Shown: one piece after another, positions 1-64,000 of the stretch
Numbering within the stretch: position 1 is the first letter of the stretch
How the letters are laid out: each line of letters opens with the position of its first letter
Assembly (NCBI RefSeq): GCF_900187185.1
Contig: NZ_LT906465.1
Location: 1,922,001-1,986,000 of the forward strand
Origin: Chryseobacterium taklimakanense
Lineage (GTDB): Bacteria; Bacteroidota; Bacteroidia; Flavobacteriales; Weeksellaceae
Reading direction: 5' to 3'
DNA: 64,000 nt
The notes under the pieces: model-generated
Databases searched by the model: none
What the model was told of the DNA's origin: nothing
Seen by the model: only the letters and a program-made list of their open reading frames with translations
Position numbers and translations under genes: made by a program

Positions 1-212
1 GCTACAGTCTGCCTAAGGAAACGCTTAGCCAGTACAATATCAATAACATTAGGGTTTATGTAAGCGGACAGAATTTGGCAATCATTACCAAATATCCTGG
101 TCCGGATCCGGAAGTGTCATCCAATGGAAACATACAGACCGCGCCTGGTGTGGACAGAAACACTGTTGGCAATGCAAGGACGGTTTTATTTGGATTAAAT
201 GTAGGTTTTTAA
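1..212 (+). CDS. SusC/RagA-family TonB-dependent outer-membrane protein, C-terminal end (partial)
   Basis: An open frame enters from the left edge (codons in phase with position 3) and stops at TAA 210-212, giving about 69 residues. It ends in the typical SusC tail: IRVYVSGQNLAIITKY, a PEV/ GNIQTAPGVDRN segment, then TVLFGLNVGF with a terminal Phe, the beta-barrel C-terminal signature. The next gene, 19 bp downstream, is a SusD homologue, which is the usual SusC-SusD order. Family knowledge: SusC is the 22-strand outer-membrane channel energised by TonB and SusD is its surface lid for glycan or peptide binding. The substrate cannot be told because the rest of the gene is outside the window. 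Confidence 0.85.
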   Translation, partial: YSLPKETLSQYNINNIRVYVSGQNLAIITKYPGPDPEVSSNGNIQTAPGVDRNTVGNARTVLFGLNVGF

Positions 213-231
213 CATCAAATTAGAATTAAAA

Positions 232-1704
232 ATGAAAAATAAATTAATAATAAGCAGTTTGGCATTAGCTGCATTGCTAACATCCTGTAGGGATGAGAAT
301 AAGCTTTATCCGGAGAATCCAACAAGTTTTTTGGATAATCAGGTTTTCGCTACAGCTTCAAGAATTCAGAGTCAGCTTTTAGGAGTTTACGGATCCTTCA
401 AGCACGGTAATCAACACGGAGGTCGGTATATCATTTACAATGATATAAGGGGAGAGGATATCCTGTCGCAAACATCAAACCTGGTGACAGCGGCTGATAT
501 ATTTGCTCAAAATCCAACAAACTCCTCCAATTCCATAACAAATTTCTGGACGCAGTCTTATTATACCATTAACAATGTAAATCTGTTTATAGAAGGTATG
601 GACACACAAGGCAAAGCTGTTGTTGGTGACGCGCTTTACAAAAATTATGTTGCGGAGGTTAAAGTAATCAGAGCGTTAAGTTACTACGGTTTGCTGCAGT
701 TTTTTGCAAAACCTTATGCTGACGGGGCGGGCAGCAAGCCAGGGTTGCCTTTAAGGCTTACTGCCGTTAAGGGCGCCGGCAGTTCGCAATTGGCCAGAAG
801 CACAGTTGGGGAAGTTTATGCGCAGATCTTGAAGGATTTAAATGAAGCAGAAGCCGATTTGCCGCTGAACTACAGTGGTACCAGCAATGTAACCCGTATC
901 CACAGAAATACGGCTATCGCTTTGAAAACCAGAGTTTATCTTTCTATGCAGAAATATACAGAGGCTGTTGCGGAGGCCAACAAAATTGTTTCTGCAGCAG
1001 CACCTTTTACTGCAACATCAGGCGTGGCAAACAGGCTTGAGCCAAATATTGCAAATGTCTTTTCAAGTTATACCACCGCCGAATCCATTTTCTCTTTACC
1101 GATGACGGCTACAGCAGGTGACTTTCCGGGGACCCAAAACCAAATCGCTTATTATTGGACACCAGCTACGGGTGGCGGAGTAGGAAACGGTGAATATTCA
1201 CTTAATCCTGCCGGTATTTTAGCAAATACGACACAGTTCACAGCTGCTGACAAGCGTCGAGAGTTTGTGCTTTCAACCGGAAGTGGATCTTCAGCGAGAC
1301 TTTGGAATATGAAGTTTAAAGCACCAAGCCCATATACGGATTGGGTGCCGGTCATCAGATATGCTGAAGTCTTATTAAACCTTGCAGAAGCTAAAGTAAG
1401 GGCAAGCAACGCAGTAGATGCGCAGGCGATTGCTTTACTGAATGCTGTTCACGGAAGGTCGGATGCTGCAAAAGTTTTCACCGCCGCTGATTTTCCAACC
1501 GCAGCAGACTTCCTTACAGCTGTTGACAATGAGCGCAGAATGGAATTCATGGGTGAAGGTCACCGCACCAGAGACATCACCCGTTTGCTAAAGCCATTCC
1601 CTGCACACGGCGGAGCTCCTGCGAAAGCACTGAACGATGTTGGATATATTTGGCCTATCCCGGCGGCAGAGCTTTCATTAAACCCCGCTATGACTGATAA
1701 CTAG
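232..1704 (+). CDS. RagB/SusD family nutrient-uptake outer-membrane lipoprotein
   Basis: 490 aa. The N-terminus is a lipoprotein signal (short Lys-rich start, hydrophobic stretch, LLTSC lipobox with Cys about residue 19). The middle carries the helical SusD pattern (NNVNLFIEGM, EVKVIRALSYYGLLQFF, RIHRNTAIALKTRVYLSMQKYTEA) and the C-terminus has the family's VIRYAEVLLNLAEAK and ERRMEFMGEGHRTRDITR motifs ending in a YIWPIP / NP segment. The length is normal for the smaller members. It lies 19 bp after a SusC tail and is followed by two hairpin terminators, so it is the last gene of the uptake operon. Role by family: cell-surface substrate-binding partner of the SusC channel. Substrate unknown; no polysaccharide-degrading gene is present in the window. 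Confidence 0.92.
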   Translation: MKNKLIISSLALAALLTSCRDENKLYPENPTSFLDNQVFATASRIQSQLLGVYGSFKHGNQHGGRYIIYNDIRGEDILSQTSNLVTAADIFAQNPTNSSNSITNFWTQSYYTINNVNLFIEGMDTQGKAVVGDALYKNYVAEVKVIRALSYYGLLQFFAKPYADGAGSKPGLPLRLTAVKGAGSSQLARSTVGEVYAQILKDLNEAEADLPLNYSGTSNVTRIHRNTAIALKTRVYLSMQKYTEAVAEANKIVSAAAPFTATSGVANRLEPNIANVFSSYTTAESIFSLPMTATAGDFPGTQNQIAYYWTPATGGGVGNGEYSLNPAGILANTTQFTAADKRREFVLSTGSGSSARLWNMKFKAPSPYTDWVPVIRYAEVLLNLAEAKVRASNAVDAQAIALLNAVHGRSDAAKVFTAADFPTAADFLTAVDNERRMEFMGEGHRTRDITRLLKPFPAHGGAPAKALNDVGYIWPIPAAELSLNPAMTDN

Positions 1705-1731
1705 TTCGTTTTCAAGTAAATTTTTCAAAAG

Positions 1732-1752
1732 ACCACCTTCGGGTGGTTTTTA
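1732..1752 (+). terminator. Rho-independent terminator of the SusC/SusD operon
   Basis: Six-bp GC-rich stem ACCACC/GGTGGT closed by a UUCG tetraloop (1732-1747), followed by TTTTTAT. It lies 28 bp after the SusD stop codon. Confidence 0.85.
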
Positions 1753-1796
1753 TCTTTCCAAACCGTCAAATAGACATTTAGTCACTCATCTATAAT

Positions 1797-1820
1797 CCCC
1801 GCCACCCGGCGGGGTTTTTT
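1797..1820 (+). terminator. Second tandem terminator downstream of SusD
   Basis: Seven-bp stem CCCCGCC/GGCGGGG (1797-1803 with 1808-1814), 4-nt loop, then six T. It lies 45 bp after the first hairpin and insulates the next gene's promoter from read-through. Confidence 0.75.
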
Positions 1821-1836
1821 ATTTAACCATAATTGC

Positions 1837-1844
1837 TAAATTTG
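1837..1844 (+). promoter_or_regulatory. Putative -7 element (TAAATTTG) for the porin gene
   Basis: Exact match to the Bacteroidota -7 consensus TANNTTTG, 17 bp before the ATG at 1862 and just after the second terminator. No clear TTG is seen at the -33 position, so the call rests on one half-site and its position. Confidence 0.5.
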
Positions 1845-1861
1845 TAGCTCACACTTTTTAC

Positions 1862-3784
1862 ATGAGATACATAATTCTGCTGCTTTTTGCCTGTCTTGGG
1901 CTGAAGGCGCAAGTGATCAATAAAACCGATTCCAACCAGGTGAAAATGGATGATACCCTGGTGGTGGACAACGGTAAAAAAGATTCACTCAAAATATTTA
2001 AACCAACCATTTCAGATTACCGGTTCCGGACGCAGTTCGGTGAGCAGAAGGTTTTTGATACCGCGTTCACCGTTCAGAAATCTTACATCTATACCCAGTA
2101 CAACAACCGTGATAATTTTGGCAAGGTGCAGTTTGCAAACATCGGTTCGGGTTTCCAGAATTTGGTTTATTACAATAATCCGGAGCGCAATCTTTCCCTT
2201 CTTCCCGAGAGAAAATCGCATTTCATTCTAGGTATTGGCGATATAAAATACTATGATGTAAAAACGCCTACAACATCGTTCATTTATCACACGGCAATGC
2301 GAAACGGTGCCGCGCTGCAGACGACTTACACTCAAAATTTTGGTAAAAATCTCAACCTCGCAGTTGAATATATGGGGCTGCGTTCACAGGGATTTTACAA
2401 TAACAGTCTGGCGGCAAATAACAGTGTGGTGTTTTCGGGACATTTTAATTCCGAAAATAAAAAATATGAAGCGTTTGCGCACTTCATTCACCAAAATGTC
2501 AACAATGAGGAATATGGAGGAATTTCTGATTTAGACATCTTCCTTAGTGGCGATTCGAGGTTTAAAAGCCGCGAAAATCTTGAGGTAAATCTCAACAGTT
2601 CAGATTCGCGGTATTCTTACAGGCGGTACTATTACAGCCACAGTTTCGCGCCGTTCAATCCGGAGCGTTATCCTTTCAAAATTTCTCATACTATTTTTCA
2701 TCAGGGGAATAAATATTACTTCAATCTGGGAAGCGGCGATTCAGCTTTCTTTGGCGCTCTCATTCCCAACCGCAGCCTCAGCAGCAAAAAGTTTTCCGAA
2801 AACCTAAGCAATACCGCAAGCCTTGTCTTTGATAATGAAAAATTTAAGCTCGACGCAGGCATCAGGCATCAGCGCATCACTTTAGGAGCAAACAATGCAA
2901 TACAGAGTCCCGAATCGGTGGCAGAGACCGAACTGAAAGAAAACCGTCTCGGGGCTGTCGGACATTTGAAAATCAGTCTTTGGGAAAAGCTGGCCTTAAA
3001 TTCTTCTTTGGAATATTCGAACGGAAAACAGTTTGGCAATTATCTGCGTTCGGCGAATCAGTTAAAATTTGAGCCAATTCCGGATTATTTTGTTGATGCG
3101 AAAGTTAATTTTCAAAGTGCGGCGCCTAGTTTCAATTATCTGCTGAATGTTTCACCCATTACAGGGCACAACTACAATTTCACGGATTTTAAAAATGAAA
3201 GCATTCTTGAAGTCGGTGGTACTGTTGGTTTAAAATGGTTTGATGCTCAAGTGTTTGCCAATTATTTCAGGATTGATAACTACGCCTATTTTACTTCTGC
3301 CGGTCAACCGCAGCAGAGCGGCTCATCGCTCAATATCTCGCAAATTGGCGGTGATGCCACATTCAGTTACAGCAAATTTCACCTGAACACCCGGTTGCTT
3401 TTTCAAAGCAATTTGAGCAATAAAGAACTTCTGCCGGCACCAAATTTTGTGGGAAGAGCAAATATTTATTGGCAGAGTAAGGCTTTCAAGGATGCTGCCG
3501 AGATCATGACGGGGCTTAAAGTTCACTATTTTACAAAATTCGCGTCACGGGATTTTTCTCCGGTGATCAATGAGTTTGTTCTGCCGGACTCGAAAGCATA
3601 CTCCATTGGCGGGCAGCCGGTCTTGGATGCGTATTTTAATATGAAGGTGAAAACGATGCAGTTCTATGTGGAGGCGCAGAACTTTACTACAACTTTTATT
3701 CAGAACAGGACTTACACTGCACCGTATTATCCGTTTTATGATTTCAGGTTAAATATCGGCATTGTCTGGAACCTTTTTCATTAA
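1862..3784 (+). CDS. Putative porin (Porin_10-like beta-barrel)
   Basis: 640 aa with a signal peptide (MRYIILLLFACLGLKAQ, cleavage near residue 17). After a polar linker comes a long run of alternating hydrophobic/polar strands with many aromatic residues. The early segment (TQYNNRDNFGKVQFANIG followed by FQNLVY) is the pattern I associate with the Bacteroidota 'putative porin' family. The last residues (YPFYDFRLNIGIVWNLFH) form an aromatic-rich terminal strand. It should sit in the outer membrane as a beta-barrel; what passes through it is not known. It stands alone, with its own promoter-like site upstream. Confidence 0.75.
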   Translation: MRYIILLLFACLGLKAQVINKTDSNQVKMDDTLVVDNGKKDSLKIFKPTISDYRFRTQFGEQKVFDTAFTVQKSYIYTQYNNRDNFGKVQFANIGSGFQNLVYYNNPERNLSLLPERKSHFILGIGDIKYYDVKTPTTSFIYHTAMRNGAALQTTYTQNFGKNLNLAVEYMGLRSQGFYNNSLAANNSVVFSGHFNSENKKYEAFAHFIHQNVNNEEYGGISDLDIFLSGDSRFKSRENLEVNLNSSDSRYSYRRYYYSHSFAPFNPERYPFKISHTIFHQGNKYYFNLGSGDSAFFGALIPNRSLSSKKFSENLSNTASLVFDNEKFKLDAGIRHQRITLGANNAIQSPESVAETELKENRLGAVGHLKISLWEKLALNSSLEYSNGKQFGNYLRSANQLKFEPIPDYFVDAKVNFQSAAPSFNYLLNVSPITGHNYNFTDFKNESILEVGGTVGLKWFDAQVFANYFRIDNYAYFTSAGQPQQSGSSLNISQIGGDATFSYSKFHLNTRLLFQSNLSNKELLPAPNFVGRANIYWQSKAFKDAAEIMTGLKVHYFTKFASRDFSPVINEFVLPDSKAYSIGGQPVLDAYFNMKVKTMQFYVEAQNFTTTFIQNRTYTAPYYPFYDFRLNIGIVWNLFH

Positions 3785-3907
3785 CATTAAATCTTTGATT
3801 TTCAGTTAATGTGTTCTGGAGAAAGCATCCTGGAGCACAACAAAAAAAAATAATGTGACGATGGGGTATAAGACCTTTAGTTTAAATTCAAAAAATTAAA
3901 ATCGAAT

Positions 3908-5494
3908 TTGAAGCATTTAAAAAACATACCCTTTCAGGAAATTGAAAGCATTCCCCAGTTGATCAAAGATTTTCTGAACGGTAAACTTTTGGATTTTAAA
4001 GAAGATTTATTCAGCCCCGAAAATTTTAGACAAAAAATTTCAGGTAAGAAATCCGAGTTCACTGCCCATAAGCGCAACATTCTGTTTGAAGTTCTAAGTG
4101 ACCAGCTTTCTAAGATTGAACTTTCAGAGCATCAGGAAGCCAACCTCAGCGCTCTGCAGAATGACAATACCTTCACGGTGGTCACAGGGCATCAGCTGAA
4201 CCTGTTTACGGGGCCGGCTTTTTTCATTTATAAGATCTTGCAAACCATAAAAACGGCGGAATATTTAACTGAACACTTCCCTGAAAACAATGTTGTCCCG
4301 GTATTTTGGATGGCCACGGAGGATCATGATTTTGAGGAAATCGACCATTTTAAAACAGAAAACAATTATTACGAAATCAAAGGGAAATCCGGAGGTGCAG
4401 TTGGAAGAATTCAAATTGAAGACCAGTATTTCATTCGTGAATTTGAAGAAGAATTCAAAGATTCAGTCTACGGGACAGAACTCATGCGTTGGATCAGGGA
4501 GGCTTACTCGCCCGGCAATACGCTTGCGCAGGCCACCACAATTTTGGTGCACCGGCTGTTTTCACAGTACGGTTTGCTGATCATTGACGGGGATGACCCC
4601 AAGCTGAAAAATGAAATGAAAGAGATCTTCAAGGCGGAACTTATCGATCAAAAACTTTTTCAGTGCTCCCAGGATAAAGTAAATTTCCTCACTGAGCATT
4701 ACGGTAAAGTTCAGGTTAATCCCCGCGAAATCAACCTTTTTTACCTCTCGGAAACCCGCGACCGAATTGAATATGCCAACGGAAAATACAATGTCGTGGA
4801 TAAGGAAATTTCCTTTACAGGAGGCGAGATTTTGCACGAGCTCGAAACTTATCCGGAGAGATTTAGCCCTAATGCTTTGATGCGCCCGGTTTATCAGGAA
4901 AAAGTGCTTCCAAATCTTGTTTACATCGGTGGTAATGCCGAAATCATGTACTGGATGGAAATCAAGGATTATTTCCGCGAAATCGACTTGCAGTTCCCGA
5001 TTCTTATCCCAAGAAATTCAATGCTGTTCCTGAAGGAAAAGACCCTTAAAAAAGCTGAAAAACTCGACCTTAAAACTGAAGATTTCTTCAGAAATTTCAC
5101 TCAGGTCATTAACCAAATTATTCTTAAAAATTCACGGTTAACTTCACTTCTTGATGCAAAAGAAGATGCTGTAAAATCTGTTTTCTCAGAAATTAAAGAA
5201 CAGGCTGCGGAAACTGATGTTACTTTCAAAAATCTTGTTGCAGCCGAAGAAAAACGTCAGCTTAAGTCTTATGAAAGGATGAGAAAGCGGCTTTTGAGGG
5301 CCGAGAAAATCAAACAGAGCGAAAAACTTTCCCGTCTCGAAAAACTTTTCCTTGAGGTGCATCCTGCAAAAAACTGGCAGGAACGGGTGCTGAATTTCAG
5401 CGTGTTTTATGCTGATGAAGGCCGGGATTGGCTTCAAAATTGTTACAGCACAATGAATGTAGAAAAATCGGAATTATTTATTATTCAGATTTGA
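3908..5494 (+). CDS. bshC: Putative bacillithiol synthase BshC (cysteine-adding enzyme)
   Basis: 528 aa, beginning with TTG; the resulting start KHLKNIPFQEIESIPQLIKDF matches the usual BshC N-terminus, so I keep this start. Signature blocks are VVTGHQLNLFTGPAFFIYKI (about residues 91-110) and VPVFWMATEDHDFEEIDHF (about 130-148). A C-terminal coiled region (KSYERMRKRLLRAEKIK) is also typical. Family knowledge: BshC adds cysteine to glucosamine-malate to complete bacillithiol, the low-molecular-weight thiol of Bacillota and many Bacteroidota. It acts in the cytosol. bshA and bshB are not in this window. The following LysM gene begins 38 bp after the stop. Confidence 0.95.
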   Translation: MKHLKNIPFQEIESIPQLIKDFLNGKLLDFKEDLFSPENFRQKISGKKSEFTAHKRNILFEVLSDQLSKIELSEHQEANLSALQNDNTFTVVTGHQLNLFTGPAFFIYKILQTIKTAEYLTEHFPENNVVPVFWMATEDHDFEEIDHFKTENNYYEIKGKSGGAVGRIQIEDQYFIREFEEEFKDSVYGTELMRWIREAYSPGNTLAQATTILVHRLFSQYGLLIIDGDDPKLKNEMKEIFKAELIDQKLFQCSQDKVNFLTEHYGKVQVNPREINLFYLSETRDRIEYANGKYNVVDKEISFTGGEILHELETYPERFSPNALMRPVYQEKVLPNLVYIGGNAEIMYWMEIKDYFREIDLQFPILIPRNSMLFLKEKTLKKAEKLDLKTEDFFRNFTQVINQIILKNSRLTSLLDAKEDAVKSVFSEIKEQAAETDVTFKNLVAAEEKRQLKSYERMRKRLLRAEKIKQSEKLSRLEKLFLEVHPAKNWQERVLNFSVFYADEGRDWLQNCYSTMNVEKSELFIIQI

Positions 5495-5505
5495 TTTTAA
5501 AGGCT

Positions 5506-5513
5506 TATTTTTG
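5506..5513 (+). promoter_or_regulatory. Putative -7 element (TATTTTTG) for the LysM gene
   Basis: Matches TANNTTTG 20 bp before the chosen ATG at 5533. It supports the start at 5533 rather than the longer frame that would begin inside bshC. No TTG at proper distance is seen. Confidence 0.45.
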
Positions 5514-5532
5514 CAAAAATAGAACTCACAAA

Positions 5533-7443
5533 ATGGTAAAAAAGATCTTATTGTTATCGGCGTTTGCGATGTTTTCGGCGGTTAGTGCCCAGAAAAAGCA
5601 TACTGTAGCAAAGGGCGACAATCCATATAATATTGCCAAGAGATACGGAATTACACTGGATGAACTTTTGAAGCTGAATCCCGGTGTGAAAGACGGTAAA
5701 GTGAACATTGGCGATGTACTGGTAGTGGATAAAAAATCTGCAGCCACAGCAAGTGAGAGAAAAACTGCCGTGCCTTCGACACCGAAAAACAGCGGTGAAA
5801 TGGGATACATCACGCTACAGCCGAAACAAACGGTTTACGGCATTACCAAGCAGTACCATATAACCGAAACCGAACTGAGAGCTATAAATCCTAACCTGGA
5901 TTCCAATATGAAAATTGGGGATAAGGTGGCCCTGCCATTGGAGAAGATCAGAAAATACGGTGCCGGACAAACCCAGGAAGCTGCTAAAGCCGCAGAAACT
6001 GCTACTGCGAACGGGACCGTTGTAAAACAAAATGCTGATGCAGATTCGTATGTCGTTCAGCCTAAAGACAACTACTACAGGATTACAAAAAACTTCAATA
6101 TCACTCAGGACCAGCTTTTTGCAATGAATCCGGGTCTTGAACAGAAGGGTTTGCAGCCTGGCGATGTGCTGAAAGTAAAAGGAAGCGCAGCGAAAGCTGC
6201 AGAAACGATACCAGAGCGGGCTTCCCAAAGCCCATCACCTTCGGAGACGGTTACGGCTGTTGCAGATGATTATGTGACTTATACCGTAAGAGATGGTGAT
6301 ACCGTTTTCGGAATCTTGAACAGATTTGGAGTTTCTCTGGATGAACTGCTTTCTCTGAACCCTGAATTATCAAACGGTCTGAAAGCGGGAATGGTCTTAA
6401 AAATCAAGAAACTTGATGCCCAGTACGTCAAAAAATCCGGCGATGCGCTGAACGTGGTGATCATGTTACCTTTCGGGTTTGATACGAATGACAGCAAATA
6501 CAGAAGCATTTCAACAGATTTCCTTACCGGTGCGAAACTTGCGATCGAAAGGAATGCGAAAAGCGGTCAGAAGCTCGACGTGAAAGTTGTGGATGCGGGT
6601 AATGAAGCTTCTTTCAAAAACAGCCTTACACAGATCAATAAGAACAATACAGATCTAATTATCGGACCTTTTTTCAAATCGTCAGTGGTTGAAGTTTTGA
6701 ATTACGTTCAGAAAGAGAAAATTCCGGTTGTTGCACCTTTTGCAAATTCGGAAGATCTCTATGGTTACGACAACCTGATCATCGTGGAAACTACCGGTGA
6801 TTCTTACGCAAAAAGAATCGTGGAAGAGGTGGGTAAAGTGTATTCTGACCAGAAAATCTATATCGTTTCAGGTTCAGATAAAGCCGATGCCAACCTTGTA
6901 AAATCCGGTTTGGAGAAATCCTTTAAAAATCCAAATATCACGATGGTGAATTCACCACTCGATATACAGCTGGATAAAAACATGATGACTGGCCAGTCTG
7001 CGCCGGTGATTGCAATCCTTGCTTCGAGCAATGAGGAGCTTGGCAATGCCTTTACCAGCAGGATTATCCAGATGAACAGTGAGGTTCCGCAAACCAAATC
7101 TTTCAGTCTTGCTTACAGCTCCAGCTTTGAGAAAAAGGAAAAAGAGATTGGGCATTTGGTTTATCTGATGGACCGAAAAATCAACACAGAAGGCAGTTTT
7201 GAGAAAGAAATTCTAGGTGATTATAAAGAAAAGTACTGCAAAACGCCTTCGAAATATGCTGTGATCGGTTTCGATGTGGTAAATGATATTTTAACCCGTG
7301 AAAACAAGAAAGGAGAAGTTTTCAAACAGATCGGAAAGGTACAGACACAACTGGCAACAAAATTTGAATACGTAAGGGCCAAAAAGAATGGCGCATATAT
7401 CAACACCGGGTACAGAGTAGTGAGGCTGGAGCCTCAGAACTAA
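5533..7443 (+). CDS. Secreted protein with four LysM domains and a type-1 periplasmic-binding-like domain
   Basis: 636 aa from ATG 5533. The open frame extends upstream to 5428 inside bshC, but a signal peptide (MVKKILLLSAFAMFSAVSA) begins exactly at 5533 and a -7 box precedes it. Four LysM repeats at about residues 22-66, 91-136, 172-216 and 248-292 each show the TVxxGDxxxxIxxRxxxxxxxLxxLNP pattern. The C-terminal half (from about 307, VVIMLPFGF) looks like an amino-acid-binding/LivJ-like fold, with DLIIGPFFKSSVVEVLNYV and IPVVAPFANS motifs. It probably binds peptidoglycan in the periplasm. The domain pairing recalls proteins that couple wall binding with synthase or hydrolase regulation, but no function is proven. 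Confidence 0.85.
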   Translation: MVKKILLLSAFAMFSAVSAQKKHTVAKGDNPYNIAKRYGITLDELLKLNPGVKDGKVNIGDVLVVDKKSAATASERKTAVPSTPKNSGEMGYITLQPKQTVYGITKQYHITETELRAINPNLDSNMKIGDKVALPLEKIRKYGAGQTQEAAKAAETATANGTVVKQNADADSYVVQPKDNYYRITKNFNITQDQLFAMNPGLEQKGLQPGDVLKVKGSAAKAAETIPERASQSPSPSETVTAVADDYVTYTVRDGDTVFGILNRFGVSLDELLSLNPELSNGLKAGMVLKIKKLDAQYVKKSGDALNVVIMLPFGFDTNDSKYRSISTDFLTGAKLAIERNAKSGQKLDVKVVDAGNEASFKNSLTQINKNNTDLIIGPFFKSSVVEVLNYVQKEKIPVVAPFANSEDLYGYDNLIIVETTGDSYAKRIVEEVGKVYSDQKIYIVSGSDKADANLVKSGLEKSFKNPNITMVNSPLDIQLDKNMMTGQSAPVIAILASSNEELGNAFTSRIIQMNSEVPQTKSFSLAYSSSFEKKEKEIGHLVYLMDRKINTEGSFEKEILGDYKEKYCKTPSKYAVIGFDVVNDILTRENKKGEVFKQIGKVQTQLATKFEYVRAKKNGAYINTGYRVVRLEPQN

Positions 7444-7481
7444 GAAATTCTGTTTCAGTGTAAATATTTGATGAAAATAGT

Positions 7482-8360
7482 ATGAAGAAAGCATTAGTTT
7501 TTCCCGGTCAAGGTTCTCAGTTTGTCGGGATGGGAAAAGAGTTGTACGATTCCCGCAGAGATATTAAGGACCTGATGACCACTGCAAATGACATTTTAGG
7601 CTTTGATATCTTGTCGGCAATGTTCAGCGGTACCGAGGAAGACCTTAAAAAAACAAGCGTAACACAACCGGCAATTTTCATTCATTCCGTAGCAGCAGTG
7701 AAAGCCATCAACGCGATTGGTGCCGAAATGGTTGCCGGGCACAGTTTGGGCGAATTCTCTGCCCTGGTTGCCAACGGTGTTCTGTCTTTCGAAGACGGGC
7801 TTCGTTTGGTTTCCGAAAGAGCACAAGCAATGCAGGAGGCCTGCGACGCAAATCCAAGTGCTATGGCGGCGGTTTTAGGTTTGGAAGATTCGAAAGTAGA
7901 AGAAATTTGTGCCCAGATCGACGGAATTGTGGTGCCTGCCAACTATAACTGTCCTGGCCAACTCGTGATTTCCGGTGAGACCGCGGCGGTAGAAGCTGCC
8001 TGTGAAGCATTGAAAGAGGCTGGAGCAAAAAGAGCTTTAAAACTTCCGGTAAACGGAGCTTTCCATTCGCCTTTGATGCAGCCGGCGCAAGACAGACTGG
8101 CCGCAGCGATTGAAAAGACCAAGTTCGGTAAGGCTACAATGCCGATTTACCAAAATATAACCACTACGGCCGTTACCAATCCGGATGAGATCAAGAAAAA
8201 CCTCATCGCTCAGCTTACAGGCCCGGTAAAATGGACGCAAACCATTCAGAATATGGTTAAAGACGGTGCCGGAATCTTCATTGAAGTTGGTCCGGGTAAG
8301 ACGCTTCAGGGTTTAATTAAGAAAATTGATCCCGAAGTTACTGCTTCCTCAGCACTCTAG
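7482..8360 (+). CDS. fabD: ACP S-malonyltransferase (malonyl-CoA:ACP transacylase)
   Basis: 292 aa. FPGQGSQ (residues 7-13), the active-site serine in GHSLGEFSAL (Ser88) and the partner histidine in NGAFHSPLM (His195) are all present, with the C-terminal EVGPGKTLQGL motif. It transfers malonyl from CoA to acyl carrier protein to supply type II fatty-acid synthesis in the cytosol. Full family length. The GHMP kinase gene follows after only 5 bp, so the two are probably co-transcribed. Confidence 0.97.
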   Translation: MKKALVFPGQGSQFVGMGKELYDSRRDIKDLMTTANDILGFDILSAMFSGTEEDLKKTSVTQPAIFIHSVAAVKAINAIGAEMVAGHSLGEFSALVANGVLSFEDGLRLVSERAQAMQEACDANPSAMAAVLGLEDSKVEEICAQIDGIVVPANYNCPGQLVISGETAAVEAACEALKEAGAKRALKLPVNGAFHSPLMQPAQDRLAAAIEKTKFGKATMPIYQNITTTAVTNPDEIKKNLIAQLTGPVKWTQTIQNMVKDGAGIFIEVGPGKTLQGLIKKIDPEVTASSAL

Positions 8361-8365
8361 AAATT

Positions 8366-9271
8366 ATGGGTAAGATATTTTCACCCGGAAAATTATTACT
8401 CACTTCAGAATATGTCGTTCTCGACGGAGCTCTTGCTTTGGCTGTTCCAACACAGCTGGGGCAGGAGTTTTTTTTTGAAGAAACCGACGATGGCAAATCG
8501 GTTATTTATTGGGAGGCGTACCACCAAAATCAACTTTGGTTAAAAACAGAAATTGATTATAAAAACGGAGGGATTCTGCATGCAAATCTTAAGGAGCCTG
8601 CCGAATTCATTTTAAAGGTTTTAACGAAAGTTGCTGAGCTTTCTGAGATTAAATTTAAAAATGGCGTTTCGTACCGCTTAAAAACCAATCTTCAGTTTCC
8701 GTCCAATTTCGGTTTGGGCAGCAGTTCAACCCTGATGAACAACCTTGCCGAATGGGCAGGAACCGATGCTTATTTACTGAGCGATTCCACGCTTGGCGGA
8801 AGCGGATACGATATTGCCGTAGCAAAAGAAAAAAATGCGATCTTATTTCAGATTAAAGATCAAACCCGTATTTCAAACCCCGTCTCTTTCAATCCTGAAT
8901 TTTCAAAAGACCTAATTTTTATTCATCTGAACCAAAAACAGGATTCCCGGGAAGGCATCAGTCTTTACCGCTCCAAAACAAAATCTCCCACGCTGATCGA
9001 TGAATTTTCTGAAATTACTGAAAAGGTTCTGGTTGCCCGCAATATCGATGAATTTTCATTTCTGATGGTTGAGCATGAACGAAAACTGTCAGAATTTTTG
9101 GGTTTGCAGACCGTTAAGGAAAAATTTTTTGCGGATTGCCCTTCCTTTGTGAAAAGTTTGGGCGCCTGGGGCGGCGATTTTGTGATGGCTTCCCGGTTTA
9201 GCGGTTTCCGGGATTATTTTTCGGGAAAAGGTTTCGGTACAGTTTTTTCGTATGCTGAATTAATAGACTGA
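8366..9271 (+). CDS. GYDIA-family GHMP kinase (mevalonate-kinase-like)
   Basis: 301 aa. It begins GKIFSPGKLLLTSEYVVLDGALALAVP, a GHMP kinase N-terminal strand pair. It has the phosphate-binding glycine-rich loop LGSSSTLMNNLA (about 117-128) and the GGSGYDIA motif (about 146-153) that gives the flavobacterial family its name. The GHMP fold suggests ATP-dependent phosphorylation of a small metabolite. In Flavobacteriia this family is proposed for the mevalonate route of isoprenoids, but the exact substrate is not fixed by sequence. It is coupled to fabD (5-bp gap) and followed by a weak hairpin. Confidence 0.85.
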   Translation: MGKIFSPGKLLLTSEYVVLDGALALAVPTQLGQEFFFEETDDGKSVIYWEAYHQNQLWLKTEIDYKNGGILHANLKEPAEFILKVLTKVAELSEIKFKNGVSYRLKTNLQFPSNFGLGSSSTLMNNLAEWAGTDAYLLSDSTLGGSGYDIAVAKEKNAILFQIKDQTRISNPVSFNPEFSKDLIFIHLNQKQDSREGISLYRSKTKSPTLIDEFSEITEKVLVARNIDEFSFLMVEHERKLSEFLGLQTVKEKFFADCPSFVKSLGAWGGDFVMASRFSGFRDYFSGKGFGTVFSYAELID

Positions 9272-9297
9272 TTGGCAATGCGTTACTGCCAATTTAA
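9271..9297 (+). terminator. Possible weak terminator after the GHMP kinase
   Basis: Seven-bp stem ATTGGCA/TGCCAAT (9271-9277 with 9287-9293) that begins at the stop codon and is followed by TTAAATT. The T-run is poor, so termination is uncertain. Confidence 0.4.
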
Positions 9298-9358
9298 ATT
9301 CTTGCGAATTCTGATTAATATCAGTAACTTTCAGACATTCTAAACTTTCAGATAATTG

Positions 9359-9366
9359 TAAATTTG
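9359..9366 (+). promoter_or_regulatory. Putative -7 element (TAAATTTG) for pckA
   Basis: Exact TANNTTTG match 34 bp before the pckA ATG. The -33 TTG is not evident at N19. Confidence 0.5.
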
Positions 9367-9400
9367 GTACACAAAATAAACAGAAATTTAAATTGTATTT

Positions 9401-11005
9401 ATGAAAAACATTAGAATCATTCAGGAACTGCACGAATTGGGGATTACCGGCTATCGGGAGGTGTCGTATAACCCAAGCTACGAGGAACTATACCAGGCAG
9501 AAATGTCTGAAAAAAACAAAGGGTACGAAAAAGGCGTTGTGACTGAATCTGGTGCTGTGGCGGTAAAAACAGGAATTTTTACCGGACGTTCGCCCAAAGA
9601 CAGATATATCGTACTGGATGATGTTACAAGAGATACGATTAACTGGGACGGAAAAGTGAATTTTCCGACCACTCCGGAGATATTCAAGTCCTGTAAAGAG
9701 AGAGTTCTTGAACAGCTGGCAAGCTCCAACAAACTTTATGTGGTAGATGCTTTCTGCGGTACAAACCCAGATACAAGGCTGAAAGTAAGATTTGTGATGG
9801 AGGTGGCCTGGCAGGCACATTTTGTGACCAATATGTTCATCCGTCCTTCAAATTATGAACTTGAAAACTTTGGCAAACCGGATTTCATCGTCATGAACGG
9901 TTCTAAAACTACAAATCCAGACTGGAAAGAGCAGGGCTTGAACTCTGAGAACTTCGTGATGTTCAACCTTACGGAAAGAATTCAGATCATTGGTGGTACG
10001 TGGTACGGCGGTGAAATGAAGAAAGGAATGTTTGCCATGATGAACTACTACCTTCCGCTTAAAGGAATGGCCTCTATGCACTGCTCAGCAAACGTAGGAG
10101 AGGAAGGCGATGTTGCTTTGTTCTTCGGACTTTCCGGAACAGGGAAAACGACACTTTCTGCAGATCCTAAAAGATATCTGATTGGTGATGATGAGCACGG
10201 TTGGGATGATAACGGTGTCTTCAACTATGAAGGGGGCTGCTACGCAAAAGTAATCGACCTCACTGAAGAAAAGGAACCGGACATCTTCAGAGCCATTAAA
10301 AGAGATGCTCTTCTTGAGAACGTTGTGGTACACGATAATGGTGAAATCGATTACAAAGACGGCTCAATTACCGAAAATACGCGTGTTTCATATCCGATCT
10401 ATCACATCAATAAAATTGTGCTCCCTTCAAAGGCCGGTCACGCTAAAAAAATCGTTTACCTATCCGCTGATGCGTTCGGTGTATTGCCGCCGGTTTCAGT
10501 GCTGGATGATGATCAGGCACAGTACCACTTCCTTTGCGGTTATACTTCCAAACTTGCCGGTACCGAAAGAGGGATTACCGAGCCACAGCCTTCATTCTCC
10601 CCGGCTTTTGGTGAGGCTTTCCTTACCCTTCACCCAACGATGTATTCTAAAACGCTGATCGGGAAGATGCAGGAGCACGGTGCAAAAGCTTATTTGGTAA
10701 ACACCGGATGGAACGGAACCGGTAAACGTATTTCACTGAAAGATACCAGAGCGATTATTGATGCGATCCTCGACGGATCAATCGACAGCGCTCCAAAGAC
10801 CAGAATTCCAATTATGAATCTTGAAATTCCTACGGCCTTGCCAAATGTTTCTGAAGGAATTTTAGACCCGAGAGACAGCTACAGCGACGTTTCCGAATGG
10901 GAAGCGAAAGCTAAAGATTTAGCTGCGAGATATATCGAGAATTTTGAGCAGTACTGTGATAATGATGAGGCTAAAAAATTGGTAGCTGCAGGGCCACAGT
11001 TGTAA
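9401..11005 (+). CDS. pckA: Phosphoenolpyruvate carboxykinase (ATP)
   Basis: 534 aa, full length. It has the oxaloacetate-site TGRSPKDRY (residues 61-69), the P-loop [11 protein letters not shown] (243-253), the metal-binding GDDEHGW (262-268) and [14 protein letters not shown] near the C-terminus. The enzyme makes phosphoenolpyruvate from oxaloacetate with ATP, the entry step of gluconeogenesis, in the cytosol. It is a single-gene unit: its own -7 box lies upstream and a strong UUCG hairpin terminator downstream. Confidence 0.98.
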
Positions 11006-11031
11006 TAAATCTATTTAAATTTGTACAGATG

Positions 11032-11062
11032 AATCCTCGAAGTTCGCTTTGAGGATTTATTA
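11032..11062 (+). terminator. Terminator of pckA
   Basis: Eleven-bp stem AATCCTCGAAG/CTTTGAGGATT (one G-U pair) with a UUCG loop, then TTATTATTTT. It starts 26 bp after the pckA stop. Confidence 0.85.
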
Positions 11063-11081
11063 TTTTCTGAACTGGAATTTC

Positions 11082-11489
11082 TTATTTTAAGCTTAAAACC
11101 GCAAGTCTGTAACCTTTGGTTCCAAATCCGGAAATCAGCCCATTTGTGTAAGGTGCGGTGACCGATTTCTGTCTGAACTCTTCCCGCTGATAAATATGGC
11201 TGATGTGCACCTCTATTTTAGTTTTCTGAATGTTTTTCAGGCAGTCTGCAATCGCATAGGAGTAATGGGTATATGCACCCGGATTTATGATCAAGGCGTC
11301 AAAATCAGCCTGCTGTAAATGGTCTATAATTGCGCCTTCGGAATTCGACTGGAAATACGAAAATTCATCACTGCTAAATTCAGCTTTCAGCTCGCCTAAA
11401 ACATCTTCCATGGACTTGTTGCCATATATTTGCGGTTCGCGTGTTCCGAGAAGGTTGAGATTGGGTCCGTTAACAATAAGAATTTTCAT
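11082..11489 (-). CDS. aroQ: Type II 3-dehydroquinate dehydratase
   Basis: 135 aa from the ATG at 11489. The frame extends 12 codons further upstream, but MKILIVNGPNLNLLG is the family start. Key motifs: GPNLNLLGTREPQIYG with catalytic Tyr, NPGAYTHYS and EVHISHIYQREEFRQKS with catalytic His. It dehydrates 3-dehydroquinate in the shikimate pathway; the type II enzyme is a dodecamer. Before the element integrated, this gene lay just downstream of the tRNA-Glu/rpsT unit. Its own -7 box is at 11507-11514. Confidence 0.95.
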   Translation of the reverse strand: MKILIVNGPNLNLLGTREPQIYGNKSMEDVLGELKAEFSSDEFSYFQSNSEGAIIDHLQQADFDALIINPGAYTHYSYAIADCLKNIQKTKIEVHISHIYQREEFRQKSVTAPYTNGLISGFGTKGYRLAVLSLK

Positions 11490-11506
11490 GACCTGAAACT
11501 TTAGCT

Positions 11507-11514
11507 CAAATATA
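11507..11514 (-). promoter_or_regulatory. Putative -7 element (TATATTTG) for aroQ
   Basis: On the minus strand the site reads TATATTTG, 18 bp before the aroQ ATG. It lies between the old tRNA terminator and the gene, so aroQ probably did not lose its promoter when the element inserted. Confidence 0.55.
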
Positions 11515-11516
11515 GA

Positions 11517-11552
11517 TAAAAACAAAAAACCTTCAGAAATTTTCTGAAGGTT
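11517..11552 (-). terminator. Former tRNA-Glu terminator, now cut off from its tRNA by the element
   Basis: Inverted repeat AACCTTCAGA/TCTGAAGGTT (11528-11552). On the minus strand it is followed by TTTTTTGTTTTT, and on the plus strand by eight T, so it can work in both directions. It lies directly beside the 15-bp remnant of the tRNA-Glu 3' end at 11559-11573. In the empty site it would have been the hairpin a few bases after tRNA-Glu. Confidence 0.75.
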
Positions 11553-11558
11553 TTTTTT

Positions 11559-11573
11559 GTAGCCCGTAGGGGA
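11559..11573. repeat. Left attachment repeat (attL)
   Basis: GTAGCCCGTAGGGGA, identical to the 3' end of tRNA-Glu at 19675-19689. Flanking T-runs extend the similarity to about 23 bp with one mismatch (T at 11558 versus G at 19674). To its left is native sequence (old tRNA terminator, aroQ), to its right the element. Confidence 0.9.
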
Positions 11574-11685
11574 CTAATACAAACGAATTCAATATAATTG
11601 TACTGCAATCTTAATTAAGCTGTTAGAAGTACTTAACGATGATATCTTTTTTCAGCAGTTTAAAAACTCTTTCAGAATTTGTATT

Positions 11686-11706
11686 AAATAATACAGAAAT
11701 AATACA
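11686..11706 (+). repeat. Pair of 11-bp-spaced direct repeats near attL (possible integrase arm sites)
   Basis: AAATAATACA occurs at 11686-11695 and again at 11697-11706, exactly 11 bp apart. The same pair with the same spacing and orientation occurs near the other end (19595-19615). A related TAATACAAA lies at the core edge (11575-11583). Position and one-turn spacing fit integrase arm-type sites or Xis sites. The pair ends 9 bp before the integrase -7 box, so binding there could also repress int. Confidence 0.55.
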
Positions 11707-11715
11707 AATATTATT

Positions 11716-11723
11716 TATCTTTG
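11716..11723 (+). promoter_or_regulatory. Putative -7 element (TATCTTTG) for the integrase gene
   Basis: TANNTTTG match 19 bp before the integrase ATG (11743). The repeats at 11686-11706 overlap the region where -33 would fall. Confidence 0.55.
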
Positions 11724-11742
11724 AAGTGTAAAAAGATAGATA

Positions 11743-13119
11743 ATGGCTTCAGTTAATTTCTTACTGCGTTCTGCAGTTAAAAAAAATGATCCTTTCACTG
11801 CAAGATTACAATTCAGTAATCCTTCAAAAATTACAGATTCCAATAAGTTTGGTCTTGACTTCGTAGAAGTGAAAACAAGAATATTCGTTTTTAATCCGGA
11901 AGAGGTTAAGGAAATGCCTTTAGTAGATGGCCAAAGATTTTGGAAGGAATTTAAGAAATACAAAGGTTCTGATATCAATATTAAGAATCGTATTGAAAGA
12001 ATAAATTCAGAGCAGAATAAATTCAGATCTTTTATACTTGACAGATTTGAAGCTGCATATCCTGAAGGTTGTGATTCATTACCAAGTAAGGAATGGCTTT
12101 CTTCAGTAGCTAAAGAATATTATGATGATATTATCAGAGCTGAAGCCAGGAAGAAGAACCTGGAGAAACCAAACGAACTTATATGGCACTTCGACAACTA
12201 TATCAAGGTGAAAGGTTTAGAGTTGAAGCCAAGAACTATCTTGAAGCTTCAGGATACTAAAAAAATAGTAGCAGGCTTTGAGGAATTTCAATCTTCAATA
12301 AAAGGATATTCTTTCCAGGTATTAATTCCTGATGTAGATGAACTATTGAAATATGATTTAGTTTCCTATCTGCAGAATAATATGCATTATTCAAAAAATA
12401 CCATTGCCAAAACAATTAAGATCATTAGAACTATCTGCAATTATTCCAAAAGATATGGTATTGAGTTAAGCCCAATGTATGAGGAATTCAGAATGGCTTA
12501 TGATGATAAGGATGTAGTTTATCTTTCATTTGAAGAACTTCAGACAATTAAGAATGCTGATCTTCCGGATGAACTTGATAATGCTCGGAAATGGCTTTAT
12601 ATCAGCAGTTTTTTAGGCCAAAGGATTTCTGATTTTATGCGCTTTGAAAAAACTATGATCCGTAGAGATGGTACTGCTTACTTTATTGATTTTGTTCAGG
12701 CAAAAACTAATAAAAAGATGGCTTTGCTCCTTCACCCGGAAGTAGTTAAAATTCTTAAAGAAAATGATATGAATTTTCCTGCAGCTATAGATGAACCTGC
12801 TTATAATGATCAGATAAGAAAAGTTTGTGAGCTTTCCGGATTAACAGAGAAAGTAAAAGGTTCAATCCTTACTGAAATTGATAAAGGAGTTTGGAGAAAT
12901 GTAGAAGGAGTTTATCCAAAATATAAACTGATCAGCAGCCATATCGGAAGAAAATCATATTGCACCAATTTTTATGGTAAAATTCCTACTGCTTTAATAC
13001 TTGAAGTTTCAGGACATTCTGAAGAAAGAACTTTGCTGGAGTATATCGGTAAGAAGGATGCTTCGAGATCTGAAATGATTAAAAACTATTATCAGAATAT
13101 TGATATTACAAAAGATTAA
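11743..13119 (+). CDS. Tyrosine recombinase (site-specific integrase) of the tRNA-Glu element
   Basis: 458 aa. The N-terminal half has an arm-binding-like segment and a SAM-like core-binding domain (about 140-255). The catalytic domain shows Arg294 in SSFLGQRISDFMRFE, a beta-hairpin Lys in VQAKTNKKMALLLHP, His400/Arg403 in HIGRKSYCTNFY, His425 in SGHSEERT and the nucleophile Tyr434 in LLEYIG, so the full R-K-HxxR-H-Y set is present. Its location 170 bp from attL, facing away from the end, fits an element-borne integrase acting on the tRNA-Glu 3' end. It should catalyse both insertion and, with an excisionase, excision. The reading frame is intact. Confidence 0.95.
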   Translation: MASVNFLLRSAVKKNDPFTARLQFSNPSKITDSNKFGLDFVEVKTRIFVFNPEEVKEMPLVDGQRFWKEFKKYKGSDINIKNRIERINSEQNKFRSFILDRFEAAYPEGCDSLPSKEWLSSVAKEYYDDIIRAEARKKNLEKPNELIWHFDNYIKVKGLELKPRTILKLQDTKKIVAGFEEFQSSIKGYSFQVLIPDVDELLKYDLVSYLQNNMHYSKNTIAKTIKIIRTICNYSKRYGIELSPMYEEFRMAYDDKDVVYLSFEELQTIKNADLPDELDNARKWLYISSFLGQRISDFMRFEKTMIRRDGTAYFIDFVQAKTNKKMALLLHPEVVKILKENDMNFPAAIDEPAYNDQIRKVCELSGLTEKVKGSILTEIDKGVWRNVEGVYPKYKLISSHIGRKSYCTNFYGKIPTALILEVSGHSEERTLLEYIGKKDASRSEMIKNYYQNIDITKD

Positions 13120-13133
13120 AATACATACTATAG

Positions 13134-13250
13134 GCGTATTTTGCGTATTATCCGTATTTTGACATATAAACAAATGAAAATCAAGCAATTATAAATCAAA
13201 AAACACGCGTATTTTGCCCGTATTTTAAGTGTATTTTGTCCGTATTTCGT
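13134..13250 (+). repeat. Left iteron array: 3 copies at 9-bp period, AT-rich spacer, 4 copies at 11-bp period
   Basis: The motif CGTATTTTG or close variants begins at 13135, 13144 and 13153 (9-bp steps), then at 13208, 13219, 13230 and 13241 (11-bp steps, about one helical turn). Between the groups are about 45 bp of very AT-rich DNA (13162-13206). The array starts 15 bp after the integrase stop and ends 27 bp before the next ATG. A homologous array in opposite orientation lies at 19286-19403. The layout of iterons plus AT-rich DNA is that of a replication origin or a multi-site operator. Confidence 0.85.
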
Positions 13251-13277
13251 AGAAATTAACTTTTAAATTTAAATATT

Positions 13278-13673
13278 ATGTACACACAAGAAACAAGATT
13301 AAACAGATTTGGAACTAATCAGATTATGTTCAGAATTGAATCAGAACATATGAGAAGTACAGAACCAGGTGCAGGAATTATTTCCGGTGATGAATTGAAC
13401 TGCTATTTCTATAATAATATCCAAATTGAAGATGGTAAGTGTTATCTGTTAGAATGGATGGAAGCAGAAACAAAAGAAAAACATTTTTTTGTTAGAGCTG
13501 CAAAATTTGAAGGGGAGTACATAAAGTTTTATTGTGTGAATCCTGAATTTTCAGAAGGGGATTTTTTTTGCAAGCCTGAAGAACTAAAAGATACTTTCAC
13601 CGGTATTGCAGTTGTAGAATCTTATTCCAGGTGGATGATGCGGAAAGAAGACATGGATGAATTATGCAGTTAA
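13278..13673 (+). CDS. S24/LexA-like beta-domain protein lacking the catalytic serine (tentative)
   Basis: 131 aa. I do not recognise it with certainty. The order of elements, RIESEHMR, then GAGIISGDELNCYF, then IEDGKCYLLEW, then HFFVRAAKFEGEYIKFYCVNPEF, then FTGIAVVESYSRW, parallels the S24 peptidase domain (S-M ... I-x-x-GD ... DG-x-x-Y-L-V ... V-K-R ... L-x-x-x-NP ... I-x-G-V-V). The catalytic Ser position appears to be His (EHM) and the Lys position Arg (FVRAA), so cleavage activity is doubtful. No HTH is visible. It sits 24 bp before the next gene and right after the left iteron array. Such domains occur in phage regulators, so a regulatory or anti-repressor-binding role is possible. Confidence 0.5.
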   Translation: MYTQETRLNRFGTNQIMFRIESEHMRSTEPGAGIISGDELNCYFYNNIQIEDGKCYLLEWMEAETKEKHFFVRAAKFEGEYIKFYCVNPEFSEGDFFCKPEELKDTFTGIAVVESYSRWMMRKEDMDELCS

Positions 13674-13696
13674 ATTAAGAAGTAAAAGATAGTGGT

Positions 13697-14548
13697 ATGA
13701 GTGAAAAGCAAACAAATGATGAAGATCTTTGGATTGAATATTTAAAAGTTTTAGAGGAAATTCAAAGTAAGGTTCACTTTCATTATGAAGTTATAGGATG
13801 CGTGGAATTGTTCCTTATTCAGGATACGCCAGCAAACTTCGATTTGAGTTATTTTAGAGAGGAGTTTTGCGGATCCTATTGGAAAATAAATGGAATAACC
13901 ATATTTAATCCTTTGATTTACCTCAATATCAAAACTGCTGATGAAGAACAATTTTCAAAATTCAGGCAGGCTTATTTTGATGGTTTCAAGTACTTTGCTG
14001 ATAATTTTAGAGCGATTGATCCAAGCGAAAACCATATCAGAACCTTACATGATCATTTTATAGATAGGTGGCGACATTACTATGGTTTTGCAAGTACACT
14101 TGTACATTATGAAAATATTACTGATTCAGGTTATTACTGCGGAATTTTAGCAGCATATGCGGATTATGAAACTAATAATATATTAAGATTCAGACAATTA
14201 TCTGATCATATTTTTGCTGCAGCTGATGTAGAAGGTGTGAACCAAAGAAAGAAGAGATTAGTCAAAAGTATAAAAGAATACTTTGGTAAGGATGTAAGCA
14301 TGGAGGGCAGAGAAAGAATAATCAGGGAGCTTAAGAAAAGAATAAAGGCTGGAGATTACAAAAACGCCGGTAAAGATATTTCTGAACTTGCAAGCAAGAG
14401 AACTTTAGTGGATCCATTTCGACTAAAACCATTCTTGCGCCTGATTACGGAAGATATGAATGAAAATGAATTTAATTCGTGCTATGTGCAAATAAGTGAA
14501 AATTATCGTGATGAGCAGAAGTTGGCTAAAACACAGAAAAACAAATAA
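13697..14548 (+). CDS. Hypothetical protein of the integrated element
   Basis: 283 aa, cytosolic-looking, no signal peptide or membrane segment. The N-terminal half is rich in aromatic residues (WIEYLKVLEEI, YFREEFCGSYWKINGI, HFIDRWRHYYGFASTLVHYENI). The C-terminal third is charged and helical (GRERIIRELKKRIKAGDYKNAGKDISELASKR). It is probably co-transcribed with the 131-aa gene (23-bp gap). I cannot assign a family. The position between integrase and HTH gene suggests an accessory or cargo role. Confidence 0.75.
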   Translation: MSEKQTNDEDLWIEYLKVLEEIQSKVHFHYEVIGCVELFLIQDTPANFDLSYFREEFCGSYWKINGITIFNPLIYLNIKTADEEQFSKFRQAYFDGFKYFADNFRAIDPSENHIRTLHDHFIDRWRHYYGFASTLVHYENITDSGYYCGILAAYADYETNNILRFRQLSDHIFAAADVEGVNQRKKRLVKSIKEYFGKDVSMEGRERIIRELKKRIKAGDYKNAGKDISELASKRTLVDPFRLKPFLRLITEDMNENEFNSCYVQISENYRDEQKLAKTQKNK

Positions 14549-14617
14549 TTACACGATTTATTTTTATTTAAATTTTATTAATAAAAAACAATAAATACAG
14601 TCAGCATATGACGTGAT

Positions 14618-14625
14618 TATCTTTG
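14618..14625 (+). promoter_or_regulatory. Putative -7 element (TATCTTTG) for the replication-gene operon
   Basis: TANNTTTG match 153 bp before the HTH gene at 14771. It is identical in sequence to the box before the integrase. Transcription from here would give a leader of about 140 nt that contains the nested inverted repeats at 14642-14743. Confidence 0.5.
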
Positions 14626-14641
14626 AAATGTGAAAAGAAAA

Positions 14642-14743
14642 ACCACCGGCCGAAACCGATGGATAAGTATCAAACGAAGGATTAAAGATTGCACCCCTTA
14701 ATCTTCTTCAAAGATACAAATTCCAAAAGTTTCCAAAGGTGGT
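14642..14743 (+). ncRNA. Possible structured leader RNA (three nested inverted repeats)
   Basis: The untranslated region has ACCACC (14642-14647) pairing with GGTGGT (14738-14743), GTATC (14667-14671) with GATAC (14713-14717), and GAAG+GATTAA (14676-14685) with TTAATC+TT+CTTC (14698-14709), all properly nested around a 12-nt loop. The fold would span 102 nt just after the -7 box and end 27 nt before the HTH start codon. This is seen only by eye; conservation or covariation would be needed to prove an RNA element. Confidence 0.4.
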
Positions 14744-14770
14744 AAGGTTAAACTATTAAACTTATTACTG

Positions 14771-14995
14771 ATGGAAAATCCATTTGCTGCAATTGAGAAG
14801 CAGCTCGCAACAATCAATTCAAAACTTGATCAGGTACTGCAGGAAGGTAAAGATGCGCAGCCGGAACTATTAACCAGGAAGGAATACCTTAAGAAAAGAG
14901 GCATATCTGATACTTCGCTATGGCGTGAAGAAAAGGATGGTCTTATTGCACCGGTGTTTATTGGAAGAAAAAAGTACTATAAATTTCCAAACTAA
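14771..14995 (+). CDS. Small helix-turn-helix protein (AlpA/excisionase-like)
   Basis: 74 aa. An N-terminal amphipathic helix of about 30 residues (FAAIEKQLATINSKLDQVL) precedes a winged HTH-like segment: LLTRKEYLKKRGISDTSLWREEKDG, then an APVFIGRKKYYKF wing. This is the usual architecture of small Bacteroidota mobile-element HTH proteins of the AlpA/MerR-like type that act as excisionases or replication/transcription regulators. It is the first gene of the replication operon, 5 bp before DUF3987. It is the best candidate in the element for an excisionase, and also for the protein binding the iterons. Confidence 0.75.
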   Translation: MENPFAAIEKQLATINSKLDQVLQEGKDAQPELLTRKEYLKKRGISDTSLWREEKDGLIAPVFIGRKKYYKFPN

Positions 14996-15000
14996 CAGCC

Positions 15001-16353
15001 ATGAATGCGGTAAGAATGAATGTAGATCAGTTGAAGGAATCAATCAAAGAATCTTTCAAAGATGATCAGCAGAATATTCCGCTGGAAGTATTTCCTGAAG
15101 TGGTACGTGAAATTATTTCTGAAAAAACAAAGCAGAGCTTGGCGGTGGAATTCTTATTTGCTTCAGCACTTGCAGCGGTTTCTATTGCTATTGGGAATTC
15201 TTTCAAAGTAGAATTAATTCCGGGAATGTTTACAAATGCTTCGCTGTATGTATCGGTAGTTGCTGAAAGTGGCAGCGGAAAAACCGAAGGCATAGAATCT
15301 TTTCTGAAGCCTTTGCTGCAGATTGAATCAGAAAACAATAAGAGATTTTTAGAGGAGGAAAAGCAATACCAAAAGAACAAAGCGCTTCCATTAGATCAGC
15401 AGCAGGATATTCCAAAGCCCTACAGAAAGCAGCGTATAATGCAGGATTTGACTGCAGAAGCATTTGCTGATAGGATGGAAAAGAATCCAGGTGGATTAGG
15501 GGGATATGTAGATGAAATAAAAGGCTTTGTGACTTCACAAGGACAGTACAAAGGTGGAAAAGGTAATGATAGGCAGTTTTGGCTTTCAGTGTGGAATGGA
15601 AAGAAAGCAATGAAAGACAGAGTTAATCAGTCTATTTTTATTGAAAATGTTTTCTTCACGCTTATTGGTGGAATTCAGAAGGAAGAAGCCAGCGAACTAT
15701 TTATGAAAATGTTTTCTGATGGATTTGCACCGAGATTCTTATTTGTTGTGGCTGACAATCTTACACCATTAAAATGGAACTTGGACCCGGTAGATGCAAG
15801 TATGGATGCTACATGGGATAAGATAATCAGATCAATAATTGAAATGCAGCCGGAAAACAATGAATCCAGGCTCGTAAAATTTGAAAGAGATGCCGCTGAA
15901 TTACTTGTTAATTGGAGAAATAACCAAAGCCGGGCAAATAACTTCGCAATGCGCTTATTTGATGCAAAACTGCAGATATATGCAATCAGGTTTTCTTTGG
16001 TTCTGCATATCCTGAAAAGGGCAGTAGAAGGTACTTTTTATGATGATGATCTTATTGAATTAGAAACTGCTGAAAATGCGCTTAAGTTGGTGAAATACTT
16101 CCGGGATAATGCTGAAAAGATGACCAAAGCCATGAAGCTGGATGATCCTTTAGAATCTTTGGATGCCAATAAACTGACTTTGTACGATATGCTTCCGGAT
16201 CAGTTTACTACCGGTGAAGGAGAGCAGATTGCGAAGAATAACAAATTGTTAGGGCATACGGCCTTTAATACTTTCCTGAAAAACAAAAGGCTTTTCAAGA
16301 AGTTAGGGCAGGGTAATTACGAAAAACTTATTGCAGATGGAAACGATAATTAA
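15001..16353 (+). CDS. DUF3987-family P-loop protein (replication helicase/ATPase candidate)
   Basis: 450 aa. The N-terminal LEVFPEVVREII and the following SLAVEFLFASALAAVSIAIGNS are typical of DUF3987. A Walker A-like loop AESGSGKTEG lies at about residues 88-97 and a Walker B-like GGYVDEIKG at about 170-178, with later FTLIGGIQKEE and GFAPRFLFV motifs shared with AAA-type replicative helicases. DUF3987 proteins sit beside primase-like genes in phages, satellites and integrative elements and are taken to drive replication. The stop overlaps the start of the primase-like gene by 17 bp, implying translational coupling. Confidence 0.85.
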   Translation: MNAVRMNVDQLKESIKESFKDDQQNIPLEVFPEVVREIISEKTKQSLAVEFLFASALAAVSIAIGNSFKVELIPGMFTNASLYVSVVAESGSGKTEGIESFLKPLLQIESENNKRFLEEEKQYQKNKALPLDQQQDIPKPYRKQRIMQDLTAEAFADRMEKNPGGLGGYVDEIKGFVTSQGQYKGGKGNDRQFWLSVWNGKKAMKDRVNQSIFIENVFFTLIGGIQKEEASELFMKMFSDGFAPRFLFVVADNLTPLKWNLDPVDASMDATWDKIIRSIIEMQPENNESRLVKFERDAAELLVNWRNNQSRANNFAMRLFDAKLQIYAIRFSLVLHILKRAVEGTFYDDDLIELETAENALKLVKYFRDNAEKMTKAMKLDDPLESLDANKLTLYDMLPDQFTTGEGEQIAKNNKLLGHTAFNTFLKNKRLFKKLGQGNYEKLIADGNDN

Positions 16354-17539
16354 CTACAGATTCAAGCTGGATAGATCTTCCAAAAAGTATATCTGCCCAC
16401 AATGCGGTAAAAAGGAACTTGTCAAGTATAAGGATGCTGCAGGAAATTATCAAGGGGATGAATTCGGCCGATGCGACAGAGCTGACAAATGCGGTTATCT
16501 GCGTTATCCTGATACTGTTTCTGAAAGTACTTCCGATTATGTGGCACCAGTGAGAAAGCCACAAGTTTACTTTCCTAAAGAATACCTGCAAAAAACCAGG
16601 AAGAACTTTGATCAGAATGTATTTCTGCAGAACATGGAAAAGGCTGGTATTCCTTCAGAGAAAATCAAGAAAGTAGAAGATTATCAGGTGGGAACAATTA
16701 CCAAAGGTAAGTATGCCGGTGGTATCTGCTTTCCTTACATTGATAAGCATAATAGAGTGCATTCTGTTCAAGTGAAAGTCTTTAATTCTGAAAATAAAAC
16801 TATTGACCAAAATTGGCTGCATTCTATTCTCTATTATCATTTTAAAGCTTCAGGAAATATTCCGCAATGGCTTACAGATTACCATAATAACGAGAAGAAA
16901 ACAAACTGCTTTTTTGGTGAGCATTTACTCGAAGTATATCCTTCAAAGGAAATAATTATTGCAGAAAGTCCAAAGAATGCCATTTTAGGCAGTTTCATTC
17001 TGCCGGAATACTTGTGGATGGCTTCAGGTTCTTTAAGTACTTTAAGCGTAAACAAACTGCGTAAACTGAAGGGAAGAAAAATACTTCTGATTCCTGATAC
17101 TTCACCGGAAAGCGTAGCCTTTGATCAGTGGAAACTTATTTGTGATGAAGCAGTTGAAGCAGGGATAAAAGTGCAAATGTGCAGGTTTATCGAAGACATG
17201 GCTACAGAAAATCAGAAAGCTGCCGGATATGATATTGCTGATTATGTGATGGATTTACTGAAGGAAGATCCGAAATTATTTAAGGCTGCTTCAAAAGAGA
17301 TATCTGCACCGGTTCCGGCCAGGAAGGAATATAATTCTGATAATCTAAAAGCATTTGCCGGTGAGATTCTCGAAGAGTGCGATTCCTTACCAGCTGAAGT
17401 ATTACTGAACAAAATTAGAGATTCAAAACATTTTGCTGGCGAAAATCCTATTGATGTAGTTTCCCAAATGCGCTTAAAAAACATTATAGACTGCACCAGC
17501 TTTAACACTTATTTTTTATTCAATTCAACACCATTCTAA
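16337..17539 (+). CDS. DUF6371-family protein with zinc ribbon and Toprim-like region (primase candidate)
   Basis: 400 aa from the ATG at 16337; another in-frame ATG lies 6 bp upstream. The N-terminus has a zinc-finger pattern: YICPQCGKKE, then GRCDRADKCGYLRYP. The middle contains IIIAESPKNAILGSFI (acidic Toprim-like start) and KILLIPDTSPES (DxD-like), as in primases of mobile elements. It is coupled to the DUF3987 gene by a 17-bp overlap. Inference: together they form the element's replication module. The C-terminus (IIDCTSFNTYFLFNSTPF) is consistent with the family. Confidence 0.8.
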   Translation: METIINYRFKLDRSSKKYICPQCGKKELVKYKDAAGNYQGDEFGRCDRADKCGYLRYPDTVSESTSDYVAPVRKPQVYFPKEYLQKTRKNFDQNVFLQNMEKAGIPSEKIKKVEDYQVGTITKGKYAGGICFPYIDKHNRVHSVQVKVFNSENKTIDQNWLHSILYYHFKASGNIPQWLTDYHNNEKKTNCFFGEHLLEVYPSKEIIIAESPKNAILGSFILPEYLWMASGSLSTLSVNKLRKLKGRKILLIPDTSPESVAFDQWKLICDEAVEAGIKVQMCRFIEDMATENQKAAGYDIADYVMDLLKEDPKLFKAASKEISAPVPARKEYNSDNLKAFAGEILEECDSLPAEVLLNKIRDSKHFAGENPIDVVSQMRLKNIIDCTSFNTYFLFNSTPF

Positions 17540-17547
17540 AAACACAA

Positions 17548-17835
17548 ATGATGATATACAAAAACAATTCTCGCAGCTATTGGACAATTCAAATTGATAA
17601 TTATACTTGGCTGCTATGCTCACCGGGAATTATCGTAGAAGCAAATAAAGATCAAAGGGATGCATTTATCAGGAAATACTATTACGTTAAAATGCAGCAT
17701 TCAATTATGAAGGATCCGGAAGTTTACAAGGCAGCAAAGCAGAGATATTTGGAGAGTTTAGCAAAGTGGAGGTTCAATAGGCAGAAGCCTTTCTTTATTA
17801 CTTATGATGAACCCGATAAACAAACGGAAAAATAA
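17548..17835 (+). CDS. Hypothetical small protein in the element operon
   Basis: 95 aa, basic and rich in Tyr/Trp/Lys (SYWTIQIDNYTWLLCSPGIIVEA, FIRKYYYVKMQHSIM). No domain recognised. It starts 8 bp after the primase-like gene and ends 8 bp before the next, so it belongs to the same operon. Confidence 0.65.
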   Translation: MMIYKNNSRSYWTIQIDNYTWLLCSPGIIVEANKDQRDAFIRKYYYVKMQHSIMKDPEVYKAAKQRYLESLAKWRFNRQKPFFITYDEPDKQTEK

Positions 17836-17843
17836 CGGAATCT

Positions 17844-18074
17844 ATGGAAACAAGAAAAGAAAAACTTCAAGAAGTAATTAATGAAATTAATACTGCTTTT
17901 GACAGTAAAGAATTTTTGTCAAAATTATCTGATGCAGCAAAATTAGAAATATTTGAATTATCAATAATTGAGGGCGGTTTGGTTAATCTTTCCGAATCTA
18001 CAAAAAAAGAACTTCAAAAAATACAAAATAATGGAAACCAGGAAACAGAAATTACAGCAGATAATCGGCAGTAA
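17844..18074 (+). CDS. Hypothetical small protein, overlaps the next gene
   Basis: 76 aa, acidic and helical (FDSKEFLSKLSDAAKLEIFEL). Its first residues METRKEKLQEVI nearly repeat in the next gene (METRKQKLQQII), which begins inside its 3' end in another frame. No function can be given. The last 44 bp overlap the next CDS. Confidence 0.55.
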   Translation: METRKEKLQEVINEINTAFDSKEFLSKLSDAAKLEIFELSIIEGGLVNLSESTKKELQKIQNNGNQETEITADNRQ

Positions 18075-18258
18075 AGATGAATACTTCTTTATGTACGCTG
18101 ATGATCGAATGATGTTCTTCAGGAACAGAATAGAAATTCCCGAAGTAGATTACCGGCAGGAAGTCAGATCCGGAACCAAAGTAGAAATGCCTTTGTTCTT
18201 TGATCAGGAAGTTAAAAAGCAGTTTAACCTAAAAACCTTTGAAGATGAGCAGGAATAA
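18031..18258 (+). CDS. Hypothetical small protein with N-terminus like its neighbour's
   Basis: 75 aa from ATG 18031. The frame extends back to 17968, but the METRKQKLQ start mirrors the METRKEKLQ start of the gene it overlaps, which argues for this start. The middle (YFFMYADDRMMFFRNRIEIPEVDY) looks like two beta-strands. Its stop overlaps the start of the DUF5681-like gene by 14 bp. Confidence 0.6.
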   Translation: METRKQKLQQIIGSKDEYFFMYADDRMMFFRNRIEIPEVDYRQEVRSGTKVEMPLFFDQEVKKQFNLKTFEDEQE

Positions 18259-18556
18259 GGATGGCACCTTCGCACCTGGGAATCCGGGAGGAGGCAGGCC
18301 AAAAGGCAGTAAGAACAAGCAAACAGAAAATATCAGGCAATTCTTTATTGATTTCGTAGATAGGAACAAGGAAGAGCTGCAGAATGATTTCGAGATATTA
18401 GAACCAAAGGAAAGGTTCAAGTACATTTTTGATATGGCTAAATTCTTTCTGCCGACACTCAAAGCAGTGGAGTTTGGAAACATCCTGGATGAACTTACAG
18501 AGGATGATTTTGAAAAATTATTAAATCAAATTAAAGAACAATACAATTTAAATTAA
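18245..18556 (+). CDS. DUF5681-like protein (possible small terminase subunit)
   Basis: 103 aa from ATG 18245; a TTG 6 bp upstream is also possible. It begins with a DGTFAPGNPGGGRPKGSKNK motif, the hallmark of DUF5681, a domain found on phage small-terminase-like proteins. It continues with a helical segment ending EPKERFKYIFDMAKFFLPTLKAVEF, which also fits that family. In phages such proteins recognise DNA for packaging; in SaPI-like satellites a small terminase redirects packaging to the satellite genome. With no large terminase or capsid gene here, that satellite use is the attractive reading, but DUF5681 also occurs outside packaging loci. Confidence 0.65.
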   Translation: MSRNKDGTFAPGNPGGGRPKGSKNKQTENIRQFFIDFVDRNKEELQNDFEILEPKERFKYIFDMAKFFLPTLKAVEFGNILDELTEDDFEKLLNQIKEQYNLN

Positions 18557-18566
18557 AAGTACAATT

Positions 18567-19202
18567 ATGAAAAAATTCACTATTCAAGAAGAGTTACCAA
18601 AAAAAGGGAAATTAGAACCTATCCACATTGACGAGATGCGTCTAAATTGGGAGAAGGAAAAGCTGCAGCGAGCAGAGGAAAGCCTGAACAAGTTTGTGCA
18701 AGTGGTGCAATCTGTTTTAGGTGATCTTTCAGCAGCCAAATTGAAAAGATTACATTTAGAAAGTAATGAAGTGGTGCAGGAAGAACTTGCCAGCAGATTT
18801 CAGTTTCCAAATGCTTCTGATCAGTTTAACCTGGATGCATTAGGTATTAACGTGGAACCTATTTACGAAATGAGAAAAGAGTTTGCACACACCTGGAGCA
18901 GTTATTCATTTCAGTACAAAGATGGAAAATTTATTGCTGATGAAGATCAGGCAGTATTCCAGCAGTTTTACACCTATGTAGATACACCGGAGAAAAAGAA
19001 GTTTATTTCACTATTAGAGCAGCAGGTGGAGCTTTACAATGAATTCAAGGCTGCTGGTTTAATACGTAGCTATACACATCTTCGTGAAGTCTTTTATCCC
19101 AATATGTTCACCATTGATATTTATGGGAATATGAGTGTAAAGACAGACAGATTACCATCTTTGTTAAGTTATGTAGGAAGATATATCCAAATCAGCGTTT
19201 GA
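18567..19202 (+). CDS. Hypothetical protein, last gene of the element operon
   Basis: 211 aa, soluble. A charged N-terminal helix (LNWEKEKLQRAEESLNKFVQVVQSVLGDL) is followed by a mixed region with FAHTWSSYSFQYKDGKFIADEDQAV and a C-terminus with REVFYPNMFTIDIYGNMSVKTDRLPSLL. I do not recognise a family. It follows the DUF5681-like gene by 10 bp and is followed by a strong hairpin, so it ends the operon that began near 14.6 kb. Confidence 0.7.
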   Translation: MKKFTIQEELPKKGKLEPIHIDEMRLNWEKEKLQRAEESLNKFVQVVQSVLGDLSAAKLKRLHLESNEVVQEELASRFQFPNASDQFNLDALGINVEPIYEMRKEFAHTWSSYSFQYKDGKFIADEDQAVFQQFYTYVDTPEKKKFISLLEQQVELYNEFKAAGLIRSYTHLREVFYPNMFTIDIYGNMSVKTDRLPSLLSYVGRYIQISV

Positions 19203-19225
19203 TTGTACGCTTCATATTTTGGTGG

Positions 19226-19256
19226 CCGCTGGGAAATATCCTGGCGGTTTTTTTTA
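19226..19256 (+). terminator. Terminator of the element operon
   Basis: Hairpin 19226-19247 (CCGC...GCGG outer stem extended through G-U pairs, about 9 bp) followed by a run of eight or nine T. It starts 24 bp after the last stop codon. The 470 bp from here to the tRNA hold only this hairpin, the right iteron array, the right arm-like repeats and a replacement tRNA terminator. Confidence 0.8.
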
Positions 19257-19285
19257 TAGTTGGCCAGCACATTTTTATGCCAGCT

Positions 19286-19403
19286 TTATGAAATACGCTG
19301 AAAATACACCTAAAATACACCCAAAATACGCTATATTTCAAATTTGTAAAGATATGATTATCAGTTATATAAAGGTTAAATACGCAAAATACGTAAAATA
19401 CAC
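19286..19403 (-). repeat. Right iteron array: inverted counterpart of the left array
   Basis: Read on the plus strand, (C)AAAATAC(G/A) units have their central T at 19294, 19305, 19316 and 19327 (11-bp steps) and then at 19381, 19390 and 19399 (9-bp steps). Read on the minus strand this is 3 x 9 bp, an AT-rich spacer of about 45 bp, then 4 x 11 bp, the same order as at 13134-13250. The variant copies also match in order: the third 11-bp unit is TGTATTTT and the fourth CGTATTTC in both arrays. The two arrays are thus diverged inverted copies about 6.1 kb apart. Confidence 0.85.
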
Positions 19404-19594
19404 CTATATAAAGTATTTGAGAAATAAAAAATCCACCTGGAAACCAAGTGGAAATTTGTAAAAAGATAATGGTATTTCTGTGGGGGAACTACCGCAGCAA
19501 ATATAAGAATATTTCAAATAGAAAAGTTTAATTAAATGTTTGTTTAAATTTTTTGCTTTTAAGGAAATATTGAATTTTTAGTACTAAAATATTG

Positions 19595-19615
19595 AAATAA
19601 TACAAAAATAATACA
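19595..19615 (+). repeat. Pair of 11-bp-spaced direct repeats near attR (possible integrase arm sites)
   Basis: AAATAATACA at 19595-19604 and 19606-19615, identical in sequence, spacing and orientation to the pair at 11686-11706. It lies about 60 bp inside the right attachment repeat. Confidence 0.55.
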
Positions 19616-19646
19616 AAAAAGGCACTCACATAAAATGTAAATGCCT
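19610..19646 (-). terminator. Element-borne terminator for tRNA-Glu
   Basis: On the minus strand, 27 bp after the tRNA 3' end, AGGCATTTACAT pairs with ATGTGAGTGCCT (12 bp including two G-U pairs, 3-nt loop; 19620-19646), followed by six T. It replaces the native terminator that integration stranded at 11517-11552. Confidence 0.7.
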
Positions 19647-19672
19647 GATTAAAAAGTGTTTGATACTTTTTT

Positions 19673-19747
19673 TGGTAGCCCGTAGGGGAATCGAACCCCT
19701 CTTGCAAGAATGAAAATCTTGAGTCCTAACCGATAGACGAACGGGCC
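19673..19747 (-). tRNA. tRNA-Glu (anticodon TTC), integration target
   Basis: A full cloverleaf is readable on the minus strand. The acceptor arms are GGCCCGT/ACGGGCT, the D arm GTCT...GGAC, the anticodon arm CAAGA-TTTTCAT-TCTTG (anticodon TTC) and the T arm AGGGG-TTCGATT-CCCCT. The tRNA body is 19676-19747 and a CCA is encoded at 19675-19673. The second tRNA-Glu in this window (22093-22164) and the attL remnant both lack an encoded CCA, so the element seems to have brought in the last bases. It follows rpsT by 10 bp and is probably co-transcribed with it. Confidence 0.97.
19675..19689. repeat. Right attachment repeat (attR), inside the tRNA-Glu 3' end
   Basis: GTAGCCCGTAGGGGA identical to 11559-11573. 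It covers the acceptor 3' strand and part of the T arm. Beyond it the tRNA gene continues only on this side. Confidence 0.9.
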
Positions 19748-19757
19748 GCTGTATAAA

Positions 19758-20012
19758 TTACGCTAATTTATTAACGTGTTTAGTCAGTTTGCTTTTCAGG
19801 TTAGCTGCTTTGTTTTTGTGGATAATGTTCTTTTTAGCAAGCTTATCCAACAAAGAGATAACTTTTGGCAGTTGCTCTGTAGCAGCCGTCTTATCCTCTT
19901 CATTTCTTAGTACTTTCACAGCTGTTCTGGCAGTTTTGTGATAGTATCTGTTACGCAGTCTTCTTGCTGCGTTTTGTCTGATTCTCTTTAGTGCTGATTT
20001 ATGATTTGCCAT
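19758..20012 (-). CDS. rpsT: 30S ribosomal protein S20
   Basis: 84 aa, highly basic, with the S20 pattern [27 protein letters not shown] at the start and [20 protein letters not shown] at the end. S20 binds 16S rRNA early in 30S assembly. A strong TTG-N19-TATCTTTG promoter precedes it and tRNA-Glu follows after 10 bp. In the empty site the order would be rpsT, tRNA-Glu, terminator, aroQ. Confidence 0.97.
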
Positions 20013-20034
20013 AATTGTTTCTCAATTGTGGGTG

Positions 20035-20064
20035 CAAAGATATAACTATTTTTTATTCCTACAA
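20035..20064 (-). promoter_or_regulatory. Promoter of rpsT-tRNA-Glu
   Basis: On the minus strand TTG (20064-20062), 19-nt spacer, TATCTTTG (20042-20035), 22 bp before the ATG. This is a full match to the Bacteroidota primary sigma promoter. Confidence 0.8.
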
Positions 20065-20103
20065 ATTTATTTTAAAAAAAATTAAAAAAACTTTCATCAT
20101 TGT

Positions 20104-20259
20104 TCACCCGTTCTTTTCACCGCCATAAAACGCGGCTTTTGAAAAGAAACCGCCTCTCGATAAACCCGCCAAAGCCACTTGCTGCATTATCTCCCGCAAT
20201 GCCTGTTTGTAGTCCTCCGCGGTTTTTGGCTGATATTCATCAACCCAGTCCTTTATCAT
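20104..20259 (-). pseudogene. abiEii: Truncated AbiEii toxin (nucleotidyltransferase) remnant
   Basis: A 51-codon frame starts at ATG 20259 and overlaps the AbiEi stop as ATGA. It reads IKDWVDEYQPKTAEDY, then LREIMQQVALAGLSRGGFF and KAAFYGG, which is the standard AbiEii N-terminus. It then breaks into EKNG and a stop exactly where the family continues GGTALR(I/L)..., the start of the nucleotidyltransferase core. All catalytic residues are therefore missing. Nothing like the rest of the toxin follows before rpsT. The toxin of this type IV pair is dead, leaving the antitoxin gene orphaned. Confidence 0.75.
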
Positions 20260-20885
20260 AATTTTTCAATGGCTTTTATTAAAAACTTCAGCGAATCCTC
20301 TTTTGGCGCTCCGGAAATCCAACTCTGCATTTCTGCGGTGTTTAATTCCTTTAGTTGGTTTTCATCCATCCTCATGTTTTCCAGCATAAAGGTTTCGGCA
20401 GAATCCACGCTTCGGAGAATAATTCCTGGCGTTGTAACCACTTTATCCATAATTGCTTTTGCCGCCGTTGCCATTAAAGCAAATTGATTCGCACGCAGTT
20501 CTACTTGCTCAATCCCGAAAGCATAATAAGGCGCAGGAATTTTTATGAACTCAAAATTTCCAAGTTGGTTTTTGAAATTTTTGGAACGCTTCAAAGTCAT
20601 TGATACAATGCTGAAAACTTTTTCAGGAATAATTCCCCTGAATGAAAGTGCTGACTCAGCAGAGATATAACTCGGGCCATAAATAGCATTTGCAACAGCG
20701 AAAGGCTCCGGAAGCAGTTCGGAATTAAGGGTATACAGACCTTTTTTTAAAGATAACAATTCTCCTTTCTGAATCATTTCGTGAATTTTGTCGTTGGGTC
20801 TTTTGTAGTTTTTCAAAAGCGACAGCATAACCGAATGAGGAATCGGCTGAGAATGTAAGGCTGATATTTGTTTTTCAAAATCCAC
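20256..20885 (-). CDS. abiEi: AbiEi-family antitoxin (type IV toxin-antitoxin), orphaned
   Basis: 209 aa, start GTG. An N-terminal winged-HTH segment ends in the family motif GELLSLKKGLYTL (about residues 41-53). It is followed by SYISAESALSFRGIIPE and the C-terminal antitoxin domain (FEFIKIPAPYYAFGIEQV). AbiEi proteins repress their own promoter and counter the AbiEii nucleotidyltransferase. Here the toxin partner, coupled by an ATGA overlap, is cut to 51 codons. A perfect palindrome lies just upstream of the -7 box, as expected for autoregulation. The antitoxin frame itself looks intact. Confidence 0.85.
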   Translation of the reverse strand: MDFEKQISALHSQPIPHSVMLSLLKNYKRPNDKIHEMIQKGELLSLKKGLYTLNSELLPEPFAVANAIYGPSYISAESALSFRGIIPEKVFSIVSMTLKRSKNFKNQLGNFEFIKIPAPYYAFGIEQVELRANQFALMATAAKAIMDKVVTTPGIILRSVDSAETFMLENMRMDENQLKELNTAEMQSWISGAPKEDSLKFLIKAIEKL

Positions 20886-20889
20886 ACTA

Positions 20890-20897
20890 CAAATGTA
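20890..20897 (-). promoter_or_regulatory. Putative -7 element (TACATTTG) for abiEi
   Basis: The minus-strand TANNTTTG match ends only 4 bp before the GTG start at 20885. Transcription starting at the usual distance would give a leaderless or nearly leaderless message. Confidence 0.5.
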
Positions 20898-20905
20898 AAA
20901 AATAT

Positions 20906-20938
20906 AACAGATAATCGGATAATTTCCGATTATCTGTT
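20906..20938. promoter_or_regulatory. Palindromic operator upstream of abiEi
   Basis: Perfect 14-bp inverted repeat AACAGATAATCGGA / TCCGATTATCTGTT (20906-20919, 20925-20938) with a 5-bp spacer. It covers the region upstream of the -7 box where -33 would lie. AbiEi proteins are known to bind inverted repeats in their own promoter, so this is the likely operator. Confidence 0.65.
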
Positions 20939-20979
20939 TTCAAAATTACATAATTTTAATGTTGCTTGTTTAGTAATTT

Positions 20980-21021
20980 AAAAAAAATTGAAGCCGATGC
21001 CGTAGAATTTTTCACATCGGC
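20980..21021 (-). terminator. Terminator of the zinc-ribbon gene
   Basis: On the minus strand GCCGATG / CATCGGC (7-bp stem, 15-nt loop; 21021-20993), followed by TTCAATTTTTTTT. It lies about 40 bp after the stop at 21062. Confidence 0.65.
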
Positions 21022-21061
21022 AAGGCAGATAATAATCAGCGTAAAAAGGCAAGGGGTGGGA

Positions 21062-21796
21062 CTATAATTTTAGCAACCAGTCACCTTCACTATCTTTTTT
21101 TGGCCGAAATCCATAGCGACAACGGCAAGAATCAAATTCTATTGTTTTATGGGGTAAAGGCGGATTCTCAAACAGTTTTTCTAACTCAATTACTGTGTTG
21201 TCGTATTTTTCACATTCTGTTCCACTGACAGAAAGAATAACGCATTCGACTTCGAAATATTGGTAATTTAAAAAACGTCTGTTTTCGTTCAGTTGTGAAT
21301 CCAATGCTAACTTTCTAAATTCGATAACTTGTTCGTGGTTTCCTTCTTCTTTTGAGAAATTTGCCATTGAAGGATAAATAAGAGAGAATTGATGCGGTTT
21401 GGTTGTTGGTGATTCTAACAAGAAATTGAATTTTGACCAAATGAATTCCTTTAGAGGCTCAAATGTAACGATATAACTGTTGTTAAATTCTTCAAGTAGA
21501 ATTTCTTTGTCGTAGCCACAATTAACCAACTTGTTAAAATTTTTGTATTTAAATGAAACAAATTTTTTAATGTATTCCATTTCTTCCGATTGTTGTTCGG
21601 TTAGATAATAAAAGTTATCATTATTCTTTTTAACAAAGACGTATTGTTGGCAGTTTTTGCACTTAAACTTTCGTGTCTTTTGTTCGTCCGGTTCATTGTT
21701 GCAATTGGGACATTTGCATTTTTTATTAAAATGCGCTAATCGACGTTCGAGTTCAGTTTCGTCTTTTTTAAGATAATCTCCAAAAAACATATTCAT
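21062..21796 (-). CDS. Hypothetical protein with N-terminal zinc-ribbon motif
   Basis: 244 aa. CxCPxC (CKCPNCN, about residues 28-33) and CKNC (about 50-53) form a four-cysteine zinc ribbon. A helical middle follows (EEMEYIKKFVSFKYKNFNKLVNCGYD), then a C-terminal part with YFEVECVILSVSGTECEKYD. No family recognised. An alternative start is Met3. The gene lies alone between the AbiE remnant and the second tRNA-Glu and ends at its own hairpin. Its AT-rich composition fits accessory DNA. Confidence 0.7.
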   Translation of the reverse strand: MNMFFGDYLKKDETELERRLAHFNKKCKCPNCNNEPDEQKTRKFKCKNCQQYVFVKKNNDNFYYLTEQQSEEMEYIKKFVSFKYKNFNKLVNCGYDKEILLEEFNNSYIVTFEPLKEFIWSKFNFLLESPTTKPHQFSLIYPSMANFSKEEGNHEQVIEFRKLALDSQLNENRRFLNYQYFEVECVILSVSGTECEKYDNTVIELEKLFENPPLPHKTIEFDSCRCRYGFRPKKDSEGDWLLKL

Positions 21797-22053
21797 AGGT
21801 TTTATTCAAAATTAACAAAACCTAAATTATTAAGGAACATTCCCAATAATCTTTGTTAGACTTTCATTGTTTCCATATCATACACTCACAAATTTAAACG
21901 CAGTTGGTGTTTTGGGTAATTCCTTTGCTCGAACCTTTGCCGACTGTTCACCGGATTTTGAACCGGATTTGTTTTTGTATTCCTGATATTGGGGTAATGA
22001 TAAAATAACGCTTATTATTGATAAATAGGGCGTTTATTGTTTTAAGTTCGGGC
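21797..22053. other. Intergenic stretch without recognisable gene
   Basis: About 260 bp of mixed sequence between the zinc-ribbon gene and the tRNA-Glu terminator. One minus-strand frame of about 45 codons without any usual start codon runs through part of it (ending near 21880). It could be a gene remnant, but I cannot identify it. Nothing else is seen. Confidence 0.5.
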
Positions 22054-22079
22054 AATAAAAAAACCGTTTGGTTTAAACG
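22054..22079 (-). terminator. Possible terminator of the second tRNA-Glu
   Basis: On the minus strand CGTTT/AAACG hairpin (22079-22065) followed by a run of seven T after GG, 14 bp after the tRNA 3' end. The stem is short (5 bp), so confidence is moderate. Confidence 0.5.
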
Positions 22080-22092
22080 AGTTTGTGAGTTG

Positions 22093-22164
22093 TAGCCTAT
22101 AGGGGAATCGAACCCCTGTTGCAAGAATGAAAATCTTGAGTCCTTACCACTAGACGAATAGGCC
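22093..22164 (-). tRNA. tRNA-Glu (anticodon TTC), second copy
   Basis: Cloverleaf on the minus strand: acceptor GGCCTAT/ATAGGCT, anticodon arm CAAGA-TTTTCAT-TCTTG (TTC), T arm AGGGG-TTCGATT-CCCCT. No CCA is encoded (the gene ends ...GGCTACA). Differences from the first copy in the acceptor stem are compensatory. It is 2.4 kb from the first tRNA-Glu, and the AbiE remnant lies between them. Confidence 0.96.
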
Positions 22165-22182
22165 AATAAAAATTTGGGCCTG

Positions 22183-22212
22183 CAAAAATATCGAAAAACT
22201 TTTGAATTCCAA
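22183..22212 (-). promoter_or_regulatory. Promoter of the second tRNA-Glu
   Basis: Minus strand TTG (22212-22210), 19-nt spacer, TATTTTTG (22190-22183), 18 bp before the tRNA 5' end. Full match to the Bacteroidota consensus. Confidence 0.8.
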
Positions 22213-22231
22213 AATCAGACAGGCGGCAGGA

Positions 22232-23530
22232 TTATTTTACCACCTTTTGAATTACGGTATTTTGGATTCCTTTTTTGTCAAGGTCTTTCTGTAGGTCTAT
22301 GGCTTCCTCAAGTGATTTTGCATTTCCGTAGGTGTAGTAGAATACTCCGTTGACCTTCTCGCGGATCAGTTTGTCTTTCAGCGTTTGAACTGCATAAGAA
22401 TTACTGCTCAGTTTGTCTTTCGTAGCAGCAACTTCTATGGTGTAATATCCGCTGCCCAGTTTCTGGTTGGGTACAAAACCGATGGGAACAGCATTTTTGA
22501 ATCCCGCATCTTTTGCTGTTTTCAGGTTATTATCACGAACAGAGGCCAAGTTGGTATTGGCGTAGTAATATTTATACAGATTACCTTCTTTGATCGGAAG
22601 GACGTAATTCAGACCTTTCAGCGCCGGATCTCCGGAGTTGTATTTGCTTGGTGAGCTCATCAGCAAAATCCTGAAATCGTTTTTCAGTGGCTGTTCTGCC
22701 GGCTTTTCGGGTGCCGGGGTTGCGGCTACAGAACCTCCTCTGCGGTCATAAGCTTTTTTATAGCTCATAATTCCGTTGTAGATGCTCTCAGAAATCTCGT
22801 TTTGCCCAATTTCTGATGCAAGATAATGTGCCTCATCATAATTGCTTATAAATCCCATTTCCACCAGAACGGAAGGCATCGCATTCATCCGGAGAACGTG
22901 GAAGTTTTCCTGTTTTACACCACGGGAAAGCCTTTTGTCTTTATTGGCGAACTGGTCTTCTATAAACCCAGCCAGAATAGTGCTGGCCTCACGGTAGCGG
23001 GCCTGCTGAAGCTTCAGCGCAATCAGAGATTCCGGTGAAGTAGGATCGTAAGATGCAAATCTCTGGCGGTCCTGAGCATCGAGATAAATCACCTCGTTCT
23101 CTGCTTTGGCCACGTTCAGGTTGGTGTTATTTTGAGCTACCCCCAGCAAATAGGTTTCTGTTCCGTAAGGGGAGGTTTTTGTATTGGCATTGACGTGGAT
23201 GGATACAAACAAATCGGCTTTGCTTCTGTTAGCCAAATCAGTACGCTCTGTAAGTGATGGATAAACGTCGGTCTTTCTCGTGTATATCACCTTGAAATCT
23301 TTATCTTTTTCCAGCATACGGCCTACTTTTAATGTTACTGAAAGCGTGATGTCTTTCTCGGCAATGTAGCCAATATCGGGATAACTTCTGTTGGAGCCGT
23401 GGTCACTTCCGCCGTGTCCGGCATCGAGTACAATAGTAAATTTTTTCTGGGCGCCCCCAAAAATAAAAAGGAGCAAGAACGCAAGGGTAAAATATTTGGT
23501 GAAAGTTGGAGTTTTAATATCAGTATTCAT
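22232..23530 (-). CDS. N-acetylmuramoyl-L-alanine amidase with C-terminal SPOR-like region
   Basis: 432 aa. A signal peptide or anchor (FTLAFLLLFIFGGAQ) is followed by an Amidase_3 domain with the zinc ligands in LDAGHGGSD (His39), a Glu in AEKDITL (Glu58) and SIHVNA (His112), and the catalytic Glu in SVLVEMGFISN. The C-terminal third (from about residue 280) has two SPOR-like repeats (YYTIEVAATK, GVFYYTYGNAKSLEEA). It cleaves the amide between MurNAc and the stem peptide during cell separation; SPOR-like regions target septal denuded glycan. It is divergently transcribed from lptD with starts only 24 bp apart. Confidence 0.92.
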   Translation of the reverse strand: MNTDIKTPTFTKYFTLAFLLLFIFGGAQKKFTIVLDAGHGGSDHGSNRSYPDIGYIAEKDITLSVTLKVGRMLEKDKDFKVIYTRKTDVYPSLTERTDLANRSKADLFVSIHVNANTKTSPYGTETYLLGVAQNNTNLNVAKAENEVIYLDAQDRQRFASYDPTSPESLIALKLQQARYREASTILAGFIEDQFANKDKRLSRGVKQENFHVLRMNAMPSVLVEMGFISNYDEAHYLASEIGQNEISESIYNGIMSYKKAYDRRGGSVAATPAPEKPAEQPLKNDFRILLMSSPSKYNSGDPALKGLNYVLPIKEGNLYKYYYANTNLASVRDNNLKTAKDAGFKNAVPIGFVPNQKLGSGYYTIEVAATKDKLSSNSYAVQTLKDKLIREKVNGVFYYTYGNAKSLEEAIDLQKDLDKKGIQNTVIQKVVK

Positions 23531-23548
23531 TATTTAAGTAAAAATAAT

Positions 23549-23556
23549 TAATTTTG
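23549..23556 (+). promoter_or_regulatory. Possible -7 element (TAATTTTG) for lptD, overlapping its annotated TTG start
   Basis: Matches TANNTTTG. If this is the real -7 box, transcription begins downstream of the TTG codon at 23554-23556, and translation would need a later, non-ATG start. Confidence 0.35.
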
Positions 23557-26175
23557 AGCCCATTATTAATTAATATAAAGCGAATCAAAATCGGCTTCAA
23601 AAATATATTACAAATTTTAATTATCCTAATTTTTAACAATTTTTTAGCAATATTAAATGCTCAAAATTTGCCTAAAAATGAGAGGGTTACCACATCTGTT
23701 TCCCAAAAGGATACCGTAATTGCAGCCAACGAGCAACTCCGGGATATCGTAGAATTTACATCAGATTTTCAGCGGACAGATCCGCCAAAGAAGATGACTT
23801 ACCTCAATAAAAATGCGGTAGTCACTTACCAGGATATGAAAATCATGGCAGATTACATCTCAATCGACTGGAGTACCGGTAAGGTATTCGCCCGCGGAAA
23901 GCAGGATGAAAAGGGAAGGGTTACAGAACCCGTAATTACAGAACAGGCCGGCAAAAAGTACGAAACAGATTATTTCGACTTTAATTATAAAACCAAACAG
24001 GCGATCGCCTACAATGCCAGAACAGAGGAAAGCGAAGGCGTAATCGTGGCTGAGAAAACAAAGAAAGTGAATGACTCGGTGTTCTTTATGCGCCGGGGTA
24101 AGTACACCACCGATGAGTACTTTATCAAGAAAAAAGATACCATTGCGGATTACTATCTGCTCGCTCCAAATATCAAACTTATTAAAGGGAAAAATAAGTC
24201 GCAGGTAATCACCGGCCCTGTTCAGATGTACATTGAGCGTGTTCCTACACCTTTGGCGCTTCCTTTCGGGATCTTGCCTTTTTCTGATAAAAGGACTGCG
24301 GGGATCCTTATTCCGAGCTTTGGGGAAAAGCAGGATGTCGGATTTTTTCTGAATGGTTTGGGATATTATCAGCCTATCGGTGAACATTTTGACGTGAAGG
24401 TTTTGATTGATTTCTTTACCAAAGGAAGCTGGAACATCCGACCGGAAGTCAATTACAAGAAGAATTACCGGTATAACGGTAATTTTAATTCAGAAGTCGG
24501 AACGACGGTTCGGGGAATCAAAGGCCTGGATGATTACAGCAAATCTTCAACCTACCGCATCGGCTGGCGGCATCAGCAGGACTCAAAAGCAAATCCGTAT
24601 TTCAATTTTTCAGCATCCGTGGATATCGTGAGCAATAAGTTTTACAACAACACGATCAACAACAACCATATCTTTAACCAGAGGGTTCTGAATACACAGC
24701 AGAACTCTACCATCAGTGCTACAAAACGTTTCCTTACATTACCTGTAACGATTACAGGAGCAGCCTCCTATTCGCAGAATTTTGCGGATAATACCGTAAA
24801 TCTTCGTTTACCACAGATGAACGTCGCCATTAATCAGTTTTATCTTTTCAAACCAAGAAACGGCGGCATCAGGGAAGGCTTGCTTGAGAACATCACCGTT
24901 AACACCGGTCTTAATTTCTCAAATTTTGTAAGTAATGTGAAGGAGCGCGATATGTTTAAGGCCCAAATGTGGGACAATCTGCAAACCGGCTTACAAAACA
25001 ATATTTCTCTCGGTACCAATACAACTTTAGCAAAATATTTCACTTTTTCCGTCTCGGCGCAGGCCAATAATGTTTTAACGACTAAGACTTTGACCAGGAA
25101 TTATAATCCCGTAACGAACGAGGTGGAAAATGTTTACAATAAAAAAATAGCAGGATTTTCAACCTTTTCTACCAATGCGAGCCTGCAAACGACACTTTAC
25201 GGAATGCTCAATTTCCGGAAAGGCGCACTGATTGAACGGGTTCGCCACATGGTGACGCCAAGCATTGGTTTTACCTATCAGCCCGATTTCGGAGAATCGA
25301 AATGGGGTTATTTCAGAAATTATTACGATGCCAATGGGCAGCTGACGCCATATTCCATATTCGACGGCGGCATTTTCGGTGCCCCAAGTGCCGGAATGGT
25401 TGGAGCGCTCACTTACAGCATCGGCAATAATATCGAGATGAAAGTCCGCTCAAAGCAGGACTCCACGGGAATTAAAAAAGTAAAACTTTTCGAAAGTCTC
25501 AATATTGCCGGTGGTTATAACTTCGCAGCCAAAGACCACAAATGGTCAATGATCAGCGTGAATGGCCAAACCTCGTTACTGGACGGTAAGGTGAGTTTAA
25601 ATTCCAGTTTGGTCATCGATCCGTATGAGACGGTTTACAATGAGTTGGGTGTGGGAACAAGAACTGAAAATTTCGGAAAATTCAATCTTCAGGGATTCAA
25701 TGTGCAGTTTGCCGTGCCTTTAAGCGATGCGCTGTTCAATAAAGATAAAAAGAAACCGGAAGAGCTTTACAACACCCGGGGTGAGATCCGAAATGAGAAT
25801 TATTATTTTGATAATTATAACTATGCACATTTCTCACAACCGTGGTCGCTCAATCTTAATGCCAATTATGCCTATACAAAAGGGATGACGAGATTCGGGA
25901 ACAAAGTTGCATCTGTAGGAATCGACGGCAGCTTAAAGCTTACACCATTCTGGAATATCAACGGTAGCACGCACTACGATTTCATTACTAAAAAACTGGC
26001 GTACACCAGATTGGGTTTTCATCGGGACCAGAGGAGTTTTATCATAGATTTCAACTGGGTGCCGTTCGGCCAGTACAAGGTGTATGATTTTTATATCGGA
26101 ATCAAGGCGAATATCCTGCGCGATGCGATTAAATATAAGGACCGAAGCTTCACTGATCCGGGTGCAAAATTCTAA
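23554..26175 (+). CDS. lptD: LPS-assembly protein LptD (Bacteroidota type)
   Basis: Up to 873 aa. The start is uncertain: there is no ATG or GTG before the mature protein. TTG at 23554 gives a plausible long signal peptide (KNILQILIILIFNNFLAILNAQ). An OstA-like periplasmic beta-taco region (about 70-210: MTYLNKNAVVTYQDMKIMADYISIDWSTG, VFARGKQDEKGR) is followed by a large barrel with LALPFGILPFSDKRTAGILIPSFGE. LptD inserts lipopolysaccharide into the outer leaflet with LptE. The C-terminal barrel is long, as usual in this phylum. ridA follows after 55 bp. Confidence 0.88.
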   Translation: MSPLLINIKRIKIGFKNILQILIILIFNNFLAILNAQNLPKNERVTTSVSQKDTVIAANEQLRDIVEFTSDFQRTDPPKKMTYLNKNAVVTYQDMKIMADYISIDWSTGKVFARGKQDEKGRVTEPVITEQAGKKYETDYFDFNYKTKQAIAYNARTEESEGVIVAEKTKKVNDSVFFMRRGKYTTDEYFIKKKDTIADYYLLAPNIKLIKGKNKSQVITGPVQMYIERVPTPLALPFGILPFSDKRTAGILIPSFGEKQDVGFFLNGLGYYQPIGEHFDVKVLIDFFTKGSWNIRPEVNYKKNYRYNGNFNSEVGTTVRGIKGLDDYSKSSTYRIGWRHQQDSKANPYFNFSASVDIVSNKFYNNTINNNHIFNQRVLNTQQNSTISATKRFLTLPVTITGAASYSQNFADNTVNLRLPQMNVAINQFYLFKPRNGGIREGLLENITVNTGLNFSNFVSNVKERDMFKAQMWDNLQTGLQNNISLGTNTTLAKYFTFSVSAQANNVLTTKTLTRNYNPVTNEVENVYNKKIAGFSTFSTNASLQTTLYGMLNFRKGALIERVRHMVTPSIGFTYQPDFGESKWGYFRNYYDANGQLTPYSIFDGGIFGAPSAGMVGALTYSIGNNIEMKVRSKQDSTGIKKVKLFESLNIAGGYNFAAKDHKWSMISVNGQTSLLDGKVSLNSSLVIDPYETVYNELGVGTRTENFGKFNLQGFNVQFAVPLSDALFNKDKKKPEELYNTRGEIRNENYYFDNYNYAHFSQPWSLNLNANYAYTKGMTRFGNKVASVGIDGSLKLTPFWNINGSTHYDFITKKLAYTRLGFHRDQRSFIIDFNWVPFGQYKVYDFYIGIKANILRDAIKYKDRSFTDPGAKF

Positions 26176-26230
26176 TTTTTAAGATCGTAAACATAGTATT
26201 ATATTTGTTGGATAAAAAAATATCGGTATC

Positions 26231-26611
26231 GTGAAAAAAATTATCTCTACTACCAACGCTCCGGCTGCAATCGGACCTTATGCACAGGCAAATTTTGCAA
26301 ATGGGATCCTTTATATTTCCGGGCAGATTCCTGTGGAACCCTCTACGGGGAAACTTGCTGAAGGCATCGAAAAAGCAACTCATCAGGTTATGAAAAACCT
26401 TGAAGCGATTTTGAGCGAAGCCGGTTTGAGTTTTAAAAATGTAGTGAAGTCAACAATCTTTCTGAAAAATATGGATGATTTTGCGGTAATGAACGATATT
26501 TATGCGTCTTACCTCGATGCCGAAAATTTCCCTGCGCGGGAAACGGTTCAGGTTTCGTGCCTTCCAAAAAATGTTGACATCGAAATTTCTATGATCGCTC
26601 ATCAGTTTTAG
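26231..26611 (+). CDS. ridA: RidA family enamine/imine deaminase
   Basis: 126 aa, start GTG. It has the family blocks AIGPYAQA near the start, YISGQIPVEPSTG, and the C-terminal FPARETVQVSCLPKNVDIEISMIA containing the conserved catalytic Arg. RidA hydrolyses reactive 2-aminoacrylate-type enamines to keto acids, protecting PLP enzymes. Full family length; lies between lptD and a small membrane protein, probably in one transcript. Confidence 0.95.
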   Translation: MKKIISTTNAPAAIGPYAQANFANGILYISGQIPVEPSTGKLAEGIEKATHQVMKNLEAILSEAGLSFKNVVKSTIFLKNMDDFAVMNDIYASYLDAENFPARETVQVSCLPKNVDIEISMIAHQF

Positions 26612-26617
26612 TTATTG

Positions 26618-27067
26618 ATGAATTTTTTAAGGAACACTTTAGGCGTAATTGTGGGTCTGGCTGTAGCCGGGCTTATCATTTCTGTTGGGATCAGGATCAA
26701 TCCGGACTGGATGACTTATGAAAAATTTTCGCCATTTCAGAACTGGGAAAAGTTCCTGTTTTCGATGCGGAATAATACTGCTTTTTGGGTGTTTCTCTTA
26801 TTTCTTTCGGGGATTGGGGCGTCTGTTGGTGGCGTTGCTACTGCGATGATCGTCAAATATGCAAAAGTTGCCTATGCGATTTTAATTGGCTTCATTCTGC
26901 TGTTCTGCGCCATGCTCGACATCATCATTTTCCCTTATCATCCAACGTTTTATAAAATCAGTATTTTCCTTACGTTTTTTCCTTTTGCCTGGCTTGGCGG
27001 TAAAATTACTGAAGTAATTTATGAAAGAAACCGGAAACGGAAAATCGCAGAGAAAATAAACAAATAA
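26618..27067 (+). CDS. Hypothetical membrane protein, four predicted transmembrane segments
   Basis: 149 aa from ATG 26618, 6 bp after ridA. Hydrophobic segments at about residues 5-25, 55-80, 84-105 and 112-130, with a charged C-terminal tail (YERNRKRKIAEKINK) on the cytosolic side. A glycine-rich second segment (GIGASVGGVATAMIV) is notable. No family assigned. Ends before a bidirectional terminator shared with the convergent protease gene. Confidence 0.8.
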   Translation: MNFLRNTLGVIVGLAVAGLIISVGIRINPDWMTYEKFSPFQNWEKFLFSMRNNTAFWVFLLFLSGIGASVGGVATAMIVKYAKVAYAILIGFILLFCAMLDIIIFPYHPTFYKISIFLTFFPFAWLGGKITEVIYERNRKRKIAEKINK

Positions 27068-27149
27068 AAAACAACCTGTCTTAAAACCAAGTAATCTGGG
27101 CTGAGAATGGTCTAAAACGGAAACCTCTCCACCAAGAGCTCGAGAAAAA

Positions 27150-27192
27150 ACACAAAAAAGCCGTTTTCACAGTTGTGAGACGGCTTCTTTAC
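27150..27192. terminator. Bidirectional terminator between convergent genes
   Basis: Hairpin AGCCGT(T)TTCAC-AGTT-GTGAGACGGCT (27160-27186). It is followed by T-rich DNA on the plus strand and by CTTTTTTGTGTTTTTTC on the minus strand. It serves the membrane-protein gene and the Deg protease gene. Confidence 0.8.
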
Positions 27193-27212
27193 TTTTTTAT
27201 AAATTAAATATT

Positions 27213-28727
27213 TTAGTTTGGCATTCTGAAGCCTTGTGTATAAATTCTTCCGTACTCATCCACATACTTGATTTGTACGTTTCCATTGAATCCGTTCAGG
27301 ATTTTTTCTACATCTTTCTGTGAATTTACAGGCTTGCCGTTTATTTCCATAATGATGTAATTGTCTACGATGCCGATTTTAGAAAGTTCGCCACCATCAA
27401 TGACGTTCCTCGCTAACACGCCGCTGTTCAGCCCGTATCTAGTTTTGAAATTTTCGCTTAGTGGCTGAAACTCTCCACCAATTTTTTCGCTCACGGTCAG
27501 GTCGGCTCTTGTTCTCGCAGAAATACCACCTTTCTGGTCTTTCAGTACAACTCTTACAGTCTTCTCGGCCCCGTTTCTTAAAAAAGTCACGTTCACAGCG
27601 TCACCAGGCCTTTTACTGCCGATCGCCAGTGAAAGATCTGCAAAATCCGTAATCGGAGTACTGTCTATTTTTGTGATGATATCACCCTTTCTTAAGCCTG
27701 CATCTTCGGAACCGCTGTTTGCAGTTACTTCGCGGATATACATGCCGTTGCCCGGCTTAAGGTTGGTTTTAAACTCTCTGTTATATAGTGCCACTTGCTG
27801 GTCATCTGAAAGGTCAAGCGTTCCTACTCCGAGGAAACCTCTCTGTACAAGTCCGAATTTCTTGATGTCCTCAACAATTTTTCTTGCTAAATTAGAAGGC
27901 ACTGCAAAGCCATAACCGGAGTAATATCCTGTTGGTGAGGCAATGGCAGAGTTAATTCCGATTAAATCGCCATTGGTGTTTACCAAAGCACCACCGGAGT
28001 TACCCATATTAATCGCCGCATCGGTTTGGAGGAAGCTTTCAATTGGATTTGTGGCTTCGCCTTTGCTGCCAAGGATTCCAATTCCTCTGCCTTTTGCAGA
28101 TATAATACCTGCCGTCGCCGTTGAATTAAGACCCAACGGATTTCCTACTGCTAGAACCCATTGCCCAACTTCCACTAAATCTGAATTGGCGAAATTAAGG
28201 TAAGGTAGCCCTTTTTCTTCAATTTTTAAAAGTGAAATGTCTGTGTTTGGGTCTGTACCAACCAAAGTTGCGATGTAAGACTTTCTGTTGTTCAGCACGA
28301 CTTCAAGTTTGCTCGCTCCAGCAACAACGTGGTTATTTGAAATAATATATCCATCCGGAGAAATAATGACACCGGAACCCATTCCTGAAGGCATGTTGTC
28401 AGGCTTTTGCTGCTGGCGTTGTCTGCCCGGCTGCCCGAAGAAGTACTCGAAAATATCCTGCTCGCTTGATCTTCCAGCGCTGCGGTTCGAATAATTTTTA
28501 ATGGTCACTACTGCAGGAACCGTCATTTTTGCGGCCTTAGTAAAATCTTCACCGAGCCCGGACATATTCATTCCGGCAAATTTGGTGTCATTGGCTTTTG
28601 TAAAGTAGGAATAATCCTGAGTGTTGGCGTTATTGCGCTCAGAGAATTTAATCCCTCCAAAAACTGTGGCGCCTGAAATCACGCCAACCATTGCGTAAGG
28701 TAAAAGTTTTTTCAATTCATTCTTCAT
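27213..28727 (-). CDS. HtrA/Deg-family periplasmic serine protease (Do-like)
   Basis: 504 aa. An N-terminal signal/anchor (LLPYAMVGVISGATVFGGI) precedes a trypsin-like domain with His133 (ISNNHVVAG), Asp163 (NTDISLLKI) and Ser244 (MGNSGGALV). Two PDZ domains follow, with carboxylate-loop-like RGFLGVGTLDLSD (about 307-319) and a second near the C-terminus. A QR-rich LA-like loop (GRQRQQQKPDN) lies before the His. It degrades or refolds damaged envelope proteins. Its -7 box is at 28784-28791 on the minus strand. Confidence 0.95.
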   Translation of the reverse strand: MKNELKKLLPYAMVGVISGATVFGGIKFSERNNANTQDYSYFTKANDTKFAGMNMSGLGEDFTKAAKMTVPAVVTIKNYSNRSAGRSSEQDIFEYFFGQPGRQRQQQKPDNMPSGMGSGVIISPDGYIISNNHVVAGASKLEVVLNNRKSYIATLVGTDPNTDISLLKIEEKGLPYLNFANSDLVEVGQWVLAVGNPLGLNSTATAGIISAKGRGIGILGSKGEATNPIESFLQTDAAINMGNSGGALVNTNGDLIGINSAIASPTGYYSGYGFAVPSNLARKIVEDIKKFGLVQRGFLGVGTLDLSDDQQVALYNREFKTNLKPGNGMYIREVTANSGSEDAGLRKGDIITKIDSTPITDFADLSLAIGSKRPGDAVNVTFLRNGAEKTVRVVLKDQKGGISARTRADLTVSEKIGGEFQPLSENFKTRYGLNSGVLARNVIDGGELSKIGIVDNYIIMEINGKPVNSQKDVEKILNGFNGNVQIKYVDEYGRIYTQGFRMPN

Positions 28728-28783
28728 TTTATAATCTCTTTTTTTCTTTTTTTTACTAAACAGTTATTTGATATTTGGGTAAA

Positions 28784-28791
28784 CAAATTTA
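28784..28791 (-). promoter_or_regulatory. Putative -7 element (TAAATTTG) for the Deg protease gene
   Basis: Minus-strand TANNTTTG match 56 bp before the start at 28727; no TTG at N19. Confidence 0.4.
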
Positions 28792-28978
28792 ATGCTAAAT
28801 AAGTGTTATATAAAATGCAACTGTTTCATTTTTAACTATAATTTAACAAGAATCGTACTAATTTAGAAGTTTTTATAATAAACAACGCAAAAATCTTTAG
28901 TTTTAAGCAGAATCTCCCTGTCAATATGGCTGATAGCGGTGCGATAAAAAGTCCAATTATTCAGAATTTTAAAAAGCC

Positions 28979-28986
28979 TATCTTTG
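28979..28986 (+). promoter_or_regulatory. Putative -7 element (TATCTTTG) for the U32 gene
   Basis: TANNTTTG match 21 bp before ATG 29008. It overlaps an upstream TTG that would otherwise lengthen the frame, so it favours the ATG. Confidence 0.5.
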
Positions 28987-29007
28987 CAAAAATTTTCAAG
29001 AATAAAA

Positions 29008-30252
29008 ATGACGCAAAGCGGAAAAATAGAATTAATGGCTCCTGCAGGTGATTTCACTGCGTTGCAGGCGGCTCTGGATAATGGTGCTGATTCGGTTTAT
29101 TTCGGTGTGGAGCAGCTTAATATGAGGGCCCGCGCCTCCATGAATTTCACCATTGATGACCTTCCTGAAATTTCCAGGAGATGTAAAGAAAAAGGAGTAC
29201 GGACTTATCTTACCCTAAACACTATTATTTATGACCATGACCTTTCGATCATAAAAACACTTCTGGATAAAGCAAAAGCAGCGGATCTGACGGCGGTAAT
29301 CGCTATGGATCAGGCGGTGATTGCCTACGCGAGGCAGATCGGGATGGAGGTTCATATCTCCACGCAGATCAATATTACCAATATCGAAACCGTAAAATTT
29401 TACGCGATGTTCGCCGATACGATGGTGATGAGCCGCGAGCTTTCCATATCGCAGATCAAAAAAATCTGCGACCAGATTGATCGCGAACAGATCAAAGGCC
29501 CAAGCGGAAATTTGGTTGAGATTGAAATCTTCGGTCACGGCGCACTGTGTATGGCGGTTTCCGGGAAGTGTTATCTCAGTCTGCATTCTCATAATTCCTC
29601 TGCTAACCGGGGTGCGTGCAAGCAGAACTGCAGAAAGAAATATACCGTGATCGATCAGGAATCCGGTTTTGAAATCGAGCTGGACAATGAATATATGATG
29701 TCGCCGAAAGATCTGTGCACCATCGGATTTTTAGATGAAATTGTGGATGCAGGCGTAAAAGTCCTGAAAGTGGAAGGCAGGGGAAGAGCGCCGGAGTATG
29801 TGGCCACCGTAACCAAATGCTATCGGGAAGCAATTGATTCCATTGCAGAAGGAACATTTTCTCAGGAAAAAGTTGATGAATGGATGAAGCAGTTGGAAAC
29901 CGTTTATAACAGAGGTTTCTGGAGCGGCTATTATCTTGGGCAGGAACTGGGTGAATGGTCACCAAATCCGGGTTCAAACGCGACCCAGAAGAAAATTTAT
30001 ATCGGAAAAGGAAGGCATTTTTACCCAAAATCCAATATTGCAGAATTCCTGATTGAAGCCTATGACCTAAATGTGGGAGATAAAGTCCTGATTCAGGGAC
30101 CTACAACCGGTTCACAGGAAATGGAAGTTGCAGAACTGATGGTGGATGGAAAAGGAATGACCGAAAAAGCTTCAAAGGCTGATGTTATCACCTTTAAAAC
30201 ACAATTCAGAGTGAGACCTTCGGATAAACTGTACAAAATCGTGCAGGCATAA
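29008..30252 (+). CDS. Peptidase U32-family protein (TrhP/YegQ-like tRNA hydroxylation protein)
   Basis: 414 aa from ATG 29008 (TQSGKIELMAPAGDF). The frame extends to a TTG at 28984 that lies inside the -7 box. It carries the U32 signature: EIEIFGHGALCMAVSGKCYLS, then SSANRGACKQNCRKKY with conserved cysteines, and the C-terminal EYVATVTKCYREAID. Despite the peptidase name, the E. coli relative (YegQ/TrhP) hydroxylates uridine-34 of tRNAs using prephenate. That role is a family inference. A ferredoxin gene follows after 36 bp, which could supply an iron-sulfur partner. Confidence 0.88.
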   Translation: MTQSGKIELMAPAGDFTALQAALDNGADSVYFGVEQLNMRARASMNFTIDDLPEISRRCKEKGVRTYLTLNTIIYDHDLSIIKTLLDKAKAADLTAVIAMDQAVIAYARQIGMEVHISTQINITNIETVKFYAMFADTMVMSRELSISQIKKICDQIDREQIKGPSGNLVEIEIFGHGALCMAVSGKCYLSLHSHNSSANRGACKQNCRKKYTVIDQESGFEIELDNEYMMSPKDLCTIGFLDEIVDAGVKVLKVEGRGRAPEYVATVTKCYREAIDSIAEGTFSQEKVDEWMKQLETVYNRGFWSGYYLGQELGEWSPNPGSNATQKKIYIGKGRHFYPKSNIAEFLIEAYDLNVGDKVLIQGPTTGSQEMEVAELMVDGKGMTEKASKADVITFKTQFRVRPSDKLYKIVQA

Positions 30253-30288
30253 AGCAATGGTGACTTAAATTTCGAATCTCGAATTTAT

Positions 30289-30519
30289 ATGGTTATTATC
30301 ACATTACAGCGCGACAAATGCATCGGCTGCAACTATTGTGCAGAATTTGCGCCCGAGTATTTCCGGATGTCAAAGAAAGACGGGAAATCCGTATTATTGA
30401 AATCTACCGACAAGAAAGGGTTTTTCACTTTGAAAACACCGCTTCCTGATGCATTTGAACCTTGTGAGAAAGCTGCGAAAGCGTGCCCGGTGAAGATTAT
30501 TTCAGTAAAAGAAATTTAA
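30289..30519 (+). CDS. Ferredoxin, single [4Fe-4S] cluster type
   Basis: 76 aa. The cysteine set is CIGCNYC near residues 10-16 plus a distal ACPVKI, giving three plus one ligands as in monocluster [4Fe-4S] ferredoxins; the fourth Cys of a second cluster is absent. The protein is a small electron carrier. It sits between the U32 gene and the cyclo-ligase gene (5-bp gap), in one probable operon. Confidence 0.9.
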   Translation: MVIITLQRDKCIGCNYCAEFAPEYFRMSKKDGKSVLLKSTDKKGFFTLKTPLPDAFEPCEKAAKACPVKIISVKEI

Positions 30520-30524
30520 AAAGG

Positions 30525-31097
30525 ATGACCAAAAAAGAAATCAGAAAAAAATATCTTGAAATGAGAAAAACCTTGTCAGATGATGAGGTTTTGTCTTTCT
30601 CTGAAAAGATTTTTAGAAATTTTGTCGATAACTTTGAAATTGAACCACTTCAGAAAATTCATATATTCATTTCCATTGCAAAGTTCAAGGAGGTACAGAC
30701 CGAATTGTTTATCTTGCATTTTCTGAAGAATGGTATTCAGATTTACCTTCCGAAAATAGTTAATGATGAAATTATTGCTGTGGCATTCGACGAAAATACA
30801 GAAATGGAGGTAAATTCCTGGGGAATTGCTGAAACTGTGCCGGATGAAGACGCCGGTGTGACAGATTTTGATTACATCATTACACCGCTGCTCTACTGTG
30901 ATCCCCACGGAAACAGGGTTGGGTTTGGCAAAGGCTATTATGACGGCTTTTTTGCGAAAATCAGCGGGAAATGTAAAAAAGTAGGTGTTGGCTTTTACTC
31001 ACCAAATGAAGTTGTAGAAGATCTGAATCCGCATGACATCCCGCTGGATTATCTTGTAACACCGGTGGAAGTGCTGTCGTTCAACGGTTTGTTGTAA
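30525..31097 (+). CDS. 5-formyltetrahydrofolate cyclo-ligase
   Basis: 190 aa from ATG 30525; the frame extends to 30483 inside the ferredoxin gene. MTKKEIRKKYLEMRKTL is the usual start. Motifs: DYIITPLLYCDPHGNRVGFGKGYYDGF, which includes the folate/ATP-binding GFGKGYYD loop, and KVGVGF near the end. It converts 5-formyl-THF to 5,10-methenyl-THF with ATP. Its 3' end overlaps the convergent lipoprotein gene by 49 bp. Confidence 0.95.
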   Translation: MTKKEIRKKYLEMRKTLSDDEVLSFSEKIFRNFVDNFEIEPLQKIHIFISIAKFKEVQTELFILHFLKNGIQIYLPKIVNDEIIAVAFDENTEMEVNSWGIAETVPDEDAGVTDFDYIITPLLYCDPHGNRVGFGKGYYDGFFAKISGKCKKVGVGFYSPNEVVEDLNPHDIPLDYLVTPVEVLSFNGLL

Positions 31098-31624
31098 AAA
31101 TTCAGGAAATAGAATTTAAATTCCTTTTTAAATTTCTTTGGCGCAGACATCAGAATATATTGGGCTTCACGCTGTTTGGTTGCGATTGCTTTTTTGTTTG
31201 CATCAAAATATTCCACATTGAATTTCGCAAAATTAAGCGTATCCTTTTTATGAATTTTCTCGAAAACTTCGAGATCGCTCACCCGTGCATTTTTTACCTT
31301 CAGGCTGTCGAGTTCGCTCAGCAATGGTTTCAAAGTCGTGGAATCCGCTTTGTGGAAATATCCTAAAATCTGGCTGTACATAGCCGTGTCTATTTCAGTG
31401 TCCTGATTTCCGGAACTGTACAATATCGACAGGTCAATCACTTCCTGAACTTTTTGCTTGGTAATGGCGTTTATAGCTTGCGCGCTGTCCATTTTGGTTT
31501 CCGGGTAGGTGGTTTTATTATTGTTGTATTTCACTCTTTCAAGGGAAAGTTCAGCTTCTTTCTTACACGCGATTACTGCAAAAACTGCAATAAGCAATAT
31601 GAAGAAGATATTATGGTGTTTCAT
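31049..31624 (-). CDS. Hypothetical lipoprotein
   Basis: 191 aa. Lipoprotein signal (IFFILLIAVFAVIAC, Cys about residue 20), then a helical, charged body (MDSAQAINAITKQKVQEVIDL, LLSELDSLKVKNARVSDLEVFEKI). No family recognised. It overlaps the upstream membrane-protein gene by 14 bp, so the two are translationally coupled. Its last 49 bp overlap the end of the cyclo-ligase gene on the other strand. Confidence 0.75.
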   Translation of the reverse strand: MKHHNIFFILLIAVFAVIACKKEAELSLERVKYNNNKTTYPETKMDSAQAINAITKQKVQEVIDLSILYSSGNQDTEIDTAMYSQILGYFHKADSTTLKPLLSELDSLKVKNARVSDLEVFEKIHKKDTLNFAKFNVEYFDANKKAIATKQREAQYILMSAPKKFKKEFKFYFLNFYNKPLNDSTSTGVTR

Positions 31625-32756
31625 TACTGATGATTTTGAATTTTATTAATACAATTTTACCTTTTTCCATTTGGGTATCAATAACCTCCATGTTTTTCAA
31701 AGATGTAGTCGGCGTAGTGACTAAGGTGATATAGCGCCGCTTGTCCAAAGTTTCCACGCCATATTTGTCATTATCGTATACCTGGTAAATCAAGGCATTA
31801 TCACTGATCAGGTAATTCAGCCTTTCCCTTTTACGTTTGATATCCTGCTTTGAATTGGAGTAGTAATAAAGCATAATGGCGTAATCGTTAGGCTTCAATT
31901 CTATGGTTTCACTTTCGGGAGCTGTTTCCAGATTCCTGACAATGCGGTCTGTTTTGTAATAGGGCGATGAAACTTCCATGACCAAGGTCTTTGAGCTTGG
32001 ATTTTTATAGACAAAAGGTTCGTTTGGTTTTGCAGTATAAAGGATAGGCGACTCATTTTCCTTGAAAATTTTCACCTGCAGATCACCGTTAATTTTTGAA
32101 TTCCGGTCCGCGTCGATAAATGTGTAGTAATATTTTTTTGAAATAAACTGGTCTTTTAAACCTAGAAATCCAACTAAAAGCGCTAAAATTCCAGAAATCC
32201 CATACCAAAGGTTCTTTTTTACAAATTTTTTTACCCTTGGTTCTGCTTTACTTTGGGAGAAGTTCGAAAAATCTTCATTTTTAATATGTTCCTGATTGTC
32301 AGTACTGTTGTTTTGTAAAACGGCTTCTAATTGAATTTCTTCGGCCTCATTTCCCGTTGTTTTTCCATCAGAAGCCAGATTTTGGGCATTTCCCGGGTCA
32401 GATTCGGTTTCTGCTGTCTGAACTTCTTCACCCGATTCCTGTTCCCTCAGGATTTCATCTGCGAAAAGATGGTTCTTTTTAAAATCGTACCATGACGCGT
32501 AGCCCGCATAAACAGACAGCAGATTGAGTATGTCTATCCTCGGAAGTTTTGTTGCCGGCGTGGACTTGAAATAGGTGTAAAAAGACTTCTCGCTGATGTT
32601 TCCTTTCGCGATTTTTCTCAAATCTTCCTGGAAATATATGATATCAATACCTTTCCAATGAGAAATATCTTCACTGGATGGGGTATGATTCGTCAGATAT
32701 TTGGTTTGAATCTCTGATTTCAGCTGTTCAAAATGTAGTAAGTCTAAATCTGCCAA
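31611..32756 (-). CDS. Hypothetical single-pass membrane protein with cytosolic N-terminal domain
   Basis: 381 aa. The N-terminal 90 residues (ISHWKGIDIIYFQEDLRKIAKGNISEKSFYTYFKS, then LPRIDILNLLSVYAGYASWYDF) look like a compact helical domain of a type I associate with flavobacterial membrane-tethered proteins. An acidic linker follows, then one membrane helix (GISGILALLVGFLGL, about residues 192-206), then a periplasmic beta-rich domain (YYYTFIDADRNSKINGDLQVKIF). It is coupled to the lipoprotein gene by a 14-bp overlap, suggesting the pair works together at the envelope. Function unknown. Confidence 0.75.
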   Translation of the reverse strand: MADLDLLHFEQLKSEIQTKYLTNHTPSSEDISHWKGIDIIYFQEDLRKIAKGNISEKSFYTYFKSTPATKLPRIDILNLLSVYAGYASWYDFKKNHLFADEILREQESGEEVQTAETESDPGNAQNLASDGKTTGNEAEEIQLEAVLQNNSTDNQEHIKNEDFSNFSQSKAEPRVKKFVKKNLWYGISGILALLVGFLGLKDQFISKKYYYTFIDADRNSKINGDLQVKIFKENESPILYTAKPNEPFVYKNPSSKTLVMEVSSPYYKTDRIVRNLETAPESETIELKPNDYAIMLYYYSNSKQDIKRKRERLNYLISDNALIYQVYDNDKYGVETLDKRRYITLVTTPTTSLKNMEVIDTQMEKGKIVLIKFKIISNETP

Positions 32757-32862
32757 AATATGTAAAAACGTTTAAAACGTTGATTGTCAATAATGTTATT
32801 TTGTAAAATGGTTTTACAAAGATATTACAATTAATTTTCTAACACAAATTTTCTCACCGCCC

Positions 32863-32870
32863 TACCTTTG
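32863..32870 (+). promoter_or_regulatory. Putative -7 element (TACCTTTG) for the first Ala-rich lipoprotein
   Basis: TANNTTTG match 67 bp before ATG 32938. Confidence 0.5.
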
Positions 32871-32937
32871 TCCTGTTCAAAATGATTGAACAAAAGTGAA
32901 ACAAGAAAATAAACAAAACAAATTTAAATTATTTATT

Positions 32938-33276
32938 ATGAAAAAATCATTGTTCGTAGCAGGTATCGCTGCTCTTGCTCTTGTAGCTTGTAAAAAAACT
33001 GAAACTGTAGAAACTGCTAACCCTGCTGATTCAGCTGCTGCTGCTACTGTAGATTCTGCTGCTGTTGTTGCTGATTCTGCTGCTACTGTTGTAGATTCTG
33101 CTGCTACTGCTACTGTAGACGCTGCTAAAGATGCTGCTGCTGCTACAACTGCTGCTGGTGCTGAAGTAGCTAAAGATGCTGCTGCTGGTGCTGCTGATGC
33201 TGCTAAAGGTGCTGCTGACGCTGCTGCTGGTGCTGCTAAAGATGCTAAAGAAGCTGTAAAAGAAGCTACTAAATAA
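32938..33276 (+). CDS. Ala-rich small lipoprotein, first of a tandem pair
   Basis: 112 aa from ATG 32938; the frame extends to 32896, but the signal MKKSLFVAGIAALALVAC starts here and is shared with the next gene. After the lipobox Cys18 come KKTE and a low-complexity tail of Ala, Asp, Thr, Val and Lys with recurring VDSAA and KDAA units. Alanine is coded almost only by GCT, a bias typical of highly expressed genes. Probably a helical envelope lipoprotein; no function is known to me. It has its own promoter-like box and terminator. Confidence 0.8.
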   Translation: MKKSLFVAGIAALALVACKKTETVETANPADSAAAATVDSAAVVADSAATVVDSAATATVDAAKDAAAATTAAGAEVAKDAAAGAADAAKGAADAAAGAAKDAKEAVKEATK

Positions 33277-33298
33277 TTAGTACTCACAATTAAATAGA

Positions 33299-33327
33299 AC
33301 CGTTTCGCTCAGCGAAGCGGTTTTTTT
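33299..33327 (+). terminator. Terminator of the first Ala-rich lipoprotein gene
   Basis: Eleven-bp stem ACCGTTTCGCT/AGCGAAGCGGT (one G-U pair) with minimal loop, followed by seven T. Confidence 0.85.
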
Positions 33328-33361
33328 CTGAAAAACGATCCCTTCGCGTAAATATTTTATA

Positions 33362-33369
33362 TATATTTG
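33362..33369 (+). promoter_or_regulatory. Putative -7 element (TATATTTG) for the second Ala-rich lipoprotein
   Basis: TANNTTTG match 43 bp before ATG 33413, after the previous gene's terminator. Confidence 0.55.
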
Positions 33370-33412
33370 CACGCCTTAAGGAGAAAAGAACTTTTAAAAC
33401 AATAAATTTATT

Positions 33413-33646
33413 ATGAAAAAATCATTATTCGTGGCTGCTATCGCTGCTTTGGCTCTTGTAGCTTGTAAAAAAACTGAAACTGAAACTGCAGCTGAAAGTA
33501 CTGTAGATTCTACTGCTGCTGTTGTTGATTCTGCTGCTAACGTTGTAGATACTGCATCTACGGCTGCTGTTACTGATTCTGCTGCGGCTGCTGCAACTGG
33601 TGCTGCAGTTGTTGCTGATTCAACTGCTGCTGCAACTGCTAAATAA
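33413..33646 (+). CDS. Ala-rich small lipoprotein, second of a tandem pair
   Basis: 77 aa. The signal and lipobox (MKKSLFVAAIAALALVACKKTETE) are nearly identical to the previous gene, followed by a shorter tail of VDSTAAVVDSAANVVDTAS-like units without the lysines of its partner. The pair arose by duplication. Its original terminator has been split by the IS3-family insertion that starts 35 bp after the stop. Confidence 0.8.
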   Translation: MKKSLFVAAIAALALVACKKTETETAAESTVDSTAAVVDSAANVVDTASTAAVTDSAAAAATGAAVVADSTAAATAK

Positions 33647-33668
33647 TTAGTAATTCAGTTAAAAAAAT

Positions 33669-33681
33669 AACCGTCCTGCTT
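33669..33681 (+). terminator. Left half of a terminator hairpin split by the IS element (right half 35112-35126)
   Basis: AACCGTCC (33669-33676) pairs with GGACGGTT (35114-35121), which is followed by T to 35126. Removing the IS and one CTT copy restores an 8-bp stem with loop TGCTTTG. The insertion point is in the loop. At present the two halves lie 1.4 kb apart, so the lipoprotein gene has lost its terminator. Confidence 0.8.
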
Positions 33682-33705
33682 TGGACTGCCCCCAAAAAGT
33701 TAGAC
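33682..33705 (+). repeat. IS left inverted repeat
   Basis: About 24 bp, starts TGGACTGCCCCCAAAAA; pairs with the right end with about four mismatches. Confidence 0.85.
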
Positions 33706-33725
33706 ACTTTTTAGGGGCATTTTTT

Positions 33726-34250
33726 ATGGGGAAAAGTAAATATTCAGTAGACTTTAAATTAAAAGCTATAAAGAGATATCACAAAGGTGACATTGGAACA
33801 GACGATTTAGGAAAACGCATTGGAGTTTGTGGTTCATTGGTTCGTAAATGGATAAAATTTTATGAACTTTATGGAGTTTCAGGACTTGTTCGGCTTTCCA
33901 ATACGCATTACACAAAAGATTTTAAATTAAAGATTTTATCAGTAATTGAGAAAGAGAATTTAAGTTTAAAAGAAGCGTCGAGAAGGTTTAATATTCCTGC
34001 GGAGTCCAGTATTCTTAGTTGGCAGCGTAATTACAAAAAAAATGGTATTTTAGGTTTAGAAAACAGACCCAGGGGAAGACCTAAAACCATGAGTAATTAC
34101 AAGCGAAAAAAAAAGAAAACAGGCAAACCCTTAACAAGGGAGGAAGAACTGTTGGAGAGGATTTATTATTTAGAAGCCGAGAACGCCATTTTAAAAAAGT
34201 TAGACGCCTTAATTCAGGAAAGGAAAAATCCAAAGCCATCGAAGAGTTAA
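33726..34250 (+). CDS. IS3-family transposase OrfA
   Basis: 174 aa from ATG 33726 (GKSKYSVDFKLKAIKRY); the frame opens earlier at 33681, inside the inverted repeat. Two HTH segments (DLGKRIGVCGSLVRKWIKFY; SLKEASRRFNIPAESSILSW) bind the terminal repeats, and a leucine-zipper-like C-terminus (EELLERIYYLEAENAILKKL) mediates multimer formation. A -1 frameshift at 34193-34199 would fuse it with OrfB. Confidence 0.93.
   Translation: MGKSKYSVDFKLKAIKRYHKGDIGTDDLGKRIGVCGSLVRKWIKFYELYGVSGLVRLSNTHYTKDFKLKILSVIEKENLSLKEASRRFNIPAESSILSWQRNYKKNGILGLENRPRGRPKTMSNYKRKKKKTGKPLTREEELLERIYYLEAENAILKKLDALIQERKNPKPSKS
34193..34199 (+). other. Slippery heptamer A AAA AAG for programmed -1 frameshift
   Basis: In the orfA frame the codons are TTA AAA AAG, giving the classic X XXY YYZ site used by IS150-type elements and dnaX. 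After a -1 slip the frame stays open (KSKAIEELRQDFDLAVLL) straight into OrfB, so the active OrfAB transposase can be made. Confidence 0.8.
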
Positions 34251-34291
34251 GGCAGGACTTTGATTTAGCAGTACTGCTGCATTGTACATCG

Positions 34292-35080
34292 ATGGCAAGA
34301 AGCAGTTTTTATTACTATCAAAAACGATTTCAAATGAAAGATAAATATGCGGAAATAAAAGAAATGATTAAGCAGATTTATCATCGTCACAAAGGAAGGT
34401 TGGGCTATAGAAGAATTACTTTGCTTTTGAAAGAAAAAGGAATTTTGATTAATCACAAAACTGTTTTACGACTTATGAAAATATTAGGTTTAAAGAGTAT
34501 TATCCGAGTGAAGAAATATAAATCTTACAAGGGAGAGCAAGGGAAAATTGCGCCCAATGTTCTACAGAGGAATTTCAAATCGGACACTCCTAATCAGAAA
34601 TGGGCAACTGATGTTACAGAGTTTAATGTATCGGGTAATAAACTTTACCTATCTCCAATCATCGATTTATTTAATGGTGAAATTGTCAGTTTTGACCTAT
34701 CTGAAAGACCTGTGTTTAGCCAAATCATCAGGATGCTAAAGAAATCATTCAGAAAAGTAAAATCTACACAAAACATCATTCTACATTCTGATCAAGGTTG
34801 GCAGTATCAAATGAAACATTACCAAAACTTGTTAAAAGAAAAAGGTATTATTCAAAGTATGTCCAGAAAAGGAAACTGTTTGGACAATGCGGTGATAGAA
34901 AACTTTTTTGGAACAATAAAATCAGAAATGTTTTATACCAGAAAGTTTGGTTCCATTCAGGAACTTAAGATGGAAATAGTGAAGTACATTCACTATTACA
35001 ACAATGATAGAATAAGACTCAATCTCAAAGGAAAGAGTCCGGTACAGTACCGAACTCTTTCCTTTGAGAATATTGTTTAA
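34292..35080 (+). CDS. IS3-family transposase OrfB (DDE integrase core)
   Basis: 262 aa from the first ATG, but most is probably made as an OrfAB fusion by -1 frameshifting upstream, where the frame is open from the slippery site. HTH_21-like RLGYRRITLLL, then the rve core with Asp in WATDVTEF, Asp in LHSDQGWQYQ and Glu in ENFFGTIKSEMF, and the C-terminal YYNNDRIRLNLKGKSPVQYR. These give a full DDE triad. It catalyses copy-out transposition of the element. Confidence 0.95.
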   Translation: MARSSFYYYQKRFQMKDKYAEIKEMIKQIYHRHKGRLGYRRITLLLKEKGILINHKTVLRLMKILGLKSIIRVKKYKSYKGEQGKIAPNVLQRNFKSDTPNQKWATDVTEFNVSGNKLYLSPIIDLFNGEIVSFDLSERPVFSQIIRMLKKSFRKVKSTQNIILHSDQGWQYQMKHYQNLLKEKGIIQSMSRKGNCLDNAVIENFFGTIKSEMFYTRKFGSIQELKMEIVKYIHYYNNDRIRLNLKGKSPVQYRTLSFENIV

Positions 35081-35084
35081 TTTT

Positions 35085-35108
35085 GTCTAAACTTTTGGGT
35101 GCAGTCTA
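35085..35108 (-). repeat. IS right inverted repeat
   Basis: Complement begins TAGACTGCACCCAAAAG, matching the left end. Confidence 0.85.
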
Positions 35109-35134
35109 CTTTGGGACGGTTTTTTTATGCTCTT

Positions 35135-35899
35135 TTAAAGGCGCTGCCTCAGGATTTCATAGCAGGTAATGGCGACGGCATTGCTCAGATTCAATGAATC
35201 TATGGTTCCCGACATAGGGATCAGGGTGTTTTCTCCTTTTCCTTTCCAAAATTCAGATAGGCCGGAATGCTCTGTCCCAAATAACACTGCTGCTTTTTTG
35301 GTGAAATCTCTTTCACTCAGCATCTCAGCATTTTCAGCCATAATAGTCGTGTAAATACTAAACTTATTTTTTTGCAGGAAATCGTATAATTCCTCATTGG
35401 ATGTTTGAAACACATTCATTCCGAAAAGGCAACCAACGCTGGAGCGGATAACATTGGGATTGTAGAAATCAACTTTTGCATCGGTCACGACGAGGGCATC
35501 GATTCCAAAAGCCTCGCAACTTCTCAAAATGGCACCGAGATTTCCCGGTTTTTCGACACTTTCAACCACAATGACTGATGCATTTTCTTTAGGCTGAAAA
35601 TTGTGGAGATTATTTTCTTTAGTTTTATAAATGCCAATGATGCCTTCGGAAGTTCCACGGTAGGCGATTTTTCCGTAAATTTTTTCTGAGACATAATTGA
35701 TTTTTCCTTGCGGAACTTTCCCGTCAAAAATCTTTTCACAGATGAAAAATTCGGTCGGCTCAAAACCAAAAATTTGCGCCCTTTCATTTTCCTGCCTTCC
35801 TTCCACGATGAAAACTCCTGCTTTCTTGCGGTCCGAATTTTTGGTTAAAAGTCGCGTGAGGGTTTTTATTTTCTCGTTCTGTAAACTTTCAATCATCAT
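35135..35899 (-). CDS. TrmH/SpoU-family RNA 2'-O-methyltransferase
   Basis: 254 aa. An N-terminal substrate-binding domain (IESLQNEKIKTLTRLLTKNSDRKKAGVFIVEG) is followed by a SPOUT domain with motif 1 VESVEKPGNLGAILRSCEAFG, motif 2 AVLFGTEHSGLS and motif 3 IPMSGTIDSLNLSNAVAI. Members methylate ribose 2'-OH groups in rRNA or tRNA using S-adenosylmethionine. The exact target is not told by sequence. Its ATG overlaps the rmuC stop as ATGA, so the two are coupled. Confidence 0.92.
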   Translation of the reverse strand: MMIESLQNEKIKTLTRLLTKNSDRKKAGVFIVEGRQENERAQIFGFEPTEFFICEKIFDGKVPQGKINYVSEKIYGKIAYRGTSEGIIGIYKTKENNLHNFQPKENASVIVVESVEKPGNLGAILRSCEAFGIDALVVTDAKVDFYNPNVIRSSVGCLFGMNVFQTSNEELYDFLQKNKFSIYTTIMAENAEMLSERDFTKKAAVLFGTEHSGLSEFWKGKGENTLIPMSGTIDSLNLSNAVAITCYEILRQRL

Positions 35900-37407
35900 T
35901 TTTCTTCGGTAAAATCGATCTCAATTTTAGAATTTTCAATCAAACTTGCCGGCAGTTCCTTTTTGTTTTTGATTCCGAGAGATTTCATTTTCTGGGTTTG
36001 AGTAATCAGGTTATCCCGGCCGTCGTACAGTTGTTTGTAGGCTTCTGAATAGGAATTTTTTGCCTGATCGATATTTTTTCCAACTTTCTCGAGGTTCTCA
36101 ACAAAACTTACAAATTTGTCGTAGAGCTTGGCGCCGCGTTCCGCAATTTCCATCGAATTGCGATTTTGGTATTCGCGCTTCCAAAGGTCCGCAATAAGCT
36201 TCAGTGATGTGATTAAATTGCTTGGGTTTAAAAGTAAAATCCTTCTCTCGTAAGCGAAATTCCACAGATTCTGATCGGCCTGCATCGCTGCGATATACGC
36301 CGGTTCGCTTGGGATGAACATCATGACGAAATCCAGTGATTTGCCGTAATCGTCATAGGCTTTTTGCGAAAGTTGGGTGATATGGTTTTTCACCGAATTC
36401 AAATGCTGGTTGAGCTTCATTTGGTAAACTTCACTGTCGGTTTCGTCCACCAGCTCGGTGAAGGCGGTGAGGGAAACTTTGGAGTCGATAATTACATTTC
36501 TTTCGTCGGGATATTTTACTACAGCGTCGGGACGCATTTTCTTCCCGGAGAATTCTGAGAAAAGCACTTTATTATCCTCGTCCTTCAGCTGATGTTCCAG
36601 GAAATACTCGCGGCCTTTTACCAGGCCGGATTTTTCCAGAATGCTTTCCAAAATCATTTCGCCCCAGTTTCCCTGGGTTTTGCTTTCTCCTTTCAGCGCG
36701 CGGGTGAGTTTTTTGGCGTCTTCAGAAATCTGCTGGTTCAGTTCCGCAAGTTCACGCACTTTTTGTCCCAGAGAAAACCGTTCCTTGGATTCTTTGTCAT
36801 AAGTTTCGTTGACCTTATTTTTAAGTTCCACGATTTTTTCCTGAAACGGTTCCAGAATGGTTTTCAGGTTTTGCTGATTCTGTTCAGTAAATTTTTCGGT
36901 TTTTTCCTCCAGGATTTTATTCGCAAGATTTTGAAATTCTACTTTTGCAACTTCCTGCATTTTTTCGATTTCTTCTTTTTGGGAATCGAGAAGTTTCTGC
37001 AGATTTTCGTTTTGGGCTGAAAGTTCAGATTTTAAAGCAATTAAATTCTGTTTTTCTATTTGAAGTTCTTTTAACTCAACAGTTTGCCTGTTGTTGATCT
37101 CGTTTTGCCTGCTGATTTGCTGGTTTTGGCTTTCGTTCAAAGCATTAATTCTTGCCATATCATTCTGCAGTTGATTTAGCACCTCGGTTTGTCGCACATT
37201 GGTTTCTTTTTCCTGAAGAACTGAGCTTTCAAGAGTCGAAATTTTTTGCTTATAATTTTCAAGATCTGAACTGGAGCGGATAAAATTCTGATTGATTTCA
37301 TCATAATCCTTTCGAGGAACACTGGATGATTTCAAGGCAAAATATAAAATAAGGGCACCGAGAACGGCACCGAAAACAAGTCCTATAATAAGAGAGGTGG
37401 TTTCCAT
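35896..37407 (-). CDS. rmuC: DNA recombination protein RmuC
   Basis: 503 aa. One N-terminal membrane helix (LIIGLVFGAVLGALILYFAL) leads into a long coiled coil (about 40-160, rich in Gln/Glu/Asn/Leu). The RmuC nuclease-like domain then has ESKTQGNWGEMILESILEKSGL and MRPDAVVKYPDERNVIIDSKVSLTAF. RmuC limits recombination at inverted repeats and may be a membrane-tied nuclease. It is first gene of a two-gene unit with the SpoU methyltransferase. Confidence 0.93.
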   Translation of the reverse strand: METTSLIIGLVFGAVLGALILYFALKSSSVPRKDYDEINQNFIRSSSDLENYKQKISTLESSVLQEKETNVRQTEVLNQLQNDMARINALNESQNQQISRQNEINNRQTVELKELQIEKQNLIALKSELSAQNENLQKLLDSQKEEIEKMQEVAKVEFQNLANKILEEKTEKFTEQNQQNLKTILEPFQEKIVELKNKVNETYDKESKERFSLGQKVRELAELNQQISEDAKKLTRALKGESKTQGNWGEMILESILEKSGLVKGREYFLEHQLKDEDNKVLFSEFSGKKMRPDAVVKYPDERNVIIDSKVSLTAFTELVDETDSEVYQMKLNQHLNSVKNHITQLSQKAYDDYGKSLDFVMMFIPSEPAYIAAMQADQNLWNFAYERRILLLNPSNLITSLKLIADLWKREYQNRNSMEIAERGAKLYDKFVSFVENLEKVGKNIDQAKNSYSEAYKQLYDGRDNLITQTQKMKSLGIKNKKELPASLIENSKIEIDFTEEK

Positions 37408-37569
37408 TTTTCAAAAATACGGATTATCTCGTGCAGATTTTACAGATTTTATCCGCATAAAATATTTAGTAAAAAATTTACGGATTTTCTTTTTGCAGTT
37501 TTTTCATGGTATTTCAAAGTGTCTAGGAATTGATGCAGCAAAAGATGTAAGGAATGAACAACTTTTTTT

Positions 37570-37848
37570 TCATTGATTTTTAGATTTATAAAAAATAAAA
37601 ATCGGTAAGATGATGACGTACAGCAGAATCGACCACCCTACGATTAAAAGGCTTCCGATGTCGATATTATTTCCTAATGCCGTCTGTTTCGCTCCGTACA
37701 GTTTTTGGCTGAAATAGGCTGCAGTTGCTCCTAAAACTAAGACGATTAAAAAGAAGATCAAGTAGTTGGGTGTGGAAATCTTCCTACGAATAAATATTAG
37801 AAGGAAAGGTACTGACGCTATTGCAATATGTAAAATCAGGTCGGGCAT
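37570..37848 (-). CDS. Small hypothetical membrane protein
   Basis: 92 aa from ATG 37848 (MPDLILHIAIASVPFLLIF); an alternative ATG at 37863 lies inside the end of pncB. Three hydrophobic segments, the last two being LIFFLIVLVLGATAAYF and SLLIVGWSILLYVIILPIFIFY. No family assigned. It directly follows pncB. Confidence 0.7.
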   Translation of the reverse strand: MPDLILHIAIASVPFLLIFIRRKISTPNYLIFFLIVLVLGATAAYFSQKLYGAKQTALGNNIDIGSLLIVGWSILLYVIILPIFIFYKSKNQ

Positions 37849-37852
37849 ATTT

Positions 37853-39031
37853 TTAATTTTCAATTCTTAAAAATTCTTTTGCCAGCTCGATCATTTTTGG
37901 ATCGCCGGTGTATTTGCCGCGTTCGTCGGAGAGTTTTACGGTTGGGATCCAGTCACCGTTGTCTGCCTGCACACCGATGAGTTTCATTACGATGTTCATG
38001 GGTTTCAGGCCCACATCATTGGTGAGATTGGTGCCAATTCCGAATGAAATGCCGATTTTACCTTTGCAGTAACTGGTGATTTCTTCCACTTTTTCAAGAT
38101 TCAAACCGTCAGAAAAAATGATATATTTAAACAGAGGATTGATACCGTTATTCTGATAATGGGCAATGGTCTTATCGGTAAATTCGAGTGGATCGCCGCT
38201 GTCGTGCCGAACGCCGTCGAAGAGTTTTGCGAATTTCTTGTCAAACTGCTGGAAGAAAACATCCGTTGTATAAGTATCCGAAAGTGCAACGCCTAAATCG
38301 CCACGGTACACATCCACCCAATGCTCGAGTGCGAGCTCGTTGGCCATTTTGAAACCATATTCTGCTGCGTGAAACATAAACCATTCGTGAGCGTGGGTTC
38401 CGATAGGTTTTATGCCGTATTTCATCGCAAAATGTACGTTGGAGCTGCCAATGAATTTGGAATTTTGATTTTTTACCAAGGCTTCCACTACCAGATCGTG
38501 AACTTTATAGGAATGCCGTCTTCGTGTCCCGAATTCTGCGAAAGTAACGCCAAGCTGATTCAGTTTTTCTGATTTTTCAAGGGTGTTGCGCATCACTTCT
38601 TCGTTATTGTCGCGCTCCATATGGTTCATTTCATAATGCAGCTCGGAAATAAGGGCGAGAAGCGGTACTTCCCATAGAATGGTGCGGTACCAAAGGCCTT
38701 CAACCCAGACTTCAATATCGTTCCCGTTTTGTTTGATGTGTACCTCAGAAGGATCGTAGTGATAGCCTTCCAAAAAATCGAGATAAGGTAAATCGATATA
38801 CGGACAGGTGACGCGCAGGTATTCTTTTTCGGCTTTGGTAAGTTTCAGTTCCGCCATTGCGCTGACGGCTTTTCGGAGCTCTGTATCGAAGCCTTCCGGG
38901 AAATGATGTTTCCCACGGTTGATGAACCCGTACTTTACGCGTTGTTTTGGGAAAAGTTTCACCACGGCGTTCTGCATGGTTATTTTATAGAAATCGTTAT
39001 CGAGGATGGAGTGGAGCCGTACTTGTGACAT
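37853..39031 (-). CDS. pncB: Nicotinate phosphoribosyltransferase
   Basis: 392 aa. Start motif SILDNDFYKITMQNAV, then FINRG, the central EFGTRRRHSYKVHDLVVEALV, and GTHAHEWFMFHAA containing the conserved His that is phosphorylated, then VRHDSGDPLEFTDK and SDGLNLEKVEEI. It converts nicotinate, PRPP and ATP to nicotinate mononucleotide in NAD salvage. Full length. Confidence 0.96.
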   Translation of the reverse strand: MSQVRLHSILDNDFYKITMQNAVVKLFPKQRVKYGFINRGKHHFPEGFDTELRKAVSAMAELKLTKAEKEYLRVTCPYIDLPYLDFLEGYHYDPSEVHIKQNGNDIEVWVEGLWYRTILWEVPLLALISELHYEMNHMERDNNEEVMRNTLEKSEKLNQLGVTFAEFGTRRRHSYKVHDLVVEALVKNQNSKFIGSSNVHFAMKYGIKPIGTHAHEWFMFHAAEYGFKMANELALEHWVDVYRGDLGVALSDTYTTDVFFQQFDKKFAKLFDGVRHDSGDPLEFTDKTIAHYQNNGINPLFKYIIFSDGLNLEKVEEITSYCKGKIGISFGIGTNLTNDVGLKPMNIVMKLIGVQADNGDWIPTVKLSDERGKYTGDPKMIELAKEFLRIEN

Positions 39032-39048
39032 TTTAAAAATTTAGATTA

Positions 39049-39080
39049 AAGATAAAAAAAATCGCCCGAAATGAGCGATT
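39049..39080 (-). terminator. Terminator of dps
   Basis: On the minus strand AATCGCTC/GGGCGATT (8-bp stem, 5-nt loop) followed by a run of eight T; begins 26 bp after the dps stop. It also separates dps from pncB. Confidence 0.8.
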
Positions 39081-39105
39081 TGATTTATACCATATATATA
39101 TTGTG

Positions 39106-39582
39106 CTATTTTCCGAGGTAAGCGTTGTACATCCAAATTTCTTTTTCCTGTTCGGTGATGTAGTCGCTCATTTGCGAGTTGGTGCCTTCGTCCCCGGCTT
39201 CTTCAGTGATATCTAAAAGTTCTCTTTGAAGGCTGATAATGGTTTTGAAAGAATCAAGAATGTTTTCTACGAATTTGGTTCCGTCTGACACTTCTTTGCT
39301 TTCTTTAATGGTTGAAAGTTTCAGATAATCAGAATAGTTATGGTTGGGTGTTGCGCCTAAGGTGAGAATTCTTTCGGCGATTTCATCAATTTTCAGGACC
39401 AGATTGTTGTACAGTTCTTCAAATTTTGGATGAAGGGTAAAGAACTGGTCGCCTTTGATATTCCAGTGAGCACCGCGGGTGTTTTGGTAAAATATGGAAT
39501 AGTTGGCTATAAGTACGTTAAGTTTTTCTGCGATTTTTTGACAGTCTTTTTCATTTAGTCCGATAATGTTAGAATTGTTCAT
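39106..39582 (-). CDS. dps: Dps family ferroxidase / DNA-protection protein
   Basis: 158 aa. The ferroxidase ligands are visible: His in NTRGAHWNIKG and the DE residues of NLVLKIDEIAERI. The C-terminal TEEAGDEGTNSQMSDYITEQEKEIWMYNAYL is typical. Dps dodecamers oxidise and store iron and shield DNA under oxidative or starvation stress. It is transcribed from its own -7 box (39602-39609) and closed by a hairpin. Confidence 0.95.
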   Translation of the reverse strand: MNNSNIIGLNEKDCQKIAEKLNVLIANYSIFYQNTRGAHWNIKGDQFFTLHPKFEELYNNLVLKIDEIAERILTLGATPNHNYSDYLKLSTIKESKEVSDGTKFVENILDSFKTIISLQRELLDITEEAGDEGTNSQMSDYITEQEKEIWMYNAYLGK

Positions 39583-39601
39583 AATAGTATTTTATTTGGT
39601 G

Positions 39602-39609
39602 CAAATGTA
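39602..39609 (-). promoter_or_regulatory. Putative -7 element (TACATTTG) for dps
   Basis: Minus-strand TANNTTTG match 20 bp before the dps ATG. Confidence 0.5.
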
Positions 39610-39732
39610 ATCATGCTTATCTATTGCGAAGAACAAATACAATCGATAAAATCAATATTTCATTTTGGTGGTTTATCATAACCAGTGCTTGATGCTATCA
39701 ATTTGAATTAAAAAATATTTAAGGTGTTGATA

Positions 39733-39762
39733 TTGTGGAATAAAAAAAAATCCTTACTTTTG
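39733..39762 (+). promoter_or_regulatory. Promoter of the str operon
   Basis: TTG (39733-39735), 19-nt spacer, TACTTTTG (39755-39762): a full Bacteroidota primary-sigma promoter 24 bp before rpsL. Confidence 0.8.
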
Positions 39763-39785
39763 CAGCCTAAAATAAAAAGCATTAT

Positions 39786-40190
39786 ATGCCTACTATTCAA
39801 CAATTAGTTAGAAAAGGAAGAGCCACACTTGCCAAGAAGAGCAAATCGGCTGCCCTTGAAAGCTGTCCACAAAGACGAGGTGTATGTACGAGAGTATATA
39901 CTACTACACCGAAGAAACCTAACTCTGCACTAAGAAAAGTGGCTAGGGTAAGACTTTCTAACGGTAAAGAAGTCAACGCTTATATCCCGGGCGAAGGACA
40001 CAATCTTCAGGAGCACTCGATAGTATTGGTACGTGGCGGAAGGGTGAAAGACCTACCGGGAGTACGTTATCACATTGTAAGAGGTGCCTTAGACACTGCA
40101 GGTGTGAATGGAAGAACTCAGAGAAGATCCAAGTATGGAGCTAAGAGACCAAAACCAGGACAAGCTGCACCAACAGGTAAGAAAAAGTAA
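39786..40190 (+). CDS. rpsL: 30S ribosomal protein S12
   Basis: 134 aa, first gene of the str operon. Contains [20 protein letters not shown] and [17 protein letters not shown], the decoding-site loops where streptomycin-resistance changes occur. Both key lysines (PKKPNSA, RVKDLPG) are the wild-type residues. The basic C-terminal tail is normal. Confidence 0.98.
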
Positions 40191-40215
40191 TCATTAATTA
40201 TTAAGAAACGAAACA

Positions 40216-40692
40216 ATGAGAAAAACGAAAGCGAAAAAAAGACCGTTGTTACCGGATCCGAAATTTAATGATCAACTGGTAACGAGATTCGTAAATAACC
40301 TGATGCTTGACGGTAAGAAGTCAATCGCATTCAAGATTTTCTACGATGCACTTGATGTCGTAGAAAACAAAAAAGGTGATAACGAAAAATCATCACTTGA
40401 AATCTGGAAAGATGCCCTAACCAACGTTATGCCGCACGTAGAAGTACGTTCGAGAAGAGTAGGTGGTGCTAACTTCCAAATCCCAATGCCGATCAGGGCC
40501 GACAGAAAAATCTCTATGGCAATGAAATGGTTAATCAAATATGCGAAAGCCAGAAACGACAAATCTATGGCGCTTAAATTAGCTGCTGAGATTATCGCCG
40601 CTTCAAAAGAAGAAGGTGCTGCTTTCAAGAAAAAATCTGATACTCACAAAATGGCGGAAGCTAACAAGGCTTTCTCACACTTCAAATTCTAA
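40216..40692 (+). CDS. rpsG: 30S ribosomal protein S7
   Basis: 158 aa, starting [18 protein letters not shown] with the S7 blocks [43 protein letters not shown] and the C-terminal [25 protein letters not shown]. It nucleates folding of the 16S 3' domain. Lies 25 bp after rpsL and 6 bp before fusA. Confidence 0.98.
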
Positions 40693-40698
40693 TCTGAA

Positions 40699-42816
40699 AT
40701 GGCAAGAGACCTTAAACTTACAAGAAATATCGGTATTGCTGCACACATTGATGCGGGAAAAACCACTACTACAGAACGTATCCTTTTTTACTCCGGTAAA
40801 AACCACAAAATCGGTGAAACCCACGAAGGTGGCGCTACAACCGACTGGATGGAGCAGGAGGCAGAAAGAGGAATTACCATTACTTCTGCTGCGGTAACTG
40901 TAGACTGGAAATTCCCAACCGAACAGGGCAAGCCGCTTCCAGATGCTAAAAACTACCATTTCAATATCATCGATACACCGGGACACGTGGACTTTACCGT
41001 AGAGGTAAACCGTTCGCTCCGTGTACTGGACGGACTGGTATTCCTTTTCTCCGCGGTAGACGGTGTAGAACCACAGTCTGAAACCAACTGGAGACTTGCA
41101 GACAATTACAAAGTTCCGCGTATGGGCTTCGTAAACAAAATGGACCGTCAGGGTGCTGACTTCCTGAATGTTTGTAAGCAGGTAAAAGAAATGTTGGGTT
41201 CTAATGCAGTTCCAATCGTTCTTCCAATCGGTGACGAAGCAGATTTCAAAGGTGTGGTAGATTTGGTGAAAAACCGTGCGATGGTTTGGCACGAGGAAAA
41301 CCACGGTTCTACCTTCGACATCGTAGATATCCCGGCAGAAATGGCGGACGAAGTAAAACAATTCAGAGGTCAGCTGATTGAAGAAATTGCAGCGTACGAC
41401 GAAAATCTTCTTGAAAAGTATATGGAGGACGAAAACTCTATCACAGAAGAAGAAATTCACACTGCTTTGAGAGCCGCTACTTTGGACATGAGCATCATCC
41501 CGATGACTTGCGGATCTTCATTCAAAAATAAAGGTGTACAGTTTATGCTGGATGCGGTTTGCCGTTACCTTCCTTCTCCAATGGATAAAGAAGCGATCGA
41601 TGGTACCAATCCAAAAACTGATGAGCCAGTTTCAAGAAAACCATCTGTGGACGAGCCTTTTGCAGCTCTGGCATTCAAAATTGCAACAGACCCGTTCGTT
41701 GGACGTTTGGCATTCTTCAGAGCATACTCAGGAAGACTGGATGCAGGTTCTTATGTTTTGAACACAAGATCAAACAGCAGAGAAAGAATCTCGCGTATCT
41801 TCCAGATGCACGCCAACAAGCAGGAACCAATTGAATATATCGAAGCAGGTGACATCGGTGCAGCTGTAGGTTTTAAAGATATCAAAACAGGAGATACCCT
41901 TTGCGACGAGAAAAGCCCAATCGTTCTGGAGTCTATGGTATTCCCGGATCCGGTAATCGGTATCGCAGTAGAGCCTAAAACTAAGGCAGACCAGGATAAA
42001 ATGGGTAACGCTTTGGCAAAACTGGCTGAAGAGGATCCAACTTTCCAGGTGAAAACTGACGAAGCTTCAGGACAAACGATCATCTCCGGTATGGGTGAGC
42101 TTCACCTCGACATTATTGTGGACCGTATGAGGAGAGAGTTCAAGGTTGAAGTAAACCAGGGACAGCCTCAGGTAGAATACAAAGAAGCTCTTACGACGGT
42201 TGCAAACCACAGAGAGGTTTACAAAAAGCAATCCGGTGGTCGTGGTAAGTTTGCAGATATCGTTTTCGAAATCGGTCCTGCAGATGAAGGAAAACAGGGT
42301 CTTGAATTCATCAACGAGATTAAAGGTGGTAACATTCCGAAAGAATTTATCCCTTCCGTAGAAAAAGGTTTCAAAGAATCTATGAAAAACGGTCCTTTGG
42401 CTGGTTTCGAAGTAGATTCCATGAAAGTTACCCTTAAAGACGGATCTTTCCACGCGGTGGACTCTGACCAGCTGTCTTTCGAACTTGCTGCCAAAATGGG
42501 CTTCAAGGAATCCGGTAAAAAAGCAAAAGCAGTGATCATGGAACCAATCATGAAGCTGGAAGTCGTAACTCCGGAAGAATACATGGGTGATATCGTAGGC
42601 GACCTTAACAGAAGAAGAGGAACCGTAAACGGTATGGACGACAGAAACAACGCTAAAGTAATCAAAGCTTTCGTTCCGCTTTCTGAAATGTTTGGTTATG
42701 TAACTTCGCTTAGAACACTTTCTTCAGGTAGAGCAACTTCTTCGATGGAATTCGAAAAATATGAAGCAGCTCCACAGAACATCGCTGAAGATGTAATTGC
42801 TAAGGCTAAAGGGTAA
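40699..42816 (+). CDS. fusA: Translation elongation factor G
   Basis: 705 aa. GTPase motifs: G1 [14 protein letters not shown]2 [11 protein letters not shown]3 [13 protein letters not shown]4 [10 protein letters not shown]. Domains II to V follow, with the domain IV tip region and the C-terminal [25 protein letters not shown]. It drives translocation of tRNA and mRNA. Standard length; a single copy is seen here. rpsJ follows after 17 bp. Confidence 0.98.
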
Positions 42817-42833
42817 TTTTTAAAATTTTTGAA

Positions 42834-43139
42834 ATGTCACAAAGAATCAGAATAAAACTAAAATCTTACGATTACAATTTGGTAGATAAATCTGCTGAGA
42901 AAATCGTAAAGACGGTAAAGTCAACCGGAGCGGTAGTAAACGGTCCAATACCTTTGCCTACGAACAAAAGAATCTTCACAGTTCTTCGTTCACCGCACGT
43001 AAACAAGAAGGCAAGAGAGCAGTTCCAACTTTCTGCACACAAGAGATTGATGGATATCTACTCTTCTTCTTCTAAAACTGTAGATGCTCTGATGAAGCTT
43101 GAGCTTCCTTCAGGAGTAGACGTAGAAATTAAAGTGTGA
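42834..43139 (+). CDS. rpsJ: 30S ribosomal protein S10
   Basis: 101 aa: [60 protein letters not shown]. Normally the first gene of the S10 cluster, followed at once by rplC. Here a terminator and 6.6 kb of other genes intervene. Confidence 0.98.
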
Positions 43140-43149
43140 TGATGAAGTG

Positions 43150-43177
43150 GGAGGACGGAAGACGGAAGTCGGAAGTT
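43150..43177 (+). repeat. Degenerate 7-bp repeat after rpsJ
   Basis: Four heptamers in a row: GGAGGAC, GGAAGAC, GGAAGTC, GGAAGTT. Same period as the repeats in other ribosomal-operon spacers, but only one arm is seen here. Confidence 0.7.
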
Positions 43178-43205
43178 TTTCTGCGGAAACAAAATACTTT
43201 GCTAT

Positions 43206-43242
43206 GATAACAAATCCGTTCTCGAAAGAGAGCGGATTTTTT
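43206..43242 (+). terminator. Terminator of the str operon
   Basis: Eleven-bp stem AATCCGTTCTC/GAGAGCGGATT (one G-U pair) with a GAAA tetraloop (43213-43238), then TTTT. It makes the rplC cluster depend on its own promoter. Confidence 0.88.
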
Positions 43243-43324
43243 GTGATAATTCAAAAAATTGTAAATTATCAAACAAATGTGTGTTTATATGCTAAAATTT
43301 GATTTTTTTGATAAAAAACTTGCA

Positions 43325-43348
43325 TAGTTTTAGTTTTAGTTTTAGTTT
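43325..43348 (+). repeat. Four tandem TAGTTT hexamers upstream of the accessory genes
   Basis: TAGTTT repeated four times without error, 30 bp before the ATG at 43378 in the presumed promoter region. Perfect short tandem repeats can change copy number by slippage. Confidence 0.65.
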
Positions 43349-43377
43349 TATGCCACTAACATTAAAAACTTTTTATT

Positions 43378-43659
43378 ATGAAAAAATTATTATTGGTGGC
43401 AACATTAGGAGTTGCTGGTTTGATGAGTGCCAACCATCGTGTTGAAATTGCAAAAGTGAAAAAGCAAAATTTTGAAACAAACATCAACATGAGTGGAGGT
43501 TATTGTGAAGTGACTGTTTATCGTAGAAACGCTGACGGTTCTTCCACACTTGTTGGTATTTGGGGTGGCTATGCAGATTCTCAAGAAGCTTGTGATGCTA
43601 AAGGTAGAAGCATTATATTTCAATTGGAAATAGGAACTCCGGTTTCAGAAGTGAAATAG
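43378..43659 (+). CDS. Small secreted hypothetical protein
   Basis: 93 aa with a signal-peptide-like start (MKKLLLVATLGVAGLMSA). The mature part has two cysteines (GGYCEVTVYRR and SQEACDAKG) and predicted beta-strands. No family assigned. It begins the insert between rpsJ and rplC and is followed by two GLPGLI genes. Confidence 0.65.
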   Translation: MKKLLLVATLGVAGLMSANHRVEIAKVKKQNFETNINMSGGYCEVTVYRRNADGSSTLVGIWGGYADSQEACDAKGRSIIFQLEIGTPVSEVK

Positions 43660-43712
43660 TATAATTATCGTGATTAATATTTTTAATCACTATTTTTTTA
43701 AAGTTTTGGAAT

Positions 43713-44447
43713 ATGAAAAAAATAATAACATTATTTTTATTAATAATAATCACGTTATTCAATGGACAAACATGGAATATTTCATATGAATACAAAGTGA
43801 AAAATCTTTTGTTTAATGATGAATTTACATTTCCTGCATCCTTGATTGTAGATAATAAAGAAAAGAGTCTTTATACAGTTCAATTTGGAATTGTAAATCA
43901 AATTGATACTAAAGTTAACGCAGGAGCTTTTTCATTAATTGATAGGTCGAGTTATAAATACGTATTATTTTCAAATAAGCCTAATGCTTTTACTATTGGT
44001 GATGAAATAAATGGAAAAAAATATATATTTAAAGATAGTATTCCCGTTATGGACTATGAAATAAAAAATGAAAGTAAATTAATAAATAACATAAAACTAT
44101 ATAAAGCTGAAGTTTTATTTAGAGGAAGAAAATATGTTATTTGGCACGATCCTTATAGTAAAATTAAGGCTGCGCCATGGAAGTTTGCCAATTTTCCAGG
44201 ACTTGCATATGAAATTTATGATGAGGATAACCTTTTTCGGTGGACATTACAAAAAATAGAAAAAAGTGAATCTGAAATTAGAAATCCAGTCGAAGCTCTT
44301 GAGGTTAATAATAATTTTCTATCATATGTGGAATATCCAAAATTAAAGTATCCATCAATTTATATTCAGGATGAGGTGAAAAATAATTCTATTAACAAAT
44401 CCCAAAACCGGGATGGATTAGAAAAATTATTTGAATGGGAAAAATGA
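43713..44447 (+). CDS. GLPGLI family protein, first of two
   Basis: 244 aa. Signal peptide (IITLFLLIIITLFNGQ). The family motif appears as APWKFANFPGLAYEIYDED (about residues 147-165), a variant of GPWKFxGLPGLILEI. GLPGLI proteins are secreted Bacteroidota proteins, often in paralogous tandem sets, of unknown function; some lie beside peptidase or transport genes. The stop overlaps the next start as ATGA. Confidence 0.82.
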   Translation: MKKIITLFLLIIITLFNGQTWNISYEYKVKNLLFNDEFTFPASLIVDNKEKSLYTVQFGIVNQIDTKVNAGAFSLIDRSSYKYVLFSNKPNAFTIGDEINGKKYIFKDSIPVMDYEIKNESKLINNIKLYKAEVLFRGRKYVIWHDPYSKIKAAPWKFANFPGLAYEIYDEDNLFRWTLQKIEKSESEIRNPVEALEVNNNFLSYVEYPKLKYPSIYIQDEVKNNSINKSQNRDGLEKLFEWEK

Positions 44448-45223
44448 ATTTTTTAATATCTTTAATCGTTTGTTTTTATTCTCTACATATTTATTCTCAA
44501 CAATATGAAGCTGTATATGAAATCGTTTATAAGCCAAGACTAAATGATTCATTAAAATTGAAGGATAACTATGTTTTGAGATTTGATACACAAAAAAAAA
44601 GCTCTTTTTTCACCTCCTTAAACGAAGAAAATTCTTTAAATTTTAGTATTTATAAAAATTTTGAAAAGGAGAGTTTTATTAAATACGAATCTATTGTAGA
44701 TGATTTATACAGTATTAATTATATATTTGACAACAGTAAATGGCAGTTGTTAGAAGATAATAAAAGAATTGAAGATTTCAATTGTAAAAAAGCAAAAATC
44801 ATATTTGGTAACCGTATTTGGGAGGCTTGGTATACTATTGATATTCCGTTTCAAGATGGTCCGTATAAATTTTCAGGTCTACCAGGTTTAATAATAGAAA
44901 TATATTCAATAGATGAAGATTATCGTTTTTTAATGAAAGGAATTACAAAAAAGGATCAACTTGTTATAACCAAATTACCAGCCACTAATTTATCAACTAG
45001 TAAGCAGGAAAGGGATGTTAAATCAAGAATAATTTTAGATCCAGCAATTTCTTACAGAAATAAAAGATTAAAGTTAGAAAATAGGAATATTGGAGTAAAG
45101 GTTTCATATAATGGAAAAGAAATTCCTCAAAAAGAAACTGAAAAAAGAATTGTCAAGAATTTTGAAAAGTGGAGAGAGGAGCATGACAATCCAATAGAAA
45201 AAGGTGATTTATGGATTAAATAA
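44444..45223 (+). CDS. GLPGLI family protein, second of two
   Basis: 259 aa from ATG 44444, which overlaps the previous TGA; another in-frame ATG at 44435 is possible. Signal peptide (FLISLIVCFYSLHIYSQ). Contains an exact GPYKFSGLPGLIIEIYS motif at about residues 138-154 and an upstream IWEAWYTIDIPFQDG, both typical. Paralogue of the previous gene but well diverged. Confidence 0.88.
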   Translation: MNFLISLIVCFYSLHIYSQQYEAVYEIVYKPRLNDSLKLKDNYVLRFDTQKKSSFFTSLNEENSLNFSIYKNFEKESFIKYESIVDDLYSINYIFDNSKWQLLEDNKRIEDFNCKKAKIIFGNRIWEAWYTIDIPFQDGPYKFSGLPGLIIEIYSIDEDYRFLMKGITKKDQLVITKLPATNLSTSKQERDVKSRIILDPAISYRNKRLKLENRNIGVKVSYNGKEIPQKETEKRIVKNFEKWREEHDNPIEKGDLWIK

Positions 45224-45252
45224 AAACTAAGTATTTTGTTCTAATAACTCGG

Positions 45253-45287
45253 AAAACGCATACATTCATTGTATGGCGTTTTTTTAA
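45253..45287 (+). terminator. Terminator of the GLPGLI gene pair
   Basis: AAAACGC-ATACA / TGTAT-G-GCGTTTT stem with one bulged G (45253-45281) followed by T. About 30 bp after the stop. Confidence 0.7.
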
Positions 45288-45302
45288 AATTAAAAATCAA
45301 TC

Positions 45303-45782
45303 ATGTCAAGCGAAAATCAGAATTTTTTCGAAAGGTTTTCCAATTGGGCTACCACTGCGACCGGAAGCCCCGCGGCATTTATCATTGCGGTAGCGCTCAT
45401 TTTGGTTTGGGCCATTTCCGGACCTTTTTTCAATTTCTCTGAAACCTGGCAGCTGGTCATTAATACAGGAACTACCATTGTGACTTTCCTGATGGTTTTC
45501 CTGATTCAGAAGGGACAGAATAAAGATTCCAAAGCCATACAGATTAAACTGAATGAGCTGATCGCTGCCCACGAAAAAGCCAGCAACCGCATTGTAGATA
45601 TTGAAGATTTAACCGAAAAAGAACTCGACAAACTACACCGCTACTACCAAAAACTCTCGGATCTTGCCGAAGAAGATACCGATCTGCACCAATCGCATTC
45701 CATAGATGCCGCCGAAGACAACCACGAACACAAACTAAGAAACCAGCAGATTCAGCAACAGATCGACGATGAAGATAAATAA
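45303..45782 (+). CDS. Low-affinity iron permease family protein
   Basis: 159 aa. Starts with a short amphipathic segment (FFERFSNWATTATGSP), then two membrane helices (AAFIIAVALILVWAISGPFF and WQLVINTGTTIVTFLMVFLIQ), then KGQNKDSKAIQIKLNELI, the diagnostic block of this family. The C-terminal 60 residues are charged and cytosolic. Named after yeast Fet4-like transport; transport by the bacterial proteins is unproven. Shares a bidirectional terminator with the convergent 893-aa gene. Confidence 0.88.
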   Translation: MSSENQNFFERFSNWATTATGSPAAFIIAVALILVWAISGPFFNFSETWQLVINTGTTIVTFLMVFLIQKGQNKDSKAIQIKLNELIAAHEKASNRIVDIEDLTEKELDKLHRYYQKLSDLAEEDTDLHQSHSIDAAEDNHEHKLRNQQIQQQIDDEDK

Positions 45783-45811
45783 AACCCTCTCAGTCATTGA
45801 AAGGGTTTTTT
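45782..45811. terminator. Bidirectional terminator
   Basis: AAACCCT (45782-45788) pairs with AGGGTTT (45802-45808), with T-rich sequence on both sides, between convergent genes. Confidence 0.7.
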
Positions 45812-45818
45812 GTAAAAG

Positions 45819-48500
45819 CTATTTTCTCTTCATAAAATATCCAAAATACGAACAGCTTCCCATCAGGTGCCGCGCGGTTTCCGTGTCGGCATAGCCATTT
45901 TTCAATTGGGTAAAATAAGTTCTGTACTTCTGGTTTTTAGTTGCGGCTAAGTTGGCATCACGTGTTTCCTGTTTTTTCTCCCAGTCTTTGTCGTCATAAG
46001 GAATTCCCGGCTGCTGTGCCTCATACTGATAGTATTTCCCCTGCTCAGCACTCGCCATCTGGAAGAGAATTCTCGCCTTCTCTTCTTTATCAGTGGTAAG
46101 ATTCAGAGCTTTTTGATAGTAATTTATCGCCAGGTCGAAATTGTCGGGCTTCACAAAATTTTGATCCATAAAATTCTTGTAATAATATTGGTAAGGCTGT
46201 TCCGGAGCCCAGAAATTAAATTTTCCACCGTTGGAATTGTCGATATCCATCACAAACAGTTCCCTGAAATATCCCAAAACTGAAGTGTTGTACATCAGAT
46301 TACCGATCAGCTGACTGGCTTTTGCAGCCGTTGCATCGTTTCCGGTACTCATTTTTTTAAGCTGAATCAGTGCATCAGCCAATTCCAGTTTATTCATATT
46401 TGATTTAATGAACGGGAACGCGGTCAGGTTTTCTGCCTTCATGCTCACTTCTTTCGGGCTTTCAAAACTTTCCCAAACATTGTGGCCAAAAACCAAACTT
46501 GAAATATTTTTGAATCCGTTATAATTTCCTTCTTCGTAAACTAAGGGACTGATGGATTCCTTCGAGCCGTCCCAGTCGTAATATACTCGTGGGATGCCGC
46601 TGAAATTCGTGACTTTTTGATAATATTCTTTTGCTTTTTCAAAATTGGCCAGCTTCATTTCACGGTCGCCATAAATCAGATTGAAGAACGCATCTTTATT
46701 TCCTACATCATCCAGATTTTTTGCGATAAGTTGTTCAAAGGCATTTTTATTCGGCTTCCTGTAGAAATCTTCCACACTTTTCACCAGTTTTGAATCCGGG
46801 CTGTACTGCAGAAACGACAGTTTGTTGTTCATCAGGTACGACTTGGCATCTTCACCCTGCAGAAAATACCGGTTGGCCAAAACATCCTTCAGGAAATCTG
46901 AAGTTGAAGGTTTGGGATAATAAAACTGGTCTGTAACCGTGCTGTCCTTTTTGTCCTGTTCGCTAAAAAAGGAAGCGTATTTTTTATAAAGGGTATCTTC
47001 AAATTCGGGTGTGATCTTCGGTTGCGAAACAATCTCGTTCAGCATTTTCATCCGGTTGATCTGTTCAGCGTACTCAGGATTCTGAGTTTTTATCTCGTTT
47101 AATATTTTGCTGCTTTCAGAATGATTTTTATTCAGAAACTTCACATAGGCATCAGCAATCTGCCAAAATTCATCAGGTGATTTGTCCTTGGTTTTTTCAA
47201 TGAATTTTTCAAGGTCGTCGATGAAGTTCACGGTCGTTTCTTTATAGTTGACCCACGCTTGTTCTTCGGTGTAGAAAGGAATTCGGTTAGGGTTCTTCAG
47301 CAGGTCTTTGTCGCTTTGGTTATTGTTTCTTTCGCTGGCTTTGTTCTCTTTTTTCGAACCGAAAAGATTTCTGAAAAAGTTTGAAATCTTATCCCAAAAA
47401 CTTTCATTTTTAGCTTCCGGAGCTTTATTTTCTGAAGTTTGCGCTGTTGAATTTTTTTCCTGAATGGATTGATTTTGAGGCGTATCTTCATTGGGATAAT
47501 AAACCTTCAGATAACTTCTCTCCAGTTGGTTGATGGCTCTTGCCGCCATTACTTTCAGCATTTCCGAGTTAGGATCCACTTCATTCATTTTCTCCATCAT
47601 CGGCAGCGGATTGTTGAAACCGTCGTACGCCAGAAGAAAATAGGCCATGTTTTTTTCTTCGGGAGTTTTTGATAGATCCATTATATTTTTGAATGAAGCG
47701 CTGTCGGAAAGTTTCATTGAAGTAAAAGCACTTTCTCGGCGGCTTTTGCTGTTGATGAAAACTTTGAAGAAATTCCAGTTGGCTTCCTTACCCCTGTTCA
47801 GCCCGCGCTGCGCCCCAGCCAGTTGATCCAAAGCCCAGAAGTAAGGCGAGCTTTTTAAATTGAGCGGCTCCACATATTTCGAAAAGGCTTCCACAGCCTG
47901 TGGATAATTTCTGGTATAATGATTAAAACGTACGAGCTGATAACCGTACCGCAGCTTGATTTCAGGATTTTTTGCCGCATTGTAAAGCGAGGTCAGTGCG
48001 GAGACTGTTTTATTATAATCCAGCAGTGTGGCATTTTTTGGATTTTCATTTTCGCGGTAGTAAAACGAATCCGGGCTTTCCACGTAATTAATCTGCATAT
48101 AAGGTTCCAGGTATTTTGCCTCAATCAGATAATCTATAGCCTCATAATTATTTTGGTATGTGCCTAATTTAGCGAGGATCGGGTTAGAGGAGTTTCCTTT
48201 TTTATAAGCATTCAGGTCGCTCATCGGAATTTTGTAAATCAGGTTTTTAGTTTCCTGGTAATGTAATTTATTACCAAAAAATTTCTGCCAGGTTTCTATA
48301 TTCTCGTCCGGAATTTCATAATGTTCGTGCCCATAGAAGCGGTTGGAGTAGGTGAGCAGAAACGGCAGATAAGTTTTATCTTTTATAATTGATTGGGTAA
48401 ACAGGTTGAAATATTCATAATCCGGATCGTACCATCCACAGGCTTTTATATTTTGGCTGTAAAGCAAGATGACAGCGGCTGAAAACAGTATTTTTTTCAT
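45819..48500 (-). CDS. Large secreted hypothetical protein with helical-repeat character
   Basis: 893 aa. Signal peptide (ILFSAAVILLYSQNIKA) followed at once by CGWYDPDYEYFNLFTQSII, a start I associate with an uncharacterised Bacteroidota family. The rest is rich in paired helices resembling tetratricopeptide repeats (YNKTVSALTSLYNAAKNPEIKLRYGYQLVRF, FDLAINYYQKALNLTTDKEEKARILFQMA). A Lys/Asn-rich linker (about 355-400) follows residues with one amphipathic segment. It probably acts in the periplasm or at the cell surface as a protein-binding scaffold. Function unknown. Confidence 0.78.
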   Translation of the reverse strand: MKKILFSAAVILLYSQNIKACGWYDPDYEYFNLFTQSIIKDKTYLPFLLTYSNRFYGHEHYEIPDENIETWQKFFGNKLHYQETKNLIYKIPMSDLNAYKKGNSSNPILAKLGTYQNNYEAIDYLIEAKYLEPYMQINYVESPDSFYYRENENPKNATLLDYNKTVSALTSLYNAAKNPEIKLRYGYQLVRFNHYTRNYPQAVEAFSKYVEPLNLKSSPYFWALDQLAGAQRGLNRGKEANWNFFKVFINSKSRRESAFTSMKLSDSASFKNIMDLSKTPEEKNMAYFLLAYDGFNNPLPMMEKMNEVDPNSEMLKVMAARAINQLERSYLKVYYPNEDTPQNQSIQEKNSTAQTSENKAPEAKNESFWDKISNFFRNLFGSKKENKASERNNNQSDKDLLKNPNRIPFYTEEQAWVNYKETTVNFIDDLEKFIEKTKDKSPDEFWQIADAYVKFLNKNHSESSKILNEIKTQNPEYAEQINRMKMLNEIVSQPKITPEFEDTLYKKYASFFSEQDKKDSTVTDQFYYPKPSTSDFLKDVLANRYFLQGEDAKSYLMNNKLSFLQYSPDSKLVKSVEDFYRKPNKNAFEQLIAKNLDDVGNKDAFFNLIYGDREMKLANFEKAKEYYQKVTNFSGIPRVYYDWDGSKESISPLVYEEGNYNGFKNISSLVFGHNVWESFESPKEVSMKAENLTAFPFIKSNMNKLELADALIQLKKMSTGNDATAAKASQLIGNLMYNTSVLGYFRELFVMDIDNSNGGKFNFWAPEQPYQYYYKNFMDQNFVKPDNFDLAINYYQKALNLTTDKEEKARILFQMASAEQGKYYQYEAQQPGIPYDDKDWEKKQETRDANLAATKNQKYRTYFTQLKNGYADTETARHLMGSCSYFGYFMKRK

Positions 48501-48601
48501 AATTGTTATGTTTTTGTTCCTTTGTTATAAAATTTTGTATTCGGCAGCTCCGTGAAAAAAAATATTACAGGGTTCCCGAAGTTTTCCGGTTCACTGAAGC
48601 T

Positions 48602-49576
48602 TCAGTCTTTTAAAAATATTCGGTCAACAAATTTACTATCAAGCTGATAATAAACTATTTCATAATTCTTAATTTTTTTATCCAGGAACTTCATTACCTC
48701 TTTTAGCTGATTTTCAGATATTTCCTCAACCTTTATCCTGAAACCTTTGTTAAGGAAATTTCCAAAATAGAAGCCGTCTTTCCGAATTTCAATTTCATTT
48801 TCAGTAATTTTTTTAAATTCCGGGCGTTCCAGATCCTTTTTTGAAAGCGCATTAATCAGTTTATGCTTTCCGGCATGGTTGGTCACAATTCCCCACGAAT
48901 AAATGGGTAACGCCACAGCGATATTATTTACTTGATAGCTTTCCAGTTTTGAAAGATAGTTTTTAAGCAGCGGAACATCCAGAATTGAATTTTTGTCAGA
49001 ATTTTCCAACGGTGAAGAGGTGGAGTAACACATCAGGTAAACTTTTGAAACCGGCGGCACGCCCATCACTTTTCGGTCGCGCACTTGGTGAAGCCGCAGC
49101 GTGGAAGTTATTTCTTTTCCCGAAGTTTTCTTTAGTTCATTCAAGAATCTAAAATAATCATCGCGCGTTCCTGCGGTCCAGTCGCAGTCGATCTGGATTT
49201 CGTTGCTGGTTTTTAATTGATAATCGGATTTCTTTTTCTCAATTAGATCTGAAATGCTTTTAGCGAGAAAAGTAATTTCTTCCGGTTTGATATTCAAAAA
49301 TGTGCGGTTGGTAATGAAAATCACCGGAACAGTCTGTTTGGCGGTTTTGAAAGTGTTGTCCTTGGTGATCACCGCTACCGGCTGAAACTTTGCGCCAACT
49401 TTATCCACATCAAAAAAGCGGACATATATATAAGGTGTCGCAGCTTTTTCTAAAGCCCTGTTTTCTATTGCGTTTAGGGCGAGTTTGGTTTTCCAGTAGT
49501 AGAAAGTGTAGGGATGGTTTTCTTCCTTGCAGGAGAAAAGAATGGAAAGAGAAAGAAGGAGAAAAATTTTTTTCAT
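48602..49576 (-). CDS. Hypothetical lipoprotein with glycoside-hydrolase-like (TIM-barrel) features
   Basis: 324 aa. Lipobox LLSLSILFSC (Cys16). The body has alternating strands and helices with NEIQIDCDWTAGTRDDYFRFL, STLRLHQVRDR, VYLMCYST and NNIAVALPIYSWGIV, spaced like the strand ends of a TIM barrel. The acidic IDCDW strand is in the place of a catalytic or substrate-binding residue. I cannot name the family with certainty (a DUF3142-like relation is possible). Last gene of the insert; transcribed away from rplC. Confidence 0.65.
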   Translation of the reverse strand: MKKIFLLLSLSILFSCKEENHPYTFYYWKTKLALNAIENRALEKAATPYIYVRFFDVDKVGAKFQPVAVITKDNTFKTAKQTVPVIFITNRTFLNIKPEEITFLAKSISDLIEKKKSDYQLKTSNEIQIDCDWTAGTRDDYFRFLNELKKTSGKEITSTLRLHQVRDRKVMGVPPVSKVYLMCYSTSSPLENSDKNSILDVPLLKNYLSKLESYQVNNIAVALPIYSWGIVTNHAGKHKLINALSKKDLERPEFKKITENEIEIRKDGFYFGNFLNKGFRIKVEEISENQLKEVMKFLDKKIKNYEIVYYQLDSKFVDRIFLKD

Positions 49577-49636
49577 CGGTTAAATTTATAAAAATTCCGT
49601 AAGCCTTTAAAAATCAAAATATTTTCTAAACATTAT

Positions 49637-49666
49637 TTGCCAGTTCAGAAATTATTCCTAAATTTG
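49637..49666 (+). promoter_or_regulatory. Promoter of the rplC (S10/spc/alpha) operon
   Basis: TTG (49637-49639), 19-nt spacer, TAAATTTG (49659-49666). A leader of about 90 nt precedes the rplC ATG. The leader could hold an autoregulatory L4-type site, but I see no clear one. Confidence 0.82.
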
Positions 49667-49762
49667 CACACTCATTTTAGGGGCGAAGTGTGCCTAACTG
49701 TGATGTAGAAATCACTTCAAAACCAAGATGAAACAAGTGTAACAATAACTATATATTAAATA

Positions 49763-50386
49763 ATGTCAGGTATTATTGGTAAAAAAATCGGTATGACCTC
49801 TCTGTTTGACGAAAACGGGAAGAATATTCCTTGTACAGTTATTCAGGCTGGTCCATGCTCGGTTTTACAGGTCAGAACCGTAGAAAACGATGGCTATGTA
49901 GGCTTTCAGTTGGGTTTCGATGACAAGAGTGAGAAGAACGTTGGTAAAGCGTTAGCCGGCCACTTCAAGAAGGCTGGTTCTGCTCCTAAAGCTAAATTGG
50001 TTGAATTCCACCACGGATTTGATCATTTGAAAGTAGGGGATGAAGTAAAAGTTGACCTTTTCTCTGAAGGAGAATATGTTGACGTAACAGGAACATCTAA
50101 AGGTAAAGGTTTCCAGGGTGTTGTAAAAAGACACAACTTTGGAGGTGTAATGCAGCAGACCCACGGTCAGCACAACAGATTAAGAGCTCCGGGTTCAATC
50201 GGTGCGGGATCTGACCCTTCAAGGGTTTTCAAAGGTCTTCGTATGGCCGGCAGAATGGGCGGTAAGCAGGTAACTGTGCAGAACCTTCAGGTGTTAAAGG
50301 TAGATGAAGAACAAAATCTTTTAGTAGTAAAAGGTGCTGTTCCGGGAGCTAAAAATTCATATGTAATTGTAAGAAGATGGAACTAG
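49763..50386 (+). CDS. rplC: 50S ribosomal protein L3
   Basis: 207 aa: [31 protein letters not shown] and the [40 protein letters not shown] block with the Gln methylation region. First gene after its own promoter; overlaps rplD by 10 bp. Confidence 0.98.
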
Positions 50387-51006
50387 TAGTATTAAACAAC
50401 ACAGGAAAAGAAACCGGAAGAAAAGTTACTTTCGATGACTCAGTTTTCGGAATCGAGCCAAACCAACACGCGGTTTACCTAGAAGTGAAACAGTACCTGG
50501 CTGCACAGAGACAGGGAACTCATAAATCAAAAGAAAGAAGCGAAATCACCGCTTCTACCAAGAAACTTAAGAAGCAAAAAGGTTCTGGTTCTGCAAGATA
50601 CGGGGATATCAAGTCTCCGGTATTCAAAGGCGGGGGTAGAGTATTCGGTCCTAAGCCAAGAGACTACAGATTCAAGCTTAACAAAGCGCTTAAGAGATTA
50701 GCCAAAAAATCTGTGCTTTCTCAAAAAATGAGAGACAACAGCATCAGAGTATTAGAAGATATGAGCCTGAACGCGCCTAAAACAAAAGATTTCATCAGCG
50801 TATTGAACGCATTGGAACTGAACGGCAAAAAATCATTGTTCATCCTTCCGGAAGCTAATAAGAATGTATATTTATCTTCAAGAAACTTGCCTAAGACAAG
50901 AGTGTTGAACTACAACGAGATCAGCTCATACGATCTAGTAAACGCTGGTGAGATTGTTTTCTTCGAAGGTGCAGTAGAAAAATTCCAGGAAAATCTAAAG
51001 AAATAA
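50377..51006 (+). CDS. rplD: 50S ribosomal protein L4
   Basis: 209 aa with the exit-tunnel loop [44 protein letters not shown]. In enterobacteria L4 represses the S10 operon; no such site is evident here. Start overlaps the rplC end by 10 bp. Confidence 0.98.
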
Positions 51007-51009
51007 ATC

Positions 51010-51297
51010 ATGTCAGTTATTATTAAACCAGTAATTTCAGAAAAAGCCAACTACCTTACGGATCTCCGCGGTGCTTATTCTTTCTTGGTAGATACCAAAG
51101 CGAATAAAATCCAGATCAAGAACGCGGTAGAAGAAGCTTACGGTGTTAAAGTAGCAGACGTTAGAACCATGATTTATGCGCCTAAGGTTTCTGCGAAGTA
51201 TACTAAAAAAGGACTTCAGGTTGGTAAGACCAACAAACTGAAAAAAGCAGTGATTACCCTTGCAGAAGGAGAAGTAATCGACATCTTTTCAGTATAA
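51010..51297 (+). CDS. rplW: 50S ribosomal protein L23
   Basis: 95 aa: VIIKPVISEKANYLTDLRGAYSFLVDTKANKIQIKNAVEEAYGVKV, then basic loop and KKAVITLAEGEVIDIF. Docking site for trigger factor and SRP at the tunnel exit. Confidence 0.97.
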   Translation: MSVIIKPVISEKANYLTDLRGAYSFLVDTKANKIQIKNAVEEAYGVKVADVRTMIYAPKVSAKYTKKGLQVGKTNKLKKAVITLAEGEVIDIFSV

Positions 51298-51331
51298 TTC
51301 AACTTGAAACGTTGAATATTGAACTTTGAAC
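51298..51331 (+). repeat. Degenerate 7-bp repeat between rplW and rplB
   Basis: TTGAA recurs at 51304, 51312, 51319 and 51326 (steps 8, 7, 7), preceded by a TTCAA in opposite sense at 51298. Fills the 57-bp spacer. Confidence 0.6.
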
Positions 51332-51354
51332 AAATAATAATATAAACAATAGTA

Positions 51355-52176
<822 letters not shown>

Positions 52177-52178
52177 TT

Positions 52179-52457
52179 ATGGCAAGATCACTTAAAAAAG
52201 GACCATTCATTCATCATACTTTAGATAAGAAGGTTCAGGCAAATGTAGAGTCTGGTAAAAAGACAGTAATTAAAACTTGGTCCAGAGCATCAATGATCTC
52301 TCCGGACTTCGTAGGACAAACCATCGCAGTACACAACGGGAAATCTTTTATCCCTGTATACGTTACAGAAAACATGGTAGGTCACAAGTTAGGCGAATTT
52401 TCTCCGACAAGATCTTTCAGAGGTCACGGTGGTAACAAAAATAAAGGAAGCAGATAA
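52179..52457 (+). CDS. rpsS: 30S ribosomal protein S19
   Basis: 92 aa: [40 protein letters not shown] and [18 protein letters not shown]. Two bp after rplB. Confidence 0.98.
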
Positions 52458-52462
52458 TCATT

Positions 52463-52861
52463 ATGGGATCAAGAAAACAGGATAGCGCAATCGCCAGAAA
52501 AGAAGCAAACAGAGACGTGGTAAAAGCCCGTCTGAACGACTGCCCTTCTTCTCCTAGAAAAATGAGGCTTGTTGCTGACATCATCAGAGGAGAAAACGTA
52601 GATAAGGCGCTTTACATTCTTAAATATTCTAAGAAAGAAGCTTCAAACAAATTAGAGAAGCTCCTTCTTTCCGCTATGGCAAACTGGCAGGCGAAAAACG
52701 AAGGTGCGGATATCGAAGAAGCAAACCTTATCGTAAAAGAAATATATGTAGACAGTGCAAGACAATTGAAGAGACTGAGACCAGCACCACAGGGTAGAGG
52801 TTACAGAATCAGAAAAAGGTCAAACCACGTTACACTAATCCTAGGTAATAAAGAAAATTAA
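52463..52861 (+). CDS. rplV: 50S ribosomal protein L22
   Basis: 132 aa. [28 protein letters not shown] and the tunnel hairpin [22 protein letters not shown]. Slightly longer N-terminus than E. coli L22, as usual in this phylum. Confidence 0.98.
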
Positions 52862-52869
52862 TTCAAGGT

Positions 52870-53616
52870 ATGGGACAGAAGACAAATCCAATTGGTAACA
52901 GATTAGGTATCATCAGAGGATGGGATTCTAACTGGTTTGGCGGAAACGATTATGGAGACAGAATCGCGGAAGACTACAAAATCAGAAGATACCTTGAAGC
53001 TAGATTATCTAAAGGCGGAGTTTCCAGAATTTTTATCGAAAGAACTCTGAAGTTAGTAACCGTAACCATCACTACTGCAAGACCGGGACTGATCATCGGT
53101 AAAGGCGGACAGGAAGTTGATAAATTAAAAGAAGAGTTGAAGAAACTTACCGGTAAGGATGTTCAGATCAACATTTTCGAAATCAAGAGACCTGAGCTTG
53201 ATGCAGTTTTAGTAGCAGACAGCATTGCAAAACAGATTGAAAACAGAATCTCTTACAGAAGAGCTGTAAAGATGGCAATGGCTTCTACAATGAGAATGGG
53301 CGCTGAAGGTATCAAAGTAATGGTATCCGGACGTTTGAACGGGGCAGAGATGGCAAGAAGCGAATCTTTCAAAGAAGGAAGAATTCCATTGTCCACCTTC
53401 AGAGCAGATATCGATTACCACATCGGTGAAGCTTTAACACAGTATGGTAAACTTGGTGTGAAAGTTTGGATTATGAAAGGTGAAGTTTACGGTAAAAGAG
53501 AACTTACACCACTTGTAGGCCAGCAGCAGAAAAAATCTCAGGGCGGAAGAAGCGAGAGAGGAGAGAGAGCTGAAAGAGGCGAAAGAAGACCAAGAAGAAA
53601 CAATAACAATAATTAA
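52870..53616 (+). CDS. rpsC: 30S ribosomal protein S3
   Basis: 248 aa: [25 protein letters not shown]-domain [18 protein letters not shown] and C-terminal [16 protein letters not shown]. Ends in a low-complexity Arg/Glu/Gly then Asn tail typical of Bacteroidota. Confidence 0.98.
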
Positions 53617-53618
53617 TC

Positions 53619-53713
53619 AGAAGTTAGAAACGAGAAATTAGAAATTAGAACTTCCGTTACAAGAACTGATTTAAAATTATCTAACATCTAACATCTAACA
53701 TCTAACATCTAAA
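53619..53713 (+). repeat. Inverted heptamer element between rpsC and rplP
   Basis: Left arm 53619-53653: five 7-bp units of the form AGAANNT (AGAAGTT, AGAAACG, AGAAATT, AGAAATT, AGAACTT). Spacer 25 bp. Right arm 53679-53713: ATCTAAC four times plus ATCTAAA, roughly complementary to the left units. Occupies nearly the whole 102-bp spacer. Confidence 0.85.
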
Positions 53714-53718
53714 AGATT

Positions 53719-54144
53719 ATGTTACAACCAAAAAGAACCAAATTCCGTCGTGTTCACAAGATGAAGATGAAAGGAAATGCGCAGAGGGGAGCACAACTTG
53801 CGTATGGAACTTTCGGCATCAAAGCAATTGACGGAGCGTGGATCACCGCAAGACAGATCGAAGCTGCACGTATCGCCGCTACGAGATATATGAAAAGAGA
53901 AGGTCAGCTGTGGATCAAAATCTTCCCGGATAAGCCAATTACCAAAAAACCAGCCGAAGTAAGGATGGGTAAAGGTAAAGGTGCCGTGGAATACTGGGTA
54001 GCTGTAGTAAAACCAGGTAAAATTATGTTCGAAGTAGGCGGAGTGCCTTACGAAGTAGCAAAAGAAGCTCTAAGGCTTGCTGCACAGAAATTACCGGTAG
54101 TGACCAAATTTGTAGTGGCTAACGATTTTGTAAAACCTGAATAA
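53719..54144 (+). CDS. rplP: 50S ribosomal protein L16
   Basis: 141 aa: [36 protein letters not shown] and [33 protein letters not shown]. Conserved Arg near the E. coli R81 site lies in this block. Confidence 0.98.
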
Positions 54145-54155
54145 TCTTTGATACA

Positions 54156-54341
54156 ATGAAAAACGCAGACATCAAAAATTTAAGCGCAGGCGATCTACAG
54201 AACAAACTTGCTGAACTGAAGGCTGAATACACGAAACTGAAATTAGCCCACAAGATCAGCCCTGTAGAAAACCCAATTCAGATCAGAGATTTGAGGAAGA
54301 CAATCGCAAGACTAAATACAGAGTTAACTAACAAACAATAA
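54156..54341 (+). CDS. rpmC: 50S ribosomal protein L29
   Basis: 61 aa, two-helix protein ([45 protein letters not shown]). Between rplP and rpsQ. Confidence 0.95.
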
Positions 54342-54352
54342 TTTCATTTACA

Positions 54353-54607
54353 ATGGAAAGAAATTTAAGAAAAGAAAGAATCGGAGTTGTTTCCAGCAAC
54401 AAAATGGAAAAAACTATTGTTGTTAGTGAAACAATGAGAATGAAACACCCGATGTACGGTAAATTCGTATTGAAGACGAAAAAATATACCGCACACGATG
54501 AGAACAACGAGTGCAGCGAAGGCGATACAGTCCTGATCCAGGAAACCAGACCTTTGAGCAAAAATAAGAGATGGAGATTAGTAAGAATCATTGAAAAAGC
54601 TAAGTAA
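54353..54607 (+). CDS. rpsQ: 30S ribosomal protein S17
   Basis: 84 aa OB-fold: [59 protein letters not shown]. Overlaps rplN by one base (TAATG). Confidence 0.97.
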
Positions 54608-54975
54608 TGTTACAGACCGAATCAAGATTAAAAGTTGCTGATAATACTGGTGCTAAAGAAGTATTGGTAATCAGAGTTCTGGGAGGTACCAGAAGAAGAT
54701 ATGCTTCAGTTGGTGATAAAATCGTAGTGACTATCAAGGATTCTACACCATCAGGAAACGCAAAGAAAGGACAGGTATCCAAAGCCGTAGTAGTAAGAAC
54801 TAAAAAAGCAGTAAGAAGAAAAGATGGTTCATACATCAAGTTCGACGACAATGCTTGCGTTCTTCTTAATGCAGCAGGCGAAATGAGAGGTACCCGTGTA
54901 TTCGGACCGGTTGCAAGAGAATTGAGAGACAAGGAATATATGAAAGTAATTTCATTGGCTCCGGAAGTACTTTAA
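54607..54975 (+). CDS. rplN: 50S ribosomal protein L14
   Basis: 122 aa: [36 protein letters not shown] and [32 protein letters not shown]. Confidence 0.98.
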
Positions 54976-54995
54976 TTTTTAAAAATTTTAAGACA

Positions 54996-55316
54996 ATGAC
55001 AAAAGTTAAAATTAAAAGAGGAGATAACGTAATCGTTACTACCGGAAAAAATAAAGGTACCAAAGGCGAAGTTCTTGAAGTAATCAAAAAAGAAGGAAAA
55101 GACCCTAGAGTAATCGTTGCAGGTGTAAACGTAGTGAAAAAACACGTGAAGCCTTCAGCCTCAAACCCACAGGGTGGTATCGTAGAAAAAGAGGCTTCTA
55201 TCCATATTTCCAACGTGTCCCTTATGGATGCAGAAGGTAAAGCTACAAAAGTAGGTTACAAGATGGAAGGTGACAAAAAAGTAAGAGTTGCTAAAACAAC
55301 CGGTAAAAACCTTTAA
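54996..55316 (+). CDS. rplX: 50S ribosomal protein L24
   Basis: 106 aa with a KOW motif (IKRGDNVIVTTGKNKGTKGEVLEVIKKEG) and GIVEKEASIHISNVSL. Confidence 0.97.
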   Translation: MTKVKIKRGDNVIVTTGKNKGTKGEVLEVIKKEGKDPRVIVAGVNVVKKHVKPSASNPQGGIVEKEASIHISNVSLMDAEGKATKVGYKMEGDKKVRVAKTTGKNL

Positions 55317-55328
55317 TTGTAAAAGACA

Positions 55329-55880
55329 ATGGAATTTATAGCAAGACCTAAAAAAATATACAAAGAGAAAATTGTTCCTGCAATGATGGAAGAATTTGGG
55401 TACAAATCTGTAATGCAGGTACCTAAATTAGAGAAAATCGTTGTGTCTCAAGGTTTGGGAGCTGCTACAGCCGACAAGAAAATTGTAGACTACGCAGTGG
55501 AAGAATTAACAGCAATTACCGGCCAGAAAGCAGTAGGTACTTTATCTAAAAAAGACGAAGCAGCCTTCAAACTTAGAAAAGGTATGCCGGTAGGCGCCAG
55601 AGTAACCCTAAGAGCAGACAGAATGTATGAGTTCTTAGACAGGCTTACTTCATCAGCACTTCCGCGAATCAGAGATTTCTCTGGGATCAAGGCAGAAGGA
55701 TTCGATGGTAGAGGAAACTACAACCTTGGTATTACCGAGCAAATTATTTTCCCTGAAATCGTGATCGACAAAGTGAAGAAAATCCAGGGTATGGATATCA
55801 CTTTCGTAACTTCAGCTAAAACTGATAAAGAAGCTAAAGCATTATTAACTCACTTCGGTTTACCATTTAAAAAGAATTAA
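55329..55880 (+). CDS. rplE: 50S ribosomal protein L5
   Basis: 183 aa: [44 protein letters not shown] and the 5S rRNA contact [34 protein letters not shown]. Confidence 0.98.
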
Positions 55881-55882
55881 GA

Positions 55883-56152
55883 ATGGCTAAAGAATCAATG
55901 AAAGCGCGTGAGCGCAAAAGAGAAGCAATGGTTGCTAAATACGCAGAGAAAAGAAAAGCTTTGAAAGAAGCCGGAGATTACGAAGCCCTGCAAAAGCTGC
56001 CTAAAAACGCTTCACCTGTAAGACTGCACAACAGATGCAAGCTTACAGGAAGACCAAGAGGATATATGAGAACCTTCGGTATTTCCAGAGTAACGTTCCG
56101 TGAAATGGCAAACGCAGGCCTTATCCCTGGAGTTAAAAAAGCAAGTTGGTAA
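55883..56152 (+). CDS. rpsN: 30S ribosomal protein S14 (zinc-independent form)
   Basis: 89 aa: [26 protein letters not shown] and [38 protein letters not shown]. The four-Cys zinc motif of short S14 is absent. Confidence 0.97.
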
Positions 56153-56189
56153 TAATTATTAACTAATCTGGACAGAAAAGTTGAAGATA

Positions 56190-56253
56190 AAAGAATCCAG
56201 AACCGAGAGCCAAGATTTTCGTCTTGATTCTCGTGTCTCGGATCCCGGCTCTC
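56190..56253 (+). repeat. Inverted heptamer element between rpsN and rpsH
   Basis: Left units AGAATCC, AGAACCG, AGAGCCA, AGATTTT (56192-56219). Right arm has TCT/TCC at 56222, 56229, 56236, 56243 and 56250 (7-bp steps). The arms meet at a CAAGA-TTTTCG-TCTTG hairpin and the stem extends outward with mismatches. Lies in a 141-bp spacer. Confidence 0.75.
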
Positions 56254-56293
56254 AAAACTATCTGTCATCAACCAATAACAACAAAAAAGAAAA

Positions 56294-56692
56294 ATGGTAA
56301 CAGATCCAATTTCAGATTTCCTGACAAGAGTAAGGAACGCACAAAGCGCAGGCCACAAAGTGGTGGAAATTCCTGCATCGAAAATCAAAAAGGAGATTAC
56401 GAAAATTCTATTTGACCAGGGTTACATTACAAACTATAAGTTTGAAGACAACGCTGTGCAAGGGAACATCAAAATCGCTTTGAAGTATGACAAACTAACC
56501 GGTAAGCCTGCCATCAAATCAATCCAGAGAGCTTCAAGACCTGGTTTGAGATACTACGCAGGTTCTGCAGAACTCCCAAGAGTACTGAACGGTTTAGGTA
56601 TCGCTATTATCTCTACATCCAAAGGTGTGATGACAGGTAAGCAGGCGAAAAATGAAAATGTTGGCGGTGAAGTAATCTGCTATGTTTATTAA
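56294..56692 (+). CDS. rpsH: 30S ribosomal protein S8
   Basis: 132 aa: TDPISDFLTRVRNAQSAGHKVVEIPASKIKKEI and STSKGVMTGKQAKNENVGGEVICYVY, the canonical S8 C-terminus. Confidence 0.98.
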   Translation: MVTDPISDFLTRVRNAQSAGHKVVEIPASKIKKEITKILFDQGYITNYKFEDNAVQGNIKIALKYDKLTGKPAIKSIQRASRPGLRYYAGSAELPRVLNGLGIAIISTSKGVMTGKQAKNENVGGEVICYVY

Positions 56693-56710
56693 TTTTTTAA
56701 AATAAGGAAA

Positions 56711-57256
56711 ATGTCAAGAATTGGTAAAGCAATTATAACAGTTCCGGCAGGAGTTACCATTACCGAAAACAACGGGGTAGTAACTGTAAAAGGACCAAAG
56801 GGTGAACTTACCCAAACCCTTACTGAAGGAATTACGCTGGAGCAGAAAGATGGCGAACTTACAGTAAACCGTCCCTCTGACTCTAAGCAGCATAAAGCGC
56901 TTCACGGATTGTACAGAGCGCTGATCAACAACATGGTTGTTGGTACATCCGAAGGCTTCGAAAACAAGCTTGAACTTGTAGGGGTAGGTTACAGAGCATC
57001 ACACTCAGGACAGAAACTTGAGTTGGCTCTAGGTTTCTCCCACGGTATCTTACTGGAACTTCCAGCTGAAGTAAAAGTAGATACATTGACTGAAAAAGGT
57101 AAAAACCCAATTATTACTCTGTCTTCACACGACAAGCAACTTCTTGGAATGGTGACTGCGAAAATCAGATCATTCAGAAAACCAGAACCATACAAAGGTA
57201 AAGGTGTGAGATTCGTTGGTGAAAATGTGAGACGTAAAGCTGGTAAATCTGCTTAA
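56711..57256 (+). CDS. rplF: 50S ribosomal protein L6
   Basis: 181 aa: [17 protein letters not shown], then [22 protein letters not shown] and [30 protein letters not shown]. Confidence 0.98.
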
Positions 57257-57270
57257 TAAATTTTAAGAAA

Positions 57271-57618
57271 ATGGCACTGAATAAATTAGAAAAAAGAAAC
57301 AGAATCAAAAGAAGAGTTAGAGGGAAAATCTCCGGCTCTGCTGAATTGCCAAGATTATCTGTCTATAAGAGTAATAAGGAAATTTACGCACAGTTGATCG
57401 ACGATAAAGAAGGTAAAACCCTTGCATCAGCTTCTTCAAGAGCTTTGAATGCAACAGGAAGTAAAGTGGATATCTCTGTTGAAGTGGGTAAGGCAATCGC
57501 TGAAAAAGCTAAAGCTGCAGGTATTGAAAATGTAGTGTTCGACAGAAACGGTTTCGTATACCACGGCAGAGTAAAAGCTCTTGCTGACGGTGCGAGAGAA
57601 GGCGGTTTGAAATTTTAA
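57271..57618 (+). CDS. rplR: 50S ribosomal protein L18
   Basis: 115 aa: [36 protein letters not shown] and [28 protein letters not shown]. Binds 5S rRNA. Confidence 0.98.
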
Positions 57619-57619
57619 A

Positions 57620-57710
57620 TTATAGATTTTAAATTATAAATGATTAACGACATTATAAATTGAAGAAGAAGAATTAATCTAAAATCTAAAATTTATAATC
57701 TAAAATTAAA
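57620..57710 (+). repeat. Inverted heptamer element between rplR and rpsE
   Basis: Left arm units TTATAGA, TTTTAAA, TTATAAA, TGATTAA (57620-57647); spacer 28 bp; right arm AATCTAA, AATCTAA, AATTTAT, AATCTAA, AATTAAA (57676-57710). Fills a 97-bp spacer. Confidence 0.75.
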
Positions 57711-57715
57711 AATAT

Positions 57716-58240
57716 ATGTTAGGACTAGATAATATCGAAAAAGTAAAACCGGGAGGATTAGAACTTAAAGATCGTCTCGTAGCTGTAAACAGAGTAACCA
57801 AAGTAACCAAAGGGGGCCGTGCTTTCGGATTTTCAGCAATCGTAGTGGTTGGTGACGAGGCTGGCGTGATCGGTTACGGACTTGGTAAATCTAAAGAAGT
57901 TGCAACTGCTATCTCCAAGGCGGTAGAAGATGCAAAGAAAAATTTAGTTAGAGTTCCAATTACTAAAGACGGAACTATTTACCACGAAACTTCTGCAAGA
58001 TTTGGTGGTGCTGATGTATTCATGAGACCAGCATCTCACGGTACCGGAGTTATCGCAGGTAACACCGTACGTATCGTTGTAGAATCTGCAGGTATCAAAG
58101 ATATTCTTACAAAATCTAAAGGATCTTCAAACCCACATAACATGGTGAAAGCTACTTTCAAAGCGTTATTGGATATCAGAACTCCTGAGGAAATTGCAAG
58201 AATGAGAGGTGTATCACTAGACAAAGTTTTTAAACACTAA
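57716..58240 (+). CDS. rpsE: 30S ribosomal protein S5
   Basis: 174 aa: [46 protein letters not shown] and [45 protein letters not shown]. Confidence 0.98.
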
Positions 58241-58257
58241 AATAAGTTTCAGGACAA

Positions 58258-58437
58258 ATGGCAACAATTAAAGTAAAACAGGTAAGAAGTGCTATTGGGA
58301 GAACTAAAACCCAGAAGAAAACTCTTGAAGCTTTAGGTTTAAAGAAATTGCACCAAGTAGTAGAGCACGAAGCTACTCCCGCTGTGTTGGGAATGGTAGC
58401 AGCAGTAAGACACTTAGTAGAAGTTCAGGAAAACTAA
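58258..58437 (+). CDS. rpmD: 50S ribosomal protein L30
   Basis: 59 aa: ATIKVKQVRSAIGRTKTQKKTLEALGLKKLHQVVEHEATPAVLGMV. Lies in the 212-bp gap between rpsE and rplO, in the order expected for the spc operon. Confidence 0.97.
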   Translation: MATIKVKQVRSAIGRTKTQKKTLEALGLKKLHQVVEHEATPAVLGMVAAVRHLVEVQEN

Positions 58438-58452
58438 TTAAATTTAAAAAAA

Positions 58453-58902
58453 ATGAAGTTAAACAATATACAGCCAGCTGTAGGTTCTACTCACAATTCC
58501 AAGAGAATTGGAAGAGGACAGGGAAGCGGTAAAGGCGGTACTTCCACAAAAGGGCACAAAGGTCAGAAATCCAGATCCGGTTACTCTCAGAAAATCGGTT
58601 TCGAGGGTGGACAGATGCCTTTACAAAGAAGATTGCCTAAATTCGGTTTCAACAACATCAACAGAAAAGAATTTAGAGGAATCAATTTAGATACCATCCA
58701 AAACCTAATCGATACCAAAGGAATTTCAGGTGACATCACTAAAGAAGTTTTGGTAGAAAACGGTTTGGCATCTAAAAACGATATCGTGAAAATTATGGGT
58801 AGAGGCGAATTGAAATCTGGTGTTTCAATCACTGCTGATAAATTCACGAAATCTGCAGAGGAACTTATTTCTAAAGCAGGAGGTAAAGCAATTACTCTTT
58901 AA
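58453..58902 (+). CDS. rplO: 50S ribosomal protein L15
   Basis: 149 aa: RIGRGQGSGKGGTSTKGHKGQKSRSGYSQKIGFEGGQMPLQRRLPKFGF and a C-terminal KFTKSAEELISKAGGKAITL. Confidence 0.98.
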   Translation: MKLNNIQPAVGSTHNSKRIGRGQGSGKGGTSTKGHKGQKSRSGYSQKIGFEGGQMPLQRRLPKFGFNNINRKEFRGINLDTIQNLIDTKGISGDITKEVLVENGLASKNDIVKIMGRGELKSGVSITADKFTKSAEELISKAGGKAITL

Positions 58903-58916
58903 TCTTTATTGACGAA

Positions 58917-60296
58917 ATGAAAGAATTTATACAAACAATTAAAAACATTTGGAGTCTTAAGGAATTGAGGGAGAAAATCCTTTTTACCCTGGGGATTATC
59001 CTGGTGTATAGATTCGCATCTTATATTTCCCTACCCGCCATCAACATGGCAGAGGTAGGGAACCTTTTGGAAATTTACCAAAATCAGGGGGGCAGCAAAC
59101 AGGGAGCAGGACTTCTTGGTTTGCTTTCTTCTTTTACAGGTGGTGCTTTCAGCCGTGCGTCGATCATGGCGTTGGGTATCATGCCTTACATCTCTGCTTC
59201 TATCATCGTGCAGCTGATGGGTATGGCAATCCCGTATCTGCAGAAACTGCAGAAAGACGGTGAAAGCGGAAGAAATACCCTGAACCAGATTACCAGATGG
59301 CTTACCATCGCGGTGTGTTTGGTGCAGGCACCTTCATACCTTACCTCCATCACCCAGATGTTCCTGCCTTACGGCCAGTTTCAGTCTGCATACTATGTAG
59401 AGCCGAGTTCAATTATGTTCTGGCTTCCGAGTATTGTGATCTTGGTTGCAGGTTCTGTATTTGCAATGTGGCTGGGTGAGAAAATTACAGATAAAGGTAT
59501 TGGCAACGGTATCTCAATCCTGATTATGGTGGGTATCCTTGCGGACCTCCCTACAGCTTTTGTACACGAAGTTACTACGCAAACAGGTAAAGGCGGCGCG
59601 GGAACCATCATGGTTTTGGTTGAAGTTTTATTCTGGATGCTTGTGGTATTGTTGGGTATACTGCTTTCTGTCGCGGTGCGAAAAATCCCGATTCAGTACG
59701 TGAGCAGAGCACAGGCAAGAGGTGGTGTAAACAGAAACCTTATGCAGGGTGCAAGACAGTGGATCCCGCTGAAGGTGAATGCTGCAGGTGTTATGCCGAT
59801 TATCTTCGCGCAGGCACTGATGTTCGTACCAGGTCTATTGACGAAAGTAGATGAGTCCAATACATTTTTGGCAGGTTTCAAGAATGTATTCAGCTGGCAG
59901 TACAATGTGCTGTTTGCGATATTGATTATTGTATTTACATTCTTCTATACTGCAATTACAATTCCGGTAAATCAGATGGCAGACGACCTGAAAAGGAACG
60001 GCGGTTTGATCCCGAAAGTAAGACCAGGTAAGGAAACGGCTGATTATCTGGATGATATACTGTCTAAAATAACTTTGCCGGGTTCAATATTTTTAGCTAT
60101 CTTTGCAGTCCTTCCGGCACTTGTATACGGAACTCTGGTTCAGACTGATAGGTTTGCGCTGTTTTTCGGGGGTACCTCACTGTTGATTATGGTGGGCGTA
60201 ATTCTTGATACCGTACAGCAGATCAATACTTATCTTCTGAATCATCATTATGATGGATTGATGCAGTCTAAATTATCTAGAACATCAAACTTTTAA
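58917..60296 (+). CDS. secY: Preprotein translocase subunit SecY
   Basis: 459 aa, ten membrane helices. Start KNIWSLKELREKILFTLGIILVYRFASYISLP, plug region after LLSSFTGGAFSRASIMALGIMPYISASIIVQL, and the cytosolic loops with GGLIPKVRPGKETADYLD. The first periplasmic region (EIYQNQGGSKQGAGLL) is slightly longer than in E. coli. Forms the protein channel with SecE and SecG. Confidence 0.98.
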   Translation: MKEFIQTIKNIWSLKELREKILFTLGIILVYRFASYISLPAINMAEVGNLLEIYQNQGGSKQGAGLLGLLSSFTGGAFSRASIMALGIMPYISASIIVQLMGMAIPYLQKLQKDGESGRNTLNQITRWLTIAVCLVQAPSYLTSITQMFLPYGQFQSAYYVEPSSIMFWLPSIVILVAGSVFAMWLGEKITDKGIGNGISILIMVGILADLPTAFVHEVTTQTGKGGAGTIMVLVEVLFWMLVVLLGILLSVAVRKIPIQYVSRAQARGGVNRNLMQGARQWIPLKVNAAGVMPIIFAQALMFVPGLLTKVDESNTFLAGFKNVFSWQYNVLFAILIIVFTFFYTAITIPVNQMADDLKRNGGLIPKVRPGKETADYLDDILSKITLPGSIFLAIFAVLPALVYGTLVQTDRFALFFGGTSLLIMVGVILDTVQQINTYLLNHHYDGLMQSKLSRTSNF

Positions 60297-60304
60297 GGAT
60301 TTAA

Positions 60305-60520
60305 ATGGCTAAACAGAAACATATTGAACAGGATGGCGTGATCGTGGAAGCACTTTCAAACGCCATGTTCCGTGTAGAACTGGAAAACGGGCACGTACTG
60401 ATCGCCCATATTTCAGGTAAAATGAGAATGCATTACATTAAGCTCTTACCAGGAGATAAAGTAAGGCTTGAAATGTCTCCCTATGATTTAACCAAAGGGA
60501 GAATCACTTTTAGATACTAA
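60305..60520 (+). CDS. infA: Translation initiation factor IF-1
   Basis: 71 aa OB-fold: [50 protein letters not shown] and [12 protein letters not shown]. Eight bp after secY. Confidence 0.98.
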
Positions 60521-60588
60521 TTCAATTTAAAAGAACACTTTTAATTATAATGCAAAAGGCCTAATGCCGATTGCTAAAACCAAAACAA

Positions 60589-60705
60589 ATGAAAGTTAGA
60601 GCATCTATTAAAAAAAGAAGTGCTGATTGCAAAATCGTTCGTCGTAAAGGCGTTCTCTTTGTAATCAACAAGAAAAACCCAAAATTTAAACAAAGACAAG
60701 GCTAA
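60589..60705 (+). CDS. rpmJ: 50S ribosomal protein L36 (zinc-free form)
   Basis: 38 aa: [37 protein letters not shown]. Only one of the four zinc ligands of the C+ form is kept (Cys14), so it is the C- type. Lies between infA and rpsM. The 68-bp spacer before it lacks heptamer repeats. Confidence 0.95.
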
Positions 60706-60714
60706 AATTAAATT

Positions 60715-61092
60715 ATGGCGAGAATTTCAGGTATTGATTTACCAAAAAACAAAAGAGGCGTTATCGGTTTAACTTACATCTACGGAGTTGGAAGAAGCAC
60801 AGCTTCCCAAATCCTGAAAGCTGCCGGTATCAGCGAAGACAAGAAAGTCAACGAATGGAATGACGATGAATTGGCTGCTATCAGAAACTACATCACTGAA
60901 AACATCAAAGTTGAAGGTGAATTGCGTTCAGAGGTTCAATTGAACATCAAACGTCTGATGGACATAGGATGCCAACGAGGAATACGTCACAGACTGGGAT
61001 TACCTTTAAGAGGCCAAAGAACTAAAAACAATTCTAGAACCCGTAAAGGAAGAAGAAAAACTGTTGCTAATAAAAAGAAAGCAAGTAAATAA
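60715..61092 (+). CDS. rpsM: 30S ribosomal protein S13
   Basis: 125 aa: [33 protein letters not shown] and [37 protein letters not shown]. Confidence 0.98.
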
Positions 61093-61111
61093 TCTTTAGA
61101 ATTATTAAATA

Positions 61112-61501
61112 ATGGCAAAACAAACTAAAGTAGTTAAAAAAAGAAAAGTAAAAGTGGAAGCGATTGGTGAAGCACACATCCAGGCGTCTTTCAACAATAT
61201 TATTATTTCTTTGACAAATAAAAACGGAGAAGTTATCTCTTGGTCATCTGCCGGTAAAATGGGATTCAGAGGATCTAAAAAGAATACTCCATTCGCAGCA
61301 CAGATGGCTGCGGAAAATTGCTCTGCTGTAGCTCACGAAGCGGGCCTTAGAAGAGTAAAGGTGTTTGTAAAAGGACCTGGCCAGGGTAGAGAATCTGCCA
61401 TCAGATCCATCCACAACTCAGGAATCGAAGTTAGTGAAATCGTTGACGTGACTCCAATGCCGCACAACGGATGTAGACCACCAAAAAGAAGAAGAGTATA
61501 A
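61112..61501 (+). CDS. rpsK: 30S ribosomal protein S11
   Basis: 129 aa: [44 protein letters not shown] and the C-terminal [18 protein letters not shown]. Confidence 0.98.
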
Positions 61502-61509
61502 TAAATTAG

Positions 61510-61592
61510 AATTTTAAATTTTAAATTTTAAATTTTAAATCATCGGTTTATTATTGTAAAATCTAAAATCTAGAATCTATAATCTATAATCC
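61510..61592 (+). repeat. Inverted heptamer element between rpsK and rpsD
   Basis: Left arm: TTTTAAA four times in succession (61512-61539); spacer 21 bp; right arm ATCTAAA, ATCTAGA, ATCTATA, (A)ATCTATA then ATCC (61561-61592). Occupies most of a 101-bp spacer. Confidence 0.8.
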
Positions 61593-61602
61593 TTAGAAAA
61601 TT

Positions 61603-62211
61603 ATGGCAAGATATATTGGACCTAAAACAAAGATTGCACGTAAATTTGGTGCGGCAATCTACGGAGACGACAAGAACTTCGAGAGAAGAAAAAACCAACC
61701 ACCGGGACAGCACGGGCCGAACAAAAGAAGAGGTGCTAAAAAATCAGAGTACGCAAACCAGCTTGCTGAAAAGCAAAAAGCTAAATATACCTACGGTATC
61801 CTGGAAAGACAGTTTGCTAACCTATACGAAAAAGCTTCCAGAGCTTCTGGCGTAACCGGTGAAATCCTATTGCAGCTTTGCGAATCAAGACTTGACAATG
61901 TCGTATACAGAGCGGGTTTTGCTAAAACAAGAGCTGGTGCAAGACAATTGGTTTCTCACAGACATATCACTGTGAACGGGGAACTGGTAAATATCCCATC
62001 TTATTTACTGAAAGCTGGTGACGTAATCGCGATCAGAGAGAAATCAAAATCTCTTGAAGTTATTGCTGATTCATTAGCTTCAAAATCAACCTACGAATGG
62101 CTGCAGTATAACGACGAGAAGAAGGAGTGTACATTTGTAGCGGTTCCTGAACGAATTCAGATCCCTGAAGACATCAAGGAACAATTCATCGTAGAGTTAT
62201 ACAATAAATAA
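61603..62211 (+). CDS. rpsD: 30S ribosomal protein S4
   Basis: 202 aa: [37 protein letters not shown] and the S4 RNA-binding domain [33 protein letters not shown]. No zinc Cys in the N-terminus. Confidence 0.98.
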
Positions 62212-62239
62212 TAAACCAATTTTTTGCTCAACCCACAAT

Positions 62240-63235
62240 ATGGCAATTTTACAATTCATAAAACCCGATAAAGTAATTCTTTTAAATTCTGATGATTTTA
62301 AAGGTCAGTTCGAATTCAGACCATTAGAGCCAGGTTTTGGGCTTACTATCGGTAATGCTTTGAGAAGAGTACTACTTTCTTCTCTTGAAGGATATGCTAT
62401 TTCATCTATCAAAATTGAAGGTGTAGAGCACGAGTTTTCTACAATTCCGGGCGTGATCGAAGATGTAACCGAGATCATCCTGAACTTGAAACAACTTCGT
62501 CTTAAAGCTAAATCTGAAAACCAGGCCAACGAACAGGTTGTTGCTAAAGTTTCAGGGCAAAATCAGGTAACTGCTGCTGACCTTGGGAAATCTATGAACG
62601 GTTTCGAGGTGTTGAACGGCGACCTTGTAATTGCCAATATCACCAAAGACGTAAACTTCGAGATTACTTTCAATATTGAGAAAGGTAGAGGTTATGTTCC
62701 TTCCGAACAGAACAAATCAAACAATGCTCCACTTGGAACCATTGCCATTGATTCCATCTTTACGCCGATCAAAAAAGTACAGTATTCTATTGAAAACTAC
62801 CGTGTAGAGCAAAAAACAGACTACGAGAAATTAATACTGGATATCGAAACTGACGGGTCAATCACTCCACAGAACGCTCTTACTGAGGCTTCAAAGATTT
62901 TGATCTATCATTTCATGCTTTTCTCTGACGAAAGAATCACTCTGGAGACAGAAGCCGTAAAGGCATCCATTCAGTACGATGAGGAAACTTTACACACAAG
63001 ACAGCTTCTGAAGTCTAAACTTGCAGATATGGACCTTTCCGTAAGAGCCCTGAACTGTTTGAAGGCTGCTGAAGTGGAAACTCTTGGCGAACTGGTTTCT
63101 TACAGCAAGTCTGACTTGATGAAGTTCAGAAATTTCGGTAAGAAATCTTTAACAGAATTAGAAGAATTAGTGCATTCAAAAGGTCTGAACTTCGGTTTCG
63201 ACGTTGCGAAATATAAATTAGATGCTGATAAATAA
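62240..63235 (+). CDS. rpoA: DNA-directed RNA polymerase subunit alpha
   Basis: 331 aa. N-terminal dimerisation domain ([41 protein letters not shown]) and C-terminal domain ([48 protein letters not shown]) joined by a short linker. Full length. Confidence 0.98.
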
Positions 63236-63241
63236 TAAACA

Positions 63242-63781
63242 ATGAGACACGGTAAAAAAATAAATCACCTGGGAAGAACTGCGCCACACAGAAAGGCTAT
63301 GCTTTCCAATATGGCTTGTTCTCTTATTGAGCATAAAAGAATCAACACCACTGTAGCTAAAGCGAAAGCTTTGAGAGTATATGTTGAGCCACTTTTAACA
63401 AAAGCAAAAGAAGACACCACTCACAATAGAAGAACAGTTTTCTCTTATCTGCAAAGTAAAGAAGCTGTAACTGAACTTTTCAGAACTGTAGCACCAAAAA
63501 TCGCTGAAAGAAACGGCGGTTATACAAGAATCATCAAAACTGGTTTCAGACCTGGTGATGCTGCAGATATGGCTATGATTGAGCTGGTAGATTTCAACGA
63601 GCTTTACAATCCAAATGCTGAAGAGAAAAAAGCTACAAGAAGAAGCAGAAGATCTACTGCTGCTAAGAAAGAAACTGTAGCTGCAACGCCTGCAAAAGAA
63701 GAAGCAAAAGCTGAAGAGCCGGTAGCAGAAGCTCCGGAAGCTCCAGCAGCAAACGCTGCTGAAGAAAAAACTGAAGAATAA
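63242..63781 (+). CDS. rplQ: 50S ribosomal protein L17
   Basis: 179 aa: [63 protein letters not shown]. After the core of about 120 residues comes an Ala/Glu/Lys low-complexity tail, usual in Bacteroidota. Six bp after rpoA and last gene of the operon. Confidence 0.98.
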
Positions 63782-63803
63782 TATTCGCAGTTTTCAAATA
63801 GTA

Positions 63804-63840
63804 AAAAATCCGTTCAGAACGCTCTGAACGGATTTTTGTT
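63804..63840 (+). terminator. Terminator of the rplC-rplQ operon
   Basis: Perfect 15-bp stem AAAAATCCGTTCAGA/TCTGAACGGATTTTT with a 4-nt loop (63804-63837). Symmetric, so it can act in both directions. Confidence 0.92.
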
Positions 63841-63923
63841 TTAAGATATTTTAGATGAATGTAAAATCGTTGAATTTCAAAATTTACTCATTCACTTTTA
63901 AAATTCACCCGTTCACCCATAAA

Positions 63924-64000
63924 TCACTGTCCTCTCGCTTTAGTCAGCTCAATCACATTTCCATCCTGCTCAATGGTTACGTTGTCGCCCTCAGATTTTA
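63924..64000 (-). CDS. C-terminal end of an unidentified protein (partial)
   Basis: A minus-strand frame enters from the right edge and ends at TGA 63926-63924, giving KSEGDNVTIEQDGNVIELTKARGQ. It faces the L17 gene across the symmetric terminator. Too short to identify. Confidence 0.55.
   Translation of the reverse strand, partial: KSEGDNVTIEQDGNVIELTKARGQ

Follow-up and report, generated by a model that had tools for sequence, protein, structure and literature searches.

The tRNA-Glu element in the 64-kb stretch of DNA analysed here (the whole stretch is called the window) possesses two homologous arrays of short repeats, or iterons, in inverted orientation, and four other complete elements keep matched inverted pairs of arrays near both of their ends. 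We think that these arrays are probably (with a probability of about 0.68) the binding sites for the DUF3987 helicase-initiator of the element, and that they would together form a two-part origin of the excised circle. This reading was drawn from the comparison of sequences. Below, W denotes the window's tRNA-Glu element, and coordinates without a locus prefix are positions in the window.

Genes and attachment sites of W

W is about 8.1 kb long and is integrated at a tRNA-Glu(ttc) gene (19673-19747, minus strand). The attL core (11560-11573) is a copy of the 3' end of tRNA-Glu, TAGCCCGTAGGGGA, and forms a direct repeat with the attR core at 19676-19689. A second tRNA-Glu(ttc) gene is located at 22092-22164, 2.4 kb past the element.

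All of the following genes are on the plus strand. The tyrosine integrase of 458 aa (11743-13119) matched Phage_int_SAM_5 (E=4e-4, below the gathering score) and the phrog_1 integrase (E=1.5e-13). In front of it, positions 11717-11724 (TTATCTTTG), read by eye, fit the -7 box of Bacteroidota, of which the consensus is TAnnTTTG. A 74-aa HTH protein (14771-14995) weakly resembled excisionase/MerR-like proteins (phrog_4745 DNA binding, E=0.009; phrog_66 excisionase, E=0.04). The DUF3987 helicase-like protein (15001-16353; PF13148, E=1e-45; phrog_2373 DNA helicase, E=3e-38) has a P-loop, and its gene overlaps by 17 nt with that of the zinc-ribbon and DUF6371 protein (16337-17539; PF19898, E=1e-37; PF21957, E=4e-17). 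A weak small-terminase-like match was seen at 18245-18556 (phrog_8771, function unknown, E=1e-5; DUF5681, E=0.05). The 131-aa protein, which had been described as S24-like, showed no notable S24 or other match in Pfam, PHROG or NCBIfam.

Structure and significance of the two arrays

Each array of W consists of seven units, that is, three units at 9 bp, an AT-rich spacer of about 46 bp, and four units at 11 bp. In the left array (13135-13250, plus strand), the 9-bp units start at 13135 (CGTATTTT), 13144 (CGTATTAT) and 13153 (CGTATTTT), and the 11-bp units at 13208 (CGTATTTT), 13219 (CGTATTTT), 13230 (TGTATTTT) and 13241 (CGTATTTC), giving gaps of 9, 9, 55, 11, 11 and 11. The right array (19290-19402, minus strand) has the same plan, with 9-bp units at 19402 (TGTATTTT), 19393 (CGTATTTT) and 19384 (CGTATTTA), 11-bp units at 19330 (CGTATTTT), 19319 (TGTATTTT), 19308 (TGTATTTT) and 19297 (CGTATTTC), and gaps of 9, 9, 54, 11, 11 and 11. 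These unit positions on both strands confirm the inverted arrangement and the order of 9-bp and 11-bp periods given in the original prediction. It had also been stated there that the variant third and fourth units match in order, and this holds for the third and fourth 11-bp units. The second 11-bp unit has C on the left and T on the right; in addition, the second unit of the left array (CGTATTAT) and the third of the right array (CGTATTTA) have to be listed as variants.

The global alignment of the left array with the right array gave a score of 36, compared with a mean of -10.6 (sd 4.8, maximum 6) for 1000 dinucleotide shuffles. Units of the form [CT]GTATTT[TC] occurred six times in each array and at most twice in 2000 shuffles. 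That is, shuffled sequences never reached the alignment score or the unit counts, and the arrays are far above the chance level of dinucleotide shuffles. The comparison with relatives described below supports the view that the arrays are diverged inverted copies of one structure.

We also searched 323 genomes of the family with the 11-bp pattern GTATTTTNNNYGTATTTTNNNYGTATTT, allowing one mismatch. The window's genome gave four matches, namely both arrays at two consecutive registers each, and among the other genomes a single one-mismatch match was found in one genome; the reversed control of the pattern gave three matches. The matches of a related pattern in the window's own genome were confined to the two W arrays. 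Two features of the spacer count against an origin. Its AT fraction is 0.80 in an element that is AT-rich overall (GC 0.28-0.40), and no DnaA box was noticed in it.

Matched inverted arrays in related elements

The four other complete elements, here called G285, G270, G169 and G122, come like W from genomes of one family (n=5). Each of the five has its own iteron, and the iteron co-varies at the two ends within the element: G285 carries CGTATAAT, G270 CGTATAA, G169 TTGGCATTT plus TTGACATTT, and G122 CGCGGAA. A search at the level of the order found no further close integrase.

The integrases of G285 and G270 are 67% and 62% identical to that of the window, respectively, and the att core TAGCCCGTAGGGGA is present at both ends of these two elements. 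In G285 (attL L040:4749, attR L060:2356), the left array lies after int at L040:6312 and the right array at L060:2085 (minus strand). In G270 (attL about L041:4097, attR about 17680), the left array lies before int at 4323 and the right array at 17443 (minus strand). G285 and G270 each encode one very large protein (L040:12161-16138 and L041:11005-14757) with tape-measure matches, namely TMP_3 in G285 (E=2e-32) and phrog_9959 in both. We noticed neither a capsid nor a portal gene among their partly annotated genes, and W has no such very large gene.

In G169 (contig C29), the two ends share the att core CCCGATAGGA, and four of the arrays form two inverted pairs, one nested within the other. 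The outer pair consists of TTGGCATTT units (A at 5476, plus strand; A' at 22079, minus strand; 79% identity) and the inner pair of TTGACATTT-like units (B at 5627, plus strand; B' at about 21905, minus strand). Since B is equally close to B' (64%) and A' (64%), the pairing of B rests on order and motif. A third array, C, with GGAATTTTG-like units and a CTTTATCCATA spacer, follows int at about 5773 of L098 reversed; no partner of C was detected, which counts against paired origins. In G122, the CGCGGAA array is located after int at 4369, its inverted partner at 27150, and the att sequence TCCCTCCAACTCCAC at 2850 and 27262.

A scan with fixed geometry gave scores of 27-36 for the six arrays of W, G285 and G270, with a spacer distance d of 54 or 55, compared with a mean of 18.1 and a maximum of 23.0 of 30 for block shuffles. 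With a threshold of 26, only these six arrays were found among the loci scanned. In these three elements the iterons were kept, and the spacers were rich in AT and poorly conserved. The two arrays of G285 have identical 11-bp halves from GGCGTATAATGGG to GCGTATTTAGA.

The left array and the right end of the same element, read in inverted orientation, had 23 8-mers in common in W, 63 in G285, 50 in G270, 64 in G169 and 18 in G122, against interior maxima of 7, 7, 9, 22 and 8, respectively. The right-end region was picked after the arrays had been seen, so that chance was measured here by the interior control and not by a blind search. The comparison among elements also bears out two further points of the original prediction: the arrays separate the integrase and attP on one side from the replication genes on the other, and each array is likely to be an origin or a nucleoprotein site.

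A proposed two-part origin and a possible division of labour between its arrays

The proposed mechanism is as follows. The DUF3987 replicative helicase would act as the initiator and bind both arrays, and one helicase ring would sit at each array (three units, an AT-rich spacer, and three or four units). In combination, the two inverted arrays would constitute a two-part origin of the excised circle, at which the DUF6371 zinc-ribbon protein, which we propose to be a primase, would act beside the helicase. Integration would split the parts of the origin toward opposite ends of the element, and excision would bring them within 0.5-1.9 kb of each other across attP (about 1.85 kb in W and 0.46 kb in G270). 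No solved relative was found by sequence, which counts against this mechanism. The conserved C-terminal segment of the W protein reads like a winged helix, a putative fold; single-sequence structure predictions of the window's DUF3987 protein and of its C-terminus gave a confidence too low for a fold search.

Within the origin reading, the origin proper may be confined to one array, with the other serving as a helper required in cis, as with ori and crr of satellite phage P4. The location of one P4 locus 194 bp from attP resembles that of the right array of W, which is about 270 bp from attR. The crr and ori layouts of P4 differ from each other, however, whereas the arrays of W, G285 and G270 have a near-identical geometry at both ends and therefore show no visible specialisation. 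We regard such a division of labour as possible, if on the doubtful side. A stricter form of the two-part origin, in which each end array seats one ring, neither array alone is bidirectional, integration splits the origin and only the excised circle fires, seems to us somewhat less probable still, and we offer it tentatively.

In G169 the iteron goes with the helicase

If the arrays were instead accessory sites that bind the 74-aa HTH protein, as an Xis-like factor, or Int, their function would be to shape the two att complexes. The arrays are indeed found close to the att sites of both ends, the match of the HTH protein to excisionase is weak but in line with this, and in G270 the distance of both arrays from the cores is about 215-240 bp. 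However, about 1.5 kb, with int in between, separates the left array from the core in W, G285, G169 and G122. Moreover, both ends of W have separate pairs of arm-like TAATACA sites, one at 11680-11706 (TAATACA at 11689 and 11700, inverted TGTATTA at 11680) and the other at 19598-19615 (plus strand; two copies at 19598 and 19609, 11 bp apart). Five of the seven plus-strand copies of TAATACA in the 64 kb are near the element ends, and the pairs are kept in G270 and G169 and partly in G285. We consider these putative sites to be better candidates for the arm sites of Int than the arrays, which are separate from them.

The comparison with G169 bears on the binding protein. The integrase and HTH protein of G169 are 56% and 58% identical to those of the window, yet its iteron is different. 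Its initiator is a BT4734-like/PriCT_1/DUF3987 fusion, and DUF6371 was not found in the stretch searched. The DUF3987 domain of G169 is 43% identical to that of G321 (locus L053) and 31% identical to that of the window, and G169 and L053 have TGGCA iterons and a CTTTATYCATA spacer in common. Because the integrase and HTH protein match those of the window and the helicase and iteron match those of L053, the iteron and spacer seem to go with the DUF3987 helicase, and placement with the integrase type, in this one case, which is the single dissociation on which the choice between helicase and HTH protein rests. The HTH protein is accordingly disfavoured as the array binder. Placement is not strictly tied to the integrase, since in G239, of which the Int is 59% identical to that of the window, the iterons are located at DUF6371. 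Within an iteron class the C-terminus of DUF3987 is conserved, and from one class to another it is different, but the degree of relatedness among the proteins could by itself give such a pattern. Taken comprehensively, accessory sites for excision or integration are an unlikely explanation of the arrays.

We consider it very unlikely that the arrays are paired operators for a repressor of int and the cargo genes. Arrays of short repeats are bound by regulators in many phages, and the left array is located between int and the next gene in W or before int in G270. However, the position of the array relative to promoters differs between W and G270, and the right array of W lies between convergent units, bracketed by terminator-like hairpins that point into it from both sides (19224-19249, plus strand; 19432-19452, minus strand), a flanking minus-strand hairpin being present also in G285 and G270. 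Paired operators, which had been suggested originally, are for this reason disfavoured.

An inversion of the cargo, also suggested originally, or a functionless remnant of an ancestral inverted duplication, agrees with the long inverted pairs of 63-79% identity, but is most improbable because, among the elements compared, the replication genes keep the same direction with respect to int, and also in view of the pairs with different motifs that were kept or re-made and of the iterons being kept in W, G285 and G270 where the spacers were not, as expected from selection on binding sites.

Placement of arrays in distant relatives

Among 35 DUF6371 loci, many had clusters of 6-mer iterons on both strands upstream of DUF6371, above the level of shuffles. 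In several distant relatives bearing DUF3987, the DUF3987 and DUF6371 genes are separated by about 210-220 nt and the clusters are located there, and L053 has two arrays facing each other. W, G285, G270 and G122 combine an overlap of the two genes with arrays near the element ends. This rule has an exception: in G182 (L119) the two genes touch, from which terminal arrays were predicted, but a relaxed scan detected no array, which counts against the origin reading. The array detectors were tuned as the motifs emerged, and the negative results for distant elements are therefore weak. The values of d across the arrays were 32, 42-43 and 54-55, which is suggestive of helical phasing of the spacers.

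When viral contigs were scanned with alignments of DUF3987, relatives were few or absent. CGTAT arrays from IMG/VR were rejected as relatives; the fetched loci encode none of the window's proteins, and most of the arrays looked like simple or coding repeats. L089/L092 (IMG/VR 3300023445_000001) and L096 have inverted CGTATAT arrays about 25 kb apart, and the fetched stretches match none of the W proteins.

Comparison with known systems

Excised IMEs have never been studied for replication, according to one review (PMC5704250), and DUF6371 appeared in a single paper of the open-licence literature searched. The arrays offer candidate replication origins for the Bacteroidota satellites and mobilizable elements with DUF3987 and DUF6371, of which the replication has been little studied. 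Matched inverted arrays near both ends are also a layout in which the integration state and the integrity of the origin could be coupled.

Certain circular elements of Bacteroidota, which we take to be Tn4555-like from their gene content and cfxA, resemble W in having int, HTH, AAA ATPase and DUF6371 genes, but no DUF3987 or terminal arrays were noted in them. Their TGTCCC iteron clusters are upstream of DUF6371 (L123, CP103138; L128, NZ_CP032820) and, in L128, inside the annotated 3' end of the ATPase gene.

SaPI Rep and SCCmec Cch2 use their C-terminal domain to bind short iterons that lie downstream of the helicase gene, SaPI Rep apparently as two hexamers (PMC7581432). Several distant DUF3987 relatives likewise have an array downstream of the helicase gene, and in several the iterons are inverted and lie between the genes of the helicase and the proposed primase, which is the location of the SaPI origin. 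W differs in having no origin directly downstream of its helicase gene, where the next gene overlaps, and W-like arrays are near the element ends.

The nearest known layout is that of P4 (NC_001609), in which a single iteron, TGTTCACC, is repeated at two cis loci remote from each other, with a spacing of 9 in crr and of 10 and 11 in ori. The crr locus is close to attP, which has Int arm repeats of its own, and ori is about 4.7 kb away. W shares with P4 the two remote loci with the same iteron in each, the closeness of one locus to attP, and the proposed primase and helicase functions encoded by the element. On the other hand, crr is made up of two direct repeats of 120 bp whereas W has single inverted arrays of about 115 bp; the ori of P4 is interior whereas the two loci of W, which are inverted copies of a single array, are both placed toward the att ends; and the initiator of W is split into DUF3987 and DUF6371. 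No homology between DUF3987 and P4 alpha was found by hhalign profile comparison (probability 6.6, P-loop region only). Integrase arm-type sites are a role that the W iterons do not match, the TAATACA pairs near the cores being the putative sites of this kind. We therefore think that the W arrays may be a variant of already known origin-type arrangements, from which, in P4 and SaPI, they differ by their matched, inverted and terminal placement.
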